The notes beneath the pieces are model-generated. The model was not told the DNA's origin. It did no database searches and saw only the letters and a program-made list of their open reading frames with translations. DNA of 64,000 nucleotides from Tellurirhabdus rosea. GTDB taxonomy: Bacteria; Bacteroidota; Bacteroidia; Cytophagales; Spirosomataceae. This document shows, in pieces, positions 1-64,000 of the stretch (the first letter of the stretch is position 1; each line of letters opens with the position of its first letter). The stretch covers positions 3,861,501 through 3,925,500 of the forward strand of contig NZ_CP111085.1 of NCBI RefSeq assembly GCF_026278345.1, written 5' to 3'. A program made the translations under genes and the position numbers.

Positions 1-1481
1 CCCTCCACGGTCCAGTAGTAAACCAGCACGCCCGTGAGCAACCCCAGTTGAATCAGCAGGCGAAGAAACTGGGAACTGGTGATGGACAGCGGAATAACCA
101 GACGCGGAAAGTAAACTTTGCCGAATAGTTCGGCGTTGGCCGTGAAGGTGTTCGACGTGCCGGTAAAGACTTCGTTGAAAAAATTCCAGAGCACCGTCCC
201 CGACAGGTAGAACAGCACCGGCGGCACCGAACCCGTTGACAGGCCGACAAACCGGTTGAAAACCAGCACGTAGATAAAGACCGTGAGGATGGGCTGCAGC
301 AACATCCAGAGAGGGCCGAGCAGGGTTTGCTGGTAACTGACCAGAAAATCGCGCCGGACCAGCCGGGCCAGCAGTTTGCGGTAAGCCCACAGACCGGCCA
401 GGTCGAGGTCCCACCAGCGGGTTTTGCTGGAAACCTCCCAATCCCACTTCACGGAGGCCCGGTCCGACGGGCTGGACGAAAGCAGCCGGTTCAGGGCGGT
501 AAATGACTGCCGGGCCGCTTTTTTGAGCAGCAGCTTAAGCATGAAAAAGACGAGCCCGATACTTGAATGCAACCGGAACGAAGCCCGCAGCGCCGGAAAA
601 ATGTTCCGGACATCGCCCGTCATTTCCCAGGTCTGGATGGCACTGAAGACGCCATAGTAGGAGTAATGCCGCTTCGAACGGGTCAGAATGCGCTTTTTTT
701 TGTCCTCGGGCAGGTGGTTCTGAATGTTATTGATGACCGTCAGCAGGTCGTCGAGGCCCCGGCCGTGCAAAGCCTTGAGACTGGAGATGGACCCCTGATG
801 GCCGCGGTATTCGGCCAGGAGTTCGGGCGTGTAGGCCACCGGATAGTGCCGGGCAATGCGCGTCCACATCTCCCAGTCTTCCCCGTAGATGGCCCCGTAA
901 AAAGCGCCCAGATGCTCGTAAACGGACCTTTTCACGACCATCGAGACGTACTGAGCGCGCTGCTTCTCGGCAATTTTTTCGAGCCAGTTGTCGAGGATTT
1001 GCGCTTCCGGAACCTCGGTGTCCTGAACGGCATGCACCCGCCCACGTTCGTCGATATACGCCACCCGGCAAAAGGCGGCCCCGGCCTCCGGAAAATCCTT
1101 GAAAACTTTGGTCATCTTCCGGTAAAAGCCGTGGTGAATCCGGTCGTCCCCGTGAAGGAGGTGAATCAGCTGGCCTCTGGACCGGTTCAGGCAGGTTTCG
1201 AAGTTGCGGAGACTGCCGACATTCTGGGGCTGGCGGTAGTACGAAACCCGGCCCTGGCCCAGCCGACGCACAAGCGCCTCCACATCGGCATCGGTACTGG
1301 CGTCGTCGACCACTTCAATCTGCATTTGATCGGGACCCATATCCTGCGCCAGCACCGATTTCAGGGTCTCCTCCAGAAAGCACGAACAGTTATAGGCCGG
1401 AATCATCACAGACCAGAGCGGCCGGGCTGTTTCTTCGGGCAGGGGCAGTACGGCGGGAGGTGACTTGGGAATGCGATCCAC
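1..1481 (-). CDS. Family 2 glycosyltransferase fused in frame to ABC-2 polysaccharide export permease (3' end outside window)
   Basis: Reading the minus strand by hand gives one open frame from a GTG at 1481 (TTG at 1490 is the alternative; a TGA lies just upstream) to the window edge with no stop, at least 493 codons. Residues 1 to about 315 form a GT-A glycosyltransferase: VMIPAYN, the VVDDAST metal/nucleotide motif, HGDD and a GEDWEMW acceptor-side motif. From about residue 345 the sequence becomes an O-antigen/capsule export ABC-2 permease, with WDWEV, RRDFLVSYQQTLLGPLW and successive membrane helices. Such permeases normally begin near the WDWE segment, so separate genes would be expected. 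The fusion could be real, or a second ribosome could start at the in-frame ATG at 542 or a nearby GTG. The role is inferred as adding a sugar to, and exporting, a surface polysaccharide. Confidence 0.8.
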   Translation of the reverse strand, partial: MDRIPKSPPAVLPLPEETARPLWSVMIPAYNCSCFLEETLKSVLAQDMGPDQMQIEVVDDASTDADVEALVRRLGQGRVSYYRQPQNVGSLRNFETCLNRSRGQLIHLLHGDDRIHHGFYRKMTKVFKDFPEAGAAFCRVAYIDERGRVHAVQDTEVPEAQILDNWLEKIAEKQRAQYVSMVVKRSVYEHLGAFYGAIYGEDWEMWTRIARHYPVAYTPELLAEYRGHQGSISSLKALHGRGLDDLLTVINNIQNHLPEDKKKRILTRSKRHYSYYGVFSAIQTWEMTGDVRNIFPALRASFRLHSSIGLVFFMLKLLLKKAARQSFTALNRLLSSSPSDRASVKWDWEVSSKTRWWDLDLAGLWAYRKLLARLVRRDFLVSYQQTLLGPLWMLLQPILTVFIYVLVFNRFVGLSTGSVPPVLFYLSGTVLWNFFNEVFTGTSNTFTANAELFGKVYFPRLVIPLSITSSQFLRLLIQLGLLTGVLVYYWTVE

Positions 1482-1656
1482 GTCTATCAATTTTCAGGAA
1501 ATAATTGGTGCACTGTATACGGTACGGAACAAGACGGTGTATTAAGTATTTTTCGGAGAGTCGGCTCAGTTTTGCTTAAACAATTTACCTTTTTTAGTTC
1601 ACTATCTTTTAGTTGACGTAATCTAATTTATTATACGGAAAGTGTATAGACCGCTA

Positions 1657-2952
1657 TTACGTAAACTTTGGCTTTAATTTTTTTGTATTAATCGCAGATT
1701 TTTTTGTAAAGTGATTGTATGATAGCTGACTTACCAGAAGGGAAGAGAAAGATAGAAAGCCAAATTCAGCGGCATAGGTTTGCCAGGTCAGCAAAGAAAT
1801 CAATAGGCTAAAAAGGAAAAATAGAATGGGTATTCTTTGCAATGAATTCGTCTGATTTCGGTAAAATACATAGCTCAGATAAACGGATATTCCGCCAATA
1901 ATTGATAGCAATAACAGGCTTTTAATGCTGCCAGAATGAAGAAAAGGAAACACATACCAATTGCTTCCGTAATAGACCGAAAGGAACAGGCATAAAAAAG
2001 ACATTAGTCCGTATAAAACGGTATTCTTTTTTCGACTTACCTGATAAGCGCCATACACAAAAGAGACAAAAGCAACGACGCTCGGAAACCAGTTTTTCGC
2101 AATTCCGGACTGGTCGTCAGACAAGGAATGGCTTCGGGTGGTAAACGAGAAAGATAACATGAGAAACCCCATCGCCAGAAGCACAAGGCCGATGTATGTA
2201 AAAACGCGGCCGGTATTAACGGATAGCCTGACTTCAACACGGGAGGCCGGGAGGGTTTGGGGTTGCTTTTCAGCACTTTGAATGAAGTATATCATCGTGG
2301 CAACCAGCATACTAAGCGAGCCGAACAGCTCCGAGCCTTCTTCCAGAAGCAGGTAGGAGACGGGTCTTTCCCCAGCTTTCCAGAATTCAAATTCAAATAC
2401 TTCCTGGACCGGAACGCTGATAAAAAACAGCACACTTAACGTGGCGAAAAATAATCCGGAGGTTGATTGACGCAGATGAATCCAGGTGAAAAGCAGCATA
2501 AATAAGCCAATGCACCCGATGAGAAAATAGAATACATACCAGCCGTATTTTCCGCCTGAACTACTGAAAAGAACTATGTCGCCAATCGTTTCATGAAGCG
2601 AACCCAATTCGGAAAAGGACAGCGCACCGAAAGATAGCGAGAAAAAAAGCCAGCCAAAGCCGGATTTATTTTTGAGCCATAAAGCACTGGCGGGTCTGTG
2701 GGAAAAAAAGCAAAGAATGGAAACCAGTGAAACAGAAAGGAGAAGCATGGAAGAGTACCAGGCCGCTAATACATTTTCAAGAGAAAGATCGGTTTGTTGT
2801 AATAGGAGGAAAAGAAATTGATTGCTCTGATAAAGCTCGGCAGAATACAGCTGAGAAAACCAGGTAGTAAATAAGAGCGATATATTAATGAAAATCAAAA
2901 CTCCCAAAATGAATCCAATCCACTTTAAATTAAGTCGAACAATTGGTGCCAT
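1657..2952 (-). CDS. Polytopic membrane protein of unknown function, AT-rich
   Basis: This 431-residue protein has about ten to eleven predicted membrane segments, beginning with a helix near residues 10-32, and a short basic C-terminus (KKSAINTKKLKPKF). I recognise no family. A segment around residues 105-135 (SFSELGSLHETIGD) carries acidic and histidine residues next to a helix and might bind something. Its base composition is visibly richer in A/T than all neighbours, and its codon use (many AAA, TTT, ATA) differs too, which suggests recent acquisition. It stands alone, transcribed in the same direction as the upstream polysaccharide gene but separated by about 170 bp. Confidence 0.7.
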   Translation of the reverse strand: MAPIVRLNLKWIGFILGVLIFINISLLFTTWFSQLYSAELYQSNQFLFLLLQQTDLSLENVLAAWYSSMLLLSVSLVSILCFFSHRPASALWLKNKSGFGWLFFSLSFGALSFSELGSLHETIGDIVLFSSSGGKYGWYVFYFLIGCIGLFMLLFTWIHLRQSTSGLFFATLSVLFFISVPVQEVFEFEFWKAGERPVSYLLLEEGSELFGSLSMLVATMIYFIQSAEKQPQTLPASRVEVRLSVNTGRVFTYIGLVLLAMGFLMLSFSFTTRSHSLSDDQSGIAKNWFPSVVAFVSFVYGAYQVSRKKNTVLYGLMSFLCLFLSVYYGSNWYVFPFLHSGSIKSLLLLSIIGGISVYLSYVFYRNQTNSLQRIPILFFLFSLLISLLTWQTYAAEFGFLSFSSLLVSQLSYNHFTKKSAINTKKLKPKFT

Positions 2953-3189
2953 GATAATATGAATTAAGGGGACAGTGTGGAAAAGAAATTCTTTCCTTCG
3001 AAAAGGATACTAGAATGTCATATTTTAAATGCTTTATGTGTTGATGTGTTATTGGTAAAATTTACTTATTACAATGCTAGTAAAAAATGCTTATTTATTG
3101 GAAATTTTTTCCCAGTGTAATTTATCCATCGTCCTCAAAACAGTCTACTCGCTCGGCAGTTTTACAGTTCTAAACCATTTCCAGACGTT

Positions 3190-3702
3190 ATGGAAAGGAA
3201 GGGAAAAATAATCTGCCTGCTCCTGGCCAGCCTGATACCGTTCGCCGTGAACGCTCAGGAGTCGGAGGTGTACTGGCGTCAGACGAACCGGACGCAGAAC
3301 CAGTACGAGACTTATATTTTTCAGTTGATTTCCGCCGGCGTGCTGCCCCCCCTCTCGTCCGGGCCGGTAAACTACGTGCAGAGCGGCAGTTCAAACACCG
3401 TGCGGGCGCAGGTCTTCGGCAGCGGCAACGACGCGGTCCTGCTACAGATCGGGCGGGGCAACGAAATTGATTTTGGCCTCAACGGCAACCGGAACGTCAT
3501 CCGGCTGATCCAGAATGGTGACGCCAACCTCCTGTCCCTGCCGGCCATTCGTGCGGATGCCGCCCAACTCACCATCGTGCAGGAAGGGGAGGGCAACGTC
3601 CTGCGGCAGAGCAGCGTAATGCTGGGTAACGGCGTTCCGATCCTCATCGAACAGCGGGGCGGTATGGAGATTTATATAATGAGCAGCGGAGGACCGCAAT
3701 GA
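3190..3702 (+). CDS. Secreted curlin-repeat-like protein (CsgA/CsgB-like)
   Basis: The 170-residue product starts with a signal peptide (IICLLLASLIPFAVNAQ). From about residue 60 it shows repeated Q-x-G-x-x-N units spaced roughly 10-11 residues apart: VQSGSSN, FGSGND, QIGRGN, LNGNRN, QNGDAN and VQEGEGN. This is the pattern of curlin repeats that build amyloid beta-strands in CsgA/CsgB. The usual csgE/F/G secretion genes are not nearby, so this is an orphan subunit or nucleator. The repeats are degenerate (some Q or G replaced). The C-terminus (IEQRGGMEIYIMSSGGPQ) may be a capping strand. The fold is inferred from spacing and the function from the curlin family. Confidence 0.65.
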   Translation: MERKGKIICLLLASLIPFAVNAQESEVYWRQTNRTQNQYETYIFQLISAGVLPPLSSGPVNYVQSGSSNTVRAQVFGSGNDAVLLQIGRGNEIDFGLNGNRNVIRLIQNGDANLLSLPAIRADAAQLTIVQEGEGNVLRQSSVMLGNGVPILIEQRGGMEIYIMSSGGPQ

Positions 3703-3813
3703 ATTGCAATGAATAATGAACTGCGGCGGGCCGCAATGAATAATGAATAATAAATGGGAAACAACCGCCAAACGGCGCGTCTCTTTCATCATTCATTTTT
3801 CATTTTTCATTTC
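3693..3813. repeat. Word-array inverted repeat, AATGAATAATGA type
   Basis: The left part repeats CCGCAATGAAT and AATGAATAATGA (3695-3755). The right part is an imperfect complement made of TTCATTTTTCATTT units (3785-3813). The array begins on the TGA stop of the curlin-like gene and ends just before recX. It could act as a weak terminator or mRNA-stabilising hairpin. The same word type reappears near 9620-9730. Confidence 0.55.
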
Positions 3814-3831
3814 CAATACTACCTTCATTCC

Positions 3832-4302
3832 ATGAATGACCGCCTGAAAGATGCCCTGCGCCGGGCCGCTTCGTTTTGTGCCTATCAGGAACGGACCCAG
3901 CAGGAAGTCCGCGAGCGACTGGCCGAATGGGACGTGTACGGCGACGATGCCGACCTTATTATCGTTGAACTGATCGAACAGAATTACCTGAACGAAGAGC
4001 GATTTGCGAAGACGTTTGCGGGCAGTAAATTCCGCGTCAAAAGCTGGGGAAAGCACAAAATCCGGCAGCACCTGAAGCAGCGCGGCATCACCGGACACAA
4101 TCTGGAAACGGCAATGAAGGAAATCGAACCCGACGATTACCGCCAGCGCCTGACCGAACTCCTCGAAAAAAAGAAGCGGACCCTCCCGCAGGAAAGTCCG
4201 CTCGCACTCAAACAGAAACTGGCCCGCTACGCCATCAGCAAAGGCTTCGAACCGGAACTGGTTTATGAATTAGTGAATGAGCGAATAGCCAATAGTGATT
4301 AG
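3832..4302 (+). CDS. recX: RecX family regulatory protein
   Basis: The protein has 156 residues from the ATG at 3832; a longer frame upstream runs through repeat DNA and is not credible. It shows the three-helix repeats of RecX: an AYQERTQQEVRERL segment, LNEERFAKTFAGSKFR and KSWGKHKIRQHLKQRGI, then a third degenerate repeat near residues 115-150. RecX binds RecA filaments and limits recombination and SOS induction in the cytoplasm. recA is not in the window. The final codons (ELVNERIANSD) lie inside the left arm of the downstream inverted repeat. Confidence 0.88.
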   Translation: MNDRLKDALRRAASFCAYQERTQQEVRERLAEWDVYGDDADLIIVELIEQNYLNEERFAKTFAGSKFRVKSWGKHKIRQHLKQRGITGHNLETAMKEIEPDDYRQRLTELLEKKKRTLPQESPLALKQKLARYAISKGFEPELVYELVNERIANSD

Positions 4303-4353
4303 CTCCGCCAGGAAGCCAACTCATCGGAGCTATTCACTCATTCACTATTATTA
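4268..4353. repeat. Word-array inverted repeat between recX and nrdB, TGAATGAG type
   Basis: The left arm (4268-4306) contains TTAGTGAATGAGCGAATAG and then TAGCTCCG. The right arm (4325-4353) is CGGAGCTATTCACTCATTCA and following bases. The arms pair with an 11-base insertion on the left. The inner TAGCTCCG/CGGAGCTA core pairs exactly. It sits between convergent genes and overlaps the end of recX and the stop codon of nrdB, so it probably works as a bidirectional terminator. Confidence 0.75.
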
Positions 4354-5340
4354 AAAGTCCGCGTCGAAGGCGATTTTCGGGGCTTCTTTTTCCTTCACGC
4401 CGGCCATGACGCCCGCTTTCTGGTATTCGCCGACCCGCTTTTCGAAGAAATTCGTCTTACCCTGCAGCGAAATCATGTCCATGAAGTCGAACGGGTTCGA
4501 GGAATTGTACACTTTCTGCAGGCCCAGCGATAGCAACAGGTGGTCGGCTACAAACTCGATGTACTGGTTCATCAGGTCGGCGTTCATGCCAATCAGCGAA
4601 ACCGGCAGGGCGTCCGTGACAAATTCCTGCTCGATGGCTACGGCGTCGCGGATGAGCTGGTAGACGCTTTCCTCGGGCAGTTTGTTTTTGATGTGCTGGG
4701 TGTACAGCAGACAGGCAAAGTCGCGGTGCAGCCCTTCATCGCGGGAGATGAGTTCATTGGAAAACGCCAGCCCCGGCATCAGGCCGCGCTTTTTGAGCCA
4801 GAAGATCGAGCAGAACGAGCCGGAGAAGAAAATTCCCTCCACGGCCGCGAAGGCCAGCAGCCGCTCCACAAACGAGCCGTTGGTGATCCAGCGCATGGCC
4901 CAGTCGGCTTTTTTCTGCACACATTCAATGGTATCGATGGCGCGCAGCATCCGGTCTTTCTCCTGCGGATTCCGGATGTAGGTGTCGATCAGCAGGGAGT
5001 AGGTTTCCGAGTGGATATTCTCCATCGCGATCTGGAACCCGTAGAAGCATTTGGCCTCGGCATACTGGACCTGCGACAGGAAGTTGACGGCCAGGTTTTC
5101 GTTTACAATACCGTCCGAGGCGGCGAAAAACGCCAGTACGTGCGAGACAAAATGCCGTTCGCCGTCGGTCAGAGCCTCCCAGTCCTTCAGGTCCTGCGAA
5201 AGGTCAATTTCCTCGGCCGTCCAGAACGATGCGACGTGTTTCTTGTACATTTCCCAGATGTCATGGTGCTCGATGGGAAACAGAACAAACCGCAGGGGGT
5301 CCTCGACGAGCAGCGGCTCAGTGATTTCGTGGTTGACCAT
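4351..5340 (-). CDS. nrdB: Class I ribonucleotide reductase, small (beta) subunit
   Basis: This 329-residue protein is the radical-bearing subunit that, with NrdA, makes deoxyribonucleotides. All di-iron ligands are visible: D76 (AASDG), E107 and H110 (MENIHSE), E168 (AVEGIFF), and E202 and H205 (RDEGLH). The radical tyrosine is Y114 in [13 protein letters not shown]. The C-terminal tail ends in FDADF, the kind of acidic-aromatic tail that docks on the alpha subunit. The sequence resembles the eukaryote-like R2 group common in Bacteroidota. nrdA is not in this window, which is unusual because the two genes are often adjacent. Confidence 0.95.
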
Positions 5341-5571
5341 GTTCAGTATGGTTTTTTACGTAAGGATAAAAGCAAAGTAGCGTGGGTATTGGAAACCCGG
5401 TATCTAACAAAGATAAAGGGCGGGGCGGCGGGATTCAACCCCGATTGGTCAGTTAGGAGAAAGTGCCAAGCCCAGAGAGGGATAACCCGAACAGCATCAG
5501 AAAGTTGAAATTTTAATCGGAATAAAATTCTTCGAATAATACTACCTCTTGGCACAACAGGCCCTCTGTTG

Positions 5572-5579
5572 TACCTTTG
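5572..5579 (+). promoter_or_regulatory. Bacteroidota -7 promoter element (TACCTTTG)
   Basis: TACCTTTG matches TAnnTTTG exactly and lies five bases before the ATG at 5584. The transcript would be nearly leaderless. A TTGG about 20 bases upstream (near 5549) may serve as the -33 element. Confidence 0.55.
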
Positions 5580-5583
5580 CCCC

Positions 5584-6387
5584 ATGCCTACCCCCGTCAC
5601 TCCGCCCATCAGTGCGGTCATGATAACGCTCAACTCGGCCCGCCTGCTGGCCCCGGTATTGGACGCCCTGCGCTGGTGCGATGAAGTGGTGGTTGTGGAT
5701 TCCGGGAGCACGGACCGAACCGTCGAAATTGCACAAAGGAGAGGATGCCGCGTCCTGCACCGGCCGTTCGACGGGTTCGGCACGCAGAAGGGCTTCGCCG
5801 TCGCCCAGGCCCGGAATTTCTGGGTACTGGTGGTCGATGCCGACGAGGTGGTGACCCCAGAACTGCAGGCCGAGATTCGGGACAAAGTGGCCCGGTCGGA
5901 AAGCGGAATGCTGCCGTACAAAGGGTACGAAGTCCCGATTTCCCTGATCTTCCTGGGCCGACTGATGCGCTATGGCGGGGAGTACAAAATGCCGCACCTG
6001 CGCCTGTTCGACAAGCGGTACGGCAACTACAACGAGGCCCGGGTCCACGAAGACGTGGTGCTCAATGCGCCCGTCGGCCGTCTCGACAACCATATGCTGC
6101 ACGACAGCTACGGGAGTCTGCACGAGTATTTTGAGAAATTCAACCGCTACACCACGGCCGGGGCCAAAGACATGCAGAGCCGGGGTAAACGTCCTTCGGC
6201 GGCTCCCGTCATTCTGCGCCTGCCCCTGACGTTTCTAAAAGAATATATCCTGAAGCTTAATTTCCTGAACGGCTATCCCGGCTTTGTCTGGTCGCTTTTT
6301 TCGGCCATGTACCCGGTGGTCAAGTACGCGAAACTTCGGGAAATCGGAAAACAGACAGCTCCGGAAGCGGAAAAGCAGAAGCGGTAA
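5584..6387 (+). CDS. Family 2 glycosyltransferase, WaaE/KdtX-like
   Basis: The 267-residue cytoplasmic enzyme is of the single-domain GT2 type used in LPS core or lipid-linked sugar synthesis. It shows ISAVMITLNSA at the N-terminus, VVVVDSGSTDRT, the VVDADEVVTPEL DxD-type motif, and EARVHEDVV. A hydrophobic stretch near the C-terminus (LNGYPGFVWSLFSAMYPVVKY) fits the membrane association of this subfamily. The ATG at 5584 is chosen because the upstream alternative at 5569 overlaps the promoter. The basic tail (KQTAPEAEKQKR) is not conserved family sequence as far as I can tell. Confidence 0.87.
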   Translation: MPTPVTPPISAVMITLNSARLLAPVLDALRWCDEVVVVDSGSTDRTVEIAQRRGCRVLHRPFDGFGTQKGFAVAQARNFWVLVVDADEVVTPELQAEIRDKVARSESGMLPYKGYEVPISLIFLGRLMRYGGEYKMPHLRLFDKRYGNYNEARVHEDVVLNAPVGRLDNHMLHDSYGSLHEYFEKFNRYTTAGAKDMQSRGKRPSAAPVILRLPLTFLKEYILKLNFLNGYPGFVWSLFSAMYPVVKYAKLREIGKQTAPEAEKQKR

Positions 6388-6444
6388 GGTTTGCCTAGAC
6401 GACGCCAGCCGGGAGTCGTGCAATCTAAACCGCTTCGTTGAGCC

Positions 6445-6479
6445 CAAAAACAAAAAAGGTGTCAGACTTTCCTGACACC
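6445..6479 (-). terminator. Intrinsic terminator of the Hsp20-like gene
   Basis: GGTGTCAG (6458-6465) and CTGACACC (6472-6479) form an eight-base-pair stem with a six-base loop. On the minus strand it is followed by a T-rich tract (complement of 6445-6457). It lies about 110 bp downstream of the Hsp20-like stop codon; the intervening DNA is pyrimidine-rich and holds no gene. Confidence 0.7.
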
Positions 6480-6589
6480 CTCTCCAAACTTTGACCCGTA
6501 CGTCGTTTCCCTCATCCTTCTGCACCGGGTCGTAACCTCCCTCACGCTCCAAACCTCACCTTTTATTCCCTTTCCCTCACTCTCACTCC

Positions 6590-6982
6590 TTAAAACCACT
6601 TCTGAATCTCAATCCGGCGGCGATGGTGTTCGCCATTTTTGAAGGGCAGATGTACCCGGACACGGCCCGGCTCCTGCACGGCTTCAATCTGTTCGGCATC
6701 CACAAAAGGCGGGATGTCCAGCACCCGGAGGAACATCGGCACAGCCAGGGCCTGGGCTTCGTCGGTATTCCGTTGTTGTAATAATGTATATAGAACTAAT
6801 TTGTTTCCGTCAATCAGCACATTGAACGCCTCCGGACTCACGCCGGGAGCTGACAACGTAATGACCAGCCGATCATCTTCCTGTTCTGTTTCCATGCGGG
6901 TCATGCTGGAACCACCGTACAGGGTGTTCAGCAGATCTATTTGGCCCCCCATTCCTTTCAGCGCGTTATCCATTGCATTCAT
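6590..6982 (-). CDS. Hsp20/alpha-crystallin-like small heat-shock protein
   Basis: The 130-residue protein has an N-terminal segment of about 30 residues and then an alpha-crystallin-type beta-sandwich. EDDRLVITLSAPGVSPEAFNV corresponds to the paired strands with the AxPG turn. DIPPFVDAEQIEAVQEPGRV followed by VRVHLPF corresponds to the strand before the usual GVL motif. The GxL signature is replaced by GRVRV, and no clear I-x-I tail is seen (it ends RRIEIQKWF, where IEI could serve). It is inferred to be an ATP-independent holdase. A terminator hairpin lies downstream. Confidence 0.7.
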   Translation of the reverse strand: MNAMDNALKGMGGQIDLLNTLYGGSSMTRMETEQEDDRLVITLSAPGVSPEAFNVLIDGNKLVLYTLLQQRNTDEAQALAVPMFLRVLDIPPFVDAEQIEAVQEPGRVRVHLPFKNGEHHRRRIEIQKWF

Positions 6983-7172
6983 AGGAGTAATCCAGTTAGT
7001 TGTTGTTTATTTTATTACAAAATGAGTGCCTAACCGGCCAGATACCAGTGACTTCTGCCAGCTTGGCGGCTCATCCTCTGAAAGTTATATTTAAACCTGA
7101 CAATAAGGCTTAAATAATTGCCTTTGTCTAAATTTTAGTCAATTTTGTCATTTCGAATAATTTTTTTCCTGT

Positions 7173-7958
7173 ATGAATCTATGGACAGGCATCGGCATTT
7201 TGCTGTTGCTTTTTATTCTGGTACTGTGGATTTTTTACCGCAAACGGCCGACGCTGCCCGTGCTTATGTTCCACAAAGTGGACCCGCAGCGGCAGGACAT
7301 GCTGACCGTCTCGGTGGCGCAGCTGGACGAGCAATTGGGCTGGCTGAAAAAGAATGGCTATCAGTCGGTTAGCCTCCGGCAGGTGGCCGATGCCCTGAAC
7401 CGGAAAAGTCCGCTGCCGCCCCGCCCGGTGCTGCTGACCTTCGACGATGCCTACCGGAACAACCTCACCCACGCCGTGCCATTACTGCTGAAACACCGAT
7501 TCAAGGCCACTCTTTTTGTGCCGACAGCTTTCGTCGGCGGCCGCAATGAATGGGACGGCGGCGACGAGCCGCTGATGACCGCCGACGAACTCCGCTCCCT
7601 CGACCCGGCGATCTTCGAAATGGCCCTGCATACGCACCGACACCCTAATTTTAAACATACTTCGGTGGACGAAATCCGGGAAGACGTAGCGCAGAATATC
7701 GCGACGTTCGGGCAGCTTGGCCTGTCGTTTACGCCCATCCTGGCCTACCCGTACGGCGGACGGCCTAAAGACGCCGCGGTCCGGCAAGCGATGTTCGACA
7801 CGCTGCGCGACCTCGGCGTGGTGGCCGCCTTCCGCATCGGGAACCGCCTGAACCCGCTGCCGCTCCGCAACCGTTACGAATTGCAGCGGCTCGATATCCG
7901 CGGGACGGACTCGCTGGCGCAATTCATCCGTAAAGTTCGTTTTGGAAAACTTCTGTAA
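7173..7958 (+). CDS. Membrane-anchored polysaccharide deacetylase (CE4)
   Basis: The protein has 261 residues. An N-terminal anchor (GIGILLLLFILVLWIFY) is followed by a NodB-like domain facing the periplasm. Motif 1 is LLTFDDAYRNN with the metal/catalytic aspartates. Motif 2 is ALHTHRHPN with the metal histidines. Motif 3 is LAYPYGGRP. It should remove acetyl groups from an N-acetylated glycan. The stop codon lies nine bases before the next start, and the glycosyltransferase that follows in the same direction suggests a shared role in surface-glycan synthesis. Confidence 0.88.
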   Translation: MNLWTGIGILLLLFILVLWIFYRKRPTLPVLMFHKVDPQRQDMLTVSVAQLDEQLGWLKKNGYQSVSLRQVADALNRKSPLPPRPVLLTFDDAYRNNLTHAVPLLLKHRFKATLFVPTAFVGGRNEWDGGDEPLMTADELRSLDPAIFEMALHTHRHPNFKHTSVDEIREDVAQNIATFGQLGLSFTPILAYPYGGRPKDAAVRQAMFDTLRDLGVVAAFRIGNRLNPLPLRNRYELQRLDIRGTDSLAQFIRKVRFGKLL

Positions 7959-7967
7959 TCTATCGCC

Positions 7968-9050
7968 ATGAACGTCTTCATCGACACCGAACGACTGCGT
8001 GACCCGCATAGCGGCCTGGGCCAGTTCTGCCGGCACCTCGGCGATGCACTTGTCCGCCGCCAGCCCACCGCCGCCAACCTGACGTTTCTGGTGCCGCCGG
8101 GCCAAACCGGCGCTTTCGGCCGGGAGGTTTTTTACCGGGAAACCACCTGGTGGCGGCGCTGGCTTTCTCCCGGCGGCTTCGATCTCTGGCATTGTACCCA
8201 CCAGGATTCGGCTTACCTGCCGCCTGCCGGAACCCAACTTATCCTGACCATCCACGACCTGAATTTTCTGGAACGGGCCGATTACAGCGAAGCCAAAAAA
8301 GCCCGCAAACTGGCTCAGCTTCAGAAAAAAGTAGCCCGCGCCGCCGCCATTACGACCATTTCGGAATACACCGCGTCTGTCGTTCGCCAGCACCTGCGCC
8401 TACCCGACGTGCCCCTGAAAGTGATTTACAATGGCAATCCGATGGGCAGTGGACAGGGGCCGTTGGCCGGTGAGCAGGTGCCTGAGACGCTACCACCCTA
8501 CGGCCTTACAGGCCAGGCTCCTTACTTCCTCTCCGTCGGCGTTATTCATCCCAAGAAAAACCTGCATACGCTGCTGCCGATGCTGGAGGCGTTTCCGGAC
8601 TACCGGCTGGTGCTGGCCGGTCCCGACGGGCACGACTACGCCCGGCACCTGCGCCAGCAGGCCGAGAGCCTGGGCATTGCCGACCGGCTGCTGATGCCCG
8701 GAGCCGTGGATGAACCGACCAAACGGTGGCTCTACGAAAACTGCCGGGCCTTTCTGTTTCCGTCGTTATCGGAGGGTTTTGGCCTGCCGGTGGTGGAGGC
8801 GATGAGCCTCGGCAAGCCGGTGTTTCTGTCCCGGCTGACGAGTCTGCCCGAAGTGGGGGGGAAGGAGGCCTATTACTTCAATTCGTTCGAGCCGGAAAGC
8901 ATGGCCGAAACCATTTTCGACGGACTTCAGGATTTTGCCGCCAATCCCTTCCGCGCCTCCCGCCTGCAACGCTGGGCCGCCCAGTTCTCCTGGGAACGGG
9001 CCGGGGAGGAGTACTGGACGCTTTTTCAGGAGTTAAGGATTAAGAGTTAA
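7968..9050 (+). CDS. GT4-type glycosyltransferase (GT-B fold)
   Basis: The 360-residue enzyme shows an N-terminal acceptor domain (MNVFIDTERLRDPHSGLGQF) and a C-terminal nucleotide-sugar domain. The latter carries FLSVGVIHPKKN and the retaining-enzyme signature FPSLSEGFGLPVVEAMSLG (E-x7-E). It is coupled to the upstream deacetylase by a nine-base gap. The family is retaining and uses a nucleotide-sugar donor; the sugar cannot be told from sequence. The last codons (LRIKS) are formed by the first words of a downstream inverted repeat, so its C-terminus may have been reshaped by that element. Confidence 0.88.
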   Translation: MNVFIDTERLRDPHSGLGQFCRHLGDALVRRQPTAANLTFLVPPGQTGAFGREVFYRETTWWRRWLSPGGFDLWHCTHQDSAYLPPAGTQLILTIHDLNFLERADYSEAKKARKLAQLQKKVARAAAITTISEYTASVVRQHLRLPDVPLKVIYNGNPMGSGQGPLAGEQVPETLPPYGLTGQAPYFLSVGVIHPKKNLHTLLPMLEAFPDYRLVLAGPDGHDYARHLRQQAESLGIADRLLMPGAVDEPTKRWLYENCRAFLFPSLSEGFGLPVVEAMSLGKPVFLSRLTSLPEVGGKEAYYFNSFEPESMAETIFDGLQDFAANPFRASRLQRWAAQFSWERAGEEYWTLFQELRIKS

Positions 9051-9165
9051 GAGTTATGAGTTATGAGTTAAAAGTAGTCCGCCGTTGCGGTAAGCTTCAC
9101 CATCCCAGAACCCCGTTCAGCGAAGCCAACTCATAACTCATAACTCATAACTCATAACTCTTAAT
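9030..9165. repeat. Word-array inverted repeat, TTATGAGT type, between convergent genes
   Basis: The left arm (9030-9072) is built from GTTAAGAG and TTATGAG units. The right arm (9127-9165) has four copies of AACTCATA and ends AACTCTTAATT, the reverse complement of the left words. The loop of about 55 bases contains AGCGAAGCC, part of the GCTYCGC/GCGRAGC core. The left arm supplies the last codons and stop of the GT4 gene. It probably terminates both convergent transcripts. Confidence 0.75.
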
Positions 9166-9172
9166 TCCCCCT

Positions 9173-9583
9173 TTAGGGATGTGCGTCTACCCAGACTTCG
9201 CCGTCGTCGAAGATTTCTTTTTTCCAGATGGGCACTTCCTGTTTGAGGGTATCGATGATAAAGCGGCAGGCTTCGAAGGCGGCGGCGCGGTGGGGCGTGG
9301 CGACGGCAATCAGCACGGCGATTTCCCCGATCAGCAGGTTGCCTTTGCGGTGCAGAATGACGTACCGGCGGATGTCCCAGCGGCGGCAGGCTTCGTCGGC
9401 AATCTGCTGCATTTTCTTGAGCGCCATCGAGTCGTACGCCTCGTACTCCAGCCGTTCGACCGACTTGTCGGCGGTCTTGTTGCGAACGGTGCCAAAGAAA
9501 AACACAATTCCCCCGGCCTCGTCCGCTGCTACGTACTTGTAGGCCGAGTTCATATCGATGGGGTCGGTCGTAATCGAGATCAT
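9173..9583 (-). CDS. moaE: Molybdopterin synthase catalytic subunit
   Basis: The 136-residue protein is the large subunit of molybdopterin synthase, which inserts two sulfurs into precursor Z (cPMP). Family motifs are visible: GGIVFFFGTVRN, LEYEAYDSMA, HRKGNLLIGEIAVLIAVATPHR, and VPIWKKE with the conserved lysines. Length matches the family. moaD lies next to it in the same direction, about 150 bp upstream, across a repeat-like spacer. moaA is 50 kb away in this window. Confidence 0.95.
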   Translation of the reverse strand: MISITTDPIDMNSAYKYVAADEAGGIVFFFGTVRNKTADKSVERLEYEAYDSMALKKMQQIADEACRRWDIRRYVILHRKGNLLIGEIAVLIAVATPHRAAAFEACRFIIDTLKQEVPIWKKEIFDDGEVWVDAHP

Positions 9584-9614
9584 AGTTTTAATAAATCATG
9601 AACCGCGGCGGCGG

Positions 9615-9730
9615 ACCGCAATGAAGGATGAACGTACTCCGAATCCGTGTGCTGGCTCGGTGTATTCCTATTCACTAGTCATCGCGGTGCGCCGCATGCC
9701 TGTTCATTCTTAAATTTTCATTATTCATTC
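9615..9730. repeat. Weak word-array inverted repeat, AATGAAGG/TTCATTATTCATTC type
   Basis: GCAATGAAGGATGAAC (9619-9634) faces TGTTCATTC and TTTTCATTATTCATTC (9701-9730). Pairing is shorter than in the other elements. It fills most of the spacer between moaD and moaE, which are transcribed in the same direction, so it may modulate the moaD/moaE ratio. The words match those at 3693-3813. Confidence 0.4.
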
Positions 9731-9738
9731 TTGCCTGA

Positions 9739-9987
9739 TTAACCGCCGCTGACGGGGGGAATCAGGGCAATTTCGTCTTTGGGGGAAATTTTGCCGGTCA
9801 GTTCGGCATATTCGCCGTTAACGGCCACCAGCAGGGACCGCAGACCGCTCAGGGCCGGATACGTCGTTTTCAGGCTGTTGAGCAAATCCCCAATTTCCCC
9901 GGATTTGGGAACCTCCACGGCCAGCGTCGAAGCGCCGACTATCTCCCGGGTAATACCAAAAAGCTGCACCGAAACTGTTTTGCTCAT
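9739..9987 (-). CDS. moaD: Molybdopterin synthase sulfur carrier subunit
   Basis: The 82-residue ubiquitin-fold protein ends in PPVSGG, the terminal Gly-Gly that is adenylated and thiocarboxylated before sulfur transfer to MoaE. The beta-grasp pattern is visible (VQLFGITREIVG...LLVAVNGEY...ISPKDEIALIPPV). The ATG at 9987 is chosen over an upstream in-frame TTG at 9993 because the TTG lies inside the promoter motif. It is the first gene of a moaD-moaE pair. Confidence 0.92.
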   Translation of the reverse strand: MSKTVSVQLFGITREIVGASTLAVEVPKSGEIGDLLNSLKTTYPALSGLRSLLVAVNGEYAELTGKISPKDEIALIPPVSGG

Positions 9988-9990
9988 GCT

Positions 9991-9998
9991 CAAAGATA
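9991..9998 (-). promoter_or_regulatory. Promoter -7 element of moaD (TATCTTTG)
   Basis: The minus strand reads TATCTTTG, an exact TAnnTTTG match, three bases before the moaD ATG. A TTGC about 20 bases further upstream may be the -33 element. The transcript would be essentially leaderless. Confidence 0.6.
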
Positions 9999-10053
9999 AA
10001 ATTACGTATATACGTTAGCAAGAAGTTACAGTGAAGATATAACTTTTACGACC

Positions 10054-10263
10054 ATGAGCGAGCAACAGTTCACCGACTTCTGGCAGGATGTGCTGATTTC
10101 GGTTCACGAAAATATCCGCGACCTGCGCCAGAAACAGGCGTTTGCCGACCCGGAAGAGCAAAACTACATCGCCGGCCGACTTTTCAGCTACGAGGAAATG
10201 CTGGAAATTTTCCGGATGTCCGCCCGGGAAGCGGGCCTGAAGCCTAAGGAGATAGGGCTTTGA
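10054..10263 (+). CDS. Small hypothetical protein (69 aa)
   Basis: The product is a short, acidic, helical soluble protein (MSEQQFTDFWQDVLISVHEN...) without signal peptide, cysteine or repeat. I do not recognise a family. It lies divergently from moaD with about 65 bp between, so the promoter region is shared. Codon composition matches neighbouring genes and there is a purposeful stop, so it is likely a real gene. A word-array repeat follows directly. Confidence 0.6.
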   Translation: MSEQQFTDFWQDVLISVHENIRDLRQKQAFADPEEQNYIAGRLFSYEEMLEIFRMSAREAGLKPKEIGL

Positions 10264-10280
10264 GAGGAGTAAGGGAGTAA

Positions 10281-10407
10281 GTTTGAAGTTTAGGGTTTAT
10301 GGTTTAGCGTTTATGGGTTAGCGTTTGGGGTTGGGAAAATAGGCCTCATTTCCGGCTTTTGGGCACTACAAACCATAAACTCTAAACCCCAAACAAAACT
10401 CCAAACT
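10281..10407. repeat. Word-array inverted repeat, GTTTAGGGTTTATGG type
   Basis: The left arm (10281-10335) has GTTTGAAGTTTAGGGTTTAT and related words (GGTTTAGCGTTTATGGGTTA). The right arm (10369-10407) reads AACCATAAACTCTAAACCCC and CAAACAAAACTCCAAAC, complementary to the left. It separates two co-directional genes, the 69-residue protein and the aldose epimerase. The same word family occurs at 14629-14724. Confidence 0.7.
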
Positions 10408-10482
10408 AAAAAAAGCGCCAAATTATGGGGATAAAGTACAGGATTTGCTCTCTTTGCAGGTAGTTTATCCGACTCCAACCTC

Positions 10483-11667
10483 ATGAAACACCTATTTCTG
10501 ACCGCTTTTCTGGCGGCGCTGCTCACCGGCTGTAACCAAAAAAACACCTCACAACAGGAATCCTCCGGCATGACCGACAGTACAACCACTTCCGCCGCCC
10601 AACCATCCGGCGCCCCCAGACTGGCCGAGCGGACGGCTTTCCAGAAAGAAGTAGACGGGAAAAAAGCCGATCTGTTTGTTCTCAAAAACGACAAACTGAC
10701 CGTCAGCGTGACCACCTACGGCGGGCGCCTGGTGAACCTGCTCGTCCCCGACCGGAACGGAAAGCCGGTGGACGTGTCGCTGGGGTACAACAGCCTTGAC
10801 GGCTACCTGACCAATAACGAATCGTATTTCGGTACGCTTGTCGGTCGGTACGGCAACCGGATTGCGAAGGGGAAATTTACGCTGGATGGCAAAACGTATT
10901 CGCTGCCTGTCAACAACGGCCCCAATTCGCTGCATGGCGGCAAAAAGGGGTTCAACGCCCGGATCTGGAACGCCCGGCAGGTTGACGACAAAACGCTGGA
11001 ACTGACGTATGTGTCCAAAGACGGCGAGGAAGGGTACCCCGGCACCCTGACGACGGTCGTGACCTATACGCTCCAGGACAACGGAATACGGATCGACTAC
11101 CGGGCCACGTCCGACAAATCGACCGTCGTGAACCTGACCAACCACACGTATTTCAACCTGAACGGCGAAGGCTCCGGCCCCATCGGCGACCATTTGCTAA
11201 CCATCAGCGCCGACCGGTACACGCCCGTCGATACCACCCTGATCCCGACGGGTGAACTGGCCCCGGTGGAAGGGACGCCTTTCGACTTCCGGAAACCCAC
11301 GCCCATCGGCCAGCGGGCCGACGCCGATCACCCTCAAATCAAGGCGGGCGGCGGTTATGACCATAATTTCGTGCTCAACGGCGGACAAACCGAAACACCC
11401 CGCCGGATTGCCACCGTGGAAAGTCCGCAGTCGGGAATCGTGATGAACGTGCTGACGACCGAGCCGGGCGTGCAGTTTTACGGCGGAAATTTCCTGACCG
11501 GACAAGAAGTGGGGAAATCCGGAAAACCTTACGGGAAGCGCCACGGTTTTTGTCTGGAAACGCAGCATTTCCCGGACTCGCCCAACCAGCCTGATTTTCC
11601 GTCGACGGTGCTGAAACCGGGGCAGACATACCGGACGACGACTGTGTACGAATTTTCAACCAAATGA
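10483..11667 (+). CDS. galM: Aldose 1-epimerase lipoprotein (galactose mutarotase family)
   Basis: The 394-residue protein begins with a lipoprotein signal (LFLTAFLAALLTGC; Cys17) and a Ser/Thr-rich linker of about 35 residues. The galactose mutarotase fold follows: VTTYGGRLVNLLVPDRNGK, GRYGNRIAKGKF, and NGPNSLHGG with the substrate histidine. NLTNHTYFNLNG carries the second histidine, and the C-terminal GKRHGFCLETQHFPDSPN carries the catalytic glutamate. It interconverts alpha and beta anomers of hexoses, here at the outer membrane or in the periplasm. The GH5 gene follows directly, which suggests a glycan-degradation pair. Confidence 0.92.
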   Translation: MKHLFLTAFLAALLTGCNQKNTSQQESSGMTDSTTTSAAQPSGAPRLAERTAFQKEVDGKKADLFVLKNDKLTVSVTTYGGRLVNLLVPDRNGKPVDVSLGYNSLDGYLTNNESYFGTLVGRYGNRIAKGKFTLDGKTYSLPVNNGPNSLHGGKKGFNARIWNARQVDDKTLELTYVSKDGEEGYPGTLTTVVTYTLQDNGIRIDYRATSDKSTVVNLTNHTYFNLNGEGSGPIGDHLLTISADRYTPVDTTLIPTGELAPVEGTPFDFRKPTPIGQRADADHPQIKAGGGYDHNFVLNGGQTETPRRIATVESPQSGIVMNVLTTEPGVQFYGGNFLTGQEVGKSGKPYGKRHGFCLETQHFPDSPNQPDFPSTVLKPGQTYRTTTVYEFSTK

Positions 11668-11744
11668 TTGACACGCCGCGTAAACCGGCCCGGTCTGTCC
11701 GCAACACAATCCCGGACGAGCCGGGCCCGGCGTTACACAAGACT

Positions 11745-12857
11745 ATGAAACGACTAACCCTTTTTCTGCTGCTAATCACCATTCCTGCCCTTGCCCAGAA
11801 GCAGTGGAGCACGAAGCAGGCCGCCAAATGGTACAAAAAACAGCCGTGGCTGGTGGGCGCCAACTACGTACCCGCCAATGCTATCAACCAGATTGAGATG
11901 TGGCAGTCCGAAACCTTCTCGCCCGACCTCATCGATAAGGAGCTGGCAATGGCCGAAGGACTGGGCATGAACACCATGCGCGTTTTTCTGCACGACATGG
12001 TCTGGAAACAGGACCCCGAAGGCTTCAAAAAGCGGCTGGACCAGTTTCTGGGCCTTTGCGAGAAACACAAAATCCGGCCGATGCTGGTGCTGTTCGACTC
12101 GGTCTGGGACCCGAAACCCAAGCTGGGCAAACAGCGTGAGCCCGTGCAGGGACTTCATAATTCCGGCTGGGTGCAGGGCCCCGGTGCCGACGTACTGGCC
12201 GACCGTTCGCAGTGGAAAGGGCTGGAAGACTACGTGCGCGACGTAATCGGCTCGTTCCGGAACGATAAACGGATTCTGGCCTGGGATATCGTCAACGAAC
12301 CGGACAACGACAACGCCAGCAGCTACGGCCGCACCTCGAAGATGAAAACCGAACTGACCAACAAAGCGGAGCTTGGCGTTCAGCTAGTCAAGGAGGCGTT
12401 TGGCTGGGCCAGAAAAGCCCGTCCGTCGCAGCCCATCACGGCGGCTCCCTGGTACGGGGACTGGAAAGCGCCCGAAGCCATGAACGAGATGAACCGCTGG
12501 CTGTTCCAGAATTCCGACATCATCACGTTCCACAACTACGGTCCGGTGGCCGACTTCACGTCCCGAATGGCGCAGCTGACGCAGTTCAAGCGGCCCATCA
12601 TCTGCACCGAGTACATGGCGCGCCCGGTGGGCAGCACGTTTCAGGCCATTATGCCGCAGGCAAAAGGCGCCAAAGTGGGCGTAATCAACTGGGGTTTTGT
12701 GGCGGGGAAAAGCAACACCATCTATCCCTGGGATTCGTGGCAGAAGCCGTACGCCCAGGAGCCGCCGCTGTGGTTCCATGATATTTTCCGCGAAAACGGG
12801 CAGCCGTACAAGCCGGAAGAGGTGACATTTATCCGGCAGATGACGGGGGCCAAATAA
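11745..12857 (+). CDS. Secreted glycoside hydrolase family 5-like enzyme
   Basis: The 370-residue protein has a signal peptide (MKRLTLFLLLITIPALAQ). The TIM-barrel signatures are ILAWDIVNEPD with acid/base E185 and ICTEYMAR with nucleophile E289. GMNTMRVFLHDMVWKQDPEG and the aromatic WYGDWK and HNYGP segments line the cleft. An upstream ATG at 11664 overlaps the galM stop (ATGA) in frame, but it would put 27 residues before the signal peptide, so 11745 is preferred. It probably cleaves beta-glucan or mannan; exact substrate unknown. A strong bidirectional terminator follows. Confidence 0.85.
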   Translation: MKRLTLFLLLITIPALAQKQWSTKQAAKWYKKQPWLVGANYVPANAINQIEMWQSETFSPDLIDKELAMAEGLGMNTMRVFLHDMVWKQDPEGFKKRLDQFLGLCEKHKIRPMLVLFDSVWDPKPKLGKQREPVQGLHNSGWVQGPGADVLADRSQWKGLEDYVRDVIGSFRNDKRILAWDIVNEPDNDNASSYGRTSKMKTELTNKAELGVQLVKEAFGWARKARPSQPITAAPWYGDWKAPEAMNEMNRWLFQNSDIITFHNYGPVADFTSRMAQLTQFKRPIICTEYMARPVGSTFQAIMPQAKGAKVGVINWGFVAGKSNTIYPWDSWQKPYAQEPPLWFHDIFRENGQPYKPEEVTFIRQMTGAK

Positions 12858-12870
12858 CCGTTGGTTACCC

Positions 12871-12918
12871 AAAAAAAGCCGGGACCGACCAGATTTTCTG
12901 GTCGGTCCCGGCTTTTTT
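12871..12918. terminator. Bidirectional intrinsic terminator
   Basis: GCCGGGACCGACCAGA and TCTGGTCGGTCCCGGC form a perfect 16-base-pair stem around a short TTT loop (12878-12912). It is flanked by seven A on the left and six T on the right. It separates the GH5 gene from the convergent LEA-like gene and should stop transcription in both directions. Confidence 0.92.
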
Positions 12919-12932
12919 GACAGTAGGAAGAA

Positions 12933-13295
12933 TTAATCTTCCTTCAGGTTTTTTTCAGCTTTTTTCATCTTCCGTTCGGCCTTGTTCAGCCCCCGGTTCG
13001 TGGCGGTTTTCACTTCGTCTTTGGATTCGCGGGCTTCTTTTTTCAGCTCGCGGCCGGCTTCGCGGGTTTCGTCGCCTACTTTGTCGGCACCCCGGCGGAC
13101 GTTGTCACCGGCCTTATCGACTGCTTTGTCGGCTTTCCGGGCGGCTTTGCGGGTCTCACGACCGACTTTCTGCCCTGCCGCATCGACAGTCTCGCCTGCC
13201 TGACGGGCAGTCTCCTTGGCTTCCTGTTTCACTTCCTGGGCCTGGGCTGCCAGTCCACAAACGAGCAGAGCGGCAACCAGCATGAGCTTTTTCAT
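12933..13295 (-). CDS. Periplasmic LEA-like repetitive Lys/Ala/Glu-rich protein
   Basis: The 120-residue product has a signal peptide (KKLMLVAALLVCGLAAQAQ) and a mature part made almost entirely of K, E, A, D, R, T and G. Repeating units such as KETARQAGETVDAAGQKVG, ETRKAARKADKAVDKAGDNV and ETREAGRELKKEARE resemble the 11-residue amphipathic repeats of group 3 LEA or apolipoprotein-like proteins. No cysteine or tryptophan is present in the mature region. A stress-protective or envelope-stabilising role is inferred only from composition. It reads as a single gene ending at the bidirectional terminator. Confidence 0.75.
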   Translation of the reverse strand: MKKLMLVAALLVCGLAAQAQEVKQEAKETARQAGETVDAAGQKVGRETRKAARKADKAVDKAGDNVRRGADKVGDETREAGRELKKEARESKDEVKTATNRGLNKAERKMKKAEKNLKED

Positions 13296-13379
13296 GATCA
13301 GTTGAATTGGTTGTTCTAATGTAACCTAAACCTCCCAGCCGACGAAAAGTTGCCGATAGCCGCCCGCGGCAGAAAGACC

Positions 13380-14582
13380 TTACTGAACGGGCTGACTGAA
13401 AAAGTTCAGCGTGCCCAGAATGTACTCCGGCAGTCCGCTCGTGTGTGTCCGGCCTTTCAGCGTAATCAGTTCCACTTTGTTAGCCCCGCGGCGCTGCATG
13501 GCCTCGTAGGCGTCCTTCGAGTTGAAATAAAACACAAGGTTGTCGGCGTCGCCGTGATAAAGCTGGATGGGCGTTTTGGGCTTCCAGTCGTAAACGTCGT
13601 TGTCGGCAATCGCCTCCAGAAACGCCTTGTCGGTTCCGGTGTTAACCGCTTCCTTAAAACTATCTGTAAAGGTCTGGTTCAGACTCACGTTGATGCTTGT
13701 CTGCCGCGCCCCTTTGGCCGCCTGACCGGCGTAAGGCTCTTTCAGGTAAGCACTCATCGGACGGTTCAGGTCTTTGTAAACGCTGTTGTAGGTCTCCAGC
13801 GCCCACAGGTAAAGCTTGTTGTAACTCCCGATGCCGTGCGTACGCTCGTTGATGATGTGCTTCATGAACGCCGATTTGTGGTACGCACCGGCTCCGAGCG
13901 TCGCGCCTTTGACCGCAAATTCGTCCGGAAACTCCTCTTCTATTTTTTTCAGCAGCGACATGGTCGCGTAGCCGCCCTCGGAATAGCCGGTCAGATAAAG
14001 CTGCTCGTTCCAGCTTATCTTCTGCTGAGCGATAAACTCCCGGGCCGCCCGCAGCATATCCAGCGAAGCGGTCGCGAGGCTTTCCCGGTGTTCGTAAAAA
14101 TGCGGCTGGTTTTTGGATTCGCCGTAACCGATGTAATCCGGGCAGGCCATGATAAAGCCCAGCGACGAAAACAGCGCCCCGCCGGTATAGGCATCGCTGC
14201 CCGCCCCAAAATAGGAAGGTGCGTCGGAGTCGCTCTGGATGGTTCCGTGCTGCTGGCTGACCATCGGGACCGCCGCGGCCGTCGTCGGGACAATCAGCGC
14301 CCCGGACGCCTGCACCGGCTTGCCGTCGGGCAGCGTCGTGTTGTATACCACCCGGTAGACCCGGATGCCGTAGCGGGTAAACAGGCCGAGAGCCGGATTG
14401 ATTCGCTGGACCTGGCGGCTCAGTTCCTCCCGGCTCAGCGTCCGGATTTCCTTCGCACTGACGAGGTAAGGCTTTTTGTCGGGCTGTACCGGCTCGTTGT
14501 CGCCGGAAGAGGCGCAGCTCGTCAGAAAGGCCGTGGTGGACATTACCAGCGACAGCAAAAACTCCTTGCGGGATAACGACAT
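13380..14582 (-). CDS. Lipoprotein alpha/beta hydrolase (secretory lipase/esterase-like)
   Basis: The 400-residue product has a lipoprotein signal (LLSLVMSTTAFLTSCASS) and an alpha/beta hydrolase fold. The nucleophile elbow is YLTGYSEGGYAT. QQHGTI marks the oxyanion region, and the acid and histidine are probably in LYHGDADNLV and GRTHTSG. The large N-terminal and lid segments resemble secretory lipase/feruloyl esterase-like proteins. The ATG at 14582 is preferred to 14597. It is a single gene with free DNA on both sides. Substrate is not predictable. Confidence 0.82.
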   Translation of the reverse strand: MSLSRKEFLLSLVMSTTAFLTSCASSGDNEPVQPDKKPYLVSAKEIRTLSREELSRQVQRINPALGLFTRYGIRVYRVVYNTTLPDGKPVQASGALIVPTTAAAVPMVSQQHGTIQSDSDAPSYFGAGSDAYTGGALFSSLGFIMACPDYIGYGESKNQPHFYEHRESLATASLDMLRAAREFIAQQKISWNEQLYLTGYSEGGYATMSLLKKIEEEFPDEFAVKGATLGAGAYHKSAFMKHIINERTHGIGSYNKLYLWALETYNSVYKDLNRPMSAYLKEPYAGQAAKGARQTSINVSLNQTFTDSFKEAVNTGTDKAFLEAIADNDVYDWKPKTPIQLYHGDADNLVFYFNSKDAYEAMQRRGANKVELITLKGRTHTSGLPEYILGTLNFFSQPVQ

Positions 14583-14628
14583 GAAAGTAGGTTCCAAAGG
14601 TTGCGGATATAAGTACCGGTTGTGAATT

Positions 14629-14724
14629 AGTTTAGGGTTTATAGTTTACGGTTTATTGTTCATAAGTGGCGTAGTGACTTACAGAGGGTTATGGCTTCTC
14701 TTTTAAACTATAACTCTAAACTGT
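14629..14724. repeat. Word-array inverted repeat, GTTTAGGGTTTATAG type
   Basis: AGTTTAGGGTTTATAGTTTA (14629-14648) pairs with TAAACTATAACTCTAAACTG (14704-14723). It lies between two minus-strand genes, downstream of the sensor kinase and upstream of the hydrolase. It uses the same words as the element at 10281-10407, some 4 kb away. Confidence 0.7.
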
Positions 14725-14823
14725 TTAATAAACAGAAAATGAGACATCTTCGCCGGGAAAATGCCTCATTTAAATAACAGTCTGCTGTCGGGGAAGGTTC
14801 GGTCCGGAACCGGATAATCGGGC

Positions 14824-17052
14824 TTAGTTCTGGAGCTGGCGGGTCGGGGCCGTCGAGGGGATGGACTGGGCGGCGAACGAAAAATTCGGCACCACCATCG
14901 GGGCCGGGAGCGTCACAAAAAACGTGGCACCTTCGCCGGGCTTCGATTCGACCCGGATAAATCCACCGTAGAGCCGGGCGATCCGTTTGCAGATGGCCAG
15001 CCCGACGCCGGAGCCGTCGATGTCGCTGGTATGCGCCCGGGCAAACAGCTCAAAAATCCGTTCGTGCTGATTTTCTGGTATGCCCACCCCGTTGTCCCGA
15101 ATCCAGAGAATAAACTGCCGCTGTTCGACCGTCCAGCCGAGGGAGATGCGCAGCGGAACGTCAGGACGACGGTATTTGATGGCGTTCGTCATCAGGTTGC
15201 AGAGCAGCCGTTCGAGCAGGGTTTCGTGCGCCAGCAGCACCGGCAGCGGGGTGACTTTCAGCTGCGCGGCGGCTTCGTCGAGTTCGCACTGCAGCGTGTC
15301 GCGGACACCTTCCAGCACCCGGTTCAGGTCTACCGGAACCGGCTCGGTCAGGTAGTTGTCGAGGCGGCTGTAGAGCAGCAGGTCTTTCATCTGGCGGTCC
15401 ATTTTGCAGACCGCCTGCCGGATGTGGTCGAGGTGTTCGGGAAGCTGGGTGGCCGTGGCCCGGAAGGCCAGCTGATTGAAAAGCAGGATGGATTTGGTGG
15501 TCGTGCGGAAATCGTGCACGATGGCCGACGAAAAAGCCTGAATCTGCTCGTTGGCCGCCGCCAGCTGGTGATTCGACTGGGCCAGCTGGTCGTTGGTGTC
15601 GCGCAGCTGCCGGTTGACCTCCTGAAGTTTCTCGTTGCTGGTCTTCAGTTTCCGGTTGAAAAAAAGGACCAGACCCGACACGATGGTAATCAGCGCAAAG
15701 CCGAGGCCCAGAATGGCCTGGTGGTGGCTCTGGTGTTCCAGCTGAATCGCCTTTTGCCGGGTGTCTTCCTCCAGTTCCTCAATTTTCTCCGCTTTCTGGT
15801 CCGAATCGTACCGCACCAGCAGTTCGTTCATGGCCTGCCCGTGGGTGTGGTGGCGGAGGCTATCAGTAAAAGCCCGGCTCCGCTGGCTGAAAAGCAGGGC
15901 GGAATCCGGTTTTTTGTGCAGGGCCGCCACCAGCGCCAGATTCTCGTACAGTTCGCTCAGAAAAGCGTAGCTGGCCGCCGGATTGTTGTTTTCGTCCATC
16001 GACTCCTGGCTCAGCTGGCGGGCTTTGTGAAGCCAGTTTTCGGCGGCTTCCGACTGCTTCAGGCGCAGATACACCCGACCCAGGCCCAGGTAGGCAAACT
16101 GCTCGCTGTTTTCGCTGGGCTGCTGGATTTTGAGCGCTTCGGTAAAATAATAAATGGCTTTGGCGTACTGTTTCTGGTCGGTAGCAATTTCGCCCAGCGT
16201 CGAATAAATGTGCACGTTGAATTCGGTGGCCTGGCTGCGGCGGGCGGCTTCAAGCGCGTGCAGACAGGAGAGGTGCGCCTTTTCGTACTGGCCGAGGTGG
16301 CGATACGCATCGCCCAGATTGGCGTGAATGGCAATCAGAAAATACCGGTTGTCGATCGCCTGCGCGATGGCCAGCGCTTTTTTGTAGTACGAAATGGCCT
16401 GTACGTACAGCAGGTGGTTGCCAAGCAGGTCGCCGATGTTGTTCAGCACCAGCGCCTGCCCGCTGGCTTTGCCCATTGCTTCGTATTCGGCCAGACTTTC
16501 CCGGTAATATTTAAAAGCCGTCTGGCTGAAGTTCATCTGGCCGTGCAGGGTGCCGAGCACGTTCAGAAAAATAGGACGGTAGCGGGTATACGCTGGGTGC
16601 TGGGCGCGTTTCAGCCCTTCTTCCAGCAGCGTCCGGGCCTGGGTCAGGTGCGACTGGTTGTAGTAGATGACGCCCACATCGAGCAGGGAGAAAATGATGC
16701 CTTCCTCGAACTGGTGCCGTCGGCTTTCGAACAGATTGTGCCGGTAATGAACCAGGGCTTTGGGGTACTGGCTCTGGTGTTCGTAGTACGTGCCGAGCGC
16801 CCGCCGCGCCCGGATGAGGCCCTGCGGATACTTCAGACGGGTGGACACGGCCAGAGCCGAATCGGCGAGCGGCCGGGCGGCTACCAGGTCACTGGAGGTG
16901 AGGCGGTGCGCCAGCGTCGCCAGCGAGTCGGCCTTCTGACGACTGTCGGGTAGGGCAAGCCACACGGCACCGGCTTTCGATTGGCCGAGCACGTTTCCGG
17001 AAAAAGGCACGTTGAGTAACGTGACCAGTAAAGCGTATAAGTATACACGCAT
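14824..17052 (-). CDS. TPR-repeat sensor histidine kinase
   Basis: The 742-residue protein has a signal peptide, a periplasmic stretch of about six to eight TPR repeats (roughly residues 80-400), a single membrane helix (445-466), a short coiled coil of repeated QL/N units (470-505) and a kinase core. The phospho-acceptor is H513 in VHDFRTTTKS; the usual proline after R-T is replaced by T. The ATPase domain shows NLMTNAIKY (N box), RDNGVGIP (G1) and GSGVGLAI (G2). No response regulator is adjacent. The TPR part probably senses a peptide or envelope protein. The helical QLxxxN array near the membrane is typical of this kinase group. Confidence 0.9.
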   Translation of the reverse strand: MRVYLYALLVTLLNVPFSGNVLGQSKAGAVWLALPDSRQKADSLATLAHRLTSSDLVAARPLADSALAVSTRLKYPQGLIRARRALGTYYEHQSQYPKALVHYRHNLFESRRHQFEEGIIFSLLDVGVIYYNQSHLTQARTLLEEGLKRAQHPAYTRYRPIFLNVLGTLHGQMNFSQTAFKYYRESLAEYEAMGKASGQALVLNNIGDLLGNHLLYVQAISYYKKALAIAQAIDNRYFLIAIHANLGDAYRHLGQYEKAHLSCLHALEAARRSQATEFNVHIYSTLGEIATDQKQYAKAIYYFTEALKIQQPSENSEQFAYLGLGRVYLRLKQSEAAENWLHKARQLSQESMDENNNPAASYAFLSELYENLALVAALHKKPDSALLFSQRSRAFTDSLRHHTHGQAMNELLVRYDSDQKAEKIEELEEDTRQKAIQLEHQSHHQAILGLGFALITIVSGLVLFFNRKLKTSNEKLQEVNRQLRDTNDQLAQSNHQLAAANEQIQAFSSAIVHDFRTTTKSILLFNQLAFRATATQLPEHLDHIRQAVCKMDRQMKDLLLYSRLDNYLTEPVPVDLNRVLEGVRDTLQCELDEAAAQLKVTPLPVLLAHETLLERLLCNLMTNAIKYRRPDVPLRISLGWTVEQRQFILWIRDNGVGIPENQHERIFELFARAHTSDIDGSGVGLAICKRIARLYGGFIRVESKPGEGATFFVTLPAPMVVPNFSFAAQSIPSTAPTRQLQN

Positions 17053-17225
17053 ACAAGTCTGGTTTCAGAGGTGGGCAATCCACATCGGCACTAAAAGAAA
17101 CTGAAAGTTACCAACCTACCCAGAATTTGCCAAATAATACTCTTAATGCATAGAGTAAATACTGTATTGAAGGGCGCCCGCCGCTGTCCGGTCCGGTTTT
17201 GGAACGGCTTTGGGTGAAACGGGCG

Positions 17226-18518
17226 CTACGCGGCTACCGGCGTTGCTTTCACCGGTTTCTGGTTCCGAAGGAGTTCCAGCCGTTTCCAGGCCAGCCAGAC
17301 GTACGCCGCCACGCAGCCTACGGTAATCACTTCCAGAACGTATTCGAAGATTTTCAGCGGAGAGTTGAAGTCGGCGAACGAGTTGAAAAAAATCTGATCG
17401 AGGTAAATCCAGTAAAACGGCTGTACCACCACGACGAGGTTGGCCACAATCAGCAGCCACAACCGCGCGCCGGGCCGGGCGGGGGTCAGTTCGAAAACGG
17501 CAGCAATCAGAAAAAGGAAGATGTAGTAGGCCATCGCGCTTGGCTGAAAGAGCATGAACAGCCCAAACGTCATGACCCAGATCGACGGGAAGACCGCGGC
17601 ATAGGGCAGTTTCCGGTAGCGCAGGCCCACCGTCGCCAGAATGGTCACGGTCGCCGCCACGCCGATCCAGTTCAGCGTTTTCAGCGGAACATGGCTGAAG
17701 AGGGTGCCCAGAAAAGGCTTGAGCACGGTCGTCAGGTTCGGTGCAAAGGGAATGTCGCCATGCTGCACGGGCATCATGAACTGGGTGCCCATCACGGCAT
17801 ACAGCAGCAGCAGCGTCGGAATGCCGACCAGCGCCAGCGCGCCCATCCAGCGCAGCCGCGTTTTGCCGCCCAGCAGGAAAAACACGGGAAAGGCGATCAT
17901 GACGAACGTGACTTTCAGGGTCAGCAGGGCCGCCGCCATCCAGAGGCCGATGGCCAGTCCGGGTTCTTTCCGGCGCGCCGCCGCTACCATGGTCAGCAGC
18001 CCGAACAGCCACAACCCGATGTCTTCCTGACCACCCAGCAGGCAGATGACCAGCGGAGCGGGCAGCATGAAATAAAGCACCGCCAGCAGACCCGCTTCCG
18101 GATTGTGCCTACGGTAATGCCGGTACGTGAGCCAGACCGTGAACGCTTCCGTCATCACCATCAGCAGCACAATGGCTTTCGGGCTGTGCCAGATCAGCAG
18201 CGGAATGGCAATCAGGTAGGAGAACAGCGGCGCGTGAAACGACCAGTAATCCCGGTAAACAAGGCCGCCCTGTAGCGCTTTGGTGGCTTTTTCGTAGAAA
18301 AAAGGCACGTCGTTGCGGGGCACCTCGTTCAGAATGAGGTAAACGATGATAAAGGGAATGAATCGGAAAAACAGAAAACAGGCGCCCAATACCTGCGGGG
18401 CCCGGTCCTGCACAACGGGAAGAACCTGAGCACGGAAACGAATCAGCAATACGGCCATGATCGACAATCCAATCGAGACCACCACTTTAGCCGCAAAGAC
18501 CGAAATAATCGGTGTCAT
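17226..18518 (-). CDS. Polytopic membrane protein, glycosyltransferase (GT-C/mannosyltransferase)-like
   Basis: The 430-residue protein has about ten to twelve membrane helices. The first loop has RNDVPFFYEKATKALQGGLVYRDYWSFHAP, with D and E residues between the first helices and a YRDY segment typical of GT-C (GT39/GT87-like) glycosyltransferases. The ATG at 18518 starts directly at a hydrophobic helix; the longer frame upstream is not supported. It likely transfers a sugar from a polyprenyl-phosphate carrier, but this rests on topology and loop pattern only. Confidence 0.65.
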   Translation of the reverse strand: MTPIISVFAAKVVVSIGLSIMAVLLIRFRAQVLPVVQDRAPQVLGACFLFFRFIPFIIVYLILNEVPRNDVPFFYEKATKALQGGLVYRDYWSFHAPLFSYLIAIPLLIWHSPKAIVLLMVMTEAFTVWLTYRHYRRHNPEAGLLAVLYFMLPAPLVICLLGGQEDIGLWLFGLLTMVAAARRKEPGLAIGLWMAAALLTLKVTFVMIAFPVFFLLGGKTRLRWMGALALVGIPTLLLLYAVMGTQFMMPVQHGDIPFAPNLTTVLKPFLGTLFSHVPLKTLNWIGVAATVTILATVGLRYRKLPYAAVFPSIWVMTFGLFMLFQPSAMAYYIFLFLIAAVFELTPARPGARLWLLIVANLVVVVQPFYWIYLDQIFFNSFADFNSPLKIFEYVLEVITVGCVAAYVWLAWKRLELLRNQKPVKATPVAA

Positions 18519-18609
18519 ATTGTAAACGGAGGGATTGTGTATTTTTTCGGGTTGCAAGTTACGATAACTACAAATTCTTCCATTTTTGTGCCAGATTAAA
18601 AAGATTCTG

Positions 18610-18897
18610 ATGCAATACGTCATTCACGCATACGACTATACCGACGAACAGGCCCTGGAACGCCGTATGGCCGCTCGTCCGGCCCATTTCGAGGGAGTCC
18701 GTTCCCTCAAAACAAACGGAAATTTTGTGATCGGTGGTGCGCTACTCGATAATAAAGGAACAATGATCGGTTCCATGATGGTGGTAGAATTCAATACGGA
18801 GGACGACCTCAACCAGTGGTTGCAGCAGGAACCGTACATCGTCGGAAACGTTTGGGAACGGATTGATGTCAAACCGTTTCGACGCGCTGAAGTTTAA
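18610..18897 (+). CDS. YciI-like family protein
   Basis: The 95-residue protein matches the YCII domain: MQYVIHAYDY..., RMAARPAHFEGVR with the conserved H, NFVIGGALLDNKG, a central GSMMVVEFNTEDDLNQWLQQEPYIVGNVW stretch, and a C-terminal strand. The family has a ferredoxin-like fold with a conserved His/Asp pair and is thought to be enzymatic, but its reaction is uncertain. It starts at an internal ATG at 18610; the longer frame begins in the promoter. It is divergent from the membrane protein upstream. Confidence 0.8.
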   Translation: MQYVIHAYDYTDEQALERRMAARPAHFEGVRSLKTNGNFVIGGALLDNKGTMIGSMMVVEFNTEDDLNQWLQQEPYIVGNVWERIDVKPFRRAEV

Positions 18898-18959
18898 TTA
18901 AAGTCCCTCAGTCGTCAGCGAATCGGCCCATCGCGGCCCGTTCGACGACTGCCCGACGG

Positions 18960-19631
18960 ATGACCTTTATGATAGAAGCGGCAATTTTTGATATGGACGG
19001 CCTGCTGGTGGACTCCGAGCCCCAGTGGCGTTACGTCGAACAGGAAGTTTTTCGGACAGTCGGGCTGGAACTGACCGACGAACAGTGCAAAGGGACCACG
19101 GGCATGCCCATCGAAGCCGTCGTGCGGTACTGGTATGAGCGGCATCCGTGGACGGCCCGCTCGCAGGCGGACGTGGCGACCGAGATTCACCGGAAAGCCC
19201 ACGAACGCATCGGCCTGCACGCCGGTCCGATGCCGGGCGTACCGCAGATTCTGGAGTTTTTTGAGGAGCGGGGCGTGCTGATGGCGGTGGCTTCGGCCTC
19301 ACCGATGGACCTGATCGAAACGGTGCTCGACCGGCTCAGCATCCGGCCTTTCTTCCGGATTTATCATTCGGCCACGCTGGAAAAGCGCAACAAACCCCAT
19401 CCGGACGTGTACCTCGGAACGGCCGCGAAGCTCGGCGTTTCCACGGACAGCTGTCTGGCTTTTGAGGACTCGGGCAGCGGGTTGATGTCCGCCCACTCCG
19501 CGGGAATGAAAACCGTGGCGGTTCCGGCGGATTACGAATTTAAAGATCCAAAATTTAGCATTGCCAGCCTGAAAATTGCATCTTTAGCTGAATTTAACGA
19601 GTCGGTGCTTTCCCGGCTTTTTCAACCCTAA
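18960..19631 (+). CDS. HAD-family sugar phosphatase (YniC/HxpB-like)
   Basis: The 223-residue HAD phosphatase shows motif I FDMDGLLVDSE (nucleophile and acid/base aspartates), a helical cap (residues 20-95) with the PMPG loop, motif II VASAS, motif III lysine in KRNKPHPDVY, and motif IV FEDSGSGLMSA. The LVDSEP and the TGMPIEAVV segments resemble the 2-deoxyglucose-6-phosphate phosphatase group. It should hydrolyse small phosphorylated sugars. An ATG nine bases downstream (18969) is an equally good start. PhzF follows in the same direction, so the two may be co-transcribed. Confidence 0.87.
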   Translation: MTFMIEAAIFDMDGLLVDSEPQWRYVEQEVFRTVGLELTDEQCKGTTGMPIEAVVRYWYERHPWTARSQADVATEIHRKAHERIGLHAGPMPGVPQILEFFEERGVLMAVASASPMDLIETVLDRLSIRPFFRIYHSATLEKRNKPHPDVYLGTAAKLGVSTDSCLAFEDSGSGLMSAHSAGMKTVAVPADYEFKDPKFSIASLKIASLAEFNESVLSRLFQP

Positions 19632-19655
19632 CACCCTACCCGCTTCCGATTACCT

Positions 19656-20441
19656 ATGTCGCTTAAAATTTATAAGTTAGACGCTTTTACCGATCGTTTG
19701 TTTGGGGGAAACCCCGCCGCTGTCTGCCCGCTCACCGAATGGCTGCCTACCGAAACCATGCAGGCCATCGCCTGCGAAAATAATCTTTCGGAAACCGCTT
19801 TTTACATCCCGACCGAAACGGGTTACCATATCCGCTGGTTTACGCCCAAAGTGGAAGTGGACCTCTGCGGACACGCAACGCTGGCGACGGCTTATGTCAT
19901 CTTTTTCCTCGAAAAATCGACCGACGAGGACGTCATCGAACTGGATTCGCGCAGCGGCGTGCTGAAAGTCTGCCTCAAAGAAGGCTGGCTGGTGCTGGAT
20001 TTTCCGATCGATACGTACCAGGTGGCCGTGCAGCCCCCGGCGCTGACGGCGAGCCTGAACATCAAACCCAGCGAGGTGTATAAGGGCAAAACGGATTACC
20101 TGCTCGTCTACGATAACCAGCAGCAGATTCTGGACCTGGCCCCCGAAATGATCGAACTCTCGACGGTTCCGGCCCGCGGCATCATCGTGACGGCTCCCGG
20201 CGAAGACGTGGATTTCGTGTCCCGGTTTTTTGCCCCGCAGTCGGGCGTGGACGAAGACCCGGTGACCGGCTCGGCGCACACGACGCTCATTCCGTACTGG
20301 GCCGAAAAACTGGGCAAAACCAGCCTGACGGCCCGGCAGGTGTCTGCCCGCGGCGGTTACCTGAAATGCACCCTCAACGGCGACCGCGTCGAAATCGCCG
20401 GTCAGGTGAAGCTGTACCTGACGGGCCAGATCGAAGTGTAG
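19656..20441 (+). CDS. PhzF family isomerase
   Basis: The 261-residue protein has the two-lobed PhzF (diaminopimelate-epimerase-like) fold: DAFTDRLFGGNPAAVC at the N-terminus, NNLSETAF with the catalytic E46, VDLCGHATLA, and in the second half FAPQSGVDEDPVTGSAHT. Length and motifs match the YddE/PhzF family. The chemical step is a proton shift on an aromatic or dihydro-aromatic acid; the substrate is unknown in most members. No phenazine genes are near. It ends before a compound hairpin region. Confidence 0.88.
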   Translation: MSLKIYKLDAFTDRLFGGNPAAVCPLTEWLPTETMQAIACENNLSETAFYIPTETGYHIRWFTPKVEVDLCGHATLATAYVIFFLEKSTDEDVIELDSRSGVLKVCLKEGWLVLDFPIDTYQVAVQPPALTASLNIKPSEVYKGKTDYLLVYDNQQQILDLAPEMIELSTVPARGIIVTAPGEDVDFVSRFFAPQSGVDEDPVTGSAHTTLIPYWAEKLGKTSLTARQVSARGGYLKCTLNGDRVEIAGQVKLYLTGQIEV

Positions 20442-20483
20442 CGGCTCCGACAACAGAGTTCGTCTGCCTGCGAACGCGGGTTT

Positions 20484-20598
20484 AACCGTTTCAACGGTCT
20501 TTGGGACCCCGAAACCGTTGAAACGGTTAGGACAACATTCGTCAATCGTTTGTTCCCACGTTCTCGTGTTCCCGCGTTCCCACGGCTGAAGCCGTGGG
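20484..20598. repeat. Compound intergenic hairpins between phzF-like and amidase genes
   Basis: AACCGTTTCAACGGT (20484-20498) and ACCGTTGAAACGGTT (20514-20528) form a perfect 15-base-pair inverted repeat with a 15-base loop. A second hairpin, CCCACGGC-TGAA-GCCGTGGG (20579-20598), is REP-like. Between them lies a run of related words (GTTCCCAC, GTTCTCGT, GTTCCCGC, GTTCCCAC). No T-run is seen. The site separates convergent genes. Confidence 0.75.
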
Positions 20599-20637
20599 CT
20601 AGGGCCGTGGATGATAGCCATGAGCCAGGGTTGCGGG

Positions 20638-21840
20638 TTATCGAACGCGGCCGGCCTGTTTCAGGAATTTCTTGATTCCCTTCCGAATGGCCCGGGCCAT
20701 TTTCCGGCGATAACGTTCGTCCAGAATGAGCGCTTCGTCGTCCGGATTGCTCAGAAACGGGCCTTCCACCAAGACGTTCGGGTAATCGGTCGGGGCGCTG
20801 AAGAAAAAATTGAAACTCCCCACATTCCCGGCCTCGTGCGGATCGATGCGGAGCAGTTCGTGCAAAACGGCCCTGGTCAGCGGCTGAAATCCCGCATGTT
20901 TATAGTACGTGCTCACGCCCCGCGTCTCCCGGTTGCCCGAAGCGTTGAAGTGAATGCTGACCAGCAGATGCGGCAGGGATTGCCGCAGCGCCAGAATCCG
21001 GGCCGACGGACCAATCAGCGTGTCGGTGGCCCGCGTCAGGATGACCCGCGCTCCGGCCTTTTCCAGTTCCTGCGCCAGCCGCCGGGCTACATCCAGCGTA
21101 AATTCCTTTTCAAACCGTTTGGCATTCAGCCCCTGCGCCCCAAGGTTGGTGCCGCCGTGCCCGGCATCGACGGCTACCGTCAGCCCCCGCAGCCGAAGCC
21201 GTTCGGGCTGCCGCCGGACACGGATCGTCAGGCGGTTGTGGTCGTAATACACCGAATGACCCCAGTGCTGCCGGTGCTTCAGATCGATGTAGACCCGAAA
21301 CACTTCGTCGGAGACCTGCTCGTACCACGCCTTCCGGATTTCCCGCAGGCTCGAAAGGTGCGTGATCCAGTTTGTGTTACTGGTAAGACCAAAAAGATCG
21401 ACGACCACCCGCGACGGGTCGGTCTGCTGCTGGCTGGCATAGGGCAGCCGCGCCGGCAACGGAATGCTGACGTAATCGAACCGGTCGTCGCCCCACACGC
21501 GCCAGGAACCTGTCAGGCTGCCGACCGGGTAGTCCGAAAGGGTGTCCACAACCGTCTGCTCGACCGGCACGTACGCCGTCCGTCCGGGAGCCAGGCGAAC
21601 CCGCCAGAGCGGACTGCTGCCTTCGCGCGTCAGGTGTCCGGTGATGTTGAGAGCCACCCCGGAGTCCAGTGTTTCGAGGCGTGCGCCGCCCAGCCGGTCC
21701 GTGCCGGGGCCGTAGTAGAGCGGGGTCAGGCGGGAGAGCGTGGTGCCGGTCAGGAAGGTATCGGTCGGCGCAATGGGGGATTGGGAAAAGGCCGTAAAAA
21801 AAATCAGCAACAGGGCCGTAACGAGTACAAGTCGGGGCAT
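20638..21840 (-). CDS. N-acetylmuramoyl-L-alanine amidase (Amidase_3)
   Basis: The 400-residue protein has a signal sequence (TALLLIFFTAFSQSP), an N-terminal domain of about 165 residues with beta-rich, SH3/AMIN-like character (residues 60-165) and a C-terminal Amidase_3 domain. The zinc site is VDAGHGGTNLGA (H) with a glutamate in RFEKEFTLDV and the SIHFNAS histidine; the catalytic glutamate is in VLVEGPFLSN. It cleaves the amide bond between MurNAc and the stem peptide in the periplasm during cell separation or turnover. Its start overlaps no gene; DoxX follows upstream on the same strand. Confidence 0.92.
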   Translation of the reverse strand: MPRLVLVTALLLIFFTAFSQSPIAPTDTFLTGTTLSRLTPLYYGPGTDRLGGARLETLDSGVALNITGHLTREGSSPLWRVRLAPGRTAYVPVEQTVVDTLSDYPVGSLTGSWRVWGDDRFDYVSIPLPARLPYASQQQTDPSRVVVDLFGLTSNTNWITHLSSLREIRKAWYEQVSDEVFRVYIDLKHRQHWGHSVYYDHNRLTIRVRRQPERLRLRGLTVAVDAGHGGTNLGAQGLNAKRFEKEFTLDVARRLAQELEKAGARVILTRATDTLIGPSARILALRQSLPHLLVSIHFNASGNRETRGVSTYYKHAGFQPLTRAVLHELLRIDPHEAGNVGSFNFFFSAPTDYPNVLVEGPFLSNPDDEALILDERYRRKMARAIRKGIKKFLKQAGRVR

Positions 21841-21853
21841 ACAGGAGGGTAAC

Positions 21854-22255
21854 TTACAAACCGTCGTCCACCGACGGTTTGCCGGGGCCGTTCAACAGCA
21901 GAAAAACACTGGTGGCGAGCAGGACCAGCGCCGGGAAGGTGTTGGCGTAGGTATCGCCCGTTGCCAAATGCCCGACCACCACCGCCAGCAGGAAGTTGAC
22001 GATCAGCACCCCGGCCGCCCAGCGGGTTTTCCAGCCCAAAAGTAGCATAATACCGCCTAAAAATTCGCCGTAAGCCGACAAACCTGCGCTCAGCAGGGGA
22101 AACGGAAAGCCCAGCGACCGGAGCCATTCGGCATAGCCGGGCAGTCCTTCCGCCGGATGCAGGGCCGTATGCCCCGCCGCGTCGAAAAGTTTCCAGGCGC
22201 AGAAAAGGCGTAGCAGAAGGGGGGCGTACGGGCGCAGGCGGGTCAGGGCTGTCAT
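21854..22255 (-). CDS. DoxX family membrane protein
   Basis: The 133-residue protein has four membrane helices: LLLRLFCAWKLFDAAGH, PLLSAGLSAYGEFLGGIMLLLG, AAGVLIVNFLLAVVVG and NTFPALVLLATSVFLLL. The E in the second helix and the G-rich turn match the DoxX/DoxD-like family, which has an assumed redox or quinone-linked role. The ATG at 22255 is used; the longer frame overlaps the neighbouring gene. It lies 13 bp from the amidase, with which it is probably co-transcribed. Confidence 0.75.
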   Translation of the reverse strand: MTALTRLRPYAPLLLRLFCAWKLFDAAGHTALHPAEGLPGYAEWLRSLGFPFPLLSAGLSAYGEFLGGIMLLLGWKTRWAAGVLIVNFLLAVVVGHLATGDTYANTFPALVLLATSVFLLLNGPGKPSVDDGL

Positions 22256-22293
22256 GGCTGTTGTTTCACAAAGACGCGTTCCCGGCCGTTTTA

Positions 22294-22992
22294 CTACTGG
22301 GCCAGCCCGACCACCAGACTGGTGTAGAACCCGCCCGCGTTGGTGTCCGGCCCGTCGCTGAGGGTCGTAAGGCCGGTTTTCCATTGATTAGCCCCAATCG
22401 GTACAAAATACCCGACCCGGACGCCCGCCATCAGCCGCTGGCCGAGGGCCGTTCTGCCAAACCCCGTGCGGGCCAGGTGAATGCCCAGATTGCCCATAAA
22501 CTGGTTGGAACGCATGTGGTGCTGGTTGGAGGGCCCGGACAGATACCCGGCCGTCGAACCGGGCACCGGCTGGGCGCTGGCCACCCGGACGCCCAGCCAC
22601 GAATACAGCACCCCGGCGTACGGAATGAGTTGCAGGTGTTCCGAATTCCGGACGAGCAGGCCCAGCGAGGTGCCCGCCTGCGTGGCCCGTATCCAGTTGG
22701 TGCGGTTCTGCCCGCTTTTAATTTTGCTGTAGGTCGAAAAATTGAACAGCGAGGCAAGCCGGACTTTGGGAAAAAGCGTGTAAAATCCGCCGCCCCGCCC
22801 GACCTGAATCCCGTCGAACGGCAGGTGGCCGGCCCGGACCAGTTCCGCATTTAACTCATTGACGTCCGTGATGTGCAGATTCAGGGCCGAGTGGAGGTAG
22901 AAATTTTTCCGGCGTCCAATGGGTTCCGTCTGCGCCAGCAGGCCGGAAGAGAGCAGGACCCAAAGGCCTGTCGCAAGCAGAAGACGTTTCAT
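22294..22992 (-). CDS. Secreted, probably outer-membrane protein of unknown function
   Basis: The 232-residue product has a signal peptide (MKRLLLATGLWVLLSSGLLAQ). Its mature part alternates short strands with aromatic residues and glycine (GRGGGFYTLFPKVRLASLFNFSTYSK, GVRVGYFVPIG) and ends GGFYTSLVVGLAQ, with a terminal hydrophobic strand, typical of a small beta-barrel. No known family is recognised. The start is four bases from the lipoprotein stop upstream, so the two are likely one transcript. Confidence 0.65.
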   Translation of the reverse strand: MKRLLLATGLWVLLSSGLLAQTEPIGRRKNFYLHSALNLHITDVNELNAELVRAGHLPFDGIQVGRGGGFYTLFPKVRLASLFNFSTYSKIKSGQNRTNWIRATQAGTSLGLLVRNSEHLQLIPYAGVLYSWLGVRVASAQPVPGSTAGYLSGPSNQHHMRSNQFMGNLGIHLARTGFGRTALGQRLMAGVRVGYFVPIGANQWKTGLTTLSDGPDTNAGGFYTSLVVGLAQ

Positions 22993-22996
22993 GACA

Positions 22997-23437
22997 TCAC
23001 GGGCAAGTGGTTTTGGTGAGGCGGACGCCGGGCTGAAACTGAACGTTCCGACGGTTCGAGAAAACCATCCGGCCGCCGTTTTCGACCACATCGCCGTAAC
23101 CTTCTACAAAACTGCTGTCGGTTCGCAGAAACGCCACCTGCCGGACCGAGGACGTCCCTTCGGACTGAAAGCGGTAGAAGGCCAGCAGGGTGTCGCCCAG
23201 CATCTGGCCGGCGAAGGTGCCGGTGTTGCGGTCTTTTTCGTAGTAATGGTAGGTGAGCCGACCGGTCAGGCTGTCGCTGTCCGAATCGATTTGCAGCAGG
23301 ACGGTGTCTTTGTCCGAAACGTAGGCATAGCAGCCCGTCAGGTCGGTGGCCCGGTCGGCTGCGGCGGACGATTCGCCCGACTTTCCGGTACAGGCGGCAA
23401 GGAGCAGGGGCAGGCAAACGGCAAGTGGTTTCAGCAT
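22997..23437 (-). CDS. Lipoprotein of unknown function
   Basis: The 146-residue lipoprotein has a signal ending in LLLAACTG. The mature protein looks like a small beta-barrel (CYAYVSDKDTVLLQIDSDSDSLTGRLTYHYYEKDRNTGTFAGQMLGDTLLAFY), possibly lipocalin-like, with two more cysteines (in TGCYAY and at KTTCP) that could form a disulfide. No family is recognised with confidence. It sits between the lipase-META gene (15 bp upstream) and the barrel protein (4 bp downstream), all in the same direction, suggesting one secreted-protein operon. Confidence 0.7.
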   Translation of the reverse strand: MLKPLAVCLPLLLAACTGKSGESSAAADRATDLTGCYAYVSDKDTVLLQIDSDSDSLTGRLTYHYYEKDRNTGTFAGQMLGDTLLAFYRFQSEGTSSVRQVAFLRTDSSFVEGYGDVVENGGRMVFSNRRNVQFQPGVRLTKTTCP

Positions 23438-23452
23438 GAGTGAAGAGGCGTT

Positions 23453-24907
23453 TTATTTTTTGACAAATTCCAGCAGGGCGATGTCGCCGCCGATCAGCGT
23501 CAGGCGGTTGTCGTTGCTGATGGCATACCGATTGACTTTTTTCAAAGCTTCCAGAAAGACATTTTCTCCCTCGCCGGGACAGGCCATGCGGCTCATGGCG
23601 GCCGGGTTGTTGAACAGGAGTTGGGGACCGTCGAGGGTGAACATGCCCGTCAGGGTGTTGCAACTGGTGTTGCCGCTGAAGCGTTTGGCCGCCGCGTCGA
23701 ACTTCAGCGTGGGCTTGCGCTGGCTGTACAGGTTGTCGAAAGTGGCTCCTGGAACGCTGATCCGGCTGAGTTCCCAGGTGCCGTCCAGCGAAGCCGTCAG
23801 GGGCGCACCCGCAGGGCCGGAACCGTCCGGGTACCGTTCGAGCAGGTACAGATAGGGCAGGTGGTAATGGTGGACGAAAATTTTCTCCCGGCTGTCGGGA
23901 TACAGTTTGTAATAGTCTTCTGTGGCCCGCAGCACCACCGTCGTGCCCGTGCGGACGTAGTGGTTGCTGTTGTAATAGTCCGGCGACACGTAGCCGTTCA
24001 GGTTTTTCCGGACGGTATTGGACGCCAGTTTGCCGAGGTATTTCTGGTAATTCTGCTGGGCTTTCAGCGACGGTTTGCTCAGGCTGTTGTAGACGTATTT
24101 GAGCGCCACCCGCTTCGCAAATTTCTGCTTTTTGATGAGGCCGCGGGCGTTGACAAACGGATTGGTCGTGTTGAAATCGTTCACCGTCTGCACCGTGAAA
24201 GGCACTTCCGGCACCCAGTCGGCGGTGTTGACCACGTTGTAGGCCCAGCCGTTCTGGGTCGCCGCCTCGTAGTCGTAGGCAAAATACAGGTTGCCCGGTT
24301 TGGGTCCGGCGCTGCAATAGGTTTTGAGGCGGATGTCGGCCGGAAAGCGGCCCTGTTTCTGCTGGTTGAGCAGGTAAGCCGTCAGCAGGTACGCAATCCC
24401 GCCGCCCTGGCTATGGCCGATGATGAGCACATCCCGAATGCCTTTGCGGTAGCAGGAATCCAGTTTGGGCATCATGTCTTTCGCCAGAAAGCCTGTGGCA
24501 ACCAGCCAGCCGACATGCACGGCCGCTTTCGGATTCTGCGCCAGTTCGTAGGAAAAGGTGTTGTTGTCGGCCAGTTGAATCTCACCTTTGGCGGGCACCA
24601 TCGCGGCGTAAAAGTTAGCCAGCCAGCTGACACTGTTGGCCGTCGTGCCCCGGATGCTGACCACGGCCACCGGCTGGGTCTGGTGCGCCCACAAATCCCA
24701 GCGGTTATCCAGGCCGACGATGGGGGAGCGGTAAAGCTGCCGGTAGGCGGGCGGAGGTGGGAGGGTGCGGGCATACACACTGTCGCCGAACTGCGCCGAA
24801 ATCTTCATCAAATCCGTGTATTCGGCCTTATCGAAGCCCGGCTTCAGCAACTGAGCCAGCGTCGTGAAAGGCAAAAGGAAAACACAGGACAGTAAAAGCC
24901 GTTTCAT
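23453..24907 (-). CDS. Secreted class 3 lipase fused to a META (HslJ-like) domain
   Basis: The 484-residue protein has a signal peptide (MKRLLLSCVFLLPFTTLAQ) and a lipase_3 domain, residues about 30-350, with nucleophile elbow VLIIGHSQGGGIAY and the VVSIRGT oxyanion strand. From about residue 375 a META domain follows: LDGTWELSRI, FSGNTSCNTLTGMF, SRMACPGE, then LEALKKV and the RLTLIGG strand. META domains are usually separate envelope-stress proteins such as HslJ. The fusion is uncommon. The ATG at 24907 is chosen because it begins the signal peptide. Confidence 0.85.
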   Translation of the reverse strand: MKRLLLSCVFLLPFTTLAQLLKPGFDKAEYTDLMKISAQFGDSVYARTLPPPPAYRQLYRSPIVGLDNRWDLWAHQTQPVAVVSIRGTTANSVSWLANFYAAMVPAKGEIQLADNNTFSYELAQNPKAAVHVGWLVATGFLAKDMMPKLDSCYRKGIRDVLIIGHSQGGGIAYLLTAYLLNQQKQGRFPADIRLKTYCSAGPKPGNLYFAYDYEAATQNGWAYNVVNTADWVPEVPFTVQTVNDFNTTNPFVNARGLIKKQKFAKRVALKYVYNSLSKPSLKAQQNYQKYLGKLASNTVRKNLNGYVSPDYYNSNHYVRTGTTVVLRATEDYYKLYPDSREKIFVHHYHLPYLYLLERYPDGSGPAGAPLTASLDGTWELSRISVPGATFDNLYSQRKPTLKFDAAAKRFSGNTSCNTLTGMFTLDGPQLLFNNPAAMSRMACPGEGENVFLEALKKVNRYAISNDNRLTLIGGDIALLEFVKK

Positions 24908-25001
24908 AGGGGGTGTGAAATAGGTTGAAACCAGTAAGTTACAGTTCGGGGCGAAAAAATGCCGCTTTACAAAAATCATTTTATTCTATGACAAAAATTA
25001 T

Positions 25002-25032
25002 TTTGACCAATTCTAAATAAGCCGTAAGTTTG
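25002..25032 (+). promoter_or_regulatory. Full Bacteroidota promoter of the Cys-rich micro-protein gene
   Basis: TTTG at 25002-25005 and TAAGTTTG at 25025-25032 match both promoter elements exactly with a 19-base spacer. The ATG at 25055 would have a leader of about 15 bases. This is the cleanest promoter seen in the window and supports the small ORF that follows. Confidence 0.75.
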
Positions 25033-25054
25033 TAGCCGTAAATCGATAATCGGA

Positions 25055-25219
25055 ATGAACGCATTGCTCGAAGAACCTATTCAGAATCCTTTTGCCACCG
25101 GAGAAGGAAAGCAGTTTGGCGAAAATCCATTCATGGGCGGAGCCTGCTGTGTGCTGAAAAAATGCTGCGAAAAATACAAGCGGAAAGGCAAGCACTGTAA
25201 AAAGTGTCCGAAAGGCTGA
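25055..25219 (+). CDS. Cys/Lys-rich micro-protein (54 aa)
   Basis: The ORF translates to MNALLEEPIQNPFATG, then FGENPFMGG, and ends in a dense ACCVLKKCCEKYKRKGKHC tail plus KKCPKG. Six cysteines, in two CC pairs and two single residues, sit among lysines, which suggests a metal-binding (zinc or iron-sulfur) mini-protein that contacts nucleic acid or membranes. A perfect promoter precedes it. Its last 16 bases overlap the GTG start of the GNAT gene, implying translational coupling. It is too short for most ORF callers. Function unknown. Confidence 0.65.
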   Translation: MNALLEEPIQNPFATGEGKQFGENPFMGGACCVLKKCCEKYKRKGKHCKKCPKG

Positions 25220-25695
25220 TTACCGAATCTTCCTCGGCGGACCTTCGCTACGAACTGCTGGAAGGTCCGGTTCCCGATTTCCTGAGGCCGCTGGTCTGGC
25301 AGCTTCATTCTTCCGTTTTTCCCCCACAATCGCCGGAGACGTTCTGGCTGGAAGCAGACCAGCAGCGTCGGCTGCTCACCATTCTGACCTGGGCGGGCGA
25401 AACGCTGGCCGCTTACAAAATGGGCTACGAGCGCAAGCCGGGCCATTTTTACAGCTGGCTAGGCTGCGTCAGCGCCGACTTCCGCCGCCGGGGCATTGCC
25501 TCCGACCTCATGCGCCGCCAGCACGACTGGTGTCTTCAAAACGGCTTTCACACAGTCCGCACCCAGACCCGCAACCAGTGGCGCGACATGCTGATTCTCA
25601 ATCTCCGCCACGGCTTTGACATTACCGGCACTTTCCTCAACGAAGCCGGGTCGATCAACATCATCCTCGAAAAGAAACTGAACGGGCCCGACTGA
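25204..25695 (+). CDS. GNAT N-acetyltransferase
   Basis: The product has 163 residues from a GTG at 25204. The acetyl-CoA site is the GCVSADFRRRGIASDLMRRQHDW segment, with a V-x-x-x-x-R-R-x-G-I-A pyrophosphate loop (motif A), and the C-terminal strand GSINIILEKKL. The N-terminal 60 residues are less typical. Substrate unknown. It overlaps the upstream Cys-rich ORF, so it is probably translated from the same transcript. Confidence 0.82.
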   Translation: MSERLITESSSADLRYELLEGPVPDFLRPLVWQLHSSVFPPQSPETFWLEADQQRRLLTILTWAGETLAAYKMGYERKPGHFYSWLGCVSADFRRRGIASDLMRRQHDWCLQNGFHTVRTQTRNQWRDMLILNLRHGFDITGTFLNEAGSINIILEKKLNGPD

Positions 25696-25752
25696 GGCGT
25701 TCTGCCCCTTCCGGCGGGAACCACACCGGCCGTTTTTTCGTACTGAATAGGT

Positions 25753-26877
25753 ATGCATCTGTACCTTCATATTCCTTTCTGCAAACAGGCCTGCCACTAC
25801 TGCGATTTCCATTTCAGCACCAGTCTGGCCCAGAAACCGGCGCTGGTGGAGGCCCTGCGACGGGAGATCGAACAGCAGCAGGACTATCTGGGTACGCGCC
25901 AGCTGGAAACCATTTACTTCGGCGGCGGCACCCCTTCGCTGCTCACCGAAGCCGAACTGGCGTCCCTCTTCGAAACCATTCACCGGCACTTTACCGTGGC
26001 GCCGGAGGCGGAAATCACGCTTGAAGCCAATCCCGACGACCTCACCCCGGCGCATCTGCGGCAACTGCGACCTTACGTCAACCGCCTGAGCATCGGCATC
26101 CAGTCGTTCCATGAGCCGCACCTCCGCTTCATGAACCGGGCTCACTCGGCCCTGGAGGCGCAACAGTGCGTTCGGCTGGCGCAGGAGGCGGGTTTCCACA
26201 ACCTGACCATCGACCTTATCTACGGCGTTCCGGCCGCGGACCATGCCATCTGGGAACGCGACCTGGAAACGGCCCTGTTGCTGGACGTACCCCATATTTC
26301 GTCGTACAGCCTGACCATTGAACCGGACACGGCTTTGGGCCGCTGGCAGAAAAAAGGGCGCTTTCAGGGGACGGATGACGAGTTTGCCGCCGAAGAATTT
26401 GAAATGCTGATCCGGACGCTGGGAGCGAACGGCTACGAACAGTATGAGATTTCCAACTTCGCCCGCCCCGGTCACGAAGCCCGGCACAACAGCAGCTACT
26501 GGAAACGGCGGCCGTATCTGGGTATCGGGCCGAGTGCGCATTCGTACAACGGGCACAGCCGGCAGTACAACGTAGCCAACAACGCTTTGTATATCAAGGC
26601 GATAAATCGGGGCGAGTTGCCCTGCACCGTCGAGATGCTGACGCCCGCCGATCAGGTGAACGAGTACCTGCTGACGGGCCTGCGGACCAAATGGGGCTGT
26701 CAGGTGTCCGAGCTGGAGAGCCTGTCTGGCGGGACTTTTGTCCGGGAGCAGCAAGCTATTCTGGCCGAACAGCAGCGCCGCGGCTGGCTGACCCGGACCG
26801 GCGACCAGCTTCTGCTGACCCCGGCCGGAAAGTTTTTTGCGGACCGGGTGGCGGCGGAGTTGTTTATGGAATCGTAA
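25753..26877 (+). CDS. hemW: Radical SAM protein HemW
   Basis: The 374-residue protein has the radical SAM cluster site PFCKQACHYCDF (C-x3-C-x2-C) at the N-terminus, FGGGTPSLL and the LSIGIQSF / IDLIYGVP substrate-side motifs. The C-terminal domain (PYLGIGPSAHSYNG, EYLLTGLRTKWG) matches the HemN-like family. The short N-terminus lacks the extra segment of true HemN, so HemW, a heme chaperone that inserts heme into respiratory proteins, is preferred over coproporphyrinogen dehydrogenase. It follows the GNAT gene by 57 bp. Confidence 0.9.
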   Translation: MHLYLHIPFCKQACHYCDFHFSTSLAQKPALVEALRREIEQQQDYLGTRQLETIYFGGGTPSLLTEAELASLFETIHRHFTVAPEAEITLEANPDDLTPAHLRQLRPYVNRLSIGIQSFHEPHLRFMNRAHSALEAQQCVRLAQEAGFHNLTIDLIYGVPAADHAIWERDLETALLLDVPHISSYSLTIEPDTALGRWQKKGRFQGTDDEFAAEEFEMLIRTLGANGYEQYEISNFARPGHEARHNSSYWKRRPYLGIGPSAHSYNGHSRQYNVANNALYIKAINRGELPCTVEMLTPADQVNEYLLTGLRTKWGCQVSELESLSGGTFVREQQAILAEQQRRGWLTRTGDQLLLTPAGKFFADRVAAELFMES

Positions 26878-26952
26878 AAGGGGCGGTAATTTTAGCGGCG
26901 CATTACCGGATTGTCCGATTTTTGCTCATTTTCGCAGAGGAAATACCAACGT

Positions 26953-27786
26953 ATGAGCCCCAACCGTCCCAGAAACACGCCTCGCACGCCTTATCCGGAA
27001 AAACCGGCTTCCAAACGTGCCCGTTCGGCGAACCGATATGACGCCGCCAAAGGGCAGAACGGCCTTTTGCGCCGGTACCTGCAGGGGCGCCCCGTTCTTC
27101 AGCGCATTTACTGGGCGCTGGTCAAACTGGTGGTGATTGTCGTGCTCTTTTCCGTCGGCTGGGTCGTGCTGCTGAAGTATGTGCCCGTCTGGTTTACCCC
27201 CCTGATCATGACGCGCAAGGTGGAAGCCATTCAGGAAGGCAAATCCAGCGAGATTCACAAGGACTGGGTGCCGTACGAAGAAATTTCCAAAGAGGCGGTG
27301 CTGGCGGTGGTGGCCTCCGAAGACCAGGCTTTTCCTAACCACTGGGGCTTCGACTTTGACGAAATTCAGGATGCCGTCCGCGACAACCGGACCCGCAAAC
27401 GACCGCGCGGCGCGAGTACCATTTCCCAGCAGGTAGCCAAAAACGTTTTTCTCTGGAACGGCCGCAGCTACATCCGGAAAGGACTGGAAGTGTATTTCAC
27501 CGTTCTGATCGAACTGGTCTGGGGGAAGCAGCGAATCATGGAAGTCTACCTGAACGTGGCCGAAACGGGCAACATGACCTTTGGGGTCGAGGCTGCTTCC
27601 CAGCGTTTCTACGGCCATTCGGCGGCCAAACTGTCGCGGGCCGAAGCCGCCCGCATCGCGGCGGTGCTGCCCAATCCGCGGCTCTTCTCCATCGCCAATC
27701 CGTCGGCGTATATCCAGAGGCGTTCAAAACAGATTTCGCGGCAGATGCGTTTGCTGGGCGGCCGGCAGTACGTGAAAGGTCTGTAA
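26953..27786 (+). CDS. mtgA: Monofunctional biosynthetic peptidoglycan transglycosylase
   Basis: The 277-residue protein has a basic cytoplasmic N-terminus (about 45 residues), one membrane anchor (VKLVVIVVLFSVGWVVLL) and a GT51 domain. The catalytic motif is VASEDQAFPNHWGFDF, followed by RGASTISQQVAKN, LWNGRSYIRKGLE and GKQRIMEVYLNVAETG. It polymerises lipid II into glycan strands at the inner membrane. The ATG at 26953 is chosen because the upstream frame begins with a rare start. No penicillin-binding domain is attached. Confidence 0.92.
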   Translation: MSPNRPRNTPRTPYPEKPASKRARSANRYDAAKGQNGLLRRYLQGRPVLQRIYWALVKLVVIVVLFSVGWVVLLKYVPVWFTPLIMTRKVEAIQEGKSSEIHKDWVPYEEISKEAVLAVVASEDQAFPNHWGFDFDEIQDAVRDNRTRKRPRGASTISQQVAKNVFLWNGRSYIRKGLEVYFTVLIELVWGKQRIMEVYLNVAETGNMTFGVEAASQRFYGHSAAKLSRAEAARIAAVLPNPRLFSIANPSAYIQRRSKQISRQMRLLGGRQYVKGL

Positions 27787-27907
27787 ACGGAAAGAACAAA
27801 AAGTTTCTATGAAATTAAAATCAAGATTATTTTCATATTCATTACATAAGAATTAGTTCCCTTGGATAGAATCCCGTACCTTTAGATTCCTTCATAAATT
27901 TTTCAGA

Positions 27908-28402
27908 ATGAACTCAACGGGATACACGAAAGCGACTCTACTACAGCGGCAACTCTGCATCGCTGTCGTGGACGATGACGAGGACGACCGTTCATTCATT
28001 AGCTCCGCCTTCTACGCCAACGGCAATCAGTTCAAAGTAGTGGAGTACGAGGATGGGGAGCATTTCCTGGATGCCATGATCGCGGGCGAAAATTCCCGCA
28101 AAATTGCCGAAAACTGCGCGTTGATTATTCTCGACATCAACATGCACAAGCTCAACGGCCTGGAAGTACTCGACCGGGTGAAGGCTCAGGCGGCCCTGCG
28201 GCACATTCCCGTCGTTATGTTTTCGACGTCTACGGACCGGGAACTGGTTTACTCCGCTTACACCCGCGGCGCCAGCAGCTACGTGCAGAAGCCCAACCGC
28301 ATGGAAGGGTACAAGCAGATTGTCCAGAGCCTGCAAACCTGCTTTCTTTCGCTGCCCTGCGTCCGGACGGTAGAAGTTAACCGAATCAATCCAGTTCGCT
28401 GA
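27908..28402 (+). CDS. Single-domain response regulator (CheY-like)
   Basis: The 164-residue protein carries one receiver domain: the acidic pocket VVDDDEDD, phospho-acceptor Asp in LIILDINMHKLNG, the switch threonine/serine in MFSTSTD and the lysine in VQKP. There is no DNA-binding output, so it probably works by protein-protein contact. The upstream region has TACCTTTA (27878-27885), one mismatch from the promoter consensus. No kinase is adjacent. The 3' end overlaps the end of the convergent alkyltransferase-like gene by 17 bp. Confidence 0.88.
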   Translation: MNSTGYTKATLLQRQLCIAVVDDDEDDRSFISSAFYANGNQFKVVEYEDGEHFLDAMIAGENSRKIAENCALIILDINMHKLNGLEVLDRVKAQAALRHIPVVMFSTSTDRELVYSAYTRGASSYVQKPNRMEGYKQIVQSLQTCFLSLPCVRTVEVNRINPVR

Positions 28403-28715
28403 CCGGGTCCCAGAACAACTGCCCGAAATTCTGTACACGGTCTTCCTCCACCCGTACGCCTTCCTGTTCCAGCAATTCCTGCATCGCAGTAGGACTCCCA
28501 AAATGATGTTTACCCGAAAGAACGCCAACCCGGTTGACAACCCGGTGGGCCGGCACGTCGTGGACGTGGGCGCCGTTCATGGCCCATCCGACCATCCGCG
28601 CGCCCGCCCGCAGGCTTAGGTAGCGGGCAATGGCCCCGTAGGTAGTCACCCGGCCGGGCGGGACGAGCCGGACAACCTGGTAGACATCTTCGAAATAATC
28701 GCGGTTTTCTGGCAT
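28386..28715 (-). CDS. Alkyltransferase-like (ATL) protein
   Basis: The 109-residue protein has the DNA-binding domain of O6-alkylguanine-DNA alkyltransferase: VPPGRVTTYGAIARYL (helix-turn-helix with the minor-groove arginine region) and GWAMNGAHVHDVPAHRVVNRVG. In active MGMT/Ogt the motif is PCHRV; here it is PAHRV, so the acceptor cysteine is replaced by alanine. This is the signature of ATL proteins, which bind alkylated bases and flag them for nucleotide excision repair. The ATG at 28715 is preferred. Confidence 0.85.
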   Translation of the reverse strand: MPENRDYFEDVYQVVRLVPPGRVTTYGAIARYLSLRAGARMVGWAMNGAHVHDVPAHRVVNRVGVLSGKHHFGSPTAMQELLEQEGVRVEEDRVQNFGQLFWDPVSELD

Positions 28716-28800
28716 AACTTGCTGCGGATACGGGCCCAAAAGAAAAGAGGCCGGAAGAAAGTGCGTATCGAAATACACCGTCCTTCCGGCCTCCGGATGC

Positions 28801-29376
28801 TTAGTTTCCTGCTTTATTCTCTTCAATCTCCCGTTCCAGTTCGGCGTACCACTTTTCGCCGTAGGCCCGGGTAAGCGGGGCTTTCAGAAATTTGTAGACG
28901 GGCACGCCCAGTTCCCGGCCCAGGTCGCAGGCGGGGCTGCAGATATGCCAGCGGTCATAATTGAGGGCGTGGTAGCTCTCGTATTTCGTCACGCGGATGG
29001 GGTAGAGGTGGCAGGAAATCGGTTTCTTGAAATCCACCACGCCATCGTTGTAAGCCTGCTCGATGCCGCACTTGAGCATACCCCGCTCGTCGTAAAGCGC
29101 GTAGGCGCACTCGCGTCCGTTGATGGTCGGGGTGACATAATCCCCTTCCCAGTCCTGTTCGTACGCCCCTTTTTCCTCAATGACCCGGATGCCTTCGGGC
29201 GTCAGGTACGGCTTCACTTTCGGAAAAATCTCGTCCAGAATGGGCAGTTCTTCCGCCTCCAGCGGGGCACCGAGGTCACCCTCCACACAGCACGCTCCCT
29301 TGCACTTCTCCAGATGACAAACAAAGAACTTGTCGGCCACGTCGTCGCTGATGACGGTATTTTCAATCAGTATCAT
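28801..29376 (-). CDS. DUF3109 family protein
   Basis: The 191-residue cytoplasmic protein has conserved cysteine motifs: [18 protein letters not shown] (C-x5-C-x3-CC), [23 protein letters not shown] and [10 protein letters not shown]. The pattern resembles the YkgJ/CxxCxxCC iron- or zinc-binding families, so an iron-sulfur or zinc role is inferred. The genomic context gives no pathway clue. It is upstream of the ATL gene on the same strand, 85 bp away. Confidence 0.8.
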
Positions 29377-29402
29377 ACTTTTTCCGGAACGTTTCTTCCG
29401 GC

Positions 29403-31637
29403 TTACATTTGCTTGATAATCTTAATGCGCTGACCCTCCTTAACTCCGTTGTCAGACAATTCGTTCCACTGCTGGATCTGCTCGATGCTGACCTCGTACT
29501 GCTTCGAAATGCGGAACATCGTTTCGCCTTTCTGCACGGTATGGTAAATAATGTCTTCGCTGGCGCCGGGTTTTTTGCCGCCCGTGGCCGTTGAGTCGGC
29601 TTCGCGCGAAAGGGGCGAATCCCGGATCGTTAGTTTCTGCCCTACGGAGAGTTTGTCGCTCAGTGTCAGGCTGTTCCAGGCCAGCAGGTCGTCGATGCTG
29701 ACGCCATAAAGCCGGGAAATGCTGAAATAGGTCTGCCCCGCTTCAACGGTATGTTTCAGCACCGAAGTGGCCGGACGCACCCCGCCCGTTGCAGGTTTGG
29801 ACGTACTGGCTGCCGGACGGCTGGCCACCCGCTCGGGGGCTGTCGTGACGGTCGGCTGTTCGACCGGTCTGGCCGTGATCGGGCTATTTACCGAACTGTT
29901 CATGGCCGCTTCGGCCGGAGCCGGACTGGCCGTTACCGGCGTCGAACTGCCCGAGCGGGTCGTACCATCGGCTGGACGGATAATCACGACGCGTTCGCTG
30001 GTGTTGGCCGTGGTGCCGACCGGGGTTGAGGGCTGCGGGCGGGTCGATGTCTGGGCCGTAGCTTCTCCGGCCCGCGGCGCCGACGGCCGCGCTACGGGTG
30101 CTGTTGTGGCCGGACGCGAAGTCGGCTGGCTGGCGGTCGGCTGGCTGGCCGGAGCGCCTTCGACCAGCTTGGGCTGGTACACTTTCCGTTCGGAGGCGTT
30201 GCGGGGAATATTATTGGAAGCCGTTCGGTCCGGAGCGGCCGCCGGGCTGTTGTTGGCAATGACCGGGCGGGTGCCGGTGCCGGTCGGAGCCGGGTCGGTG
30301 TTGATTTTAACGGGCTCATTGCGCGGCCGTTTCTCCCGCAGCCACATCACCCGGCCCACCTGAAGGCGCTCCTGCCGGTCGAGCCGGTTGAACTTGAGGA
30401 GGCGTTTCAGGCGCAGGCCGTACAACTGTGAGATGCTGCGGCTGGTCTCCCCGGCCCGGACGGTGTGGAACGGAACGGTCGCTTTCCGCATTTTTTTCGC
30501 CAGATAATACACCTCGCCTTCCGTCACGGCATCGCGCTCGGACATGTCGTTGTACCGCAGCAGACTGCCGAGGCTGATGCGGGCTTTGCGGGCGAGCGTC
30601 GCGGCGTTATCCCCGCGCAGGGCCTGAATACCGGGCAGGCCGTTGATTTCGTAGAGCACCAGATCGGTGCGGCCCCGCGGCGAGGCGACCCGGCGCAGGA
30701 GCGGATAACCCGTCTCTTTGCTGCTGGCCACGGCCGGCTGCGCACGCGGAGCGGTCTGGGCCTTCTGCCGAACGCTCGCCACCTGGCTCAGCGCGGCCGG
30801 AACGGCCAGTACATACTCTTTGTCCGTCGGAATCTGGTCGCCCAGCACCCAGCGGTTGTGCTTGCGGAGTTCGTACTCGTCTACGCCCAGTTCTGTGGAA
30901 ATATCCGCGACGGTACGGCCGCCTGCACCGGGATATTCGACCAGCGTGAGGGTGTTGGCAGTCCGGTAGCTCGGCAGAACGCTTTCGAGCGCAATCTTGT
31001 GGGCAAAAAAGCGGAGCATGTAGCGGTCGGTGCGCTCGGTCAGGGTAATTTCGGTGGCATTGACCCAGTCGGACGGGACGATTTTGCTGATGCCGGTAGC
31101 GCCGAGGTAGTACGAAAACAGGGCCGACACCCAGTTGCTGTACTGCGCCTGGCTGGTTTTGAGGTAGCTGGCCGCCGCGCGGGTCGAGGCCACGATGCTT
31201 TTGCGTTCGTCGATTTCATCGTCCACCCGCAGGCCGTGGTTCTGGGCCGTTTCGCGCTTGAACTGCCAGTAACCGACCGCCGAAGAGGACGACACGGCAT
31301 CCGGGGCCAGCGAGCTTTCCTGCACGGCGAGGTATTTGAAATCGACCGGAACGCCTTCTTCGGTCAGGATGCGCTCGATGATGGGAAAATACAGAACCAC
31401 GCGGTCCAGTTTGGCCTCCCAGTACTTGCGGTTCGACTGCACAAGGGTGTTGATGTCCTGCTGAATGATGCGGCGGGCTCCGTCGTCAAGGCGAACGGTC
31501 AGGTTGGCAAACTGCACCTGCCGGGGTGCCTGCGGAATGGTGGTCTGGGCCGACAGCGTCTGGGCCGACAGCGTCTGGGCCGACAGCGTAAACGCCGTAA
31601 CAAGGGTGAGGAGGAAACTCAAAAAAAGGTTTTTCAT
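29403..31637 (-). CDS. Secreted LysM-domain lytic transglycosylase (MltD-like)
   Basis: The 744-residue protein has a signal peptide, an SLT goose-lysozyme-type domain at about residues 95-250 (catalytic E in [33 protein letters not shown]), and three LysM domains. One lies near residue 390 ([17 protein letters not shown]); two are C-terminal ([17 protein letters not shown] and [17 protein letters not shown]). A long low-complexity Thr/Ala/Pro/Arg linker of about 190 residues connects them. It cleaves the glycan backbone of peptidoglycan. Immediately after the signal peptide sits a triple TLSAQ repeat. Confidence 0.9.
31543..31587. repeat. Three tandem 15-bp repeats within the transglycosylase signal region
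   Basis: GTCTGGGCCGACAGC occurs three times without spacer. On the coding strand it encodes LSAQT repeated around the signal-peptide cleavage site. Such an exact repeat could expand or contract by slippage in 15-bp, frame-preserving steps. Confidence 0.85.
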
Positions 31638-31643
31638 GCAGCG

Positions 31644-32297
31644 TTACTGTTTGTAAATCATCATCAAACCGTCGCGAACGGGCAGCAGCACGTTTTCGAC
31701 GCGGGGGTCTTCCTGAATTTTTCGGTTAAAGTCGAGCACGGCCTGGGTGTCTTTGTCGATCTTCCGCCCGGCGGGCCGCCCGGATTCGACTACTTTCCCG
31801 CTCCAGAGTACATTATCTGCCAAGATAAGCCCGCCGGGTCGCACTTTATCAAGAACAAGGTCAAAATATAGGCTGTAATTTTTTTTGTCGGCATCGATAA
31901 AAACCAGATCGAACACCTCGTCGAGGGCCGGAATCAGATCCGGAGCGTGCCCGAGCCGGAAGTCGATGCGGTCGCCGACCGGCGATTGGGCCCAGTGTGA
32001 CCGGGCAAAGTCTTCCAGTTCTTCGTTGTTGTCGAGGGTGATCAGCCGTCCGTCCTCCGCCAGTCCTTCTGCCAGACAAAGCGCCGAGTAACCCGTGTAG
32101 GTGCCGATTTCGAGCACGCGCCGGGGCCGCATCATCCGCGAGAGCAGCGCCAGAAAACGGCCCTGCAGATGCCCCGACAGCATGCGCGGACGCAGGACGC
32201 GGGCGTGGGTATTGCGGTTCAGCAGCGCGAGCGGTTCGCTCTCGGGGGTGGTATGGGCTTCAACGTAGGCTTGTAAGTCGGAAGGTAAAAAATCCAT
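31644..32297 (-). CDS. Class I SAM-dependent O-methyltransferase (COMT-like)
   Basis: The 217-residue protein has the SAM motif VLEIGTYTGYSALCLAEGL, an acidic ribose-binding segment in RLITLDNNEE, metal/substrate DADKKNYSLYFDLVLDKVRPGGLILADNVLW and a C-terminal strand with DGLMMIYK. These match the bacterial catechol/caffeoyl-CoA O-methyltransferase-like family, which methylates catechols with a divalent metal. The SLT gene follows downstream, 6 bp past the stop. Substrate unknown. Confidence 0.88.
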   Translation of the reverse strand: MDFLPSDLQAYVEAHTTPESEPLALLNRNTHARVLRPRMLSGHLQGRFLALLSRMMRPRRVLEIGTYTGYSALCLAEGLAEDGRLITLDNNEELEDFARSHWAQSPVGDRIDFRLGHAPDLIPALDEVFDLVFIDADKKNYSLYFDLVLDKVRPGGLILADNVLWSGKVVESGRPAGRKIDKDTQAVLDFNRKIQEDPRVENVLLPVRDGLMMIYKQ

Positions 32298-32484
32298 GCA
32301 GATAAGTCCAGTGATGTACGGAAAGCATTATTTTTTGTAAATATACAACGGGCAGAGTAAAGTCGGTGGCGGGCGGGTTTCCTGTGAAACGGCGGTTGGG
32401 GGCGCTTTAGTCCATTTTTCCGGAGAAATAAGGAACGAAATAAGTCTTTCTTTGGATATACAATAAAGCTAAACCATAGACCAG

Positions 32485-33132
32485 ATGCAAAAAATTGGAA
32501 TACTCGGCTCCGGTGTGGTGGGCACCACACTCGCCAGCGGCTTTCTGAAACACGGTTACGGAGTCATGATCGGTAGCCGCAATCCGCAAAAACTGTCGGA
32601 CTGGCAGCAGCAGAACCCCGGCGGTCAGCTCGGTACGTTCGAAGAGGCCGCCGCGTTCGGCCAAACGCTGGTGCTGGCCGTGGTGGGGCACGCGGCGGAA
32701 GAAGCCCTTACGCAGGCGGGAGGGGCCCATCTGTCGGGCAAAACGATCCTCGACGCCACTAATCCCATCGCCAAAGAGCCGCCCGTGGACGGCGTGCTGA
32801 AGTTCTTCACCGATCTGAACGAGTCCCTGATGGAAAAGCTCCAGAACCGCTTTCCGGAAGCCCGTTTTGTGAAGGTGTTCAATTCGGTCGGGAGTGCGCT
32901 GATGGTGAATCCGCAGCTGCCGGGCGGCAAACCGACGATGTTTATTGCCGGTAACGACGAGGGAGCCCGGCAGGAAGTGACCCAGATTCTCGACCAGTTT
33001 GGCTGGGAAACCTCCGACCTGGGCCGCGCCACGGCCGCGCGGGCCATCGAGCCGCTCTGCATGCTCTGGTGCATTCCGGGCTTCCTGCAAAACGACTGGA
33101 TGCACGCCTACAAGGTGCTGAAGATGGCGTAA
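32485..33132 (+). CDS. NADP/F420-type oxidoreductase (NADPH-dependent reductase family)
   Basis: The 215-residue protein starts MQKIGILGSGVVGTTLASGF, a Rossmann G-x-G-x-x-G, with SRNP after the second strand favouring NADP. ILDATNPI and KVFNSVGSALM are typical of the F420-dependent NADP reductase-like domain, which in Bacteroidota acts on unknown substrates. It is divergent from the O-methyltransferase with about 190 bp of intergenic DNA between. Confidence 0.82.
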   Translation: MQKIGILGSGVVGTTLASGFLKHGYGVMIGSRNPQKLSDWQQQNPGGQLGTFEEAAAFGQTLVLAVVGHAAEEALTQAGGAHLSGKTILDATNPIAKEPPVDGVLKFFTDLNESLMEKLQNRFPEARFVKVFNSVGSALMVNPQLPGGKPTMFIAGNDEGARQEVTQILDQFGWETSDLGRATAARAIEPLCMLWCIPGFLQNDWMHAYKVLKMA

Positions 33133-33143
33133 GGATGGGGAGT

Positions 33144-33170
33144 GGTGGCACCACGCAAAGTCGTGCCACC
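33144..33170. terminator. Hairpin between convergent genes
   Basis: GGTGGCAC (33144-33151) and GTGCCACC (33163-33170) form an 8-bp stem with an 11-base loop. It lies exactly between the converging F420-type reductase and the M16 peptidase, starting 11 bp after the former's stop and ending one base before the latter's. It resembles a REP-like hairpin and may terminate both transcripts. Confidence 0.6.
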
Positions 33171-33171
33171 G

Positions 33172-34413
33172 CTAATCTTCCTGTTCGGGCAGGAACGTCA
33201 GGTAGCTCAGCTGCCCTTCGTCAAACATCTCGTTGGCCAGGTCCTGAAGCTGCGGGGCCGTCACGGCCCGGATTTCCCCGAAAATCTCGTCCAGCGAATC
33301 AACCTTGCCCGTATCCAGCAGGCTTTTGGCCATCATCAGCATGAAGCTCTGGTTGCCTTCTTCGGACATGGCGAGCTGGCCCATCAGCTGCTCTTTGGTG
33401 TTGTGCAGTTGCAGGTTCGTCAGCGACTTTTCGCGCAGCGTTTTCAGCTCTTTCAGAATGAGCGTGCGGCTGCGGTCCAGATGTTTCTGGTCCGTGCCAA
33501 AATAAATTCCCAGAAAACCCGTATCCAGAAAAGGAGTGTAGCTGGCTTCGACGGAATAGACCAGTCCGTACTTTTCCCGCAGGTTCATGTTTAGCCGCGA
33601 ATTCATGCCGGGGCCGCCGAGGAGGTTGGTCAGCATGAAAAACGGGAGGCGGCGGGAGTCGGTCAGGGCGTACGAAGGCCGTCCGATGGCGCACTGGGCC
33701 TGGGTGATGGGCCGGTCCATGGTCACGCTCTGCGGCACGTAGACCGTCGGGGCGACCCGCTGCCGCTCGGACCGCTGCACGGGAATGTCGCGCAGGTGTT
33801 TTTCGGCGATGCGTTTCACCTTACTGAACGGCCAGTTGCTCACCGAGGAAAAGATGATCCGGCTGGTGTCCATATTATCCTGGATGAAGCTTTGCAGCTG
33901 ATCGCGCGTGAAGGAACGGACCGTTTCGGGCGTCCCGAGGATGTTTCCGCCCAGCGGGTGCTCCTGAAAAACTACCTGATCGAAGTCATCCTGCAATGCA
34001 TCTTCGGGCGAATCGTAGTACATTGCCATTTCTTCCAGAATAACACTCCGTTCTTTTTCGAGTTGTTTTTCCGGAAAGACAGAATGGAACGCAATGTCGG
34101 TCAGCAGTTCAACCGCCTTCTCGAAATGAATGCCGAGCAGGGAGGCATGAAAACACACTTTCTCCTTGGTGGTGTAGGCGTTCAGTTCTCCCCCGACGGT
34201 TTCGAGCCGGTTGATGATATGGTAAGATTTTCGTTTCTTCGTTCCCTTAAATGCCATATGTTCCCAGAAATGGGCAAGGCCCTGCTGGTGCGGCAGTTCA
34301 TCCCGACTGCCGATGTCGAGCATGAGGCCGCAATGTGCAATTTGAGTATGGGGAACTTGTTTATGTACAATCCTAATGCCGTTTGGCAGGGTATATAGCT
34401 CGTATTCTTCCAT
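33172..34413 (-). CDS. M16 family zinc metallopeptidase
   Basis: The 413-residue protein has the inverted zinc motif HFWEH (H48, E51, H52) and then the family residues MAFKGTKKR and GGELNAYTTKEKVCFHA, with the distal glutamate near residue 125 (EEMAMYYDSPE). The C-terminal half, from about residue 210, is the second M16 domain with IGRPSYAL and GGPGMNSRLNMNLREKYGLVY. It has no signal peptide, so it is probably cytoplasmic and degrades small peptides. The upstream gene, a GT9, is divergent with a gap of about 50 bp. Confidence 0.92.
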   Translation of the reverse strand: MEEYELYTLPNGIRIVHKQVPHTQIAHCGLMLDIGSRDELPHQQGLAHFWEHMAFKGTKKRKSYHIINRLETVGGELNAYTTKEKVCFHASLLGIHFEKAVELLTDIAFHSVFPEKQLEKERSVILEEMAMYYDSPEDALQDDFDQVVFQEHPLGGNILGTPETVRSFTRDQLQSFIQDNMDTSRIIFSSVSNWPFSKVKRIAEKHLRDIPVQRSERQRVAPTVYVPQSVTMDRPITQAQCAIGRPSYALTDSRRLPFFMLTNLLGGPGMNSRLNMNLREKYGLVYSVEASYTPFLDTGFLGIYFGTDQKHLDRSRTLILKELKTLREKSLTNLQLHNTKEQLMGQLAMSEEGNQSFMLMMAKSLLDTGKVDSLDEIFGEIRAVTAPQLQDLANEMFDEGQLSYLTFLPEQED

Positions 34414-34462
34414 TTTTCAGCGTGTCAACAAAACTAATCAATTCCACGCTGAAAGACTAACT

Positions 34463-35488
34463 ATGAATCACCCGTCGAGGTTCCTGATTATACAAACTGC
34501 CTTCATCGGTGACGTCATTCTGGCGACAGCGCTGGTGGAGGAATTACACGCCCGATACCCGGAAGCAGCCATTGATTTTCTGCTGCGTAAGGGCAACGAA
34601 AGCCTTTTGAAAGACCATCCGATTATCAATCAGTTACTGATCTGGGATAAGAAAAAAGGATTTGTGGGAAAATACGGGGACCTGCTGCGCCTGCTCGGAG
34701 AAATTCGTCGGAACAGGTACGATGTCGTTATCAACCTGCAGCGTTTCGGAGCGACCGGCCTGCTGACGGCCTTTTCGCAGGCGCCGGTGCGGGCCGGGTT
34801 CGACAAGAATCCGTTTTCCCGCTACTTTACCCACCGGGCGATGCACCAGATTCTGCCCGGTATTCACGAAGTGGACCGCAACGCAGAAGTGCTGGAGGTG
34901 ATCGGGCTGGACCGGCCGCGCATCCGCGACCGGACTCGCCCCCGACTGTACCCGGCGGCGGCCGATTACGACAGCATCCGGCATTACCAGACGCGTCCCT
35001 ACATCTGCGTGGCGCCTACCTCCGTCTGGTTTACCAAGCAGTACCCGCGGACCAAGTGGGTGCAGTTTCTGAAAACATTGCCGGGACAGTACACGGTGTA
35101 CCTGCTCGGTTCGCCCGCCGACCGCGAAACCTGCGCGGAACTGGTCCGGGAGGCGGGGTCGCCGGAGGATGTGATCAATCTCTGCGGCGAACTTTCCCTG
35201 CTCGAATCGGCGGCCCTGATGCAGGGGGCGGCCATGAACTACGTCAACGATTCGGCCCCGCTGCACCTTTGCTCGGCCATGAATGCGCCCACGGCGGCTG
35301 TTTTCTGCTCCACTGTGCCGGAGTTTGGCTTCGGACCGCTGGCCGACGAGTCTCATCTGATTCAACTCGACGAAGTTCTGGAGTGTCGCCCCTGCGGGCT
35401 GCACGGGCGGAAGCGCTGTCCGCTGGGTCATTTTTACTGCGCTCACGGCATCCGGACGGAGCAGTTGCTGGCCGTGTTGCGGGATTAG
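34463..35488 (+). CDS. Glycosyltransferase family 9 (heptosyltransferase-like)
   Basis: The 341-residue protein shows RFLIIQTAFIGDVILATAL at the N-terminus, NLQRFGATGLLT, and a C-terminal nucleotide-sugar domain with YICVAPTSVWFTKQYP, NLCGELSLLESAALMQGA and NDSAPLHL. This is the ADP-heptose:LPS heptosyltransferase family. The ATG at 34463 is preferred because the upstream frame overlaps the M16 gene start. It acts in the cytoplasm on LPS inner-core or similar acceptors. The mscS gene follows 53 bp later. Confidence 0.9.
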   Translation: MNHPSRFLIIQTAFIGDVILATALVEELHARYPEAAIDFLLRKGNESLLKDHPIINQLLIWDKKKGFVGKYGDLLRLLGEIRRNRYDVVINLQRFGATGLLTAFSQAPVRAGFDKNPFSRYFTHRAMHQILPGIHEVDRNAEVLEVIGLDRPRIRDRTRPRLYPAAADYDSIRHYQTRPYICVAPTSVWFTKQYPRTKWVQFLKTLPGQYTVYLLGSPADRETCAELVREAGSPEDVINLCGELSLLESAALMQGAAMNYVNDSAPLHLCSAMNAPTAAVFCSTVPEFGFGPLADESHLIQLDEVLECRPCGLHGRKRCPLGHFYCAHGIRTEQLLAVLRD

Positions 35489-35541
35489 CCATAACTACAT
35501 GCCAGATCTCTTCGTTTTCCAACGAAACGAACTCTCTCCGA

Positions 35542-36411
35542 ATGCTGAACATTCAAGAATTGCTCGGGCTGATTTACAAACGTCTCCACGCCTGGGCCGA
35601 AATTATCTTCCGCAATATTCCCAACTTCATCGTCGCGGTCCTGCTGATCGTGCTGTTTACGCTGCTGGCCCGGCTGGCGGCGCGGATCCTGACCCGCGGG
35701 CTGGGGACCGTCAGCGACAACCCCGCCCTCGTGACGCTGACCGGAACGGTGGCGAAGCTGGTCATTACGGCGGTGGGGCTGTTTTTCGCGCTCGGCGTGC
35801 TGGGGCTGGACAAAACCGTCACCTCGCTGCTGGCCGGGGCCGGAATTCTGGCGCTGGCAATCGGCTTCGCGTTTCAGGACCTGACGACCAATTTTGTGTC
35901 GGGAGCGATGATCGCCCTGGCCCGGCCCATTCAGGTTGGTGATGTGGTGGAAACCAACGGCTTTACGGGCCGGGTCGTCAGCATCAAACTGCGGTCGATT
36001 GTGCTGGATAATTTTCAGGGCCAGTTCATCGAACTGCCGAGCAAGGATGTTTTTCAGAAGTCCGTCATCAATTATTCCCGCACCGGCTGGCGGCGGCTGG
36101 AGGTGGTTTGCGGCGTTTCCTACGCGGACGATCTCGAAAAAGCCCAGCAAACGGCCACCCAGGCGATTCAGGCGCTGCCTTTCGTCCGCGCCGACCGGCC
36201 CGTCGAAGTCTTTTTCAAAACGTTTACCCTCGACATGGTGCAGTTTACGGTCGGCTTCTGGATCGACCAGCCCGGCACCAATCCCGCCCACGCGACCAGC
36301 GAAGTCATCAAAACGCTCAAAAAAGCCTTCGACGAGCAGGACCTGCTCATCCCCTTCGTCCCGCATACGTTTGATCTGAAGAAGCGGGTGAGGGAAGAAA
36401 GAAATGATTGA
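35542..36411 (+). CDS. Small-conductance mechanosensitive channel (MscS family)
   Basis: The 289-residue protein has three membrane helices (residues about 25-50, 65-85, 90-110). The pore helix GAGILALAIGFAFQDLTTNFVSGAMIAL with the A/G packing pattern and the FQDLxxN turn is diagnostic. ARPIQVGDVVETNGFTGRVVSI begins the beta domain, and the C-terminal domain follows (residues 175-285). It releases solutes on hypo-osmotic shock. The last codons fall in a downstream inverted repeat. Confidence 0.94.
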   Translation: MLNIQELLGLIYKRLHAWAEIIFRNIPNFIVAVLLIVLFTLLARLAARILTRGLGTVSDNPALVTLTGTVAKLVITAVGLFFALGVLGLDKTVTSLLAGAGILALAIGFAFQDLTTNFVSGAMIALARPIQVGDVVETNGFTGRVVSIKLRSIVLDNFQGQFIELPSKDVFQKSVINYSRTGWRRLEVVCGVSYADDLEKAQQTATQAIQALPFVRADRPVEVFFKTFTLDMVQFTVGFWIDQPGTNPAHATSEVIKTLKKAFDEQDLLIPFVPHTFDLKKRVREERND

Positions 36412-36504
36412 ATGATTGAATTTTGAATGATTGAATGGCTCCGCAGGTTTCAAATTGAGGCGCAGCCAATCAATCATTCAATCATTCAACATTCAATCAT
36501 TTCA
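36402..36504. repeat. Word-array inverted repeat, TGATTGAATG type
   Basis: The left arm (36402-36445) repeats GAATGATTGAAT and ends GGCTCCGC. The right arm (36459-36504) has CGCAGCC then repeated AATCATTCAATCATTCAA. The arms pair almost completely over about 44 bases. It overlaps the last codons and the stop of mscS and reaches to within five bases of the stop of the convergent lipoprotein gene. Confidence 0.82.
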
Positions 36505-36508
36505 ACAC

Positions 36509-37396
36509 TCAGTACGTCTCGTACTCATACCCCTCCGTTGCCGCGCCGGCTTTCCGTTCGGGGAGGGCGTCCTTGTATTCGTAGGCGAAATCGGTGACCG
36601 TGGGCGTGGAGCGGGTGAAATCGGGCTGTTCGCCTTTGGTGTAGAGGTAGACCTGATAGGTCGTCGTTTTGAGGACGTTGTTCTTCGACCAGCCTTCCTG
36701 CCCGAAAACCGGGCTGGCGATCAGGTGGTAGGGGTTTTCTTTGGTATCGTACTCAAAAACGCGCTTGCGGGCGGTGGTCGAGCTTCCCCAGTTGACCAGC
36801 GGCGTCGAGAGCGTAATTTCCTCCGTCAGGTTGCCGATGGCGTCATACTGGTACGTCGTCCGGCTGAGCTGCACGGGTTGCGCACTATAATTTCCGGTTT
36901 GCTGCTTGTAGGAATACAACAGGCTCAGCGAGACCTGTCCGGCCGAATTATAAGACAGGGAATCGACGGAGGCCAGCCGGGTGACGGGCGCATCCGGCGA
37001 GCCGCCCTGCTGCAGCGTGTAGGTTTGTTTTACCGCGATTTGCCCATCGGCATTGTAAAGATAGGCCACCCGGCTGCCGATCTCCCAGGGCGACGAGGGG
37101 CGTGTGCTCTGGGTGGTGTAGGTCGTCAGGCGGTTTTGGGAATCATAGAGCAGCGTCACCAGATTGGTCTCCATGCCGTCCGTACCGATCCACCGCTCGC
37201 CGCTGAGGCGACCGTTTTCGTAGAAAAAATAGCGGTTTACAAAGCTATAGACCACTTTTTTGAGCCGGTAGTTCGGCTTGGGCGTCACGTTGGGCTGTGG
37301 GGTCGGGTTGGTGGCTTCAACCAGTTCGTCCGGGGCGCAGGCAGTCATGAACCCTGCCGTGGCAAGGCATAACGCAAGGAGTTTGAAAGTTTTCAT
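36509..37396 (-). CDS. Lipoprotein with YD/RHS-like repeats
   Basis: The 295-residue lipoprotein has a signal ending LATAGFMTACAPDE and a proline-rich linker (PTPQPNVTPKPNY). The mature part has repeated beta units of the kind FYENGRLSGERW, LYDSQNRLTTYT, LYNADGQIAVKQ, SYNSAGQVSLSL and YQYDAIGNLTEE, that is Y-[DN]-x-x-G-x-[IL]. This resembles the YD repeat of RHS proteins and the Bacteroidota DUF4595-type lipoproteins. Binding or structural role assumed. It begins 337 bp upstream of the cytochrome gene, divergently. Confidence 0.72.
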   Translation of the reverse strand: MKTFKLLALCLATAGFMTACAPDELVEATNPTPQPNVTPKPNYRLKKVVYSFVNRYFFYENGRLSGERWIGTDGMETNLVTLLYDSQNRLTTYTTQSTRPSSPWEIGSRVAYLYNADGQIAVKQTYTLQQGGSPDAPVTRLASVDSLSYNSAGQVSLSLLYSYKQQTGNYSAQPVQLSRTTYQYDAIGNLTEEITLSTPLVNWGSSTTARKRVFEYDTKENPYHLIASPVFGQEGWSKNNVLKTTTYQVYLYTKGEQPDFTRSTPTVTDFAYEYKDALPERKAGAATEGYEYETY

Positions 37397-37650
37397 CGTT
37401 GAATACAATCCGGGTTAACAGGCCGGCGGGATTTCGAAATTAAGTATTGATTAAAATTACAAAGAAAACTCTATAGATTAAGTTGTCTACATAAGGTTTA
37501 TTTATCGGTCAAAGAATTGATAAAAATCATAACTGCCTGTGAGGATACTCATTGTAGAAATTACTTACGGTTCATTGGGGTAAAATACCGTCTGGCTGCC
37601 ATAATCTTCCGATTCATCGCCTATCTGTTTTCAAAATGCGACCGGTCGGT

Positions 37651-37658
37651 TACTTTTG
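37651..37658 (+). promoter_or_regulatory. Promoter -7 element (TACTTTTG) of the cytochrome c gene
   Basis: TACTTTTG is an exact TAnnTTTG match. It lies 75 bases before the ATG at 37733. No clear TTTG is found at the -33 position, so the assignment rests on one element. Confidence 0.5.
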
Positions 37659-37732
37659 AGAAGCAAGTCACATTCCTAATCCGCAGGTGCGGATCAGGGC
37701 CTTCCTCTTTTACCCAAAAGACCAAACACCTC

Positions 37733-38743
37733 ATGAAAAAAGCTGTCCGAGTATTCGGAATTGTGCTGGCTGTTGTGCTCGTCGGAGCGGCCGGCCTGTT
37801 GTCCTACGTGAAATTTGTCCTGCCCGATGTGGGCGACGCGCCCCAGGTAACGCTGACCTCCTCCGCCGCCCAGATCGAACGCGGCAAATACCTCGCTCAC
37901 CACGTCAACGTGTGCATGGACTGCCACAGCACCCGCGACTGGAGCAAGTTTTCGGGACCGCCGATACCCGGCACGCTGGGTAAGGGCGGCGACCGTTTCG
38001 GCCCGGAAATGGGCTTTCCCGGCACTTTCTACTCCCGCAACATCACGCCCGCCGGGCTGAAAGAATGGTCGGACGGCGAGATTGTGCGCGCCATCACGGC
38101 GGGCGTGAGCCGCGACGGCCGGGCGCTGTTTCCGGTGATGCCGCACCCGAGCTACGGCCGGATGGACCTCGAAGACATTACCTCCATTGTGGCTTACCTC
38201 CGCACGCTGACGCCTGTGGAAAGCACAATTCCGGCCTCCGAGGCGGATTTTCCGATGAATTTCATCATGAATACGATTCCGCAGAAGCCCCAGTTCGGCA
38301 AGCGCCCGGATTCGACGGACGCCCTGGCGCTGGGTCAATACCTGGTCAATGCGGCGACCTGCGGCGACTGCCACACCAAGCAGGAGCAGGGGCAGCCGAT
38401 TGAGGGCATGGAGTTTGCCGGGGGCATGGAGTTCGGGATGCCGGGCATGATGATCCGGGCGGCCAACATCACGCCGGACAAGGAGACCGGCATCGGCAAC
38501 TGGACGCGGGAGAGCTTTATCGCCCGTTTCAAAGCTTATGATCCGGCCAAAGGGTACACCCATGCGGCGGTAAAAGCCGGGGAAAAACAGAGCATCATGC
38601 CGTGGACGATGTACGCCGGCATGACTGAAAACGACCTGGGGGCCATTTACACCTATCTGCAAACGCTCAAGCCCGTTAAACACCGCGTGGTGACCTTCGA
38701 GCTTACCCCGGCGGCGAAAGAACCGATGGCGATGAATAAGTAA
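37733..38743 (+). CDS. Diheme cytochrome c, membrane-anchored
   Basis: The 336-residue protein has an N-terminal anchor (VFGIVLAVVLVGAAGLLSYVKFV) and two heme-binding CxxCH motifs: VCMDCHST (about residue 64) and TCGDCHTK (about residue 211). Candidate axial methionines lie in GMEFGMPGMMIRAAN and KQSIMPWTMYAG, and PVMPHPSYG is typical of the diheme c family. It shuttles electrons in the periplasm. The ATG at 37733 is preferred; a long upstream extension has no support. A terminator hairpin lies about 80 bp past the stop. Confidence 0.9.
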   Translation: MKKAVRVFGIVLAVVLVGAAGLLSYVKFVLPDVGDAPQVTLTSSAAQIERGKYLAHHVNVCMDCHSTRDWSKFSGPPIPGTLGKGGDRFGPEMGFPGTFYSRNITPAGLKEWSDGEIVRAITAGVSRDGRALFPVMPHPSYGRMDLEDITSIVAYLRTLTPVESTIPASEADFPMNFIMNTIPQKPQFGKRPDSTDALALGQYLVNAATCGDCHTKQEQGQPIEGMEFAGGMEFGMPGMMIRAANITPDKETGIGNWTRESFIARFKAYDPAKGYTHAAVKAGEKQSIMPWTMYAGMTENDLGAIYTYLQTLKPVKHRVVTFELTPAAKEPMAMNK

Positions 38744-38756
38744 AAGCCCGGTCGCG

Positions 38757-38805
38757 GAGCCTGTCGAAGCGGCTGACGGACACGGTAAAGCCCTTTGACA
38801 AGCTC
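38757..38805. repeat. Imperfect inverted repeat, GAGCCTGTCGAAG type
   Basis: GAGCCTGTCGAAG (38757-38769) faces CTTTGACAAGCTC (38793-38805), complementary in 11 of 13 positions. The motif GAGCCTGTCGAAG is, to my knowledge, a common dispersed repeat in several bacterial genomes. It lies downstream of the cytochrome gene. Confidence 0.6.
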
Positions 38806-38824
38806 TGTACCGCATCTTTTTTCC

Positions 38825-38853
38825 AACCCCGGCGACGTTTTCTCCGGGGTTTT
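38825..38853 (+). terminator. Intrinsic terminator after the cytochrome c gene
   Basis: AACCCCGG (38825-38832) and CCGGGGTT (38844-38851) form an 8-bp stem with an 11-base loop, followed by TT. A T-run also precedes it, so it could act on the opposite strand as well. Confidence 0.6.
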
Positions 38854-38885
38854 GGTGTTGTCGGTTCATCGGGAAATTTTTCCGT

Positions 38886-40088
38886 TTGCTAACCCGGTTT
38901 TACCGGTTGGGCGGGGTTTGCCCGTGCGGTTGGCCGAAGCCGCCGTACCTTGTCAAGCATTTCCTAACTACGCGTGCGCGTACCGATTTGAGTAGTCAGA
39001 ACCGACATAAACTCCGCTGGGCCATCCGCGTCTGTATCGTGGTGGCAGCCCTGCTGACGAGTCTGCTGTACCTGTCCGAAACCCGCTTTTCGTGGGCACT
39101 GCTGGCGGGACTGTGGCTGGTCGGTACGGTGCTGAACAGCCTGTTGTGGGCCGTTCTGACGGGTTGGGTCAAAAGCGTCCGGCGGCGTTTTCCGGCCATC
39201 GGGCAGACTCGGTGGCGGGTGCTGGCGACGTTTGGCGGCTACCTGTTTTTTATCACCCTCGAACACCTGCTGCTGAGCAAACTGGTGGAGATCAGCGGCG
39301 TTATTCCGGTGCCGACGGACCCTGTTTTCTACCTCAAACAAAGCTTTATCGACCTGCTCTGGATTGTGGTGCTGGGCGTCGCCTTCGAGGTGCTGTATTT
39401 TCTGAAAAAATTCAGGGACACGGTTCAGGAAGCCGAAACCGTCAAGAAGGCGAATCTGCAGAACCAGTACGACCGGCTCAAAAACCGGGTCAACCCGCAT
39501 TTTCTGTTCAACAGCCTGAACTCCCTGACGCTGCTGATTGAAGACAATCCCCGGCAGGCGGGCGAATTTCTGGACGAACTTTCGAGCGTTTACCGGTATC
39601 TGCTTCAGAATACGGATTACCAGCTGGCGCCGCTCCGGTCGGAGCTTCGGTTTGTCCGGTCGTATTTTCACCTGCTGAAAACCCGGTTTGGCGAGGCCGT
39701 CGATTTGCAGATTCAGGTGTCCGAAGAGGCCGAACTGGGGCAACTGCCGCCGCTTTCGCTGCACCTTTTGATCGACAACGCCCTGAATCATAACACCACC
39801 CAGCCGCAGCAGCCGCTGCGCCTCCGGATTGAAGCCCTTACCCCGGCCTTTGTCGATATTTCCAACTCCGTCCAGCGGAAGACCCGGCGCGTAGCCACCG
39901 AAGCTCGCGGCGGGCTTTCGGCCGTTACATCCCGCTTCTCGGACCTGAACCTGCCGCCGCCGAGTGTGTTCGACGACGGCATGACCTTTACCGTGCGCCT
40001 CCCGCTGGCACCCCGCTCCGCCTCCGTCATGGCCGGACAGCCGGACGCTAACCCGCTTCTGAAGTCGCAAAATCCCATTCACCCGTGA
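38886..40088 (+). CDS. LytS-type histidine kinase 1 (His_kinase domain, G-box lost)
   Basis: The 400-residue protein has an N-terminal region with four membrane helices, then the LytS-family kinase motif NRVNPHFLFNSLNSLTLLIED (phospho-acceptor H in NPHFLFN), LSSVYRYLLQN, LRSELRFVRSYFHLLKTRFG, and an ATPase N-box LLIDNALNHN. The GxGL(S/A)NI glycine box seen in its two neighbours is replaced by RGGLSAVTSRF, so ATP binding may be impaired. The start is uncertain: a TTG at 38988 is an alternative. Its stop overlaps the GTG of the next gene. Confidence 0.82.
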   Translation: MLTRFYRLGGVCPCGWPKPPYLVKHFLTTRARTDLSSQNRHKLRWAIRVCIVVAALLTSLLYLSETRFSWALLAGLWLVGTVLNSLLWAVLTGWVKSVRRRFPAIGQTRWRVLATFGGYLFFITLEHLLLSKLVEISGVIPVPTDPVFYLKQSFIDLLWIVVLGVAFEVLYFLKKFRDTVQEAETVKKANLQNQYDRLKNRVNPHFLFNSLNSLTLLIEDNPRQAGEFLDELSSVYRYLLQNTDYQLAPLRSELRFVRSYFHLLKTRFGEAVDLQIQVSEEAELGQLPPLSLHLLIDNALNHNTTQPQQPLRLRIEALTPAFVDISNSVQRKTRRVATEARGGLSAVTSRFSDLNLPPPSVFDDGMTFTVRLPLAPRSASVMAGQPDANPLLKSQNPIHP

Positions 40089-41128
40089 AACTGCAGCAAT
40101 ATACCAGGCATGATTTCTGGATTGCCGGCAGTATCCTGCCCGCCTACATTCTGGCGTTCAACTACCTGCTGGTCGAGGATTATTACTATTCCAGTCCGCA
40201 GGTTTTTGCGGGCATGAGCCTGATTACGCTGGTGTTCGGCAGTATTGTTTACCAGTTTGTGCATACGCCGGTGGCACTCTGGTTCCGGCAGCAGTACCGA
40301 AGCCAGCGCCAGATTCTGAAGCGGACGCTGCTGATGCTGCCGGTGCATATCCTTATCAACTCCCACACCATTCTGCTGTTTTTTATGCTGGGCGGCCTGC
40401 TGGGGTTCCACCGGTATCCCTGGGAGCGGCTGCCGTGGTGTCTGCTGCTGGGCATGATGCTGAACGTGGTGCTAGTCTGCATCAACGAAGGCGTGTACGC
40501 GTTCGAACAGTGGGAGAGCAAACTTCAGGAAACGGAAGAACTCAAAAAAGCGAACCTGCAGAGCCAGTTCGAAAGCCTGCAGCAGCAGATCAACCCGCAT
40601 TTTCTGTTCAACAGCCTGAATTCGCTGTCTTCGCTGATTGAAGAGGACCCCGGGCAGGCCCGCAAATTCGTGGATGAACTGGGCAGTGTGTACCGCTACC
40701 TGCTCCGCAGCAACGAGTCCGAACTGACGACCCTGGCCGAAGAACTCCGCTTTGCCAACTCCTATTTTCACCTCCTGCGCACCCGCTACGGCGAAGCGAT
40801 CCGGATGGAGCAGGCCATCGACCCGGCGTTTGAAGAGTACCTGCTGCCGCCCCTGACGCTGCAGCTATTGCTCGAAAATGTGGTGAAACACAACGTGATC
40901 CTGCCCGAACAGCCCGTGCTGGTCCACCTCGAAACCCGCCACGACGGGCGGCTGGTCATCCGCAACAACGTCCAGCGACGTCCCGTCCGCGCCCTGTCGG
41001 GACAGGTGGGGCTAGCCAATATCGCCAAAAAATACAGCCTGCTGGGCGAAGGCGAAATCGAGGTGAGCGATGACGATCAGTACTTTACCGTTTCGCTGCC
41101 CCTGCTGCCGAAAGCCGTGCTGGTATGA
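40085..41128 (+). CDS. LytS-type histidine kinase 2
   Basis: The 347-residue protein starts with GTG overlapping the stop of the upstream gene (GTGA), implying translational coupling. Four membrane helices lead into the kinase core QQINPHFLFNSLNSLSSLIEED, LGSVYRYLLRSNESELTTLAEELRF, the N-box LLLENVVKHNVI and the G-box VGLANIAKKYSLLG. All expected motifs are present. It resembles the first and third kinases, so the set probably arose by duplication. A 51-base gap precedes the third kinase. Confidence 0.88.
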   Translation: MKLQQYTRHDFWIAGSILPAYILAFNYLLVEDYYYSSPQVFAGMSLITLVFGSIVYQFVHTPVALWFRQQYRSQRQILKRTLLMLPVHILINSHTILLFFMLGGLLGFHRYPWERLPWCLLLGMMLNVVLVCINEGVYAFEQWESKLQETEELKKANLQSQFESLQQQINPHFLFNSLNSLSSLIEEDPGQARKFVDELGSVYRYLLRSNESELTTLAEELRFANSYFHLLRTRYGEAIRMEQAIDPAFEEYLLPPLTLQLLLENVVKHNVILPEQPVLVHLETRHDGRLVIRNNVQRRPVRALSGQVGLANIAKKYSLLGEGEIEVSDDDQYFTVSLPLLPKAVLV

Positions 41129-41179
41129 AAATATTGTTATCTGCTTCGTATATTCGTTGTGTAGATTAGAACCACACCC

Positions 41180-42532
41180 ATGGGGTACGATTACTGGCTC
41201 ATGCTTTTTCTGGGAACCGTCTGGGCGATGCTCCTGCTGAACGTCGTGCAGTGGTGGCTGTACCGGGAACGGGTGTATGGGCTGTATACGGTCTACATGC
41301 TCGTCTGGCTGGGCTACTTTCTGCTGCGGATAGCCGACCTCGATGAGGGCGTTGATACGTTTGTCCGCGTGGCTTTTCCGATGCTGGCCTACGTGGTTTA
41401 TTTTGACCTCACCACGGACTTCCTGAATCTGCGCGTCCGGAACCAGCGGCTGCTGCGCATTTTCAGGCGTACCCAGGGCGCCATGCTGGCCTACACGGTG
41501 TTTGAAGCCATCTATTGCATCTGGATTCCCGGCCAGCTCAAACCGGCGCACGAACTGGTGCACACCCTGGCGCGGACGGGGCTGGCTGTGCAGTCGGTCT
41601 ACATCATCGCCCTCGTGTACCGGTGGAAGGACATGGTCAGCCGGTTCTTCATTACCGGCAGTTCGGCGCTGGTGCTGGGCGCACTGTCGGCCATGATTTT
41701 ATCATTTGTCTTGCCAACGCCCTACGCAGAAGCCTTCTGGGCAAAGCCGCTGACCTACATGCAGGTAGGCATCATGCTCGAACTGCTATTCTTCTCGCTT
41801 GGCCTCACGTATCGGCACCGGCGGCAGGAAGTCCGGCAGGCCGTCCGGAAGGCGCTGGTGGAAAAGGAACTGGCCCGCGAACGGGAGCAGCGACAGCGCG
41901 AGCACCTGGAGGCCGAACTCGCCGTCCAGCAGCTCCGGCAGGAGAAAACGGAGGTTCAGATGCGGGCTTTGCAGACGCAGATCAACCCGCATTTTCTGTT
42001 CAACAGCCTCAATACGCTGTCTTCGCTGATTGAGGAAAGTCCGAACCAGGCGAGCGAATTCGTGGACGAGTTATCCAGCGTGTACCGCTACCTGCTCCGC
42101 AGCAACGATACCGAACTGACCTCGCTGGGCGTTGAACTCAGCTTTATTCATTCGTACTTCAACCTGCTCAAAACGCGGCACGGCAACAGCCTGCGGTCGG
42201 AGGTGAGCGTGCCCGCCGAGTTTGAACACACCCTGCTGCCGCCGCTGACCCTTCAGTTGCTGGTCGAAAATGCGGTGAAACACAACATCGCCCTGCCCGA
42301 CCAGCCGCTCCTGATCCGTATCCGCATCGCCGAAGCGGGCAAACTGGTTGTGGAAAATACGTTGCAGCGGAAAATGCTGCGCGTGGAATCGAACGGCGTC
42401 GGGCTGTCGAATATCGCCTCGAAATACAGACTGCTGGGCAGTGCTTTGCCGATGTTCGAAGAGCGCGACGGCTGGTTCCGGGTGACGCTGCCGCTGCTCG
42501 GGGTGAGCAGACCCAGCCCGGTCCTGAAATAA
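41180..42532 (+). CDS. LytS-type histidine kinase 3 with polytopic sensor
   Basis: The 450-residue protein has about seven membrane helices in the first 215 residues, a 7TM-type sensor, then a long coiled coil (RQAVRKALVEKELARERE..., about residues 218-260). The kinase core follows: TQINPHFLFNSLNTLSSLIEES, SSVYRYLLRSNDTELTSLGVELSF, N-box LLVENAVKHNIA and G-box VGLSNIASKYRLLG. It is the most complete of the three and the last before the operon's stop. The response regulator at 43438 lies beyond an oppositely oriented lipoprotein gene. Confidence 0.9.
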   Translation: MGYDYWLMLFLGTVWAMLLLNVVQWWLYRERVYGLYTVYMLVWLGYFLLRIADLDEGVDTFVRVAFPMLAYVVYFDLTTDFLNLRVRNQRLLRIFRRTQGAMLAYTVFEAIYCIWIPGQLKPAHELVHTLARTGLAVQSVYIIALVYRWKDMVSRFFITGSSALVLGALSAMILSFVLPTPYAEAFWAKPLTYMQVGIMLELLFFSLGLTYRHRRQEVRQAVRKALVEKELAREREQRQREHLEAELAVQQLRQEKTEVQMRALQTQINPHFLFNSLNTLSSLIEESPNQASEFVDELSSVYRYLLRSNDTELTSLGVELSFIHSYFNLLKTRHGNSLRSEVSVPAEFEHTLLPPLTLQLLVENAVKHNIALPDQPLLIRIRIAEAGKLVVENTLQRKMLRVESNGVGLSNIASKYRLLGSALPMFEERDGWFRVTLPLLGVSRPSPVLK

Positions 42533-42535
42533 AAA

Positions 42536-42560
42536 CATCGCCGACGGGTCGCCGGCGATG
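42536..42560. terminator. Hairpin between convergent genes
   Basis: CATCGCCG (42536-42543) and CGGCGATG (42553-42560) form an 8-bp stem with a 9-base loop right after the third kinase's stop; five A precede it. It separates the kinase operon from the converging lipoprotein gene. Confidence 0.65.
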
Positions 42561-42597
42561 CAGTAGTTATGGTTGAGAGGAAGATTGATAAATGCGC

Positions 42598-43110
42598 TTA
42601 GATGGCTTTCCAGGACATAACCGCTTTGAAGGACGTGCCGTCTTCGGAAACTTCCACTTCGGCCTTCAGCCCTTTTGACGTAGCTTCCACGACTTTCCAT
42701 TCGGAGATGTCGGTCGGGTCTTCGCCGTCCTTGATGGTCAGGATTTTGGTGCTTTCGTTGTAGGACCAACTGCCCGGGTTGGCGTTGGGGTCGGTGTCGT
42801 CGTCGCACTTCTGGGCGCCGTTGCTGCCGCTCAGTTTGCCGGTCTTCTCGAAGCGAACCGTGTTGTCGAGGTCGCAGGGACGCATGAAGGCCGTCAGGTC
42901 GGGGTCTACTTTGCCGTCGCCGTCGAAGTCCACGGCCGGTTCCATGATGAACGAATCGAGGCGAAGGTTTTTGCCGACAAAAGCGGGCGTTTTGTCGCCG
43001 CCGGGCTGTTCGCCATCGGGCGTAATGTCAGTTTCTTTCTTACAGGAGGCCGTCATCAGGACCAGGCCCAGCAGGGCGGCAGACAGCGAACGGGTTGCGT
43101 AAAATTTCAT
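42598..43110 (-). CDS. Lipocalin-like lipoprotein of unknown function
   Basis: The 170-residue protein has a lipoprotein signal (SAALLGLVLMTASCKKE). The mature part looks like a small beta-barrel with several strands (KNLRLDSFIMEP, TVRFEKTGKL, GSWSYNESTKILTIKDG, EWKVVEATSKGLKAEVEV). DFDGDGKVDPDL resembles a calcium-binding EF-hand/dockerin loop. Two mature cysteines (RPCDLD and QKCDDD) may form a disulfide. It is inserted between the kinase genes and the LytTR regulator but on the other strand. Confidence 0.68.
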   Translation of the reverse strand: MKFYATRSLSAALLGLVLMTASCKKETDITPDGEQPGGDKTPAFVGKNLRLDSFIMEPAVDFDGDGKVDPDLTAFMRPCDLDNTVRFEKTGKLSGSNGAQKCDDDTDPNANPGSWSYNESTKILTIKDGEDPTDISEWKVVEATSKGLKAEVEVSEDGTSFKAVMSWKAI

Positions 43111-43379
43111 GGTGTTCGTATTTGTTGTTGTTCGTTAAAAAAGAGGAAAGTTGCCAGCGAACTGACGGTACAAAAGTGGCAGACGGGCCGGAAAAAGCCC
43201 ACCAACATTCCCGTCAACTGAAAAAAGCCGTCGCCGAAACGGCAAAAGCGGGTGATAAACTGGGAAATCGGGGGTCGAAAAGGCCGGTCAGCGGACCGTT
43301 GGCCGGAGGGAGGAAAGGGGTATCGTTTGGTGTTTCACAAATGTCATTTCAACGCCCGATTGTGCGGTTTCATCCCGTT

Positions 43380-43387
43380 TACTTTTG
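43380..43387 (+). promoter_or_regulatory. Promoter -7 element (TACTTTTG) of the LytTR regulator
   Basis: TACTTTTG matches TAnnTTTG exactly and lies 50 bases before the ATG at 43438. ATTG about 20 bases upstream may be the -33 element. It gives the regulator its own promoter, separate from the kinases. Confidence 0.55.
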
Positions 43388-43437
43388 GAAAAAGCGACTT
43401 TTTAAGCGAAATTTTGCCCATAAACCGAACCCAGACC

Positions 43438-44235
43438 ATGCAGGTATTTTTGGTAGAGGACGAAGAACTGGCCGTCCGCAAGCTCAGCAAACTGTTGCAG
43501 GAAGTCGCCCCCGACGTTCAGGTTGTCGGCACGGCAGCCAGTGTCCGGGCTTCCGTCGCCTGGCTGGAGTCCAACCCGACGCCGGACCTTATTTTGATGG
43601 ATATCGAACTTGCCGACGGGCAGAGTTTTGAAATCTTCGAACAGACGACCGTCAGTTCTCCGGTCATTTTTACTACTTCGTACGACGAATATGCCCTGAA
43701 GGCGTTCAAAGTCAATAGCATCGATTATCTGCTGAAGCCCATTCGCCGCAACGAGCTGGAGGCCAGTCTGGAGAAATACCAGCGCCTGCACGCCGCCGGT
43801 GTCGACGCCGCGGCCAACGGAGGTGTCCCCGAAATGGCAACGGCCGCCATCGACGCCCTCGTGCAGCAGCTCCGGCAGCAGACCCAGCCGGTGGATTACC
43901 GCCGCCGCTTCCTGGTGAAACACCGGCAGCAGTGGGTGCCCATCGAGGTGAGCGATATTGCCTATTATTTTACGGAAGACGGCGTGAGCCTGTTCAAGAC
44001 GTTCGGAGGGCAGAAGTATTCCCTCGATTACACGCTCGATGACCTGGAGAAGATGCTGGACCCGACGCAGTTTTTCCGCGCCAACCGCCAGTTTATCATC
44101 CACATTCATTCGGTGCAGCAAATCCACACGTATTTCAACAACAAGCTGAAGCTGCAACTCAAGCCCGCCCCCGACGACGAAGTCATCATCAGCCGCGAAA
44201 AAGCGAGCGATTTCAAAAAATGGATGGGAAAATAA
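43438..44235 (+). CDS. LytTR-family response regulator
   Basis: The 265-residue protein has a receiver domain (VFLVEDEELAVRKLSKLL, phospho-acceptor D in LILMDIELADGQS, T in FTTSYDEYALKAF, K in LLKPI) and a C-terminal LytTR DNA-binding domain. The latter runs from about residue 155: RRRFLVKHRQQWVPIEVSDIAYYFTEDGVSLF, LDDLEKMLDPTQFFRANRQFIIHI, and the terminal KLKLQLKPAPDDEVIISREKASDFKKWMG. It binds DNA as part of a LytS/LytT system, probably with the three upstream kinases. The ATG at 43438 is chosen because the upstream frame covers the promoter. Confidence 0.93.
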   Translation: MQVFLVEDEELAVRKLSKLLQEVAPDVQVVGTAASVRASVAWLESNPTPDLILMDIELADGQSFEIFEQTTVSSPVIFTTSYDEYALKAFKVNSIDYLLKPIRRNELEASLEKYQRLHAAGVDAAANGGVPEMATAAIDALVQQLRQQTQPVDYRRRFLVKHRQQWVPIEVSDIAYYFTEDGVSLFKTFGGQKYSLDYTLDDLEKMLDPTQFFRANRQFIIHIHSVQQIHTYFNNKLKLQLKPAPDDEVIISREKASDFKKWMGK

Positions 44236-44240
44236 ATAAG

Positions 44241-44335
44241 TTATGAGTTAAGAATTAAGAGTTATGAGTTGCTCCGCTTAATCAAGTATCCTGCTTTAGC
44301 GGAGCAACTCATAACTCTTAATTCTTAACTCATAA
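44241..44335. repeat. Perfect 38-bp inverted repeat, TTATGAGTTAAG type
   Basis: The left arm (44241-44278) begins TTATGAGTTAAGAATTAAGA and ends GAGTTGCTCCGCT. The right arm (44298-44335) is its exact reverse complement. The loop is 19 bases. The inner GCTCCGCT/AGCGGAGC forms the core shared with other elements. It lies between the convergent LytTR and TPR genes and ends where the TPR gene's stop begins. Confidence 0.93.
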
Positions 44336-45736
44336 TTACTTTCTGTATTGTTCGATGATCTTGTACAGGGCTTTCTGCTTTTCCAGTTCGGGAAAGAAGT
44401 CGAAAAGCTGGATGTGGCGGTCGTAGTTCAGGGCGAGACCCGCTTCGAGGTTGATGAGCGCCTCGCGGTAATAACCCGCGTGAATGAGGTATACCGCCGA
44501 CCGGTAGTACAGATCCGCCTCGCGGGGCAGTTCGTCGATACCCGTCTGCACGATTTCGTTCGCCCGCACAAAATTGCCCTGATCGAACATCACCAGCGAC
44601 CACTGGAGGTAGATTTCGGCATTGGCCGGTTCGATCTCCACCGCTTTTTCAAACGCCTCGATGCAGGAGATGCTGTTGCCGAGTTTGTACTCGGTTTCGG
44701 CCAGCACCAGCCAGTATTCGGCGTTCTGGTTGTTCAGCCCGATGGCCTTCCGCAGGAATGGGATGGCCTCGTGCCACTTGCCCATTTCGCTCAGACACGA
44801 ACCGATGCCGTAATAGCCTTCATCCCACATGTTGTCGAGGCGGATGGCATCGCGGTATTTGTTCATGGCCTCTGCGAAGCGGGACTGCTTTTCGAGGCTG
44901 GCGCCCAGATAACAGTACGTTTCGGGCGTGGCTTCTTCGTGTTTCAGCGTACTGCGATACGCCTCTTCCGCCTTGTCGAACTGCGCCAGATTCATGTACG
45001 TATTGCCCAGATTGAAGTAAGCCGAGGCAAAATCATCCTTGATGAGCGTGGCGTAATCGTAGGCATTGGCGGCTTCCTGAAACCGGTTCAGCTTGCTGTA
45101 GGCAATGCCGATGTTGTACCAGGCGTTGTGCGAGAACGGGTCGCGGTCGATCAGCTGCTGGTAGTATTCCAGGCTGTTTTCCAGTTCACCCAGCAAATCC
45201 AGACAAAAAGCGAGCTCATAGAGCGCGTTTTCGTTGTTTATGTTGTGATCGATCGACTGTTTATAATTCTCAATGGCCTTGTCGTACTTGCCCCAGTTCT
45301 GGTAACTCTGCCCAATCTGGAAATAAATATCGTCCTTCTCGTCAGCCGTTTCCAGCATCTCTTCCAGCACCTGCACCGACTGTTCGTAATTGCCCGACAG
45401 GTTCAGCACCGTACCGGTCATGTACTGCACATCGGGGTCTTTTGGATTGAAGAGGGCCGCCCGGTCGAGCAGGGCGAGGGATTCTTCGAAATTTCCGTTA
45501 TTGGCCAGCAACTGGGCCTTATCCAGCATCAGTTCCAGGGAATACGGGAAGTTTTCAAGACCGGCTTCCGCAGCTTTCATGGCTTTGTCCAGGTCGCCCT
45601 GTTCCATGTAGTGCTCCACCATTTGTTCGTATATGTCCAGATCAAAGAACTGAACTTCGGTGCCGGCCAGCATTCGTTCGAATCGCTGGAGTGACTCCTT
45701 TATGTCGCTTTCTCTTTCCTCAAACTCTTGCTCCAT
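44336..45736 (-). CDS. Tetratricopeptide-repeat protein
   Basis: The 466-residue protein is built almost entirely of TPR units (about eleven, 34 residues each), for example DIYFQIGQSYQNWGKYDKAIENYKQS, NAWYNIGIAYSKLNRFQEAANAYDYA, SAYFNLGNTYMNLAQFDKAEEAYRST and EGYYGIGSCLSEMGKWHEAIPFLRKA. There is no signal peptide or membrane anchor. Such proteins form superhelical scaffolds for complex assembly. No partner is evident. The ATG at 45736 begins MEQEFEERESDIKES. Confidence 0.85.
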   Translation of the reverse strand: MEQEFEERESDIKESLQRFERMLAGTEVQFFDLDIYEQMVEHYMEQGDLDKAMKAAEAGLENFPYSLELMLDKAQLLANNGNFEESLALLDRAALFNPKDPDVQYMTGTVLNLSGNYEQSVQVLEEMLETADEKDDIYFQIGQSYQNWGKYDKAIENYKQSIDHNINNENALYELAFCLDLLGELENSLEYYQQLIDRDPFSHNAWYNIGIAYSKLNRFQEAANAYDYATLIKDDFASAYFNLGNTYMNLAQFDKAEEAYRSTLKHEEATPETYCYLGASLEKQSRFAEAMNKYRDAIRLDNMWDEGYYGIGSCLSEMGKWHEAIPFLRKAIGLNNQNAEYWLVLAETEYKLGNSISCIEAFEKAVEIEPANAEIYLQWSLVMFDQGNFVRANEIVQTGIDELPREADLYYRSAVYLIHAGYYREALINLEAGLALNYDRHIQLFDFFPELEKQKALYKIIEQYRK

Positions 45737-45853
45737 GTCCTAAACTAACACAGGGTTACGTATCGCGATCCTACGCATCAGGCGGACAAAACGTCCGTCA
45801 ATGCATTAGAAATTTACGACTATTCTTGGTAAACACAAACGGAGCCGAAAAAA

Positions 45854-46852
45854 TTACCCGGCCGTAAAATAAGCCCCGACCCGCCGGATTGTCTCCTCGA
45901 TGGGCCGGAATTCGAATCCCAGATCGCGGCGGATTTTATCGTTTTCGTACCGGTACGCGTGCGTGGCGGAGCGGGCCGTTTCGCGGGTGATGAGCGGTGT
46001 CCGGCCCGTCAGCCGCGACCGGATGGCCTCCAGCCGCCACAGCACGTTTGCCAGGGCCGGCGCTACCCGAATGTGCGGGCGGCGCTTGCCGAGGGCGTCG
46101 GCCATGGCGTGGAGCAGGTCCCTGTAAGGCAGGGTGGCGGCGTTGAGGATGTACCGCTCGGCAGAAAGGTCGCTCTCCATCAGGCGGTAAACCGCCTCGG
46201 CTACGTCCCGGACGTCTACGACATTGCTCATGCCTTCGGTATAAAACGGCTTCTGGTCCCAGACGTACTTAAACAGCTGGCTGCTGCTGCGGCTCCAGTC
46301 CCCTTCGCCCAGCACGACGGACGGATTCACGATCACGGCGTTCAGCCCTTCGGCCACGCCGCGCCAGACTTCGAGTTCCGCGCGGTATTTGGTCTGGGCG
46401 TAAGCCGAGTTGTTGGGCGAGTCTTCCCACTTCTGGTTTTCGGTGATGACGACCGGCTCGCGGCTGTGCACCCGCTTGGGATCGGGCCGACCCAGGGCCG
46501 CCACGGAGCTGACAAATCCGAGCTTGCGGGCCCCGATTTCGAGGCAAACGTTCACGATGTTCGCGGTGCCTTCGACGTTGATTTTCTCCATGCGCGCCCG
46601 GTCGCGGGGCACAAACGAAACGATGGCCGCGGCGTGAATGACGTCCATCCCCGGTTGAATGGCTTCTTCCAGCGACGGAATATCCAGAATATCGCCTTCG
46701 AGCCACTGCACCCGGTCGTTCACGTCGCGGAGAAGGGACAGATCGCTGCCGGCGCGCCGCAGCGCCGAAACCGGATGCCCGGCCTGCAGATACCGCCGGA
46801 CGAGGTGGCTGCCGATCAGACCGGTGGCGCCGGTGATAAGAACACTATGCAT
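45854..46852 (-). CDS. NAD(P)-dependent epimerase/dehydratase (extended SDR)
   Basis: The 332-residue protein begins MHSVLITGATGLIGSHLVRRYLQ (Rossmann GxxGxxG). It has the catalytic YAQTK pair (Y-x-x-x-K), HAAAIVSFVPRDR, FVSSVAALG, IVNPSVVLGEGDW, and a substrate-binding C-terminal part (residues 200-330). This group acts on nucleotide-diphosphate sugars or other small polar ketones; the substrate cannot be told. The start at 46852 is chosen over 46861 because MHSVLITG begins the nucleotide fold. It ends 117 bp before the TPR gene. Confidence 0.86.
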   Translation of the reverse strand: MHSVLITGATGLIGSHLVRRYLQAGHPVSALRRAGSDLSLLRDVNDRVQWLEGDILDIPSLEEAIQPGMDVIHAAAIVSFVPRDRARMEKINVEGTANIVNVCLEIGARKLGFVSSVAALGRPDPKRVHSREPVVITENQKWEDSPNNSAYAQTKYRAELEVWRGVAEGLNAVIVNPSVVLGEGDWSRSSSQLFKYVWDQKPFYTEGMSNVVDVRDVAEAVYRLMESDLSAERYILNAATLPYRDLLHAMADALGKRRPHIRVAPALANVLWRLEAIRSRLTGRTPLITRETARSATHAYRYENDKIRRDLGFEFRPIEETIRRVGAYFTAG

Positions 46853-46853
46853 T

Positions 46854-47168
46854 TTATACAATCAAAGGCCACAGATGATAGGCAACGAGCAGAAAAAGGT
46901 ACAGGATGAATGAACCCAGAAAATAGCGCTCGGCCCGCATGCCTCTCTTGTAGCGTGTCAGTAGCTGTTGTACAGCCTGTGAATCAGAAAACAGGTGGTT
47001 TGGTTGTGTAGACCAGGAGTCGTTCTTTTGAGCCCAAAAAAATTTCCATTCAGCCTCAAGCCCAAACCGAATGGCATCGATTCTGTAATTCAGATAAGCC
47101 TGGTTAAGTCGTAGCCCGTAAATAGCCAGGATGAAAAGCCAGAATGCCAGCGCCGAGGGGGTTGTCAT
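46854..47168 (-). CDS. Small membrane protein with two helices
   Basis: The 104-residue protein has a first helix (ALAFWLFILAIYGLRL), a loop of about 55 residues with many charged and aromatic groups, and a second helix (YFLGSFILYLFLLVAYHLW). No known domain is recognised. Its stop lies one base from the epimerase start at 46852, so the two genes could be co-expressed. No signal peptide or cysteine is visible. Confidence 0.6.
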   Translation of the reverse strand: MTTPSALAFWLFILAIYGLRLNQAYLNYRIDAIRFGLEAEWKFFWAQKNDSWSTQPNHLFSDSQAVQQLLTRYKRGMRAERYFLGSFILYLFLLVAYHLWPLIV

Positions 47169-47265
47169 TGCCTTGATAGACTATGGTTACACGACGTAAA
47201 CATAACAACGTTCCGACCTGATTTGCTAATTTCGCGCAAGAATCCGGTGGAGGGACGGGCGTGAG

Positions 47266-47304
47266 AACACCTCATACCCCATACCGCATACCTCATACCT
47301 ACAA
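47266..47304. repeat. Short direct repeats (TCATACC/CATACC) before metG
   Basis: CATACC or a close variant occurs four times in 39 bases (CTCATACCCCATACCGCATACC then TCATACC). It is one arm only; no matching arm is visible on the other side of metG's start. The DNA lies inside the longer reading frame upstream of the preferred metG start. Confidence 0.6.
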
Positions 47305-47308
47305 AAGC

Positions 47309-49375
47309 ATGTCGTTAGAAAACCCCCAACGCTATACCGTCACGGCGGCGCTCATCTACGCCAACGGCCCCATTCATATCGGGCATTTGGCCGGATGCTA
47401 CCTCCCGGCGGACGTTTACGTGCGCTACCTCCGGGCCACCGGCAAGGACGTGGCCTTTATCAGCGGTACCGACGAACACGGCGTCCCGATTACGATCAAG
47501 GCCAAAAAGGAAGGTGTGACGCCGCAGGAAGTCGTCGATAAATACTACACGCAGATCAAAAAGTCGTTCGAAGACTTTGGCATCTCGTTCGATATCTACT
47601 CCCGCACGTCGAAGCCCAAACACCACGAAGTCTCGCAGCAGATTTTTAAAAAACTGTACGACGACGGCAATTTCGTGGAAGAAATTTCCGAACAGTATTT
47701 TGACGAAACGGCCGGACAATTCCTCGCCGACCGTTACATCGTGGGCGTTTGCCCGGTCTGCGGCAACGAAAACGCCTACGGCGACCAGTGCGAGCGCTGC
47801 GGCTCCACCCTCAGTCCGACCGAACTGAAAGAGCCTCTGCGCTCGATGCTGTCCGGCGCCAAACCCGTGCTGAAACCGACCAAAAACTGGTACCTGCCCC
47901 TCGACCGGATGCAGCCGGGTATTCAGCAGTTTATCGACGGCCACCCCGAATGGAAAACCAACGTGGCCGGCCAGTGCCGCTCGTGGCTGCAGGAAGGGCT
48001 GCGCCCCCGCGCCATGACCCGTGACCTAGAATGGGGCGTGAAAGTGCCGCTGCCCGATACCGAAGGCAAAGTGCTGTACGTCTGGTTCGACGCGCCGATC
48101 GGCTACATCACTTTTACCCAGGAATGGGCCGAGGAGCAGGGCCGCGACTGGGAACTGTACTGGAAAGACCGCGATACCAAACTGGTGCACTTTATCGGAA
48201 AGGATAACATCGTCTTCCACTGCATCATCTTCCCGGCGATGCTCATGGCCGAAGGAACCTACATTCTGCCCGACAACGTCCCGGCCAACGAATTTATGAA
48301 CCTCGAAGGCGACAAGATTTCGACCTCGCGGAACTGGGCCGTCTGGCTGCACGAATACCTCGAAGAAATGCCTGGCAAGGAAGACGTGCTGCGTTATGTG
48401 CTGGCGGCCAACGCGCCCGAAACCAAGGACAGCGAGTTTACGTGGAAGGATTTTCAGGGCCGCAACAACAGCGAACTTGTCGGGGTGTTTGGCAACTTCG
48501 TCAACCGGGCGATGGTGCTGACCCAGAAGTTCTGTGGCGGCCACGTCCCGACCTGTACCGACCTGACCGATGTGGACAGGCAGGTGCTCGACGAACTGGC
48601 GCTCTTCCCCGAACGCATCGGCGGCGCCATCGAAAACTACCGTTTCCGCGAGGCGCTGGGCCACCTGATGGACCTGGCCCGTCTGGGCAACAAGTACCTG
48701 GCCGAAACGGAGCCGTGGAAGGTGGTGAAAACGGACGAAAACCGCGCCCACACCATCCTCAACATTGCCCTGCAGATCACGACCAACCTCGCTATTGTCT
48801 GCGAACCGTTCCTGCCGTTCACGGCGGCGAAGATGCGCGACATGCTCAATTTCGACGCCATCGGCCTCAACGAAACGGGCTGGATCAACGCCGGCCGGCC
48901 GGATATTCTGGCGACGGGCCACCAGCTCGGCGAACCGGCACTGCTGTTCGAAAAGCTGGAAGATGAGGTGATCAACAAACAGATTCAGAAATTACACGAC
49001 GCTAAGAAAATGAACGAACTGGCCACCAAAGCCGTGCCGGAAGCTAAACCGGAAATTACGTACGACGATTTTGCCAAAATGGACATCCGCATCGGCACCA
49101 TCCTCGAAGCCGAGCGCGTGCCGAAAAGCGATAAACTTCTCAAACTAAAAGTGGACGACGGCCACGGCCAGCGCCAGATTCTGAGCGGCATCGCCAAGCA
49201 CTTCGCGCCCGAAGACCTGATCGGCAAGCAGGTGACGTTCCTGGCCAACCTCGCCCCGCGCAAGATGATGGGCCTCGAATCGCAGGGCATGATCCTGATG
49301 GCCGAAGACCGCGACGGAAGCCTCGCCCTCCTGCCGCCGCACAAGCCGGTCTGGAACGGGGGGACGGTTTCGTAA
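47309..49375 (+). CDS. metG: Methionyl-tRNA synthetase
   Basis: The 688-residue enzyme has the HIGH motif (PIHIGHLAG), the KMSKS-equivalent KISTS ([10 protein letters not shown]), the zinc knuckle [19 protein letters not shown] (four cysteines), and the C-terminal tRNA-binding domain ([25 protein letters not shown]). It charges initiator and elongator tRNA with methionine. The ATG at 47309 ([11 protein letters not shown]) is chosen because the 16 preceding residues are encoded by repeat DNA. An inverted repeat begins on its stop codon. Confidence 0.95.
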
Positions 49376-49475
49376 TGATTGAATTTTGAATGATAGAATG
49401 ACAGAATAGCTTCGCTGGTTTTTTAGATCTGCGGAGCTTATTCAATCATTCTATCATTCAAAATTCAATCATTCC
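49374..49475. repeat. Word-array inverted repeat, TGAATTTTGAATGA type
   Basis: The left arm (49374-49416) is AATGATTGAATTTTGAATGA then TAGAATGACAGAATAGCTTCGCT. The right arm (49432-49475) begins CGGAGCTTATTCAATCATTC and ends CAAAATTCAATCATTCC. About 40 positions pair with few mismatches. It overlaps the stop codons of both metG and the fucosidase and carries the GCTTCGC/GCGGAGC core. Confidence 0.85.
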
Positions 49476-50830
49476 CTGCTCGACGCTTTGAAAATCCCCA
49501 TTTCGGCCAATTCGACAACGTCGCCTTTGGCGGCGGTGAACGTCACCCGCACTTTATCCGTCGTGACGGGCTGAAAGCGAAGCAGACGCTTGTAGCCCAC
49601 CGTCGTAAAGGTCTGAATGGGTTTCCAGTCAGTTCCATCCCAGTATTCCACCTGGCCTTCCATGACCCGCTGCCCGCTGCTAATATTTTCCTGCAACAGC
49701 ATCCGGTCGAACGTAATTGGGTTACGGAAGGTCACTTCCAGCGGTTTATTAACGGGCGTAATCGCCATTGTATTCATAAACCCGTCGGTCAGGCCGCTTT
49801 TCGCCGCTCCTTTCGCCAGATTGGTTTTAAAGGTTTCGTTCAGAATCGAGCGGAATTCTTTGATGCTGGCAACGTCCGCATCCGACAACAGGCCGTCGCG
49901 GTTGGGCGGAATGTTCAGCAGCAGCAGGCTGTTGCGGCCCACCGACTGGTAGTACAGGTTCACCAGATTTTTCCCGGAACGTACTTTCGAATCTTCCTTC
50001 GGGTGGTAAAACCAGCCCGGACGGATCGACACGTCCGTTTCGGCGGGGATAAAGTCCTTGCCGTTCGGGTCGCCGGTGTTGAGGTATTTGGAATCGGCTA
50101 CCCCCGGCGCGTGTTTGCTGTTGTCGATGGTCGACCAGCAGGTTTCGGCGGCGTTGCCCGACTCGTTGCCGACCCAGCGGACGTCCGGCCCGGCGTCGGA
50201 GAACATCACGGCCTGCGGCTGCAACTGGCGCACCATCGCCCAGTACCCGGCAAAATCGTAGGTCATGTTTTTGGCGTTCTCGCCTTTCGCGCCGTCGAAC
50301 CAGACTTCGGCAATCGGGCCGTAGTTCGTCAGCAGTTCGCGGAGCTGTTTTTTGTAAAAATCGTTGTAGGCGGCGGTGCCGTAGCTCGGTTCGTGGCGGT
50401 CCCAGGGCGAGAGGTACACGCCGAACTTCAGGCCGTATTGGCGGCAGGCATCGGCCACTTCGCGCACCACATCGCCCTTGCCGCCCTTCCAGGGGCTGTT
50501 TTTGACGGAATGTTCGGTTGTTTGGGTGGGCCACAGGCAGAAACCGTCGTGGTGTTTGGCCGTGATGATGGCCAGTTTAAAGCCCGCTTCTTTCAGACTG
50601 CGAATCCACTGCCGGGCGTCGAATTTAACCGGGTTGAAAATCTGCGGACTTTCGGTGCCGTCACCCCATTCCTTGTCGGTGTAGGTGTTGACCGTAAAAT
50701 GCAGAAAAGCCGTGGTTTCCATCTGCTGCCAGGCCAGTTGGCGCGGCGTGGGCCTGGGTAGGGTTTGGGCGGTAGTCACCTGCGGCAAAAAGGGCAGGAG
50801 CAACAAGAGGGTTTTAGTGATAGGAGACAT
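49469..50830 (-). CDS. Alpha-L-fucosidase (GH29) with C-terminal discoidin-like part
   Basis: The 453-residue secreted protein has a signal sequence (LLLLLPFLPQVTTAQ). The GH29 barrel shows AITAKHHDGFCLW, FGVYLSPWDRHEPSYG, and the nucleophile in EVWFDGAKGE. The C-terminal 120 residues (TFRNPITFDRMLLQENISSGQRVMEGQVEYWDG...) look like an F5/8-type C (discoidin) or related beta-sandwich. It removes fucose from glycans in the periplasm or outside. The gene is flanked by an inverted repeat downstream and REP-like hairpins upstream. Confidence 0.92.
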   Translation of the reverse strand: MSPITKTLLLLLPFLPQVTTAQTLPRPTPRQLAWQQMETTAFLHFTVNTYTDKEWGDGTESPQIFNPVKFDARQWIRSLKEAGFKLAIITAKHHDGFCLWPTQTTEHSVKNSPWKGGKGDVVREVADACRQYGLKFGVYLSPWDRHEPSYGTAAYNDFYKKQLRELLTNYGPIAEVWFDGAKGENAKNMTYDFAGYWAMVRQLQPQAVMFSDAGPDVRWVGNESGNAAETCWSTIDNSKHAPGVADSKYLNTGDPNGKDFIPAETDVSIRPGWFYHPKEDSKVRSGKNLVNLYYQSVGRNSLLLLNIPPNRDGLLSDADVASIKEFRSILNETFKTNLAKGAAKSGLTDGFMNTMAITPVNKPLEVTFRNPITFDRMLLQENISSGQRVMEGQVEYWDGTDWKPIQTFTTVGYKRLLRFQPVTTDKVRVTFTAAKGDVVELAEMGIFKASSRE

Positions 50831-50839
50831 AGTATGTAC

Positions 50840-50990
50840 CGCGGAGCGCTGCTCCGCGTCTTTTTTTACACCTTAAAGAAAAGCAGAGATGCCTTGCTAC
50901 TTGATAAAAACTGCGCGGAGTAGCACTCCGCGCTCCAAGGGAGCAGAGATTTGCTATTTCATAAAAATTGCGCGAAGTATCACTCCGCGT
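50840..50990. repeat. Cluster of REP-like hairpins and a tandem 60-bp direct repeat
   Basis: Three palindromes lie close together: CGCGGAGC-GCT-GCTCCGCG (50840-50858, followed by seven T), GCGCGGAGT-AGC-ACTCCGCGC (50913-50933, perfect), and GCGCGAAGT-ATC-ACTCCGCGT (50970-50990, one mismatch). The last two sit in tandem units (50882-50941 and 50942-50996) that share GAGCAGAGAT and TTGATAAAAA-like segments. The block lies between the divergent fucosidase and cyclophilin genes, so it occupies both leaders. Confidence 0.78.
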
Positions 50991-51002
50991 TACAGGATGC
51001 CG

Positions 51003-51010
51003 TACTTTTG
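51003..51010 (+). promoter_or_regulatory. Promoter -7 element (TACTTTTG) of the cyclophilin gene
   Basis: TACTTTTG is an exact TAnnTTTG match located 26 bases before the ATG at 51036. TTGC about 33 bases upstream is a weak -33 candidate. Confidence 0.6.
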
Positions 51011-51035
51011 CGCCCACAACACAACGCACAAGATT

Positions 51036-51473
51036 ATGAAAAAAGCGGAAATGAAGACCAACAAGGGCACGATGGTCATCGAGTTTTATGAGCAGGATGC
51101 CCCCAAAACGGTCGAAAACTTCGTCACGCTGGCAAAAAAAGGCTATTACGACGGCACGAGTTTCCACCGCGTGATTCCCAATTTCGTCGTGCAGGGCGGC
51201 GACCCGACGGGCACCGGCGCAGGCGGACCGGGCTACAGCATCGACTGCGAACTGACGGGCGACAACCAGTACCACGACCGCGGCGTGCTGTCGATGGCGC
51301 ACCGGGGCCGCAACACGGGTGGTTCTCAGTTCTTTATCTGCCACAGCCGTCAGAATACCGCTCACCTCGACCGCAACCACACCTGTTTCGGCAAAGTAGT
51401 GGAAGGCCTGGACGTGATCGACCAGATCCGGCAGGGCGACAAAATCGAGACGCTGACGATTATTGAAGAATAG
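51036..51473 (+). CDS. Cyclophilin-type peptidyl-prolyl isomerase
   Basis: The 145-residue protein has the cyclophilin core: KTVENFVTLAKKGYYDGTSFHRVIPNFVVQGGDPTGTG (with catalytic R in FHRV), GVLSMAHRGRNTGGSQFFICH, and LDRNHTCFGKVVEGLDVID. Length fits the short bacterial form (PpiB-like). No signal peptide is visible, so it is likely cytoplasmic. It speeds proline isomerisation during folding. The preferred ATG at 51036 follows the promoter; the upstream frame crosses repeat DNA. Confidence 0.93.
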   Translation: MKKAEMKTNKGTMVIEFYEQDAPKTVENFVTLAKKGYYDGTSFHRVIPNFVVQGGDPTGTGAGGPGYSIDCELTGDNQYHDRGVLSMAHRGRNTGGSQFFICHSRQNTAHLDRNHTCFGKVVEGLDVIDQIRQGDKIETLTIIEE

Positions 51474-51590
51474 AGAAAAGAGAATAGAGAAAAGACAAGA
51501 GACAAAAGACTATGAGTTGAGAGCCGTCTAATGTCTATCGTCTCTTGTCCAGAGTCTTTTCTCTTTCATCTTTTCTCTATTCTCTTTCCT
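51473..51590. repeat. Word-array inverted repeat, GAGAAAAGAGAATA type
   Basis: The left arm (51473-51511) has GAGAAAAGAGAATAGAGAAA then GACAAGAGACAAAAGAC. The right arm (51536-51590) is GTCTCTTGTCCAGAGTCTTT and TTTTCTCTATTCTCTTTCC, the reverse complement with gaps. It follows directly on the cyclophilin stop codon and separates it from a co-directional small gene. Confidence 0.78.
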
Positions 51591-51605
51591 CCTCATTCAA
51601 ATTCC

Positions 51606-51848
51606 ATGCGCGAAATACTGATTGAAGTCCTGGGCTGGATTGCCTCGGTCCTGATTGTCGGCGCGTACGCGCTCAATATTCGGGGAAAGCTTTCGTCCGA
51701 AGCACCGGCCTATATCTGGATGAACCTGGTGGGCGGGTGTTTTTTTGTGGTCAATACGTGGGCGCACGGAGCGTATCCCTCGGCCTTTGTGAATGTCGTC
51801 TGGGTTCTGATCGCCGCGCAGGCCATTCTGAAGAAGAAAACGGTATAA
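51606..51848 (+). CDS. Small membrane protein, CBU_0592-like
   Basis: The 80-residue protein has three predicted helices (ILIEVLGWIASVLIVGAYAL, YIWMNLVGGCFFVVNTWAH, FVNVVWVLIAAQAIL). The pattern, with a conserved N in the second helix and a glycine-rich first helix, resembles the CBU_0592 family of small inner-membrane proteins. Function unknown. The ATG at 51606 follows an inverted repeat; the longer frame upstream is made of repeat sequence. Confidence 0.72.
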   Translation: MREILIEVLGWIASVLIVGAYALNIRGKLSSEAPAYIWMNLVGGCFFVVNTWAHGAYPSAFVNVVWVLIAAQAILKKKTV

Positions 51849-51857
51849 AAAGATAAA

Positions 51858-51880
51858 GCCTCCCGATCATTGCGAGAGGC
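51858..51880. terminator. Hairpin after the small membrane protein gene
   Basis: GCCTCCCG (51858-51865) pairs with CGAGAGGC (51873-51880) in seven of eight positions around a 7-base loop. A T-tract is not visible, so termination is tentative. Confidence 0.45.
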
Positions 51881-52299
51881 CCTATACTGACTATTCCTAA
51901 ACCCTTAACCTTTTCTACATGAAAAACTAACTTCTACCTACTTGTGTTCTTGCTTACTTACCAGTGTTTGCATTTTTAATGTGCGCCTTTCTCCTCAGTC
52001 TTTCTGCACTTTAGACGCAGCACGCTTCGATAAGTAACGCAGGATTTTTGTTTGTCCTGCTTTTGTTCAATTGTTGTTCTGATTAAAGAACACACAAATA
52101 TCGCAAGAAGTTTTATTTGTGCAAAAATTTTATGAGATGCCTTAGGGCGCGGCCCAACTCGCTGTAAATCAAAGTGACACTCATATTTAGTGGTTTATTC
52201 GCAATAAAGCAAATTTTCTAAGATTTACATAGGAGAAGGGCGTCTTTTGCCAAAAGAAATTTGGTCTGTTAAAAAATAATGAAAATAGGAAATGTACTA
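51881..52299. other. Intergenic AT-rich region with SusC-like leader remnant
   Basis: No gene longer than 20 codons fits. Near 51895-51930 the DNA reads CCTAAACCCTTAACC, then TTTTCTACATGAAAAACTAA. The CCTAAACCCTTAACC-ATGAAAAA pattern resembles, from memory, leaders of SusC/TonB-dependent receptor genes in Cytophagales, but the frame stops after three codons. GCAGGA/TCCTGC near 52041-52063 forms a small stem. The rest is AT-rich and unexplained. Confidence 0.35.
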
Positions 52300-52860
52300 T
52301 TATTGGTTGAAAAAATTCATCGTCACCTGTATCCCTGAAGTGCAAAAACTTAATAGAGCATCGCCGGCTTTGTCCAGTACGGCGGGCAACTGACCCAGCT
52401 CTTCTTCCGGAAATTTGCCCAGAACAAAGTCTACCTGGCGGCCCCGGGAGAAGTCACTTCCGATGCCAAACCGCAGCCGGGCGTACTCCTGCGTACCGAG
52501 CACCTCGTCGATATTTCGCAGACCGTTATGGCCGCCCGGCGACCCTTTGGGTTTTAGGCGGAGCTTGCCGAACGGCAGATCTTTGTCGTCCGTCACGATC
52601 AGCAGATTTTCGGTCGGAATGCTGTGCTGCTTGAGGTAATAGCTAACCGCCTTGCCGCTCAGATTCATGTACGTGGTCGGCTTGATGAGGTGGATCACCT
52701 TGCCCTTGTGGCGAAGCTCGGCCGTGTAGGCCAGCCGATTGAGCGTAAAACTGAAATCATGCTGGGCCGCCAGTCGGTCCAGCACCATAAATCCGGCGTT
52801 GTGGCGGGTAAGCATGTACTCCGGGCCAATATTGCCCAGACCGGCAATCAGATATTTCAT
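52300..52860 (-). CDS. pth: Peptidyl-tRNA hydrolase
   Basis: The 186-residue enzyme has LIAGLGNIGPEYMLTRHNAGF with catalytic H20 and neighbouring N10, LIKPTTYMNLSGKAV, IVTDDKDLPFGKLRLKPKGSPGGHNGLRNI and the GIG segment. It releases peptides from tRNA in the cytoplasm. The ATG at 52860 (MKYLIAGLGN) is chosen because the upstream frame is repeat DNA. Its start faces pyrR across a 117-bp divergent region with an inverted repeat. Confidence 0.95.
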   Translation of the reverse strand: MKYLIAGLGNIGPEYMLTRHNAGFMVLDRLAAQHDFSFTLNRLAYTAELRHKGKVIHLIKPTTYMNLSGKAVSYYLKQHSIPTENLLIVTDDKDLPFGKLRLKPKGSPGGHNGLRNIDEVLGTQEYARLRFGIGSDFSRGRQVDFVLGKFPEEELGQLPAVLDKAGDALLSFCTSGIQVTMNFFNQ

Positions 52861-52861
52861 A

Positions 52862-52966
52862 AGTCGTAAGTCGTAAGTCGTAAAATTGGCGAAACGGCAA
52901 ATTTCGGGATTTATGCGCAACCGAAAAAACTTGCGGCGGACGACTTACGACTTACGACTTACGACT
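52862..52966. repeat. Word-array inverted repeat in a divergent promoter region, GTCGTAA type
   Basis: AGTCGTA is repeated three times at 52862-52883 and its reverse complement TACGACT at 52945-52966, giving a perfect 22-bp inverted repeat with a 61-base loop. Unlike other elements of this family it lies between divergent genes, and its ends abut the pth start (52860) and lie 12 bases from the pyrR start (52978). It may sit in both leaders. Confidence 0.88.
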
Positions 52967-52977
52967 ATTTTTACCGC

Positions 52978-53517
52978 ATGAACCAAAAACGCCTTATTCT
53001 GGCCAGTCCTCTGCTGGAAATTGTCATCAGCCGATTGTGCCAGGAACTGATGGAAAATCATCAGGACTTCGCCGATACAGTGCTGCTGGGCATGCAGCCG
53101 CGGGGAATTTATTTTGCCGAAAAAGTAGCCCGCGAACTGAGCCGCACGCTGGGTAAGGAAGTTCCTCTGGGGTATCTGGACGCAACCTTTTACCGGGACG
53201 ATTTCCGCCGCCGCGATTCCCCGCTGCGTCCCAACACCACGCACGTTCCGTTTTTGGTCGAAAACAAGAAGGTCATTCTCATCGACGATGTGGTGGCAAC
53301 CGGCCGAATGGTTCGGGCGGCGCTGGACGCCATGACCGCCTTCGGTCGTCCCCGCTCCGTCGAACTGCTGGTCCTGATCGACCGGCGCTACAACCGCGAC
53401 CTGCCCATCAAACCCGATTATACCGGCAAACGCGTCCACACGCTCGAATCCCAGCGCGTTCTGGTCGAATGGACCGAGCAGGGAGCCGAAGCCGACCGGA
53501 TCTGGATCATGGAATGA
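52978..53517 (+). CDS. pyrR: Bifunctional PyrR uracil phosphoribosyltransferase/regulator
   Basis: The 179-residue protein shows the type I phosphoribosyltransferase fold: LLGMQPRGIYFAEKVA, PLGYLDATFYRDDFRR, and the PRPP-binding loop VILIDDVVATGRMVRAALDA; LLVLIDRRYNRDLPIKPDYTGKRV fits the PyrR family. It can act as UPRTase; the RNA-binding attenuation role is known for Bacillus, but in Bacteroidota is uncertain. No pyr biosynthesis genes are in the window. The stop lies in a long inverted repeat. Confidence 0.88.
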   Translation: MNQKRLILASPLLEIVISRLCQELMENHQDFADTVLLGMQPRGIYFAEKVARELSRTLGKEVPLGYLDATFYRDDFRRRDSPLRPNTTHVPFLVENKKVILIDDVVATGRMVRAALDAMTAFGRPRSVELLVLIDRRYNRDLPIKPDYTGKRVHTLESQRVLVEWTEQGAEADRIWIME

Positions 53518-53655
53518 TTGAAGGCTGAATTTAGAATGACTGAATGACTGAATGACTGAATGACTGAATAGCTCCGCCAAGGTATAATCTGCGAAGCAGA
53601 ACAGTCATTCAGTCACTCGGTCATTCAGTCATTCTAAATTCAGCCTTCAATCATT
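53513..53655. repeat. Word-array inverted repeat with 65-nt arms, GACTGAAT type
   Basis: The left arm (53513-53577) has AATGATTGAAGGCTGAATTT, then four GACTGAAT units and TAGCTCCGC. The right arm (53591-53655) begins GCGAAGCAGAACAG and ends TTCAGCCTTCAATCATT, almost the exact reverse complement; the outer 36 bases pair without mismatch. It starts on the stop codon of pyrR. No gene lies between it and the GIN-domain gene at 53854. Confidence 0.93.
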
Positions 53656-53853
53656 CAAAATTTTTCCCCTCCCCCATAGGGGTATTCTCGCCCCCACGTG
53701 TCATAGCTGCAAAACAAAGGAGGCGACGACGGTTAGGTACGATTTTTTTAGGATTCATCCGGAAAAAAACCTGCTTCAGCAAAAGTCGTTTCGACCCAGC
53801 AATTCGCCTGCCGACCTTTGTCCAAACAGAAACAACAACTACGTTAAACAGCT

Positions 53854-54567
53854 ATGAAACGCGTAACCTTCCTCACCGCCTGGATTTTGGCCCTGGTGTT
53901 TTCCGTTACTTCCTGCATCATTGACCTCGACGGCGGACCGTACGAAAGCGATACCCGCACGTTTGGCCAGACCGGCTTCGACCGCCTCGACATGGGCAGC
54001 AATTTCGACATTACCGTTCGCCAAGGCTCGTCTTTCGACATCCGGGCCGACGGCAACCGGCGCGACCTGGACGACCTCGACGTGTATGTTCGCGGCGGTA
54101 CGCTCTACGCCCGTTACCGCAATAACCTCCGGTCGCGGCGCTACGAAACGCGGTTTACCATCACCATGCCGACCCTGCGGGCAGTGGACTTTTCCGGCGC
54201 TTCCAACGCTCAGGTTGGGCGCTTTACCGACATCAGTTCGCTGGATGTGCGCCTCTCGGGAGCTTCCAAAGCCGAGGTGGACACCGATGCCGATGTGCTG
54301 TTTGTGGACCTGTCGGGTGCTTCCAACCTGCGGATGCGCGGGGCGGGCGACGAACTGCGCGTGGAACTCTCGGGAGCCAGCACGCTGGATAGCTATGATT
54401 TTCCCGTTCGGACGGCCCGGGTCGATCTGTCGGGAGCCAGCACTGCCCGAATCAACGTCAGCCAGCGGCTGGATGCCAAGGCCAGCGGCGGCAGCAGCGT
54501 CCGGTTCCGGGGTACGCCGACCGTCAACTCCGACGTATCGGGCGGCAGCAGCGTCCGGCCGGATTGA
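53854..54567 (+). CDS. GIN-domain (DUF2807) lipoprotein
   Basis: The 237-residue protein has a lipoprotein signal (LAWILALVFSVTSCIID region) and a head GIN domain: FDRLDMGSNFDITVRQGSSFDI, then repeated strands with L-S-G-A-S (DFSGASNAQVG, RLSGASKAEVD, DLSGASNLRMR, ELSGASTLDSY, DLSGASTARIN), a right-handed beta-helix typical of DUF2807. The function is a surface or adhesin-like structure, by analogy. GACCTTTG (53814-53821) upstream is one mismatch from the promoter. It ends close to a terminator hairpin. Confidence 0.85.
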   Translation: MKRVTFLTAWILALVFSVTSCIIDLDGGPYESDTRTFGQTGFDRLDMGSNFDITVRQGSSFDIRADGNRRDLDDLDVYVRGGTLYARYRNNLRSRRYETRFTITMPTLRAVDFSGASNAQVGRFTDISSLDVRLSGASKAEVDTDADVLFVDLSGASNLRMRGAGDELRVELSGASTLDSYDFPVRTARVDLSGASTARINVSQRLDAKASGGSSVRFRGTPTVNSDVSGGSSVRPD

Positions 54568-54570
54568 TAA

Positions 54571-54643
54571 TTATGAGTTAAGAATTAAGAATTATGAGTT
54601 AGCTTCGCTGAACAGCCTTTGGGCGGCGAAGCTAACTTTTTTT
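54571..54643 (+). terminator. Solo word arm plus core terminator before fdhD
   Basis: TTATGAGTTAAGAATTAAGA and ATTATGAG (54571-54597) form a single left arm. It is followed by a perfect 11-bp hairpin, GTTAGCTTCGC (54598-54608) with GCGAAGCTAAC (54626-54636), and seven T. The right arm is absent. The T-run ends where the fdhD ATG begins (54644). It is a strong terminator for the GIN-domain gene. Confidence 0.85.
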
Positions 54644-55474
54644 ATGGCTTTTATTTCAGCGAAAACGATTGTCCGGGTTCAGAAAGACCGCATCTCCGAA
54701 GAGCCGGACCTGCTGGCGGTGGAAGAACCGCTGCAAATCCGGCTGGGATTCGGTCCTCAGGATGCCCGGCAGCAGCGAACGCTGGTCGTGACCATGCGGA
54801 CGCCCGGAAACGACGAGGAACTGGCCCTGGGCTACCTGTTGGCAGAAGGAATCATCCGGAGCGGGGCGGACGTGCTGTCGTGCCGGTATTGTGTGCAGGA
54901 TGCCACCAAGCAGACCAACGACCTGCGCGTGGAACTGCATCCCAAAATAGAACTGGACTGGTCGCGGCACGAACGTTCGGCGGTGGGTTCGGCAGCCTGC
55001 GGCCTGTGCGGCAAAACGTCGATTGAGGCCGTACAGACGTTGGCGACCGGGCCGGTGTCGCAGGGCTTTCGGATTTCTTCCCAGAATTTGTTTGCCCTGC
55101 CGGATCGTCTGCGCGAGCAGCAGCGGGCCTTTACGCACACGGGCGGCCTGCACGCGGCGGCCCTGTTCAACGCAGACGGCGAAATCCTGCTGCTGCGGGA
55201 GGACATCGGTCGGCACAACGCGCTGGACAAGCTCATCGGCGCGGCTCTCTGGCGAAACTGGACGCCGGCCTCGGCTTACGGGGTGCTGGTGAGCGGGCGC
55301 GTGGGGTACGAACTGGTACAGAAGTGCTGGATGGCCGGTGTACCGCTCCTGGCGGCGCTGGGCGCCCCGTCGAGTCTTGCGGTGGAAATGGCCGAGGAGG
55401 CGGGCATGTCGCTGATCGGATTTCTGAAAGAAACCAGGTACAATCGGTATACGAATCATAAAATTGACTTCTGA
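54644..55474 (+). CDS. fdhD: Formate dehydrogenase accessory sulfurtransferase
   Basis: The 276-residue protein has the catalytic CxxC motif (SAACGLCGKTS; C119, C122), NDEELALGYLLAEGII, RAFTHTGGLHAAALF and REDIGRHNALDKLIG. FdhD transfers sulfur to the Mo-bisPGD cofactor of formate dehydrogenases. The ATG at 54644 is preferred; a much longer upstream frame runs antisense to nothing and crosses the GIN-domain gene. A formate dehydrogenase-like gene follows in the same direction. Confidence 0.94.
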   Translation: MAFISAKTIVRVQKDRISEEPDLLAVEEPLQIRLGFGPQDARQQRTLVVTMRTPGNDEELALGYLLAEGIIRSGADVLSCRYCVQDATKQTNDLRVELHPKIELDWSRHERSAVGSAACGLCGKTSIEAVQTLATGPVSQGFRISSQNLFALPDRLREQQRAFTHTGGLHAAALFNADGEILLLREDIGRHNALDKLIGAALWRNWTPASAYGVLVSGRVGYELVQKCWMAGVPLLAALGAPSSLAVEMAEEAGMSLIGFLKETRYNRYTNHKIDF

Positions 55475-55481
55475 AGTTGAG

Positions 55482-55573
55482 TTTCTCGCAGATTTGCGCG
55501 GATTTTAAACGCAGATTAGCGCGGAATGATCTGCGAAAATCTGCGCTTCAAATCCGCGCAAATCTGCGAGAAA
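55482..55573. repeat. Perfect 24-bp inverted repeat with inner words, CGCAGATTTGCG type
   Basis: TTTCTCGCAGATTTGCGCGG plus ATTT (55482-55505) and its exact reverse complement at 55550-55573 are separated by a 44-base loop that holds further CGCAGATT and AATCTGCG words. It sits between fdhD and the oxidoreductase, both on the plus strand. It may reduce readthrough between the two genes. Confidence 0.9.
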
Positions 55574-55591
55574 TACTTCACCGAAAAACCA

Positions 55592-57880
55592 ATGAAAATT
55601 GCTCCTGAAACCCTGACCGGCCTTCGCCTGAGCCGACCCGCCAATACAGCCGCCGGTGTTCCCGCCGTTCTGAATTCCGTGCGGCACGTTCTGGCGGCTA
55701 CGGAACTCGCGCGCGGCTGGAAAGCCCTGATGGCCCTGAATCAGAAAGATGGGTACGACTGCCCGTCCTGCGCCTGGCCGGACCCCGACAGCCACCGGTC
55801 GGCGCTGGGCGAATACTGTGAAAACGGGGCGAAGGCCGTCGCCGATGAAGTGATGACGCGCCATTCGGCCTCGCCGGTCCTGTTTCAGCGGTATTCGGTG
55901 CTGAATTTGCTCGAAAAATCAGACTTTTGGCTCGGCCAACAGGGGCGTCTGACGCAGCCGATGGTGATTCGTCCCGGCGCGACACACTACGAGCCCATCA
56001 GCTGGGAAGCGGCTTTTGACCTGATTGCCGACGAACTGAACAACCTGACTTCGCCCGACGAAGCCGTCTTTTACACTTCCGGCCGGACCAGCAACGAGGC
56101 GGCTTTTCTGTACCAGCTGTTTGTGCGGATGTTCGGAACCAACAACCTGCCGGACTGTTCGAACATGTGCCACGAATCGACCGGAGTGGCCCTCGCGGAA
56201 ACCATCGGGCTGGGCAAGGCGTCGATTACGTACGACGATTTCGAGCAGGCCGAGGTCATCATGATTATGGGGCAGAACCCCGGCACCAACGCGCCCCGCA
56301 TGCTCACGCCGCTCGAAGCCGCCAAACGGGCCGGAGCAACCATCATCGCCGTGAATCCGCTGTTCGAAACGGGCCTGAAAGCGTTTCAGCACCCGCAGAG
56401 CCCCCGCGACCTGCTGCTGGGCGGACAGAAACTGACGGACATTTACGTCAAAATCCGGATCAATGCCGATCTGGCTTTCCTGAAAGCCGTGGGAAAGCTG
56501 CTTTGGGAAGAAGAGAAAAAAGCGCCCGGAACGGTGTTCGACCCCGGTTTCATCGACGCCCAAACCGCCGGTTTCGAGAAGTACCGCGAAACACTGGAGG
56601 CCGCCGACGTGGCAGAACTGGCCGAACAGTGCGGGCTGACCGTAGCCCAGATACAGGAGGTGGCCGACACGCTGAAGCACAAAAAGCGCCTCATCATTTG
56701 CTGGGCCATGGGCCTGACGCAGCACCGGAACGCCGTAGCGACCATCCGGGAGGTGATCAATCTGCTGCTGGCAAAGGGCAGCATCGGCATTCCGGGTGGC
56801 GGCGCGGCCCCCATCCGGGGGCACAGCAACGTGCAGGGCGACCGCACGATGGGCATCTGGGAGCGACCAAAGCCTGAATTTCTGGACAAAATGAAAGAGG
56901 TTTTCGGCTTCGAGCCGCCGCGCCGCCACGGTTATAGCACGGTAGAGGCCGTGGAGGCCATGCACGCGGGGCGGGCGAAAGTCTTCTTCGGCATGGGCGG
57001 CAACTTTCTGATGGCCGTTTCCGATACCAACTACGCCGCTGAAGCCATGCAACGCTGTTCGCTGACGGTGCAGGTATCCACCAAACTGAACCGCTCTCAC
57101 CTGATTCACGGCCGAACGGCGCTGATTCTGCCCTGTCTGGGCCGGTCGGAACGGGACGTGCAGGCGACGGGCGAGCAGTTTGTCACGACCGAGGGAACAA
57201 CGGGCGTCGTGCAGATGTCCAGAGGCGTGCTGGAGCCGGTTTCACCGCATCTGAAAAGCGAAGTGGCGATTGTGGCCGAACTGGCCAAACGCTGTACTCC
57301 CGGGCTGAAGTCCGGGAATACGTGGGAGGCGCTTGTCGCTAATTACGACCGCATCCGCGACCTGATCGAGCGGGTCATTCCCGGGTTCGAGCGGTACAAC
57401 GAGCGGGTCCGGCAGCCGGGCGGGTTCTACCTGCCCAACGGACCCCGGGAGCGCCGGTTTACGACGCCGGACGGCAAAGCGCATTTCACCGTAAATCTTC
57501 CGGAAGTCATTTCGCTCAAAAACAACGAGTTGTTATTGATGACCATCCGCAGCCACGACCAGTTCAACACGACGGTTTACGGGCTTGATGATCGTTACCG
57601 GGGCATTCACAACGAGCGGCGGGTGGTATTGATGAACGCCACCGACATTGACCGGCTGGGACTTGAGGCGCAGCAGGTGGTCAATCTTCATAGCCATTAC
57701 AACGGCATCCGGCGCACGGCCGAGCGGTTTGTCATTGTGCCCTACGACATTCCGCCGGGCAACGCAGCGGCGTATTTCCCCGAAACCAACGTGCTGATAC
57801 CCATTGACAGCGTCGCCGAAAAAAGCCTGACGCCAACGTCGAAGTCCATCGTCATTACAATAGAATCGTGTAAAGTATAA
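55592..57880 (+). CDS. Molybdopterin oxidoreductase, FdhF/YdeP (FdhA-like) family
   Basis: The 762-residue cytoplasmic protein fits the 'oxidoreductase alpha (molybdopterin) subunit' family. Its N-terminus carries DCPSCAWPD and EYCENGAK, cysteines that could bind iron-sulfur. The molybdopterin region includes FYTSGRTSNEAAFLYQLF, NMCHESTGVAL, MGQNPGTNAPRML, and the C-terminal domain binding the second pterin (TIRSHDQFNTTVYGLDDRYRG). It probably oxidises formate or a related compound using Mo-bis-MGD. fdhD immediately upstream matches this need. The ATG at 55592 is chosen. Confidence 0.9.
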   Translation: MKIAPETLTGLRLSRPANTAAGVPAVLNSVRHVLAATELARGWKALMALNQKDGYDCPSCAWPDPDSHRSALGEYCENGAKAVADEVMTRHSASPVLFQRYSVLNLLEKSDFWLGQQGRLTQPMVIRPGATHYEPISWEAAFDLIADELNNLTSPDEAVFYTSGRTSNEAAFLYQLFVRMFGTNNLPDCSNMCHESTGVALAETIGLGKASITYDDFEQAEVIMIMGQNPGTNAPRMLTPLEAAKRAGATIIAVNPLFETGLKAFQHPQSPRDLLLGGQKLTDIYVKIRINADLAFLKAVGKLLWEEEKKAPGTVFDPGFIDAQTAGFEKYRETLEAADVAELAEQCGLTVAQIQEVADTLKHKKRLIICWAMGLTQHRNAVATIREVINLLLAKGSIGIPGGGAAPIRGHSNVQGDRTMGIWERPKPEFLDKMKEVFGFEPPRRHGYSTVEAVEAMHAGRAKVFFGMGGNFLMAVSDTNYAAEAMQRCSLTVQVSTKLNRSHLIHGRTALILPCLGRSERDVQATGEQFVTTEGTTGVVQMSRGVLEPVSPHLKSEVAIVAELAKRCTPGLKSGNTWEALVANYDRIRDLIERVIPGFERYNERVRQPGGFYLPNGPRERRFTTPDGKAHFTVNLPEVISLKNNELLLMTIRSHDQFNTTVYGLDDRYRGIHNERRVVLMNATDIDRLGLEAQQVVNLHSHYNGIRRTAERFVIVPYDIPPGNAAAYFPETNVLIPIDSVAEKSLTPTSKSIVITIESCKV

Positions 57881-58022
57881 GGTTGAACGTTTAACGTGCA
57901 GCTTCGCCTCCACAAACGTTCCTTGGAAAAGCCACCTTAAACATTCAACCTTCAACTTCGTCTCTACAAACGCTCCCTAGAAAAGCCACGTTAACGTTCA
58001 ACCTTGAACATTCAACCTTCAA
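57881..58022. repeat. Direct repeat plus inverted words, TTCAACCTT type
   Basis: Two related units of about 54 bp start CTTCGYCTCYACAAACG at 57902 and 57956 and share AAAAGCCACSTTAA and CATTCAACCTTCAAC. In addition GGTTGAACGTTTAACGT (57881-57897) faces ACGTTAACGTTCAACC (57988-58003). The element follows the oxidoreductase stop and precedes the SDR gene. It combines a tandem duplication with an inverted repeat. Confidence 0.7.
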
Positions 58023-58033
58023 CATTAAAATTC

Positions 58034-58717
58034 ATGCCAACCATTCTTCTCACCGGCGGCAACGGCGGCCTCGGCCGTACGGTCACGCAGACCCTTATCC
58101 GGAACGGACACACCCTTTTTGCCACCCACGAAGCCGGACATGCCCTTCCTCAGGCCGCCAACCTGACACCCATCGAAGCGGATCTGCGCGACGAAGCCGC
58201 CTGCCAGCGCGCGGTGGCACAGTCCGTCGCCGCCGGAGGAACGCTCGATGCGGCCGTTCTGCTGGCGGGCGGTTTTGCGATGGGGTCGCTGGCGGAGACC
58301 GATTACGCGGCCGTCGAAAAAATGTTCCAGATCAATTTCCAGACGGCTTACAACCTCGTCCGGCCGGTGGTGGCGCAGATGGAAAAACAGCCGGAAGGCG
58401 GGCGGATCGTGCTTATCGGCGCGCGGCCGGCCCTGGCCCCCGAAGCCGGACAGCACATGGTCGCCTACGCGCTTTCGAAGTCGCTGGTGATGCATCTTTC
58501 CGAACTCATCAACGCGGCGGGCAAGGCGAAGAATATCGTCTCAACGGTGATTCTGCCCAGTACCATCGACACGCCCGCCAACCGCGAGGCCATGCCCGAT
58601 GCGAATCCCGAAAGCTGGGTCAGCCCCGCCGATCTGGCCGAGCTGATTCAGTTTGTGACCTTCGGGCCGGGCCGGATGCTGCGGGAGCCGGTGTTGAAAG
58701 CGTACAACCGCGCCTGA
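58034..58717 (+). CDS. Short-chain dehydrogenase/reductase
   Basis: The 227-residue protein has the Rossmann signature ILLTGGNGGLGRTV, LDAAVLLAGGFAMG (NAG-like) and the active-site YALSK pair. VIGARPALAP-like and PSTIDTPANREAMP segments are typical classical SDR parts. The cofactor preference is unclear. The substrate is unknown. The ATG at 58034 is preferred since the frame upstream is repeat DNA. Confidence 0.83.
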   Translation: MPTILLTGGNGGLGRTVTQTLIRNGHTLFATHEAGHALPQAANLTPIEADLRDEAACQRAVAQSVAAGGTLDAAVLLAGGFAMGSLAETDYAAVEKMFQINFQTAYNLVRPVVAQMEKQPEGGRIVLIGARPALAPEAGQHMVAYALSKSLVMHLSELINAAGKAKNIVSTVILPSTIDTPANREAMPDANPESWVSPADLAELIQFVTFGPGRMLREPVLKAYNRA

Positions 58718-58778
58718 GCCTTGACCGGATACTAAACGACCCTTCTGTTTGTTGGGTAATTCGGTATATCTTGCCGCT

Positions 58779-60137
58779 ATGAAACCTGCCAATTTTCTGA
58801 AGTTTTGCCTTCTGTGGCTGTTAATGACCTCTTTTTCGACTTTCGCGCAAGGTGTCCAATTTGAGGCCGGACCCTGGTCCGATGTTCTGAAAAAGGCGGC
58901 CCGCGAGAAGAAACTGGTGCTGCTCCACATCGACAGCAAAGACTGTTCGCAGTGCGTGGAGGTGGCTACCGTCGGGTTTCGCTCGCCGGTATTGCGGGAG
59001 AAGTACAATCTCAATTTTGTGAGTTACCGGATCAATCCCGCTACGCCGGAAGGCGCCGAAGTGGCGGGGCGCTACAGCATTGCGAACGGTCCCGTTTCCC
59101 TGTATCTGGCCGCCGACGGCAGTCTGCTCCACCGCTTCAACGCCTCCACGACCAATGCCATTCAACTCTCGGAGCAGGCCGAAATAGCGCTGAGCCGCCG
59201 AAACCAGCCGTCGCTGGTGCAGATGGAACGGGAATACACCGCCGGAAACCGGAAACCGCAGTTTCTGCGGACGTATCTCGAACGGCGACAGTCGGTTGAG
59301 CTGGACACCGAAGAGGTGCTGGACGTGTATGTCAAAAGCCTGCCCGCCGATTCGCTCCGGTCGGCACCAACGCTGCTGTTTATTTTGGAACGGGCTCCGG
59401 TACTGGGTAGCCGCGCCGATAGCCTCGTCCGCCGCGACTGGCGCCGGCTGGACAGCCTGTACCGCTTTGGACTCCGGGGGCGGGCGGCTCAAATCAATAC
59501 GGGCATCATCAATAAAAGCCGTGCGAAAGCCGTGCGGACAAGAGATGCGCGGCTGGCTTTCCAGACGGCCAATTTTGCCCGAAGCACCCATACCCGCGAT
59601 GAGCGGCGCGGACAGTACGTTTTTGAGTGGAACATGCTCCATTTTTTCCGGGAATCGGGCGATACGGCCCGCTACATCCGGGCGGCCATTCCGTTCTACG
59701 AACTCAACTTCATGAGTGTCAAGGTGGACTCCATTGCCCGTCTGGACGAACAGGACCGGCAGAATTTTCTGCGTTCCCTGAGTCAGTCGCCCGGATCACG
59801 AAGCGCCGGTTACGCGCCCAATCCCCACGGCACCCGCCTGAGTCAGTCGCTGAACGGAGCCGCCTGGTCGTTCTGGGAAATGGCTACGGAACCGGACGCC
59901 CTCGAACGGGCGCTGGTGTGGTCCAAACGGTCGATGGAGTTTCTGAGCCATCCCAACCCGAGCCTGATGGACACCTACGCCCGGCTGCTGTATAAGCTGG
60001 GTCGCCGCCCGGAAGCCATCGAGTGGCAGACCCGGGCCGTTGAGATCAACAGGCAGCAGGGCATGCCGAGCGAAACCTTCAGCAAAGCGCTGGCGGCCAT
60101 GAAAGCCGGAACACTGAAGCCCGGCCAGAAAAACTGA
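58779..60137 (+). CDS. Secreted thioredoxin-fold protein with C-terminal helical domain
   Basis: The 452-residue protein has a signal peptide (FCLLWLLMTSFSTFAQ), then a thioredoxin-like region with KDCSQCVEV (CxxC near residues 53-56) and GPVSLYLAADGSLL as the cis-Pro strand area. Residues 150-450 are helical, without TPR consensus but with pairs of short helices. It may be a periplasmic disulfide reductase or a thiol-sensing protein, as in Bacteroidota 'thioredoxin family' proteins. TATCTTGC just upstream is a weak promoter match. moaA follows. Confidence 0.7.
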   Translation: MKPANFLKFCLLWLLMTSFSTFAQGVQFEAGPWSDVLKKAAREKKLVLLHIDSKDCSQCVEVATVGFRSPVLREKYNLNFVSYRINPATPEGAEVAGRYSIANGPVSLYLAADGSLLHRFNASTTNAIQLSEQAEIALSRRNQPSLVQMEREYTAGNRKPQFLRTYLERRQSVELDTEEVLDVYVKSLPADSLRSAPTLLFILERAPVLGSRADSLVRRDWRRLDSLYRFGLRGRAAQINTGIINKSRAKAVRTRDARLAFQTANFARSTHTRDERRGQYVFEWNMLHFFRESGDTARYIRAAIPFYELNFMSVKVDSIARLDEQDRQNFLRSLSQSPGSRSAGYAPNPHGTRLSQSLNGAAWSFWEMATEPDALERALVWSKRSMEFLSHPNPSLMDTYARLLYKLGRRPEAIEWQTRAVEINRQQGMPSETFSKALAAMKAGTLKPGQKN

Positions 60138-60184
60138 GGCCCGGGGCCGCTGGATTGGTTATCAACAAAGTGCCGTTTAATTCG

Positions 60185-60192
60185 TATTTTCG
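60185..60192 (+). promoter_or_regulatory. Possible promoter -7 element (TATTTTCG) of moaA
   Basis: TATTTTCG matches TAnnTTTG with one mismatch, 17 bases before the ATG at 60209. TTTA about 7 bases further upstream is not at the right distance for a -33 element, so support is weak. Confidence 0.35.
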
Positions 60193-60208
60193 CAAAAATG
60201 CCCGGCGC

Positions 60209-61189
60209 ATGATTTTCGATAACCACAATCGTCCCATCACCTACCTCCGGCTTGCCGTGACGGACCGCTGTAACCTGCGGTGCTTTTACTGCATGCCCGA
60301 AGAAGGCATCAAGTACCTGCCCAAACACCAGCTGCTGACCTACGAAGAGATGCTACGGCTGGTGCGGGTGCTGGCGCGGCTGGGCGTATCGAAGGTCCGG
60401 ATTACGGGTGGCGAGCCGTTTGTCCGCAACGGCCTGATGGAATTTCTGGAACAAATGGCGGCGATCGAAGGGCTTCGCGACTGGCACATCACGACCAACG
60501 GCGTCCTGACGGCCCCGCACGTGCCCGACCTCGTACGGCTGGGCGTCGGCTCGGTCAACCTCAGCATCGACACGCTGGACCGCGAACGGTTCCGGCTCAT
60601 CACCCGCCGCGACGAGCTGCCCGCCGTGCAGGGCACGCTGGATGCACTGCTGGAACAGCAGGTGCCGGTCAAGCTGAACGCGGTCGTGATGGAAGGAAAG
60701 AATACCGAGGACATCCCGGCGCTGGCCGAACTGACGCGGCACCACCCGGTCGAGGTGCGGTTCATCGAGGAAATGCCGTTCAACGGCGAAGGGAGCCACT
60801 ACCCGGTGCTGACCTGGACTTACCAGCGCATTCTGGACGAACTTCAAAGGCTGTACCCGAATCTGCAGAAACTGCCGGACCCCGCCCATTCAACTTCCTA
60901 TCTGTACCAGATACCGGGCTATCAGGGCAACATCGGCATCATTGCCGCGTTCAGCCGGACGTTCTGCGGCAGTTGCAACCGCATTCGGATGACCGCCCAG
61001 GGAACCCTCAAAACCTGCCTGTACGACAGCGGCGTGCTGGATGTGCGGGCCCTGCTGCGGAGCGGCGCCACCGACGACGAGCTGACGGCCGCTTTCCTGA
61101 AAACCTTTGCGCACCGGCCCAAAAACGGCTTTGAAGCCGAACAGCAGCGGGCCCCGGTGTCGGAATCCATGTCCACCATCGGCGGGTAG
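60209..61189 (+). CDS. moaA: GTP 3',8-cyclase, molybdenum cofactor biosynthesis
   Basis: The 326-residue protein has the N-terminal radical SAM cluster site TDRCNLRCFYCMP (C21, C25, C28) and the C-terminal cluster FCGSCNRIRMTAQGTLKTC; GGEP, NLSIDTL and the terminal GG match the family. It converts GTP to 3',8-cH2GTP, the first step of pterin synthesis. moaD/moaE and the molybdopterin-dependent oxidoreductase in the window use its product. The preferred ATG at 60209 begins MIFDNHNRPI. Confidence 0.95.
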   Translation: MIFDNHNRPITYLRLAVTDRCNLRCFYCMPEEGIKYLPKHQLLTYEEMLRLVRVLARLGVSKVRITGGEPFVRNGLMEFLEQMAAIEGLRDWHITTNGVLTAPHVPDLVRLGVGSVNLSIDTLDRERFRLITRRDELPAVQGTLDALLEQQVPVKLNAVVMEGKNTEDIPALAELTRHHPVEVRFIEEMPFNGEGSHYPVLTWTYQRILDELQRLYPNLQKLPDPAHSTSYLYQIPGYQGNIGIIAAFSRTFCGSCNRIRMTAQGTLKTCLYDSGVLDVRALLRSGATDDELTAAFLKTFAHRPKNGFEAEQQRAPVSESMSTIGG

Positions 61190-61281
61190 CGAGCGGATGG
61201 GTGGTTGGCGAAAGCCGCCCCCGAATTGTTTATCCCGCTCTTATTGGTAAAATTGGCCCGGAAAGTTAACTCGGGTTTTCA

Positions 61282-61767
61282 ATGGACCAACTTCTGCTTC
61301 TTTTGGGCATTGCCGGACTGCTGATCGGTCTGGCGGGTGCCGTTCTGCCGCTTCCCGGCCCGCCGCTGAGCTATGCCGGGCTGCTCTGCCTGCATTTTTC
61401 CAATTATGCCGAATTCAGTACGGCGACGCTGGTCAGCCTCGGACTGGCGACGGCCGTCATTGCGGTGGCCGATTATTACGTCCCGATCTGGGGCACGAAG
61501 AAATTCGGCGGCACGGCGGCCGGGCAATGGGGGTCGATGATTGGGTTGTGCGTCGGGTTCTTCGTCATTCCGGGCATCGGCATTTTCCTCGGCGCTTTTC
61601 TGGGCGCTTTCATCGGCGAACTGATTGCCGGAGCGCCGTCGGGGCAGGCCATGCGGGCGGCTTTCGGGTCGTTTGTCGGTTTTCTGGCCGGAATCGTCAT
61701 GAAAGTGATTCTCTGCCTGGTCATGATTGTGGTGGCCGGGGTGGAGCTTTGGGACTATTTCTACTAA
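61282..61767 (+). CDS. DUF456 family membrane protein
   Basis: The 161-residue protein has four membrane helices with glycine-rich segments (LLLLGIAGLLIGLAGAVLPLPGPPLSYAGLL, LGLATAVIAVADYYVPIWGTKKFGG, IGLCVGFFVIPGIGIFLGAFLGAFIGELI, GFLAGIVMKVILCLVMIVVAGVE). The PGPP and GxxxG arrangement matches DUF456, found in many bacteria without known role. Its stop overlaps the convergent TIR gene's stop (CTAA). Confidence 0.82.
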   Translation: MDQLLLLLGIAGLLIGLAGAVLPLPGPPLSYAGLLCLHFSNYAEFSTATLVSLGLATAVIAVADYYVPIWGTKKFGGTAAGQWGSMIGLCVGFFVIPGIGIFLGAFLGAFIGELIAGAPSGQAMRAAFGSFVGFLAGIVMKVILCLVMIVVAGVELWDYFY

Positions 61768-63131
61768 GACCAGTTGTTCAGCCCCGCGCTCGTGGCGGCA
61801 TTCAGTTCATTCTGTAGCTGCAGGATGCGGACCCGTTCGAGCTGGCTGCGCTGCCGGGCCAGTTGCTGAAGGGCATCCGCATTTCCGGCCGCATCGGCGC
61901 CGCTGATCACAGCATCCGCCACACGATCCGATTTGCTGAGCCGTTCGGCGCCGACCACCGCAAAAATCAGCAGGCCGACCTGCTGGATGCGCTTCCAGTC
62001 AGCATTCCAGGCGGTCAGGTCCCGGATGCCCTTCTGATAAAGCCCGTAAGCTACCCGGTGCACGACCCAGACGACGCTAGTATAACTGAGAATGCCCCAG
62101 CGGTCGCGGCCCGGGGGAGGCGTATGCTGGCTGATGTGCGTACAGACGGCCTCCACGGCGCTGGCGAGCCGGGGATCACTGCCCGGACGGGCCGCTGCGT
62201 CGGATAATTCATGGAGGGTCCGGGCAGACGATTCGTAAAAATAGCGGACGCTGTTGTACAGGGGCCGAAAAAGCAGTTCCGGCATCATCCGGCCCAGATG
62301 CTCTTTCACCTTATCCCGGGAGCGTTCGAGTTCTTCGGTCAGCTGACTTTCGTACCGGCGAATGACGGACTGGCTGTCCGGCGCGGCGGGTGTCCCCAGC
62401 ATTCGAATGAATTTCTGGATCAGCGGGTGGTCCGCGTAGCGAAACGACCGGGCCTCCTGGAGCAGACGACCGCATAAATTCTCGTTGTACAGGTCTTTTT
62501 CCAGCGTCGGCATCCGTTCGTTGAGGAAGGCAAGGACGGCCCCGCTTTCGTCCTGCACCCCTTCCAGGTCCTGCCGCGTTGTTTTTTCCTTTTCAAGGAT
62601 TTCGTTGATCCAGTACGTTTTTTCTTCTTCGGACAGCGGAGAGCCGCTTTTTTTCCTTTCCCGCACGTAGACACTTACCTCAAACAGCCCCAGAAGCTCG
62701 TTCATGCGGGTGATGGCCTGAGCGCCCGAAAACTGGTCAATAGAGAGGCTCAGGTAGGAGGTCAGCACCATTTCCAGATAATTCAGCCCTTCCTGAAGTT
62801 CTCCGTTGAAGCGGATTTCCTTGATCTGCTGACCATCCGGTCGCCGGGGCATCGGTGTATCGTCGAGCACGACCGGAACGACCACCTTGTTGAGTCGGAA
62901 GGAAGTCTGAAGTTCCGCCTGGACTCCCTCGGAGGCCGCTGCTTCCTTCGACCAGATGAGCACAACCACGTCCGTTTTCGCCAGCGACTGGTCGATGGCG
63001 GCCTGAATGGGCTGTCCGGGCAGGAGCTGGGCGTAGTCCATCCACACCGTAAAGCCGGATTTTCGGAGACGCTCCATGGCCAGGTTCGCCGCGTATTTGT
63101 TCTGCCAGGAATGAGAGATAAAGACGTTCAT
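61764..63131 (-). CDS. TIR-domain protein with helical C-terminal region
   Basis: The 455-residue protein has an N-terminal TIR domain (about residues 1-130): MNVFISHSWQNKYAANLAMERLRKSG, FTVWMDYAQLLPGQPI, AKTDVVVLIWSKEAAASE and GVQAELQTSF, with E73 as the probable catalytic glutamate of NAD-cleaving TIR enzymes. Residues 150-455 are mainly helical with charged segments (for example EEKTYWINEILEKEKTTRQ) and no recognised domain. Such architecture is common in bacterial defence effectors. No partner gene is adjacent. It could instead be a scaffold or regulatory protein. Confidence 0.8.
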   Translation of the reverse strand: MNVFISHSWQNKYAANLAMERLRKSGFTVWMDYAQLLPGQPIQAAIDQSLAKTDVVVLIWSKEAAASEGVQAELQTSFRLNKVVVPVVLDDTPMPRRPDGQQIKEIRFNGELQEGLNYLEMVLTSYLSLSIDQFSGAQAITRMNELLGLFEVSVYVRERKKSGSPLSEEEKTYWINEILEKEKTTRQDLEGVQDESGAVLAFLNERMPTLEKDLYNENLCGRLLQEARSFRYADHPLIQKFIRMLGTPAAPDSQSVIRRYESQLTEELERSRDKVKEHLGRMMPELLFRPLYNSVRYFYESSARTLHELSDAAARPGSDPRLASAVEAVCTHISQHTPPPGRDRWGILSYTSVVWVVHRVAYGLYQKGIRDLTAWNADWKRIQQVGLLIFAVVGAERLSKSDRVADAVISGADAAGNADALQQLARQRSQLERVRILQLQNELNAATSAGLNNWS

Positions 63132-63376
63132 AGCGGGAGCCGGTTAACAAGCTGGAAAGAAAGGTATGTATTTGATTTTGAGATGACAACTATTTTTTGC
63201 CCGCCGGGCAGAAGACAAAATTCGACCGCCGCCGGTTGGTAGTCAATCCCCGGAAAGGGGGAGTCGCCGCCCGCCGAAAACGGCCCTGGGCGGCGTTGGT
63301 TTAGTCGTAAAAGGTCGTAGGGGAAGAAACAGAATCTTGGCTTTGGCGGGCGCGCTTGACCGGGAAGGAAGAGGAC

Positions 63377-63403
63377 AAAAAAAGCCCCGTCGGCTGACGG
63401 GGC
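63377..63403 (-). terminator. Intrinsic terminator of the PfpI-like gene
   Basis: GCCCCGTC (63384-63391) and GACGGGGC (63396-63403) form an 8-bp stem with a 4-base loop; the minus strand then reads seven T (63377-63383). It is eight bases past the PfpI stop codon. Confidence 0.9.
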
Positions 63404-63410
63404 TTGTCGA

Positions 63411-63980
63411 TCAGGCATGTTGCCGGTCGTGAATGCCTTCCCTAAGTTCCTCCAGCATCTTGCGGTTGAAAGCCGGAATATCGTCGGGGTTTCGGCTGGT
63501 AGTCAGGCCCTGGTCGGTTACGACTTCCTGATCCACCCAGTTGGCCCCGGCGTTGCGGAGGTCGGTCTGGATGGACGGGTAGGAGGTAAGCGTTCTGCCC
63601 CGCACTACATCGGCCTCGATCAGCATCATGGGGGCGTGACAAATCGCCGAAACAGGTTTGTGGGCTTCGAAGAAGTGCCGCACAAACTGCACCGCTTTCG
63701 GTTCCATGCGCAGGTGGTCCGGGTTCATGACGCCGCCGGGCAGCAGTAGCCCGTCGTAGTCGTCCGGGTTCGCCTCGTCCAGCGTCCGGTCGACGGGGAA
63801 GGAGTCGCCCCAGTCTTTTTCGTCCCAGCCCTTTATCTCGCCGCCTTTGGGCGCAATCAGATGCGTTTCGACCCCGGCTTCCTGCAAAGCCTTGCGGGGC
63901 TCGGTCATTTCGACCTGTTCAAAGCCATCCGTGAGCAGAATGGCCACCTTTTTTCCCGCCAGTTTCTGTCGATTTTCCAT
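63411..63980 (-). CDS. PfpI/DJ-1 family protein (type 1 glutamine amidotransferase-like)
   Basis: The 189-residue protein has KKVAILLTDGFEQVEMTEP, with the conserved glutamate, and the nucleophile-elbow cysteine in VSAICHAPMMLIEAD. LLLPGGVMNPDHLR is the typical strand. Such proteins act as proteases, glyoxalases or deglycases; the activity here is unknown. Length and motifs match the YhbO/PfpI group. A 279-bp gap separates it from the TIR gene and contains only this gene's terminator. Confidence 0.9.
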   Translation of the reverse strand: MENRQKLAGKKVAILLTDGFEQVEMTEPRKALQEAGVETHLIAPKGGEIKGWDEKDWGDSFPVDRTLDEANPDDYDGLLLPGGVMNPDHLRMEPKAVQFVRHFFEAHKPVSAICHAPMMLIEADVVRGRTLTSYPSIQTDLRNAGANWVDQEVVTDQGLTTSRNPDDIPAFNRKMLEELREGIHDRQHA

Positions 63981-64000
63981 ACCGTTCTTGAGTTAATGTC

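Follow-up and report, generated by a model that had tools for sequence, protein, structure and literature searches.

The locus studied here raises the question of why three related histidine kinases should be encoded one behind the other, with a single LytTR response regulator downstream. It lies in a window of 64,000 nucleotides from Tellurirhabdus rosea (contig NZ_CP111085.1, positions 3,861,501 to 3,925,500), to which the coordinates of the locus refer. An earlier note had described three LytS kinases with different membrane sensors, the first two translationally coupled, and had proposed that several inputs converge on one output or that the kinases are hetero-oligomeric. The basic arrangement was borne out by Pfam, which identified three PF06580 (His_kinase) proteins, K1, K2 and K3, in tandem on the + strand (78.9, 88.5 and 88.3 bits, respectively, curated cut-off 25.2; E 3e-22 to 4e-25), with the regulator downstream in the same direction. 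The features are as follows.

38988 to 40088, + strand: K1, four-TM PF06580 kinase with an intact H-box and a degenerate ATP site, assigned from Pfam, the motif table and a homologue-based start
40085 to 41128, + strand: K2, four-TM PF06580 kinase in which H-box, N-box and G2 box are all intact
41180 to 42532, + strand: K3, PF06580 kinase with an N-terminal 7TMR-DISM sensor and intact motifs
42598 to 43110, - strand: lipoprotein-like gene with a weak lipocalin-like match, between K3 and the regulator
43438 to 44235, + strand: regulator RR, response regulator with a receiver and a LytTR DNA-binding domain

The N-terminal part of K1 contains no in-frame ATG. Most K1 homologues align from residues 1-11 of the protein read from the in-frame TTG at 38988, which is probably the true start; the TTG further upstream at 38886, chosen in the earlier note, is probably too early. 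The coupling of the first two genes itself is present, as the stop of K1 and the GTG start of K2 overlap by 4 nt (GTGA); K2 and K3 are spaced by 51 nt. The name LytS applies loosely: PF06580 is present, but PF07694 (5TM-5TMR_LYT) was not found in K1, K2 or K3 at E values up to 0.1, which places them outside the LytS family (HPK8) in the sense of PMC5552118. K3 carries a 7TMR-DISM sensor instead and would provide a third, 7TM input, and relatives of this sensor domain occur near K1-K2-type pairs. The different membrane sensors of the earlier note apply to K3 only, K1 and K2 being alike in having four hydrophobic segments at the N-terminus.

The regulator has its own ATG at 43438, matches PF00072 (54.4 bits) and PF04397 (71.2 bits) above cut-off and has canonical receiver residues (VEDEE, MDI, TTSY, LLKP), as expected for a LytTR response regulator. 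Its closest orthologues are 61-74% identical and each is found beside one to three kinases of the same class, and it is likely the output of the kinases. It is the only receiver-LytTR protein downstream of them, but the earlier note had missed the opposite-strand gene in between. Because this lipoprotein-like gene interrupts the series, kinases and regulator are not one uninterrupted, co-directional operon, and the regulator cannot simply be placed at the end of a kinase operon. In L064, L070, L256, L259 and L262, the distance from the last kinase to the regulator is only about 120-165 nt. The Lipocalin_4 match of the lipoprotein-like gene is below cut-off; homologues are present in other kinase loci fetched, and the gene may be a target of the system or have an accessory role. 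On the - strand, 42535-42561 holds a hairpin of 12 pairs followed by a T-rich tail, with an RNA fold no better than that of shuffled sequences (z -0.46), and a terminator between K3 and the lipoprotein-like gene is uncertain. Direct repeats upstream of the regulator were considered as LytTR sites and found unconvincing.

The earlier note had also missed that the kinases differ in the ATP site. K1 has an intact phospho-acceptor helix with the H-box PHFLFN, but its N-box reads DNALNHN versus ENAxKHN and its G2 box GGLSAV versus xGLxNI, so that the E and K of the N-box and the N of the G2 box are missing, while K2 and K3 keep all seven scored residues. Since the N-box Asn is kept and some of the changes are partly conservative, K1 may still bind ATP. 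In an AF2 model of K1 (mean pLDDT 89.8) the DHp and CA-like elements are kept. Sequence and model thus agree with a pseudo-histidine kinase, in which the kinase fold is present and catalytic residues are lost, though with the N-box Asn retained, and K1 is predicted to be a pseudokinase or acceptor subunit. The kinase domain of GanS (PDB 6swj/6swk) is the nearest solved structure, for K2 by sequence (E 2e-18) and for K1 by fold; GanS is not known to belong to a pair. K2 appears complete, with both the acceptor histidine and the ATP-site motifs, and, as a counterpoint to a pairing with K1, it could homodimerise alone. In the degenerate and intact examples that were scanned, PF06580 was the sole kinase domain above cut-off, with no HATPase_c match above it; the asymmetry is easily overlooked, because standard annotation gives both partners the same name.

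The search for the same order in relatives, which the earlier note had called for, covered 80 regulator-related loci and seven genomes. It yielded 47 tandem runs, of which 44 were used after removal of L065 (broken gene) and of L171 and L191 (outside the HN class). The number of degenerate kinases was exactly one in 37 of the 44 runs and two or more in none, and in 36 the degenerate kinase came first. In 20,000 label shuffles the mean number of one-degenerate runs was 21.0 and 37 was never reached, and degenerate kinases amounted to 9/24 tandem versus 1/38 solitary kinases in the seven whole genomes (Fisher p 5e-4) and to 28/71 versus 1/54 in the regulator-related loci (Fisher p 2e-7); the p-values of shuffles and Fisher tests alike treat the data as more independent than they are, because degeneracy clusters on the tree. 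The Fisher tests were limited to the HN class and a truncated K3 copy (L009:2101-3234) was dropped. The trend was robust at score thresholds 1-3 in both sets, with zero degenerate kinases at threshold 4 in the seven-genome set, for a motif score that was set only after the first alignments had been seen. A first Fisher test over all kinase classes was discarded: it counted 12 solitary kinases as degenerate, 11 of them of the G class, whose N-boxes (WHG/IHG/NHG types) are wrongly flagged by the motif score, and was therefore confounded.

Exceptions included the run of L067, with two intact kinases, and L077, in which the degenerate kinase is last; solitary degenerate kinases were found at L088:3435-4565, L189:12033-13205 and L266:9386-10471. 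Nine tandem runs from other genomes, in later loci selected for listed K1-like matches, comprised six with the degenerate kinase first (D-o, D-o-o) and three without this order (d-o-o, o-o, o-o-d); L267, L268, L269 and L272 were omitted, being taken as the same as L062, L100, L088 and L086. As in K1-K2, a 4-nt overlap is possible in 22 of 35 listed degenerate-intact pairs, when the start codon closest to such an overlap is chosen by script. The clades of K1-type genes match those of K2-type genes, and the two types are neighbours even without a regulator.

Across 39 degenerate kinases, retention was 97% at the 15 DHp columns whose conservation among intact kinases is 95% or more. The acceptor histidine was present in 38 of them and the remaining PHFLFN residues were invariant, whereas the scored N-box residues were down to 21-77%. 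This is what one would predict for proteins that have kept a need for the histidine but not for ATP binding. The Chitinophaga-type lineage showed a clear relative loosening of the CA domain (DHp 0.61 and CA 0.34 in the first partner, 0.72 and 0.53 in the second), and a second lineage did not (0.58, 0.39 versus 0.77, 0.50). Degeneracy was strongly clustered on the tree, with 8 changes; a single origin was not rejected (p-AU 0.48) and may be the actual history. Phylogenetically independent pairs numbered 8 on the best tree and 1 on supported branches, too few for a test. The mirror-tree correlations (r 0.74 and 0.82) are not taken as evidence of interaction, since shared ancestry alone yields the same.

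For K1 and K2, the hetero-oligomeric kinases of the earlier note are much strengthened by the degenerate ATP site of K1, its conserved acceptor helix, the intact partner and the recurring order. The explanation towards which we lean is that both form an asymmetric membrane histidine kinase of pseudokinase and kinase, which signals as a heterodimer to the LytTR regulator, with K3 as an extra input. Both proteins would be translated together via the 4-nt overlap and would assemble through their similar DHp helices. K1 would contribute its own four-TM sensor and the intact acceptor histidine with little or no ATP catalysis, and K2, its predicted catalytic partner, a further sensor and the functional ATP-binding domain. 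With the ATP that it binds, K2 would then phosphorylate histidines of the dimer, either that of K1 in trans or its own, and the phosphate would pass to the regulator at 43438-44235. K3, with its 7TM sensor, would be a kinase able to work unaided, which either acts on this regulator as well or mixes with K2.

Instead, K1 could be a non-catalytic modulator, a phosphatase or scaffold whose binding inhibits or adjusts K2 (or the regulator), while the histidine of K1 is never phosphorylated. We regard this as unlikely, although two observations speak for it: the degenerate partner in L094 has also lost the histidine (PDFLFN) and yet adjoins an intact kinase, and PMC9491836 reports a ChrS pseudokinase that acts independently of its histidine, as well as native ChrS-HrrS heterodimers, seen by two-hybrid. 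The near-complete retention of the histidine in degenerate kinases, with the rest of the H-box invariant, argues against it, as does a pair found in G009 and G077, two genomes of one genus. Here the upstream kinases, which are 70% identical, have lost the histidine (PPFIFH / PPFIFN) and keep an intact ATP site, and the downstream kinase has the histidine and a degenerate ATP site, so that only the ATP-dead partner carries a histidine. It is the one clearly reciprocal case of ATP function and acceptor histidine on separate proteins; K2 seems to hold both.

Still less probable is that three separate homodimeric kinases, with K1 divergent but active, share one LytTR regulator. Several inputs to one output are in themselves plausible, given that K1, K2 and K3 are 55-66% identical in their DHp segments and that one to three kinases lie beside the closest regulator orthologues. 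In the genome of T. rosea, which encodes 30 PF06580 kinases and 32 LytTR domains, 10 of the 30 kinases lie, judged by position, more than about 3 kb from any LytTR gene. Kinases follow one another in tandem on the same strand at five places, namely 251252/252306, 583004/584083, 1615565/1616675 (two intact kinases), the K1-K2-K3 locus and 4365294/4366380. The last of these and the G009 pair are of the K1-K2 kind without a nearby regulator, and linkage of a pair to one regulator is therefore not obligatory. Such wiring leaves unexplained, however, why most runs have exactly one ATP-degenerate member, why it is nearly always first and why degenerate kinases are rarely solitary. It is hardly credible that K1 arose from a tandem duplication of K2 and is now decaying towards loss. 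Tandem runs are common, the kinase at L065:10770-11792 is broken, and the degenerate kinases of L070 and L087 lack an alignable G2 region; but the matching clades are old, and the degenerate partners of several genera have dN/dS values of 0.06-0.36 where dS is computable, with dS often near saturation and many comparisons non-computable. Simple duplication decay was rejected on these values, which indicate that the degenerate partners are under purifying selection and are not decaying genes.

To our knowledge, natural heteromeric histidine kinases are few, and in the pseudo-histidine kinase DivL a Tyr replaces the His. The pairing of K1 and K2 preferred here would be a variant of known split kinases and pseudo-histidine kinases. 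Histidine kinases are generally homodimers (PMC9491836). In CheA3/CheA4 of Rhodobacter sphaeroides (PMC3591291), as proposed for K1-K2, ATP catalysis and the acceptor histidine reside on separate polypeptides that must meet, with one regulator as output. CheA3 and CheA4 lack whole domains, whereas K1 and K2 keep all domains and their membrane sensors, the loss being a point degeneration of the ATP site; K2 also retains its own histidine, with reciprocity confined to the G009/G077 pair. DivL, reported to regulate CckA, and ChrS_CA-fs (PMC9491836) resemble K1 as kinase-like proteins of impaired catalysis that modulate a partner kinase. ChrS_CA-fs, however, is a product of laboratory evolution, and K1-type genes lie next to that of their partner and have not lost the histidine. 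BtsS/BtsR and YpdA/YpdB of E. coli (PMC5552118, PMC10653868) share the Pro before and the Phe after the histidine and the LytTR regulator, but they use a 5TM-5TMR_LYT (and GAF) input, which was not found in K1-K3, and one kinase per regulator. Among the matches listed from the open-access literature, there was no report of degenerate/intact tandem PF06580 kinase pairs in Bacteroidota.

More generally, and tentatively, Cytophagia and Chitinophagia could hold an old and widespread group of obligate heterodimeric receptor kinases, composed of an ATP-dead sensor and acceptor subunit and a catalytic subunit, with full reciprocity in G009/G077 and with regulator-detached pairs that integrate signals on shared LytTR regulators. 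If this is true, a recurrent, operon-encoded pair of pseudokinase and kinase would be a clean system to study how a single kinase dimer integrates two membrane signals and which of its histidines it uses, and its division of labour would resemble that of eukaryotic pseudokinase receptors.

At the locus studied in T. rosea, whose genome is a single contig of 5.58 Mb, the following genes could be assigned.

38988-40088, + strand: K1, PF06580 kinase with four hydrophobic N-terminal segments
40085-41128, + strand: K2, PF06580 kinase with four hydrophobic N-terminal segments
41180-42532, + strand: K3, PF06580 kinase with a 7TMR-DISM domain
42598-43110, - strand: lipoprotein-like gene, between K3 and the regulator
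43438-44235, + strand: receiver-LytTR regulator, downstream of K1-K2-K3

K1 and K2 overlap at a GTGA junction. The arrangement described in the earlier note, three tandem kinases followed by one LytTR regulator, was confirmed by PF06580 in K1, K2 and K3 and by the receiver-LytTR protein behind them. Its start for the first kinase, 38886, does carry an in-frame TTG, but lies further upstream than the assigned start of K1, and its differing membrane sensors hold for the 7TMR-DISM domain of K3 but not for K1 and K2, which are of the same four-segment type. PF06580 kinases number 30 in the genome, and LytTR domains 32. Judged by position, 20 of the kinases have a LytTR gene no more than about 3 kb away; the other 10 have none at that distance.

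In intact kinases with a KHN-type N-box (HN class), the N-box reads ENAxKHN and the G2 box GLxNI. The ATP-site motifs of K2 and K3 are intact, and those of K1 read DNALNHN and GGLSAV. The score was taken over seven positions (E, N, K, H/Y; G, L/I, N/S), with two or more mismatches classed as degenerate (D), one as mild (d) and none as intact (o), a rule drawn up only after the first alignments had been inspected. Modelled with AlphaFold2, K1 and K2 both give confident structures (mean pLDDT 89.8 and 90.8) that share a near-identical order of elements, including the strands and helices typical of the ATP-binding (CA) domain, and K1 therefore appears to retain the fold. Among solved structures, 6swk and 6swj of the GanS kinase domain are the best relatives of K1.

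A first set consisted of 80 loci surrounding regulator relatives (kinase in 73, degenerate kinase in 28), and a second of the PF06580 kinases that were listed for seven genomes (30 from T. rosea, 96 from six relatives). Within the HN class, degenerate kinases were found in 9/24 tandem versus 1/38 solitary cases in the genomes, and in 28/71 versus 1/54 in the regulator-related loci. The respective counts were 10/24 versus 3/38 and 32/71 versus 9/54 at a threshold of 1, 5/24 versus 0/38 and 19/71 versus 1/54 at 3, and 0/24 versus 0/38 and 13/71 versus 0/54 at 4. Exactly one degenerate kinase was present in 37 of the 44 HN-class tandem runs and two in none; shuffling labels among the kinases of these runs gave a mean of 21.0 one-degenerate runs and never 37 or more (0/20,000). 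The degenerate kinase leads the run in 36 of the 37. Among nine further runs from other genomes, picked for K1-like matches, six were degenerate-first (L259, L261, L262, L265, L270, L271); the others were d-o-o (L260), o-o (L264) and o-o-d (L266).

Against the pairing rule, solitary degenerate kinases were observed near other kinases at L088:3435-4565 (-), L189:12033-13205 and L266:9386-10471. G022 and G034, from the same family as T. rosea, contain 12 and 10 PF06580 kinases, none in tandem, and at least 47 and 56 LytTR domains; among the matches listed, many of these sit in open frames no longer than 100-170 aa, with no room for a receiver.

The 39 degenerate kinases were compared with 133 fully intact ones. 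Fifteen columns of the acceptor-helix segment (DHp) whose conservation among the intact ones reaches 95% or more showed 97% mean retention. The acceptor histidine is present in 38/39 and the remaining PHFLFN residues in 39/39; the exception, L094, lacks the N-box Asn as well. Retention is 49, 77, 21 and 49% for the four N-box residues, 65% for the G2 glycine and 85% for the nine other conserved CA columns. Where dS, often near saturation, could be computed, dN/dS was 0.06-0.36 for degenerate and 0.05-0.21 for intact partners.

In a kinase tree built without the motif columns, 37/39 degenerate kinases fell into three groups: the lineage of K1 (7 rows, SH-aLRT 99), a Chitinophagaceae-type lineage (13 rows, SH-aLRT 98) and a broader Cytophagia lineage (17/20 rows degenerate, SH-aLRT 89). 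The groups of the adjacent intact partners largely match. Eight changes of state are needed on the tree, and a single origin of degeneracy was not rejected (AU p 0.48, 105-row subset). Among the 80 loci, a degenerate kinase was found in Chitinophagaceae (11/15), Spirosomataceae (9/21), Cytophagaceae (4/9), Hymenobacteraceae (1/6), Rhodocytophagaceae (1/1) and loci without a named family (2/7), and in none from Flavobacteriaceae (0/5), Saprospiraceae (0/4), Sphingobacteriaceae (0/3), Cyclobacteriaceae (0/3) or the remaining loci (0/6).

Degenerate-intact pairs accompany regulator orthologues of 69-74% identity in six loci: G001 of the same genus (L256), Spirosoma telluris (L070), G019 (L259), Larkinella sp. 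C7 (L064) and G017 (L262), the latter two with D-o-o kinases followed by the regulator, and a Dyadobacter MAG (L066), where a homologue of the lipoprotein gene separates the pair from the regulator, as in T. rosea. Elsewhere the orthologue is preceded by a single intact kinase (L061, L068, L069) or, about 1.8 kb ahead, by two (L067), is convergent with three kinases (o-o-d; L062, L063, L266), or adjoins an apparently broken kinase gene split over two frames (L065, Spirosoma spitsbergense, 10770-11792 (-)). Relatives of the K3 sensor domain lie near K1-K2-type pairs, in L064 and L262 on the opposite strand past the regulator, and without a regulator in G009 and at a second T. rosea locus (4363568, opposite strand), so that the pair, often with a 7TM kinase, holds together also where the regulator lies elsewhere. 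Three tandem pairs of T. rosea contig C1 have no nearby LytTR gene; the first partner is degenerate in 251252/252306 and 4363568(-)/4365294/4366380, and both are intact in 1615565/1616675.

Relatives of the lipoprotein gene, which weakly resembles lipocalins, (28-51% identity) were observed within about 10 kb in nine other fetched loci (L066:9190-9870, L065:14418-14933, L096:880-1398, L094:6983-7486, L189:1221-1724, L168:5423-5902, L100:19864-20346, L259:2-247, L271:14180-14890), a count drawn from loci that had been selected for their kinases. The gene could be one that the signalling unit targets, or an accessory to it.

A reciprocal pair was identified in two genomes of the same genus, G009 (contig C1; L171/L258:6843-9091), where a LytTR regulator gene follows, and G077 (L222/L257:4648-6989), with no LytTR gene in the stretch fetched. 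PHFLFN is replaced by PPFIFH or PPFIFN in the upstream kinases, which are 70% identical to each other and have an intact ATP site; the downstream kinases carry PHFLFNS with a degenerate one. The histidine is kept in 29/29 kinases tabulated from the other 28 of the 30 loci taken from the matches. As these pairs belong to a different subclass (KYG versus KHN in the main set), they would represent a separate occurrence of the same division of labour. No other single observation points as strongly to possible mutual dependence between neighbouring kinases of this type.

K1 and K2 are best read as partners that would assemble into a mixed kinase, to which K2 would bring the ATP chemistry and K1 both the acceptor histidine and a further sensor; K3 would contribute a 7TM input, and the LytTR regulator would be the output. 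In the main alternative, K1 would tune K2 and never be phosphorylated itself. Parallel homodimers of the ordinary kind are less probable, because they leave the exactly-one-degenerate, degenerate-first pattern unexplained. Given its linkage and the alike DHp segments of K1, K2 and K3 (55-66% identity), the regulator is the probable target of the kinases; such segments are alike across the entire class, so that cross-talk with other regulators is possible.

CheA3/CheA4 are described as established split kinases, and HisKA proteins without a HATPase domain are reported to make up 3.66% of those in SMART (PMC3591291), a survey that counts missing domains, with degenerate domains outside its reach. 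Native ChrS-HrrS heterodimers and a laboratory-evolved ChrS acting as a pseudo-histidine-kinase have been described (PMC9491836), and DivL is a known pseudo-histidine-kinase. None of the matches listed from the open-access literature describes tandem degenerate-intact pairs in the PF06580 family. These tandem pairs are rated as a variation on known split kinases and pseudo-histidine-kinases, not as categorically new.
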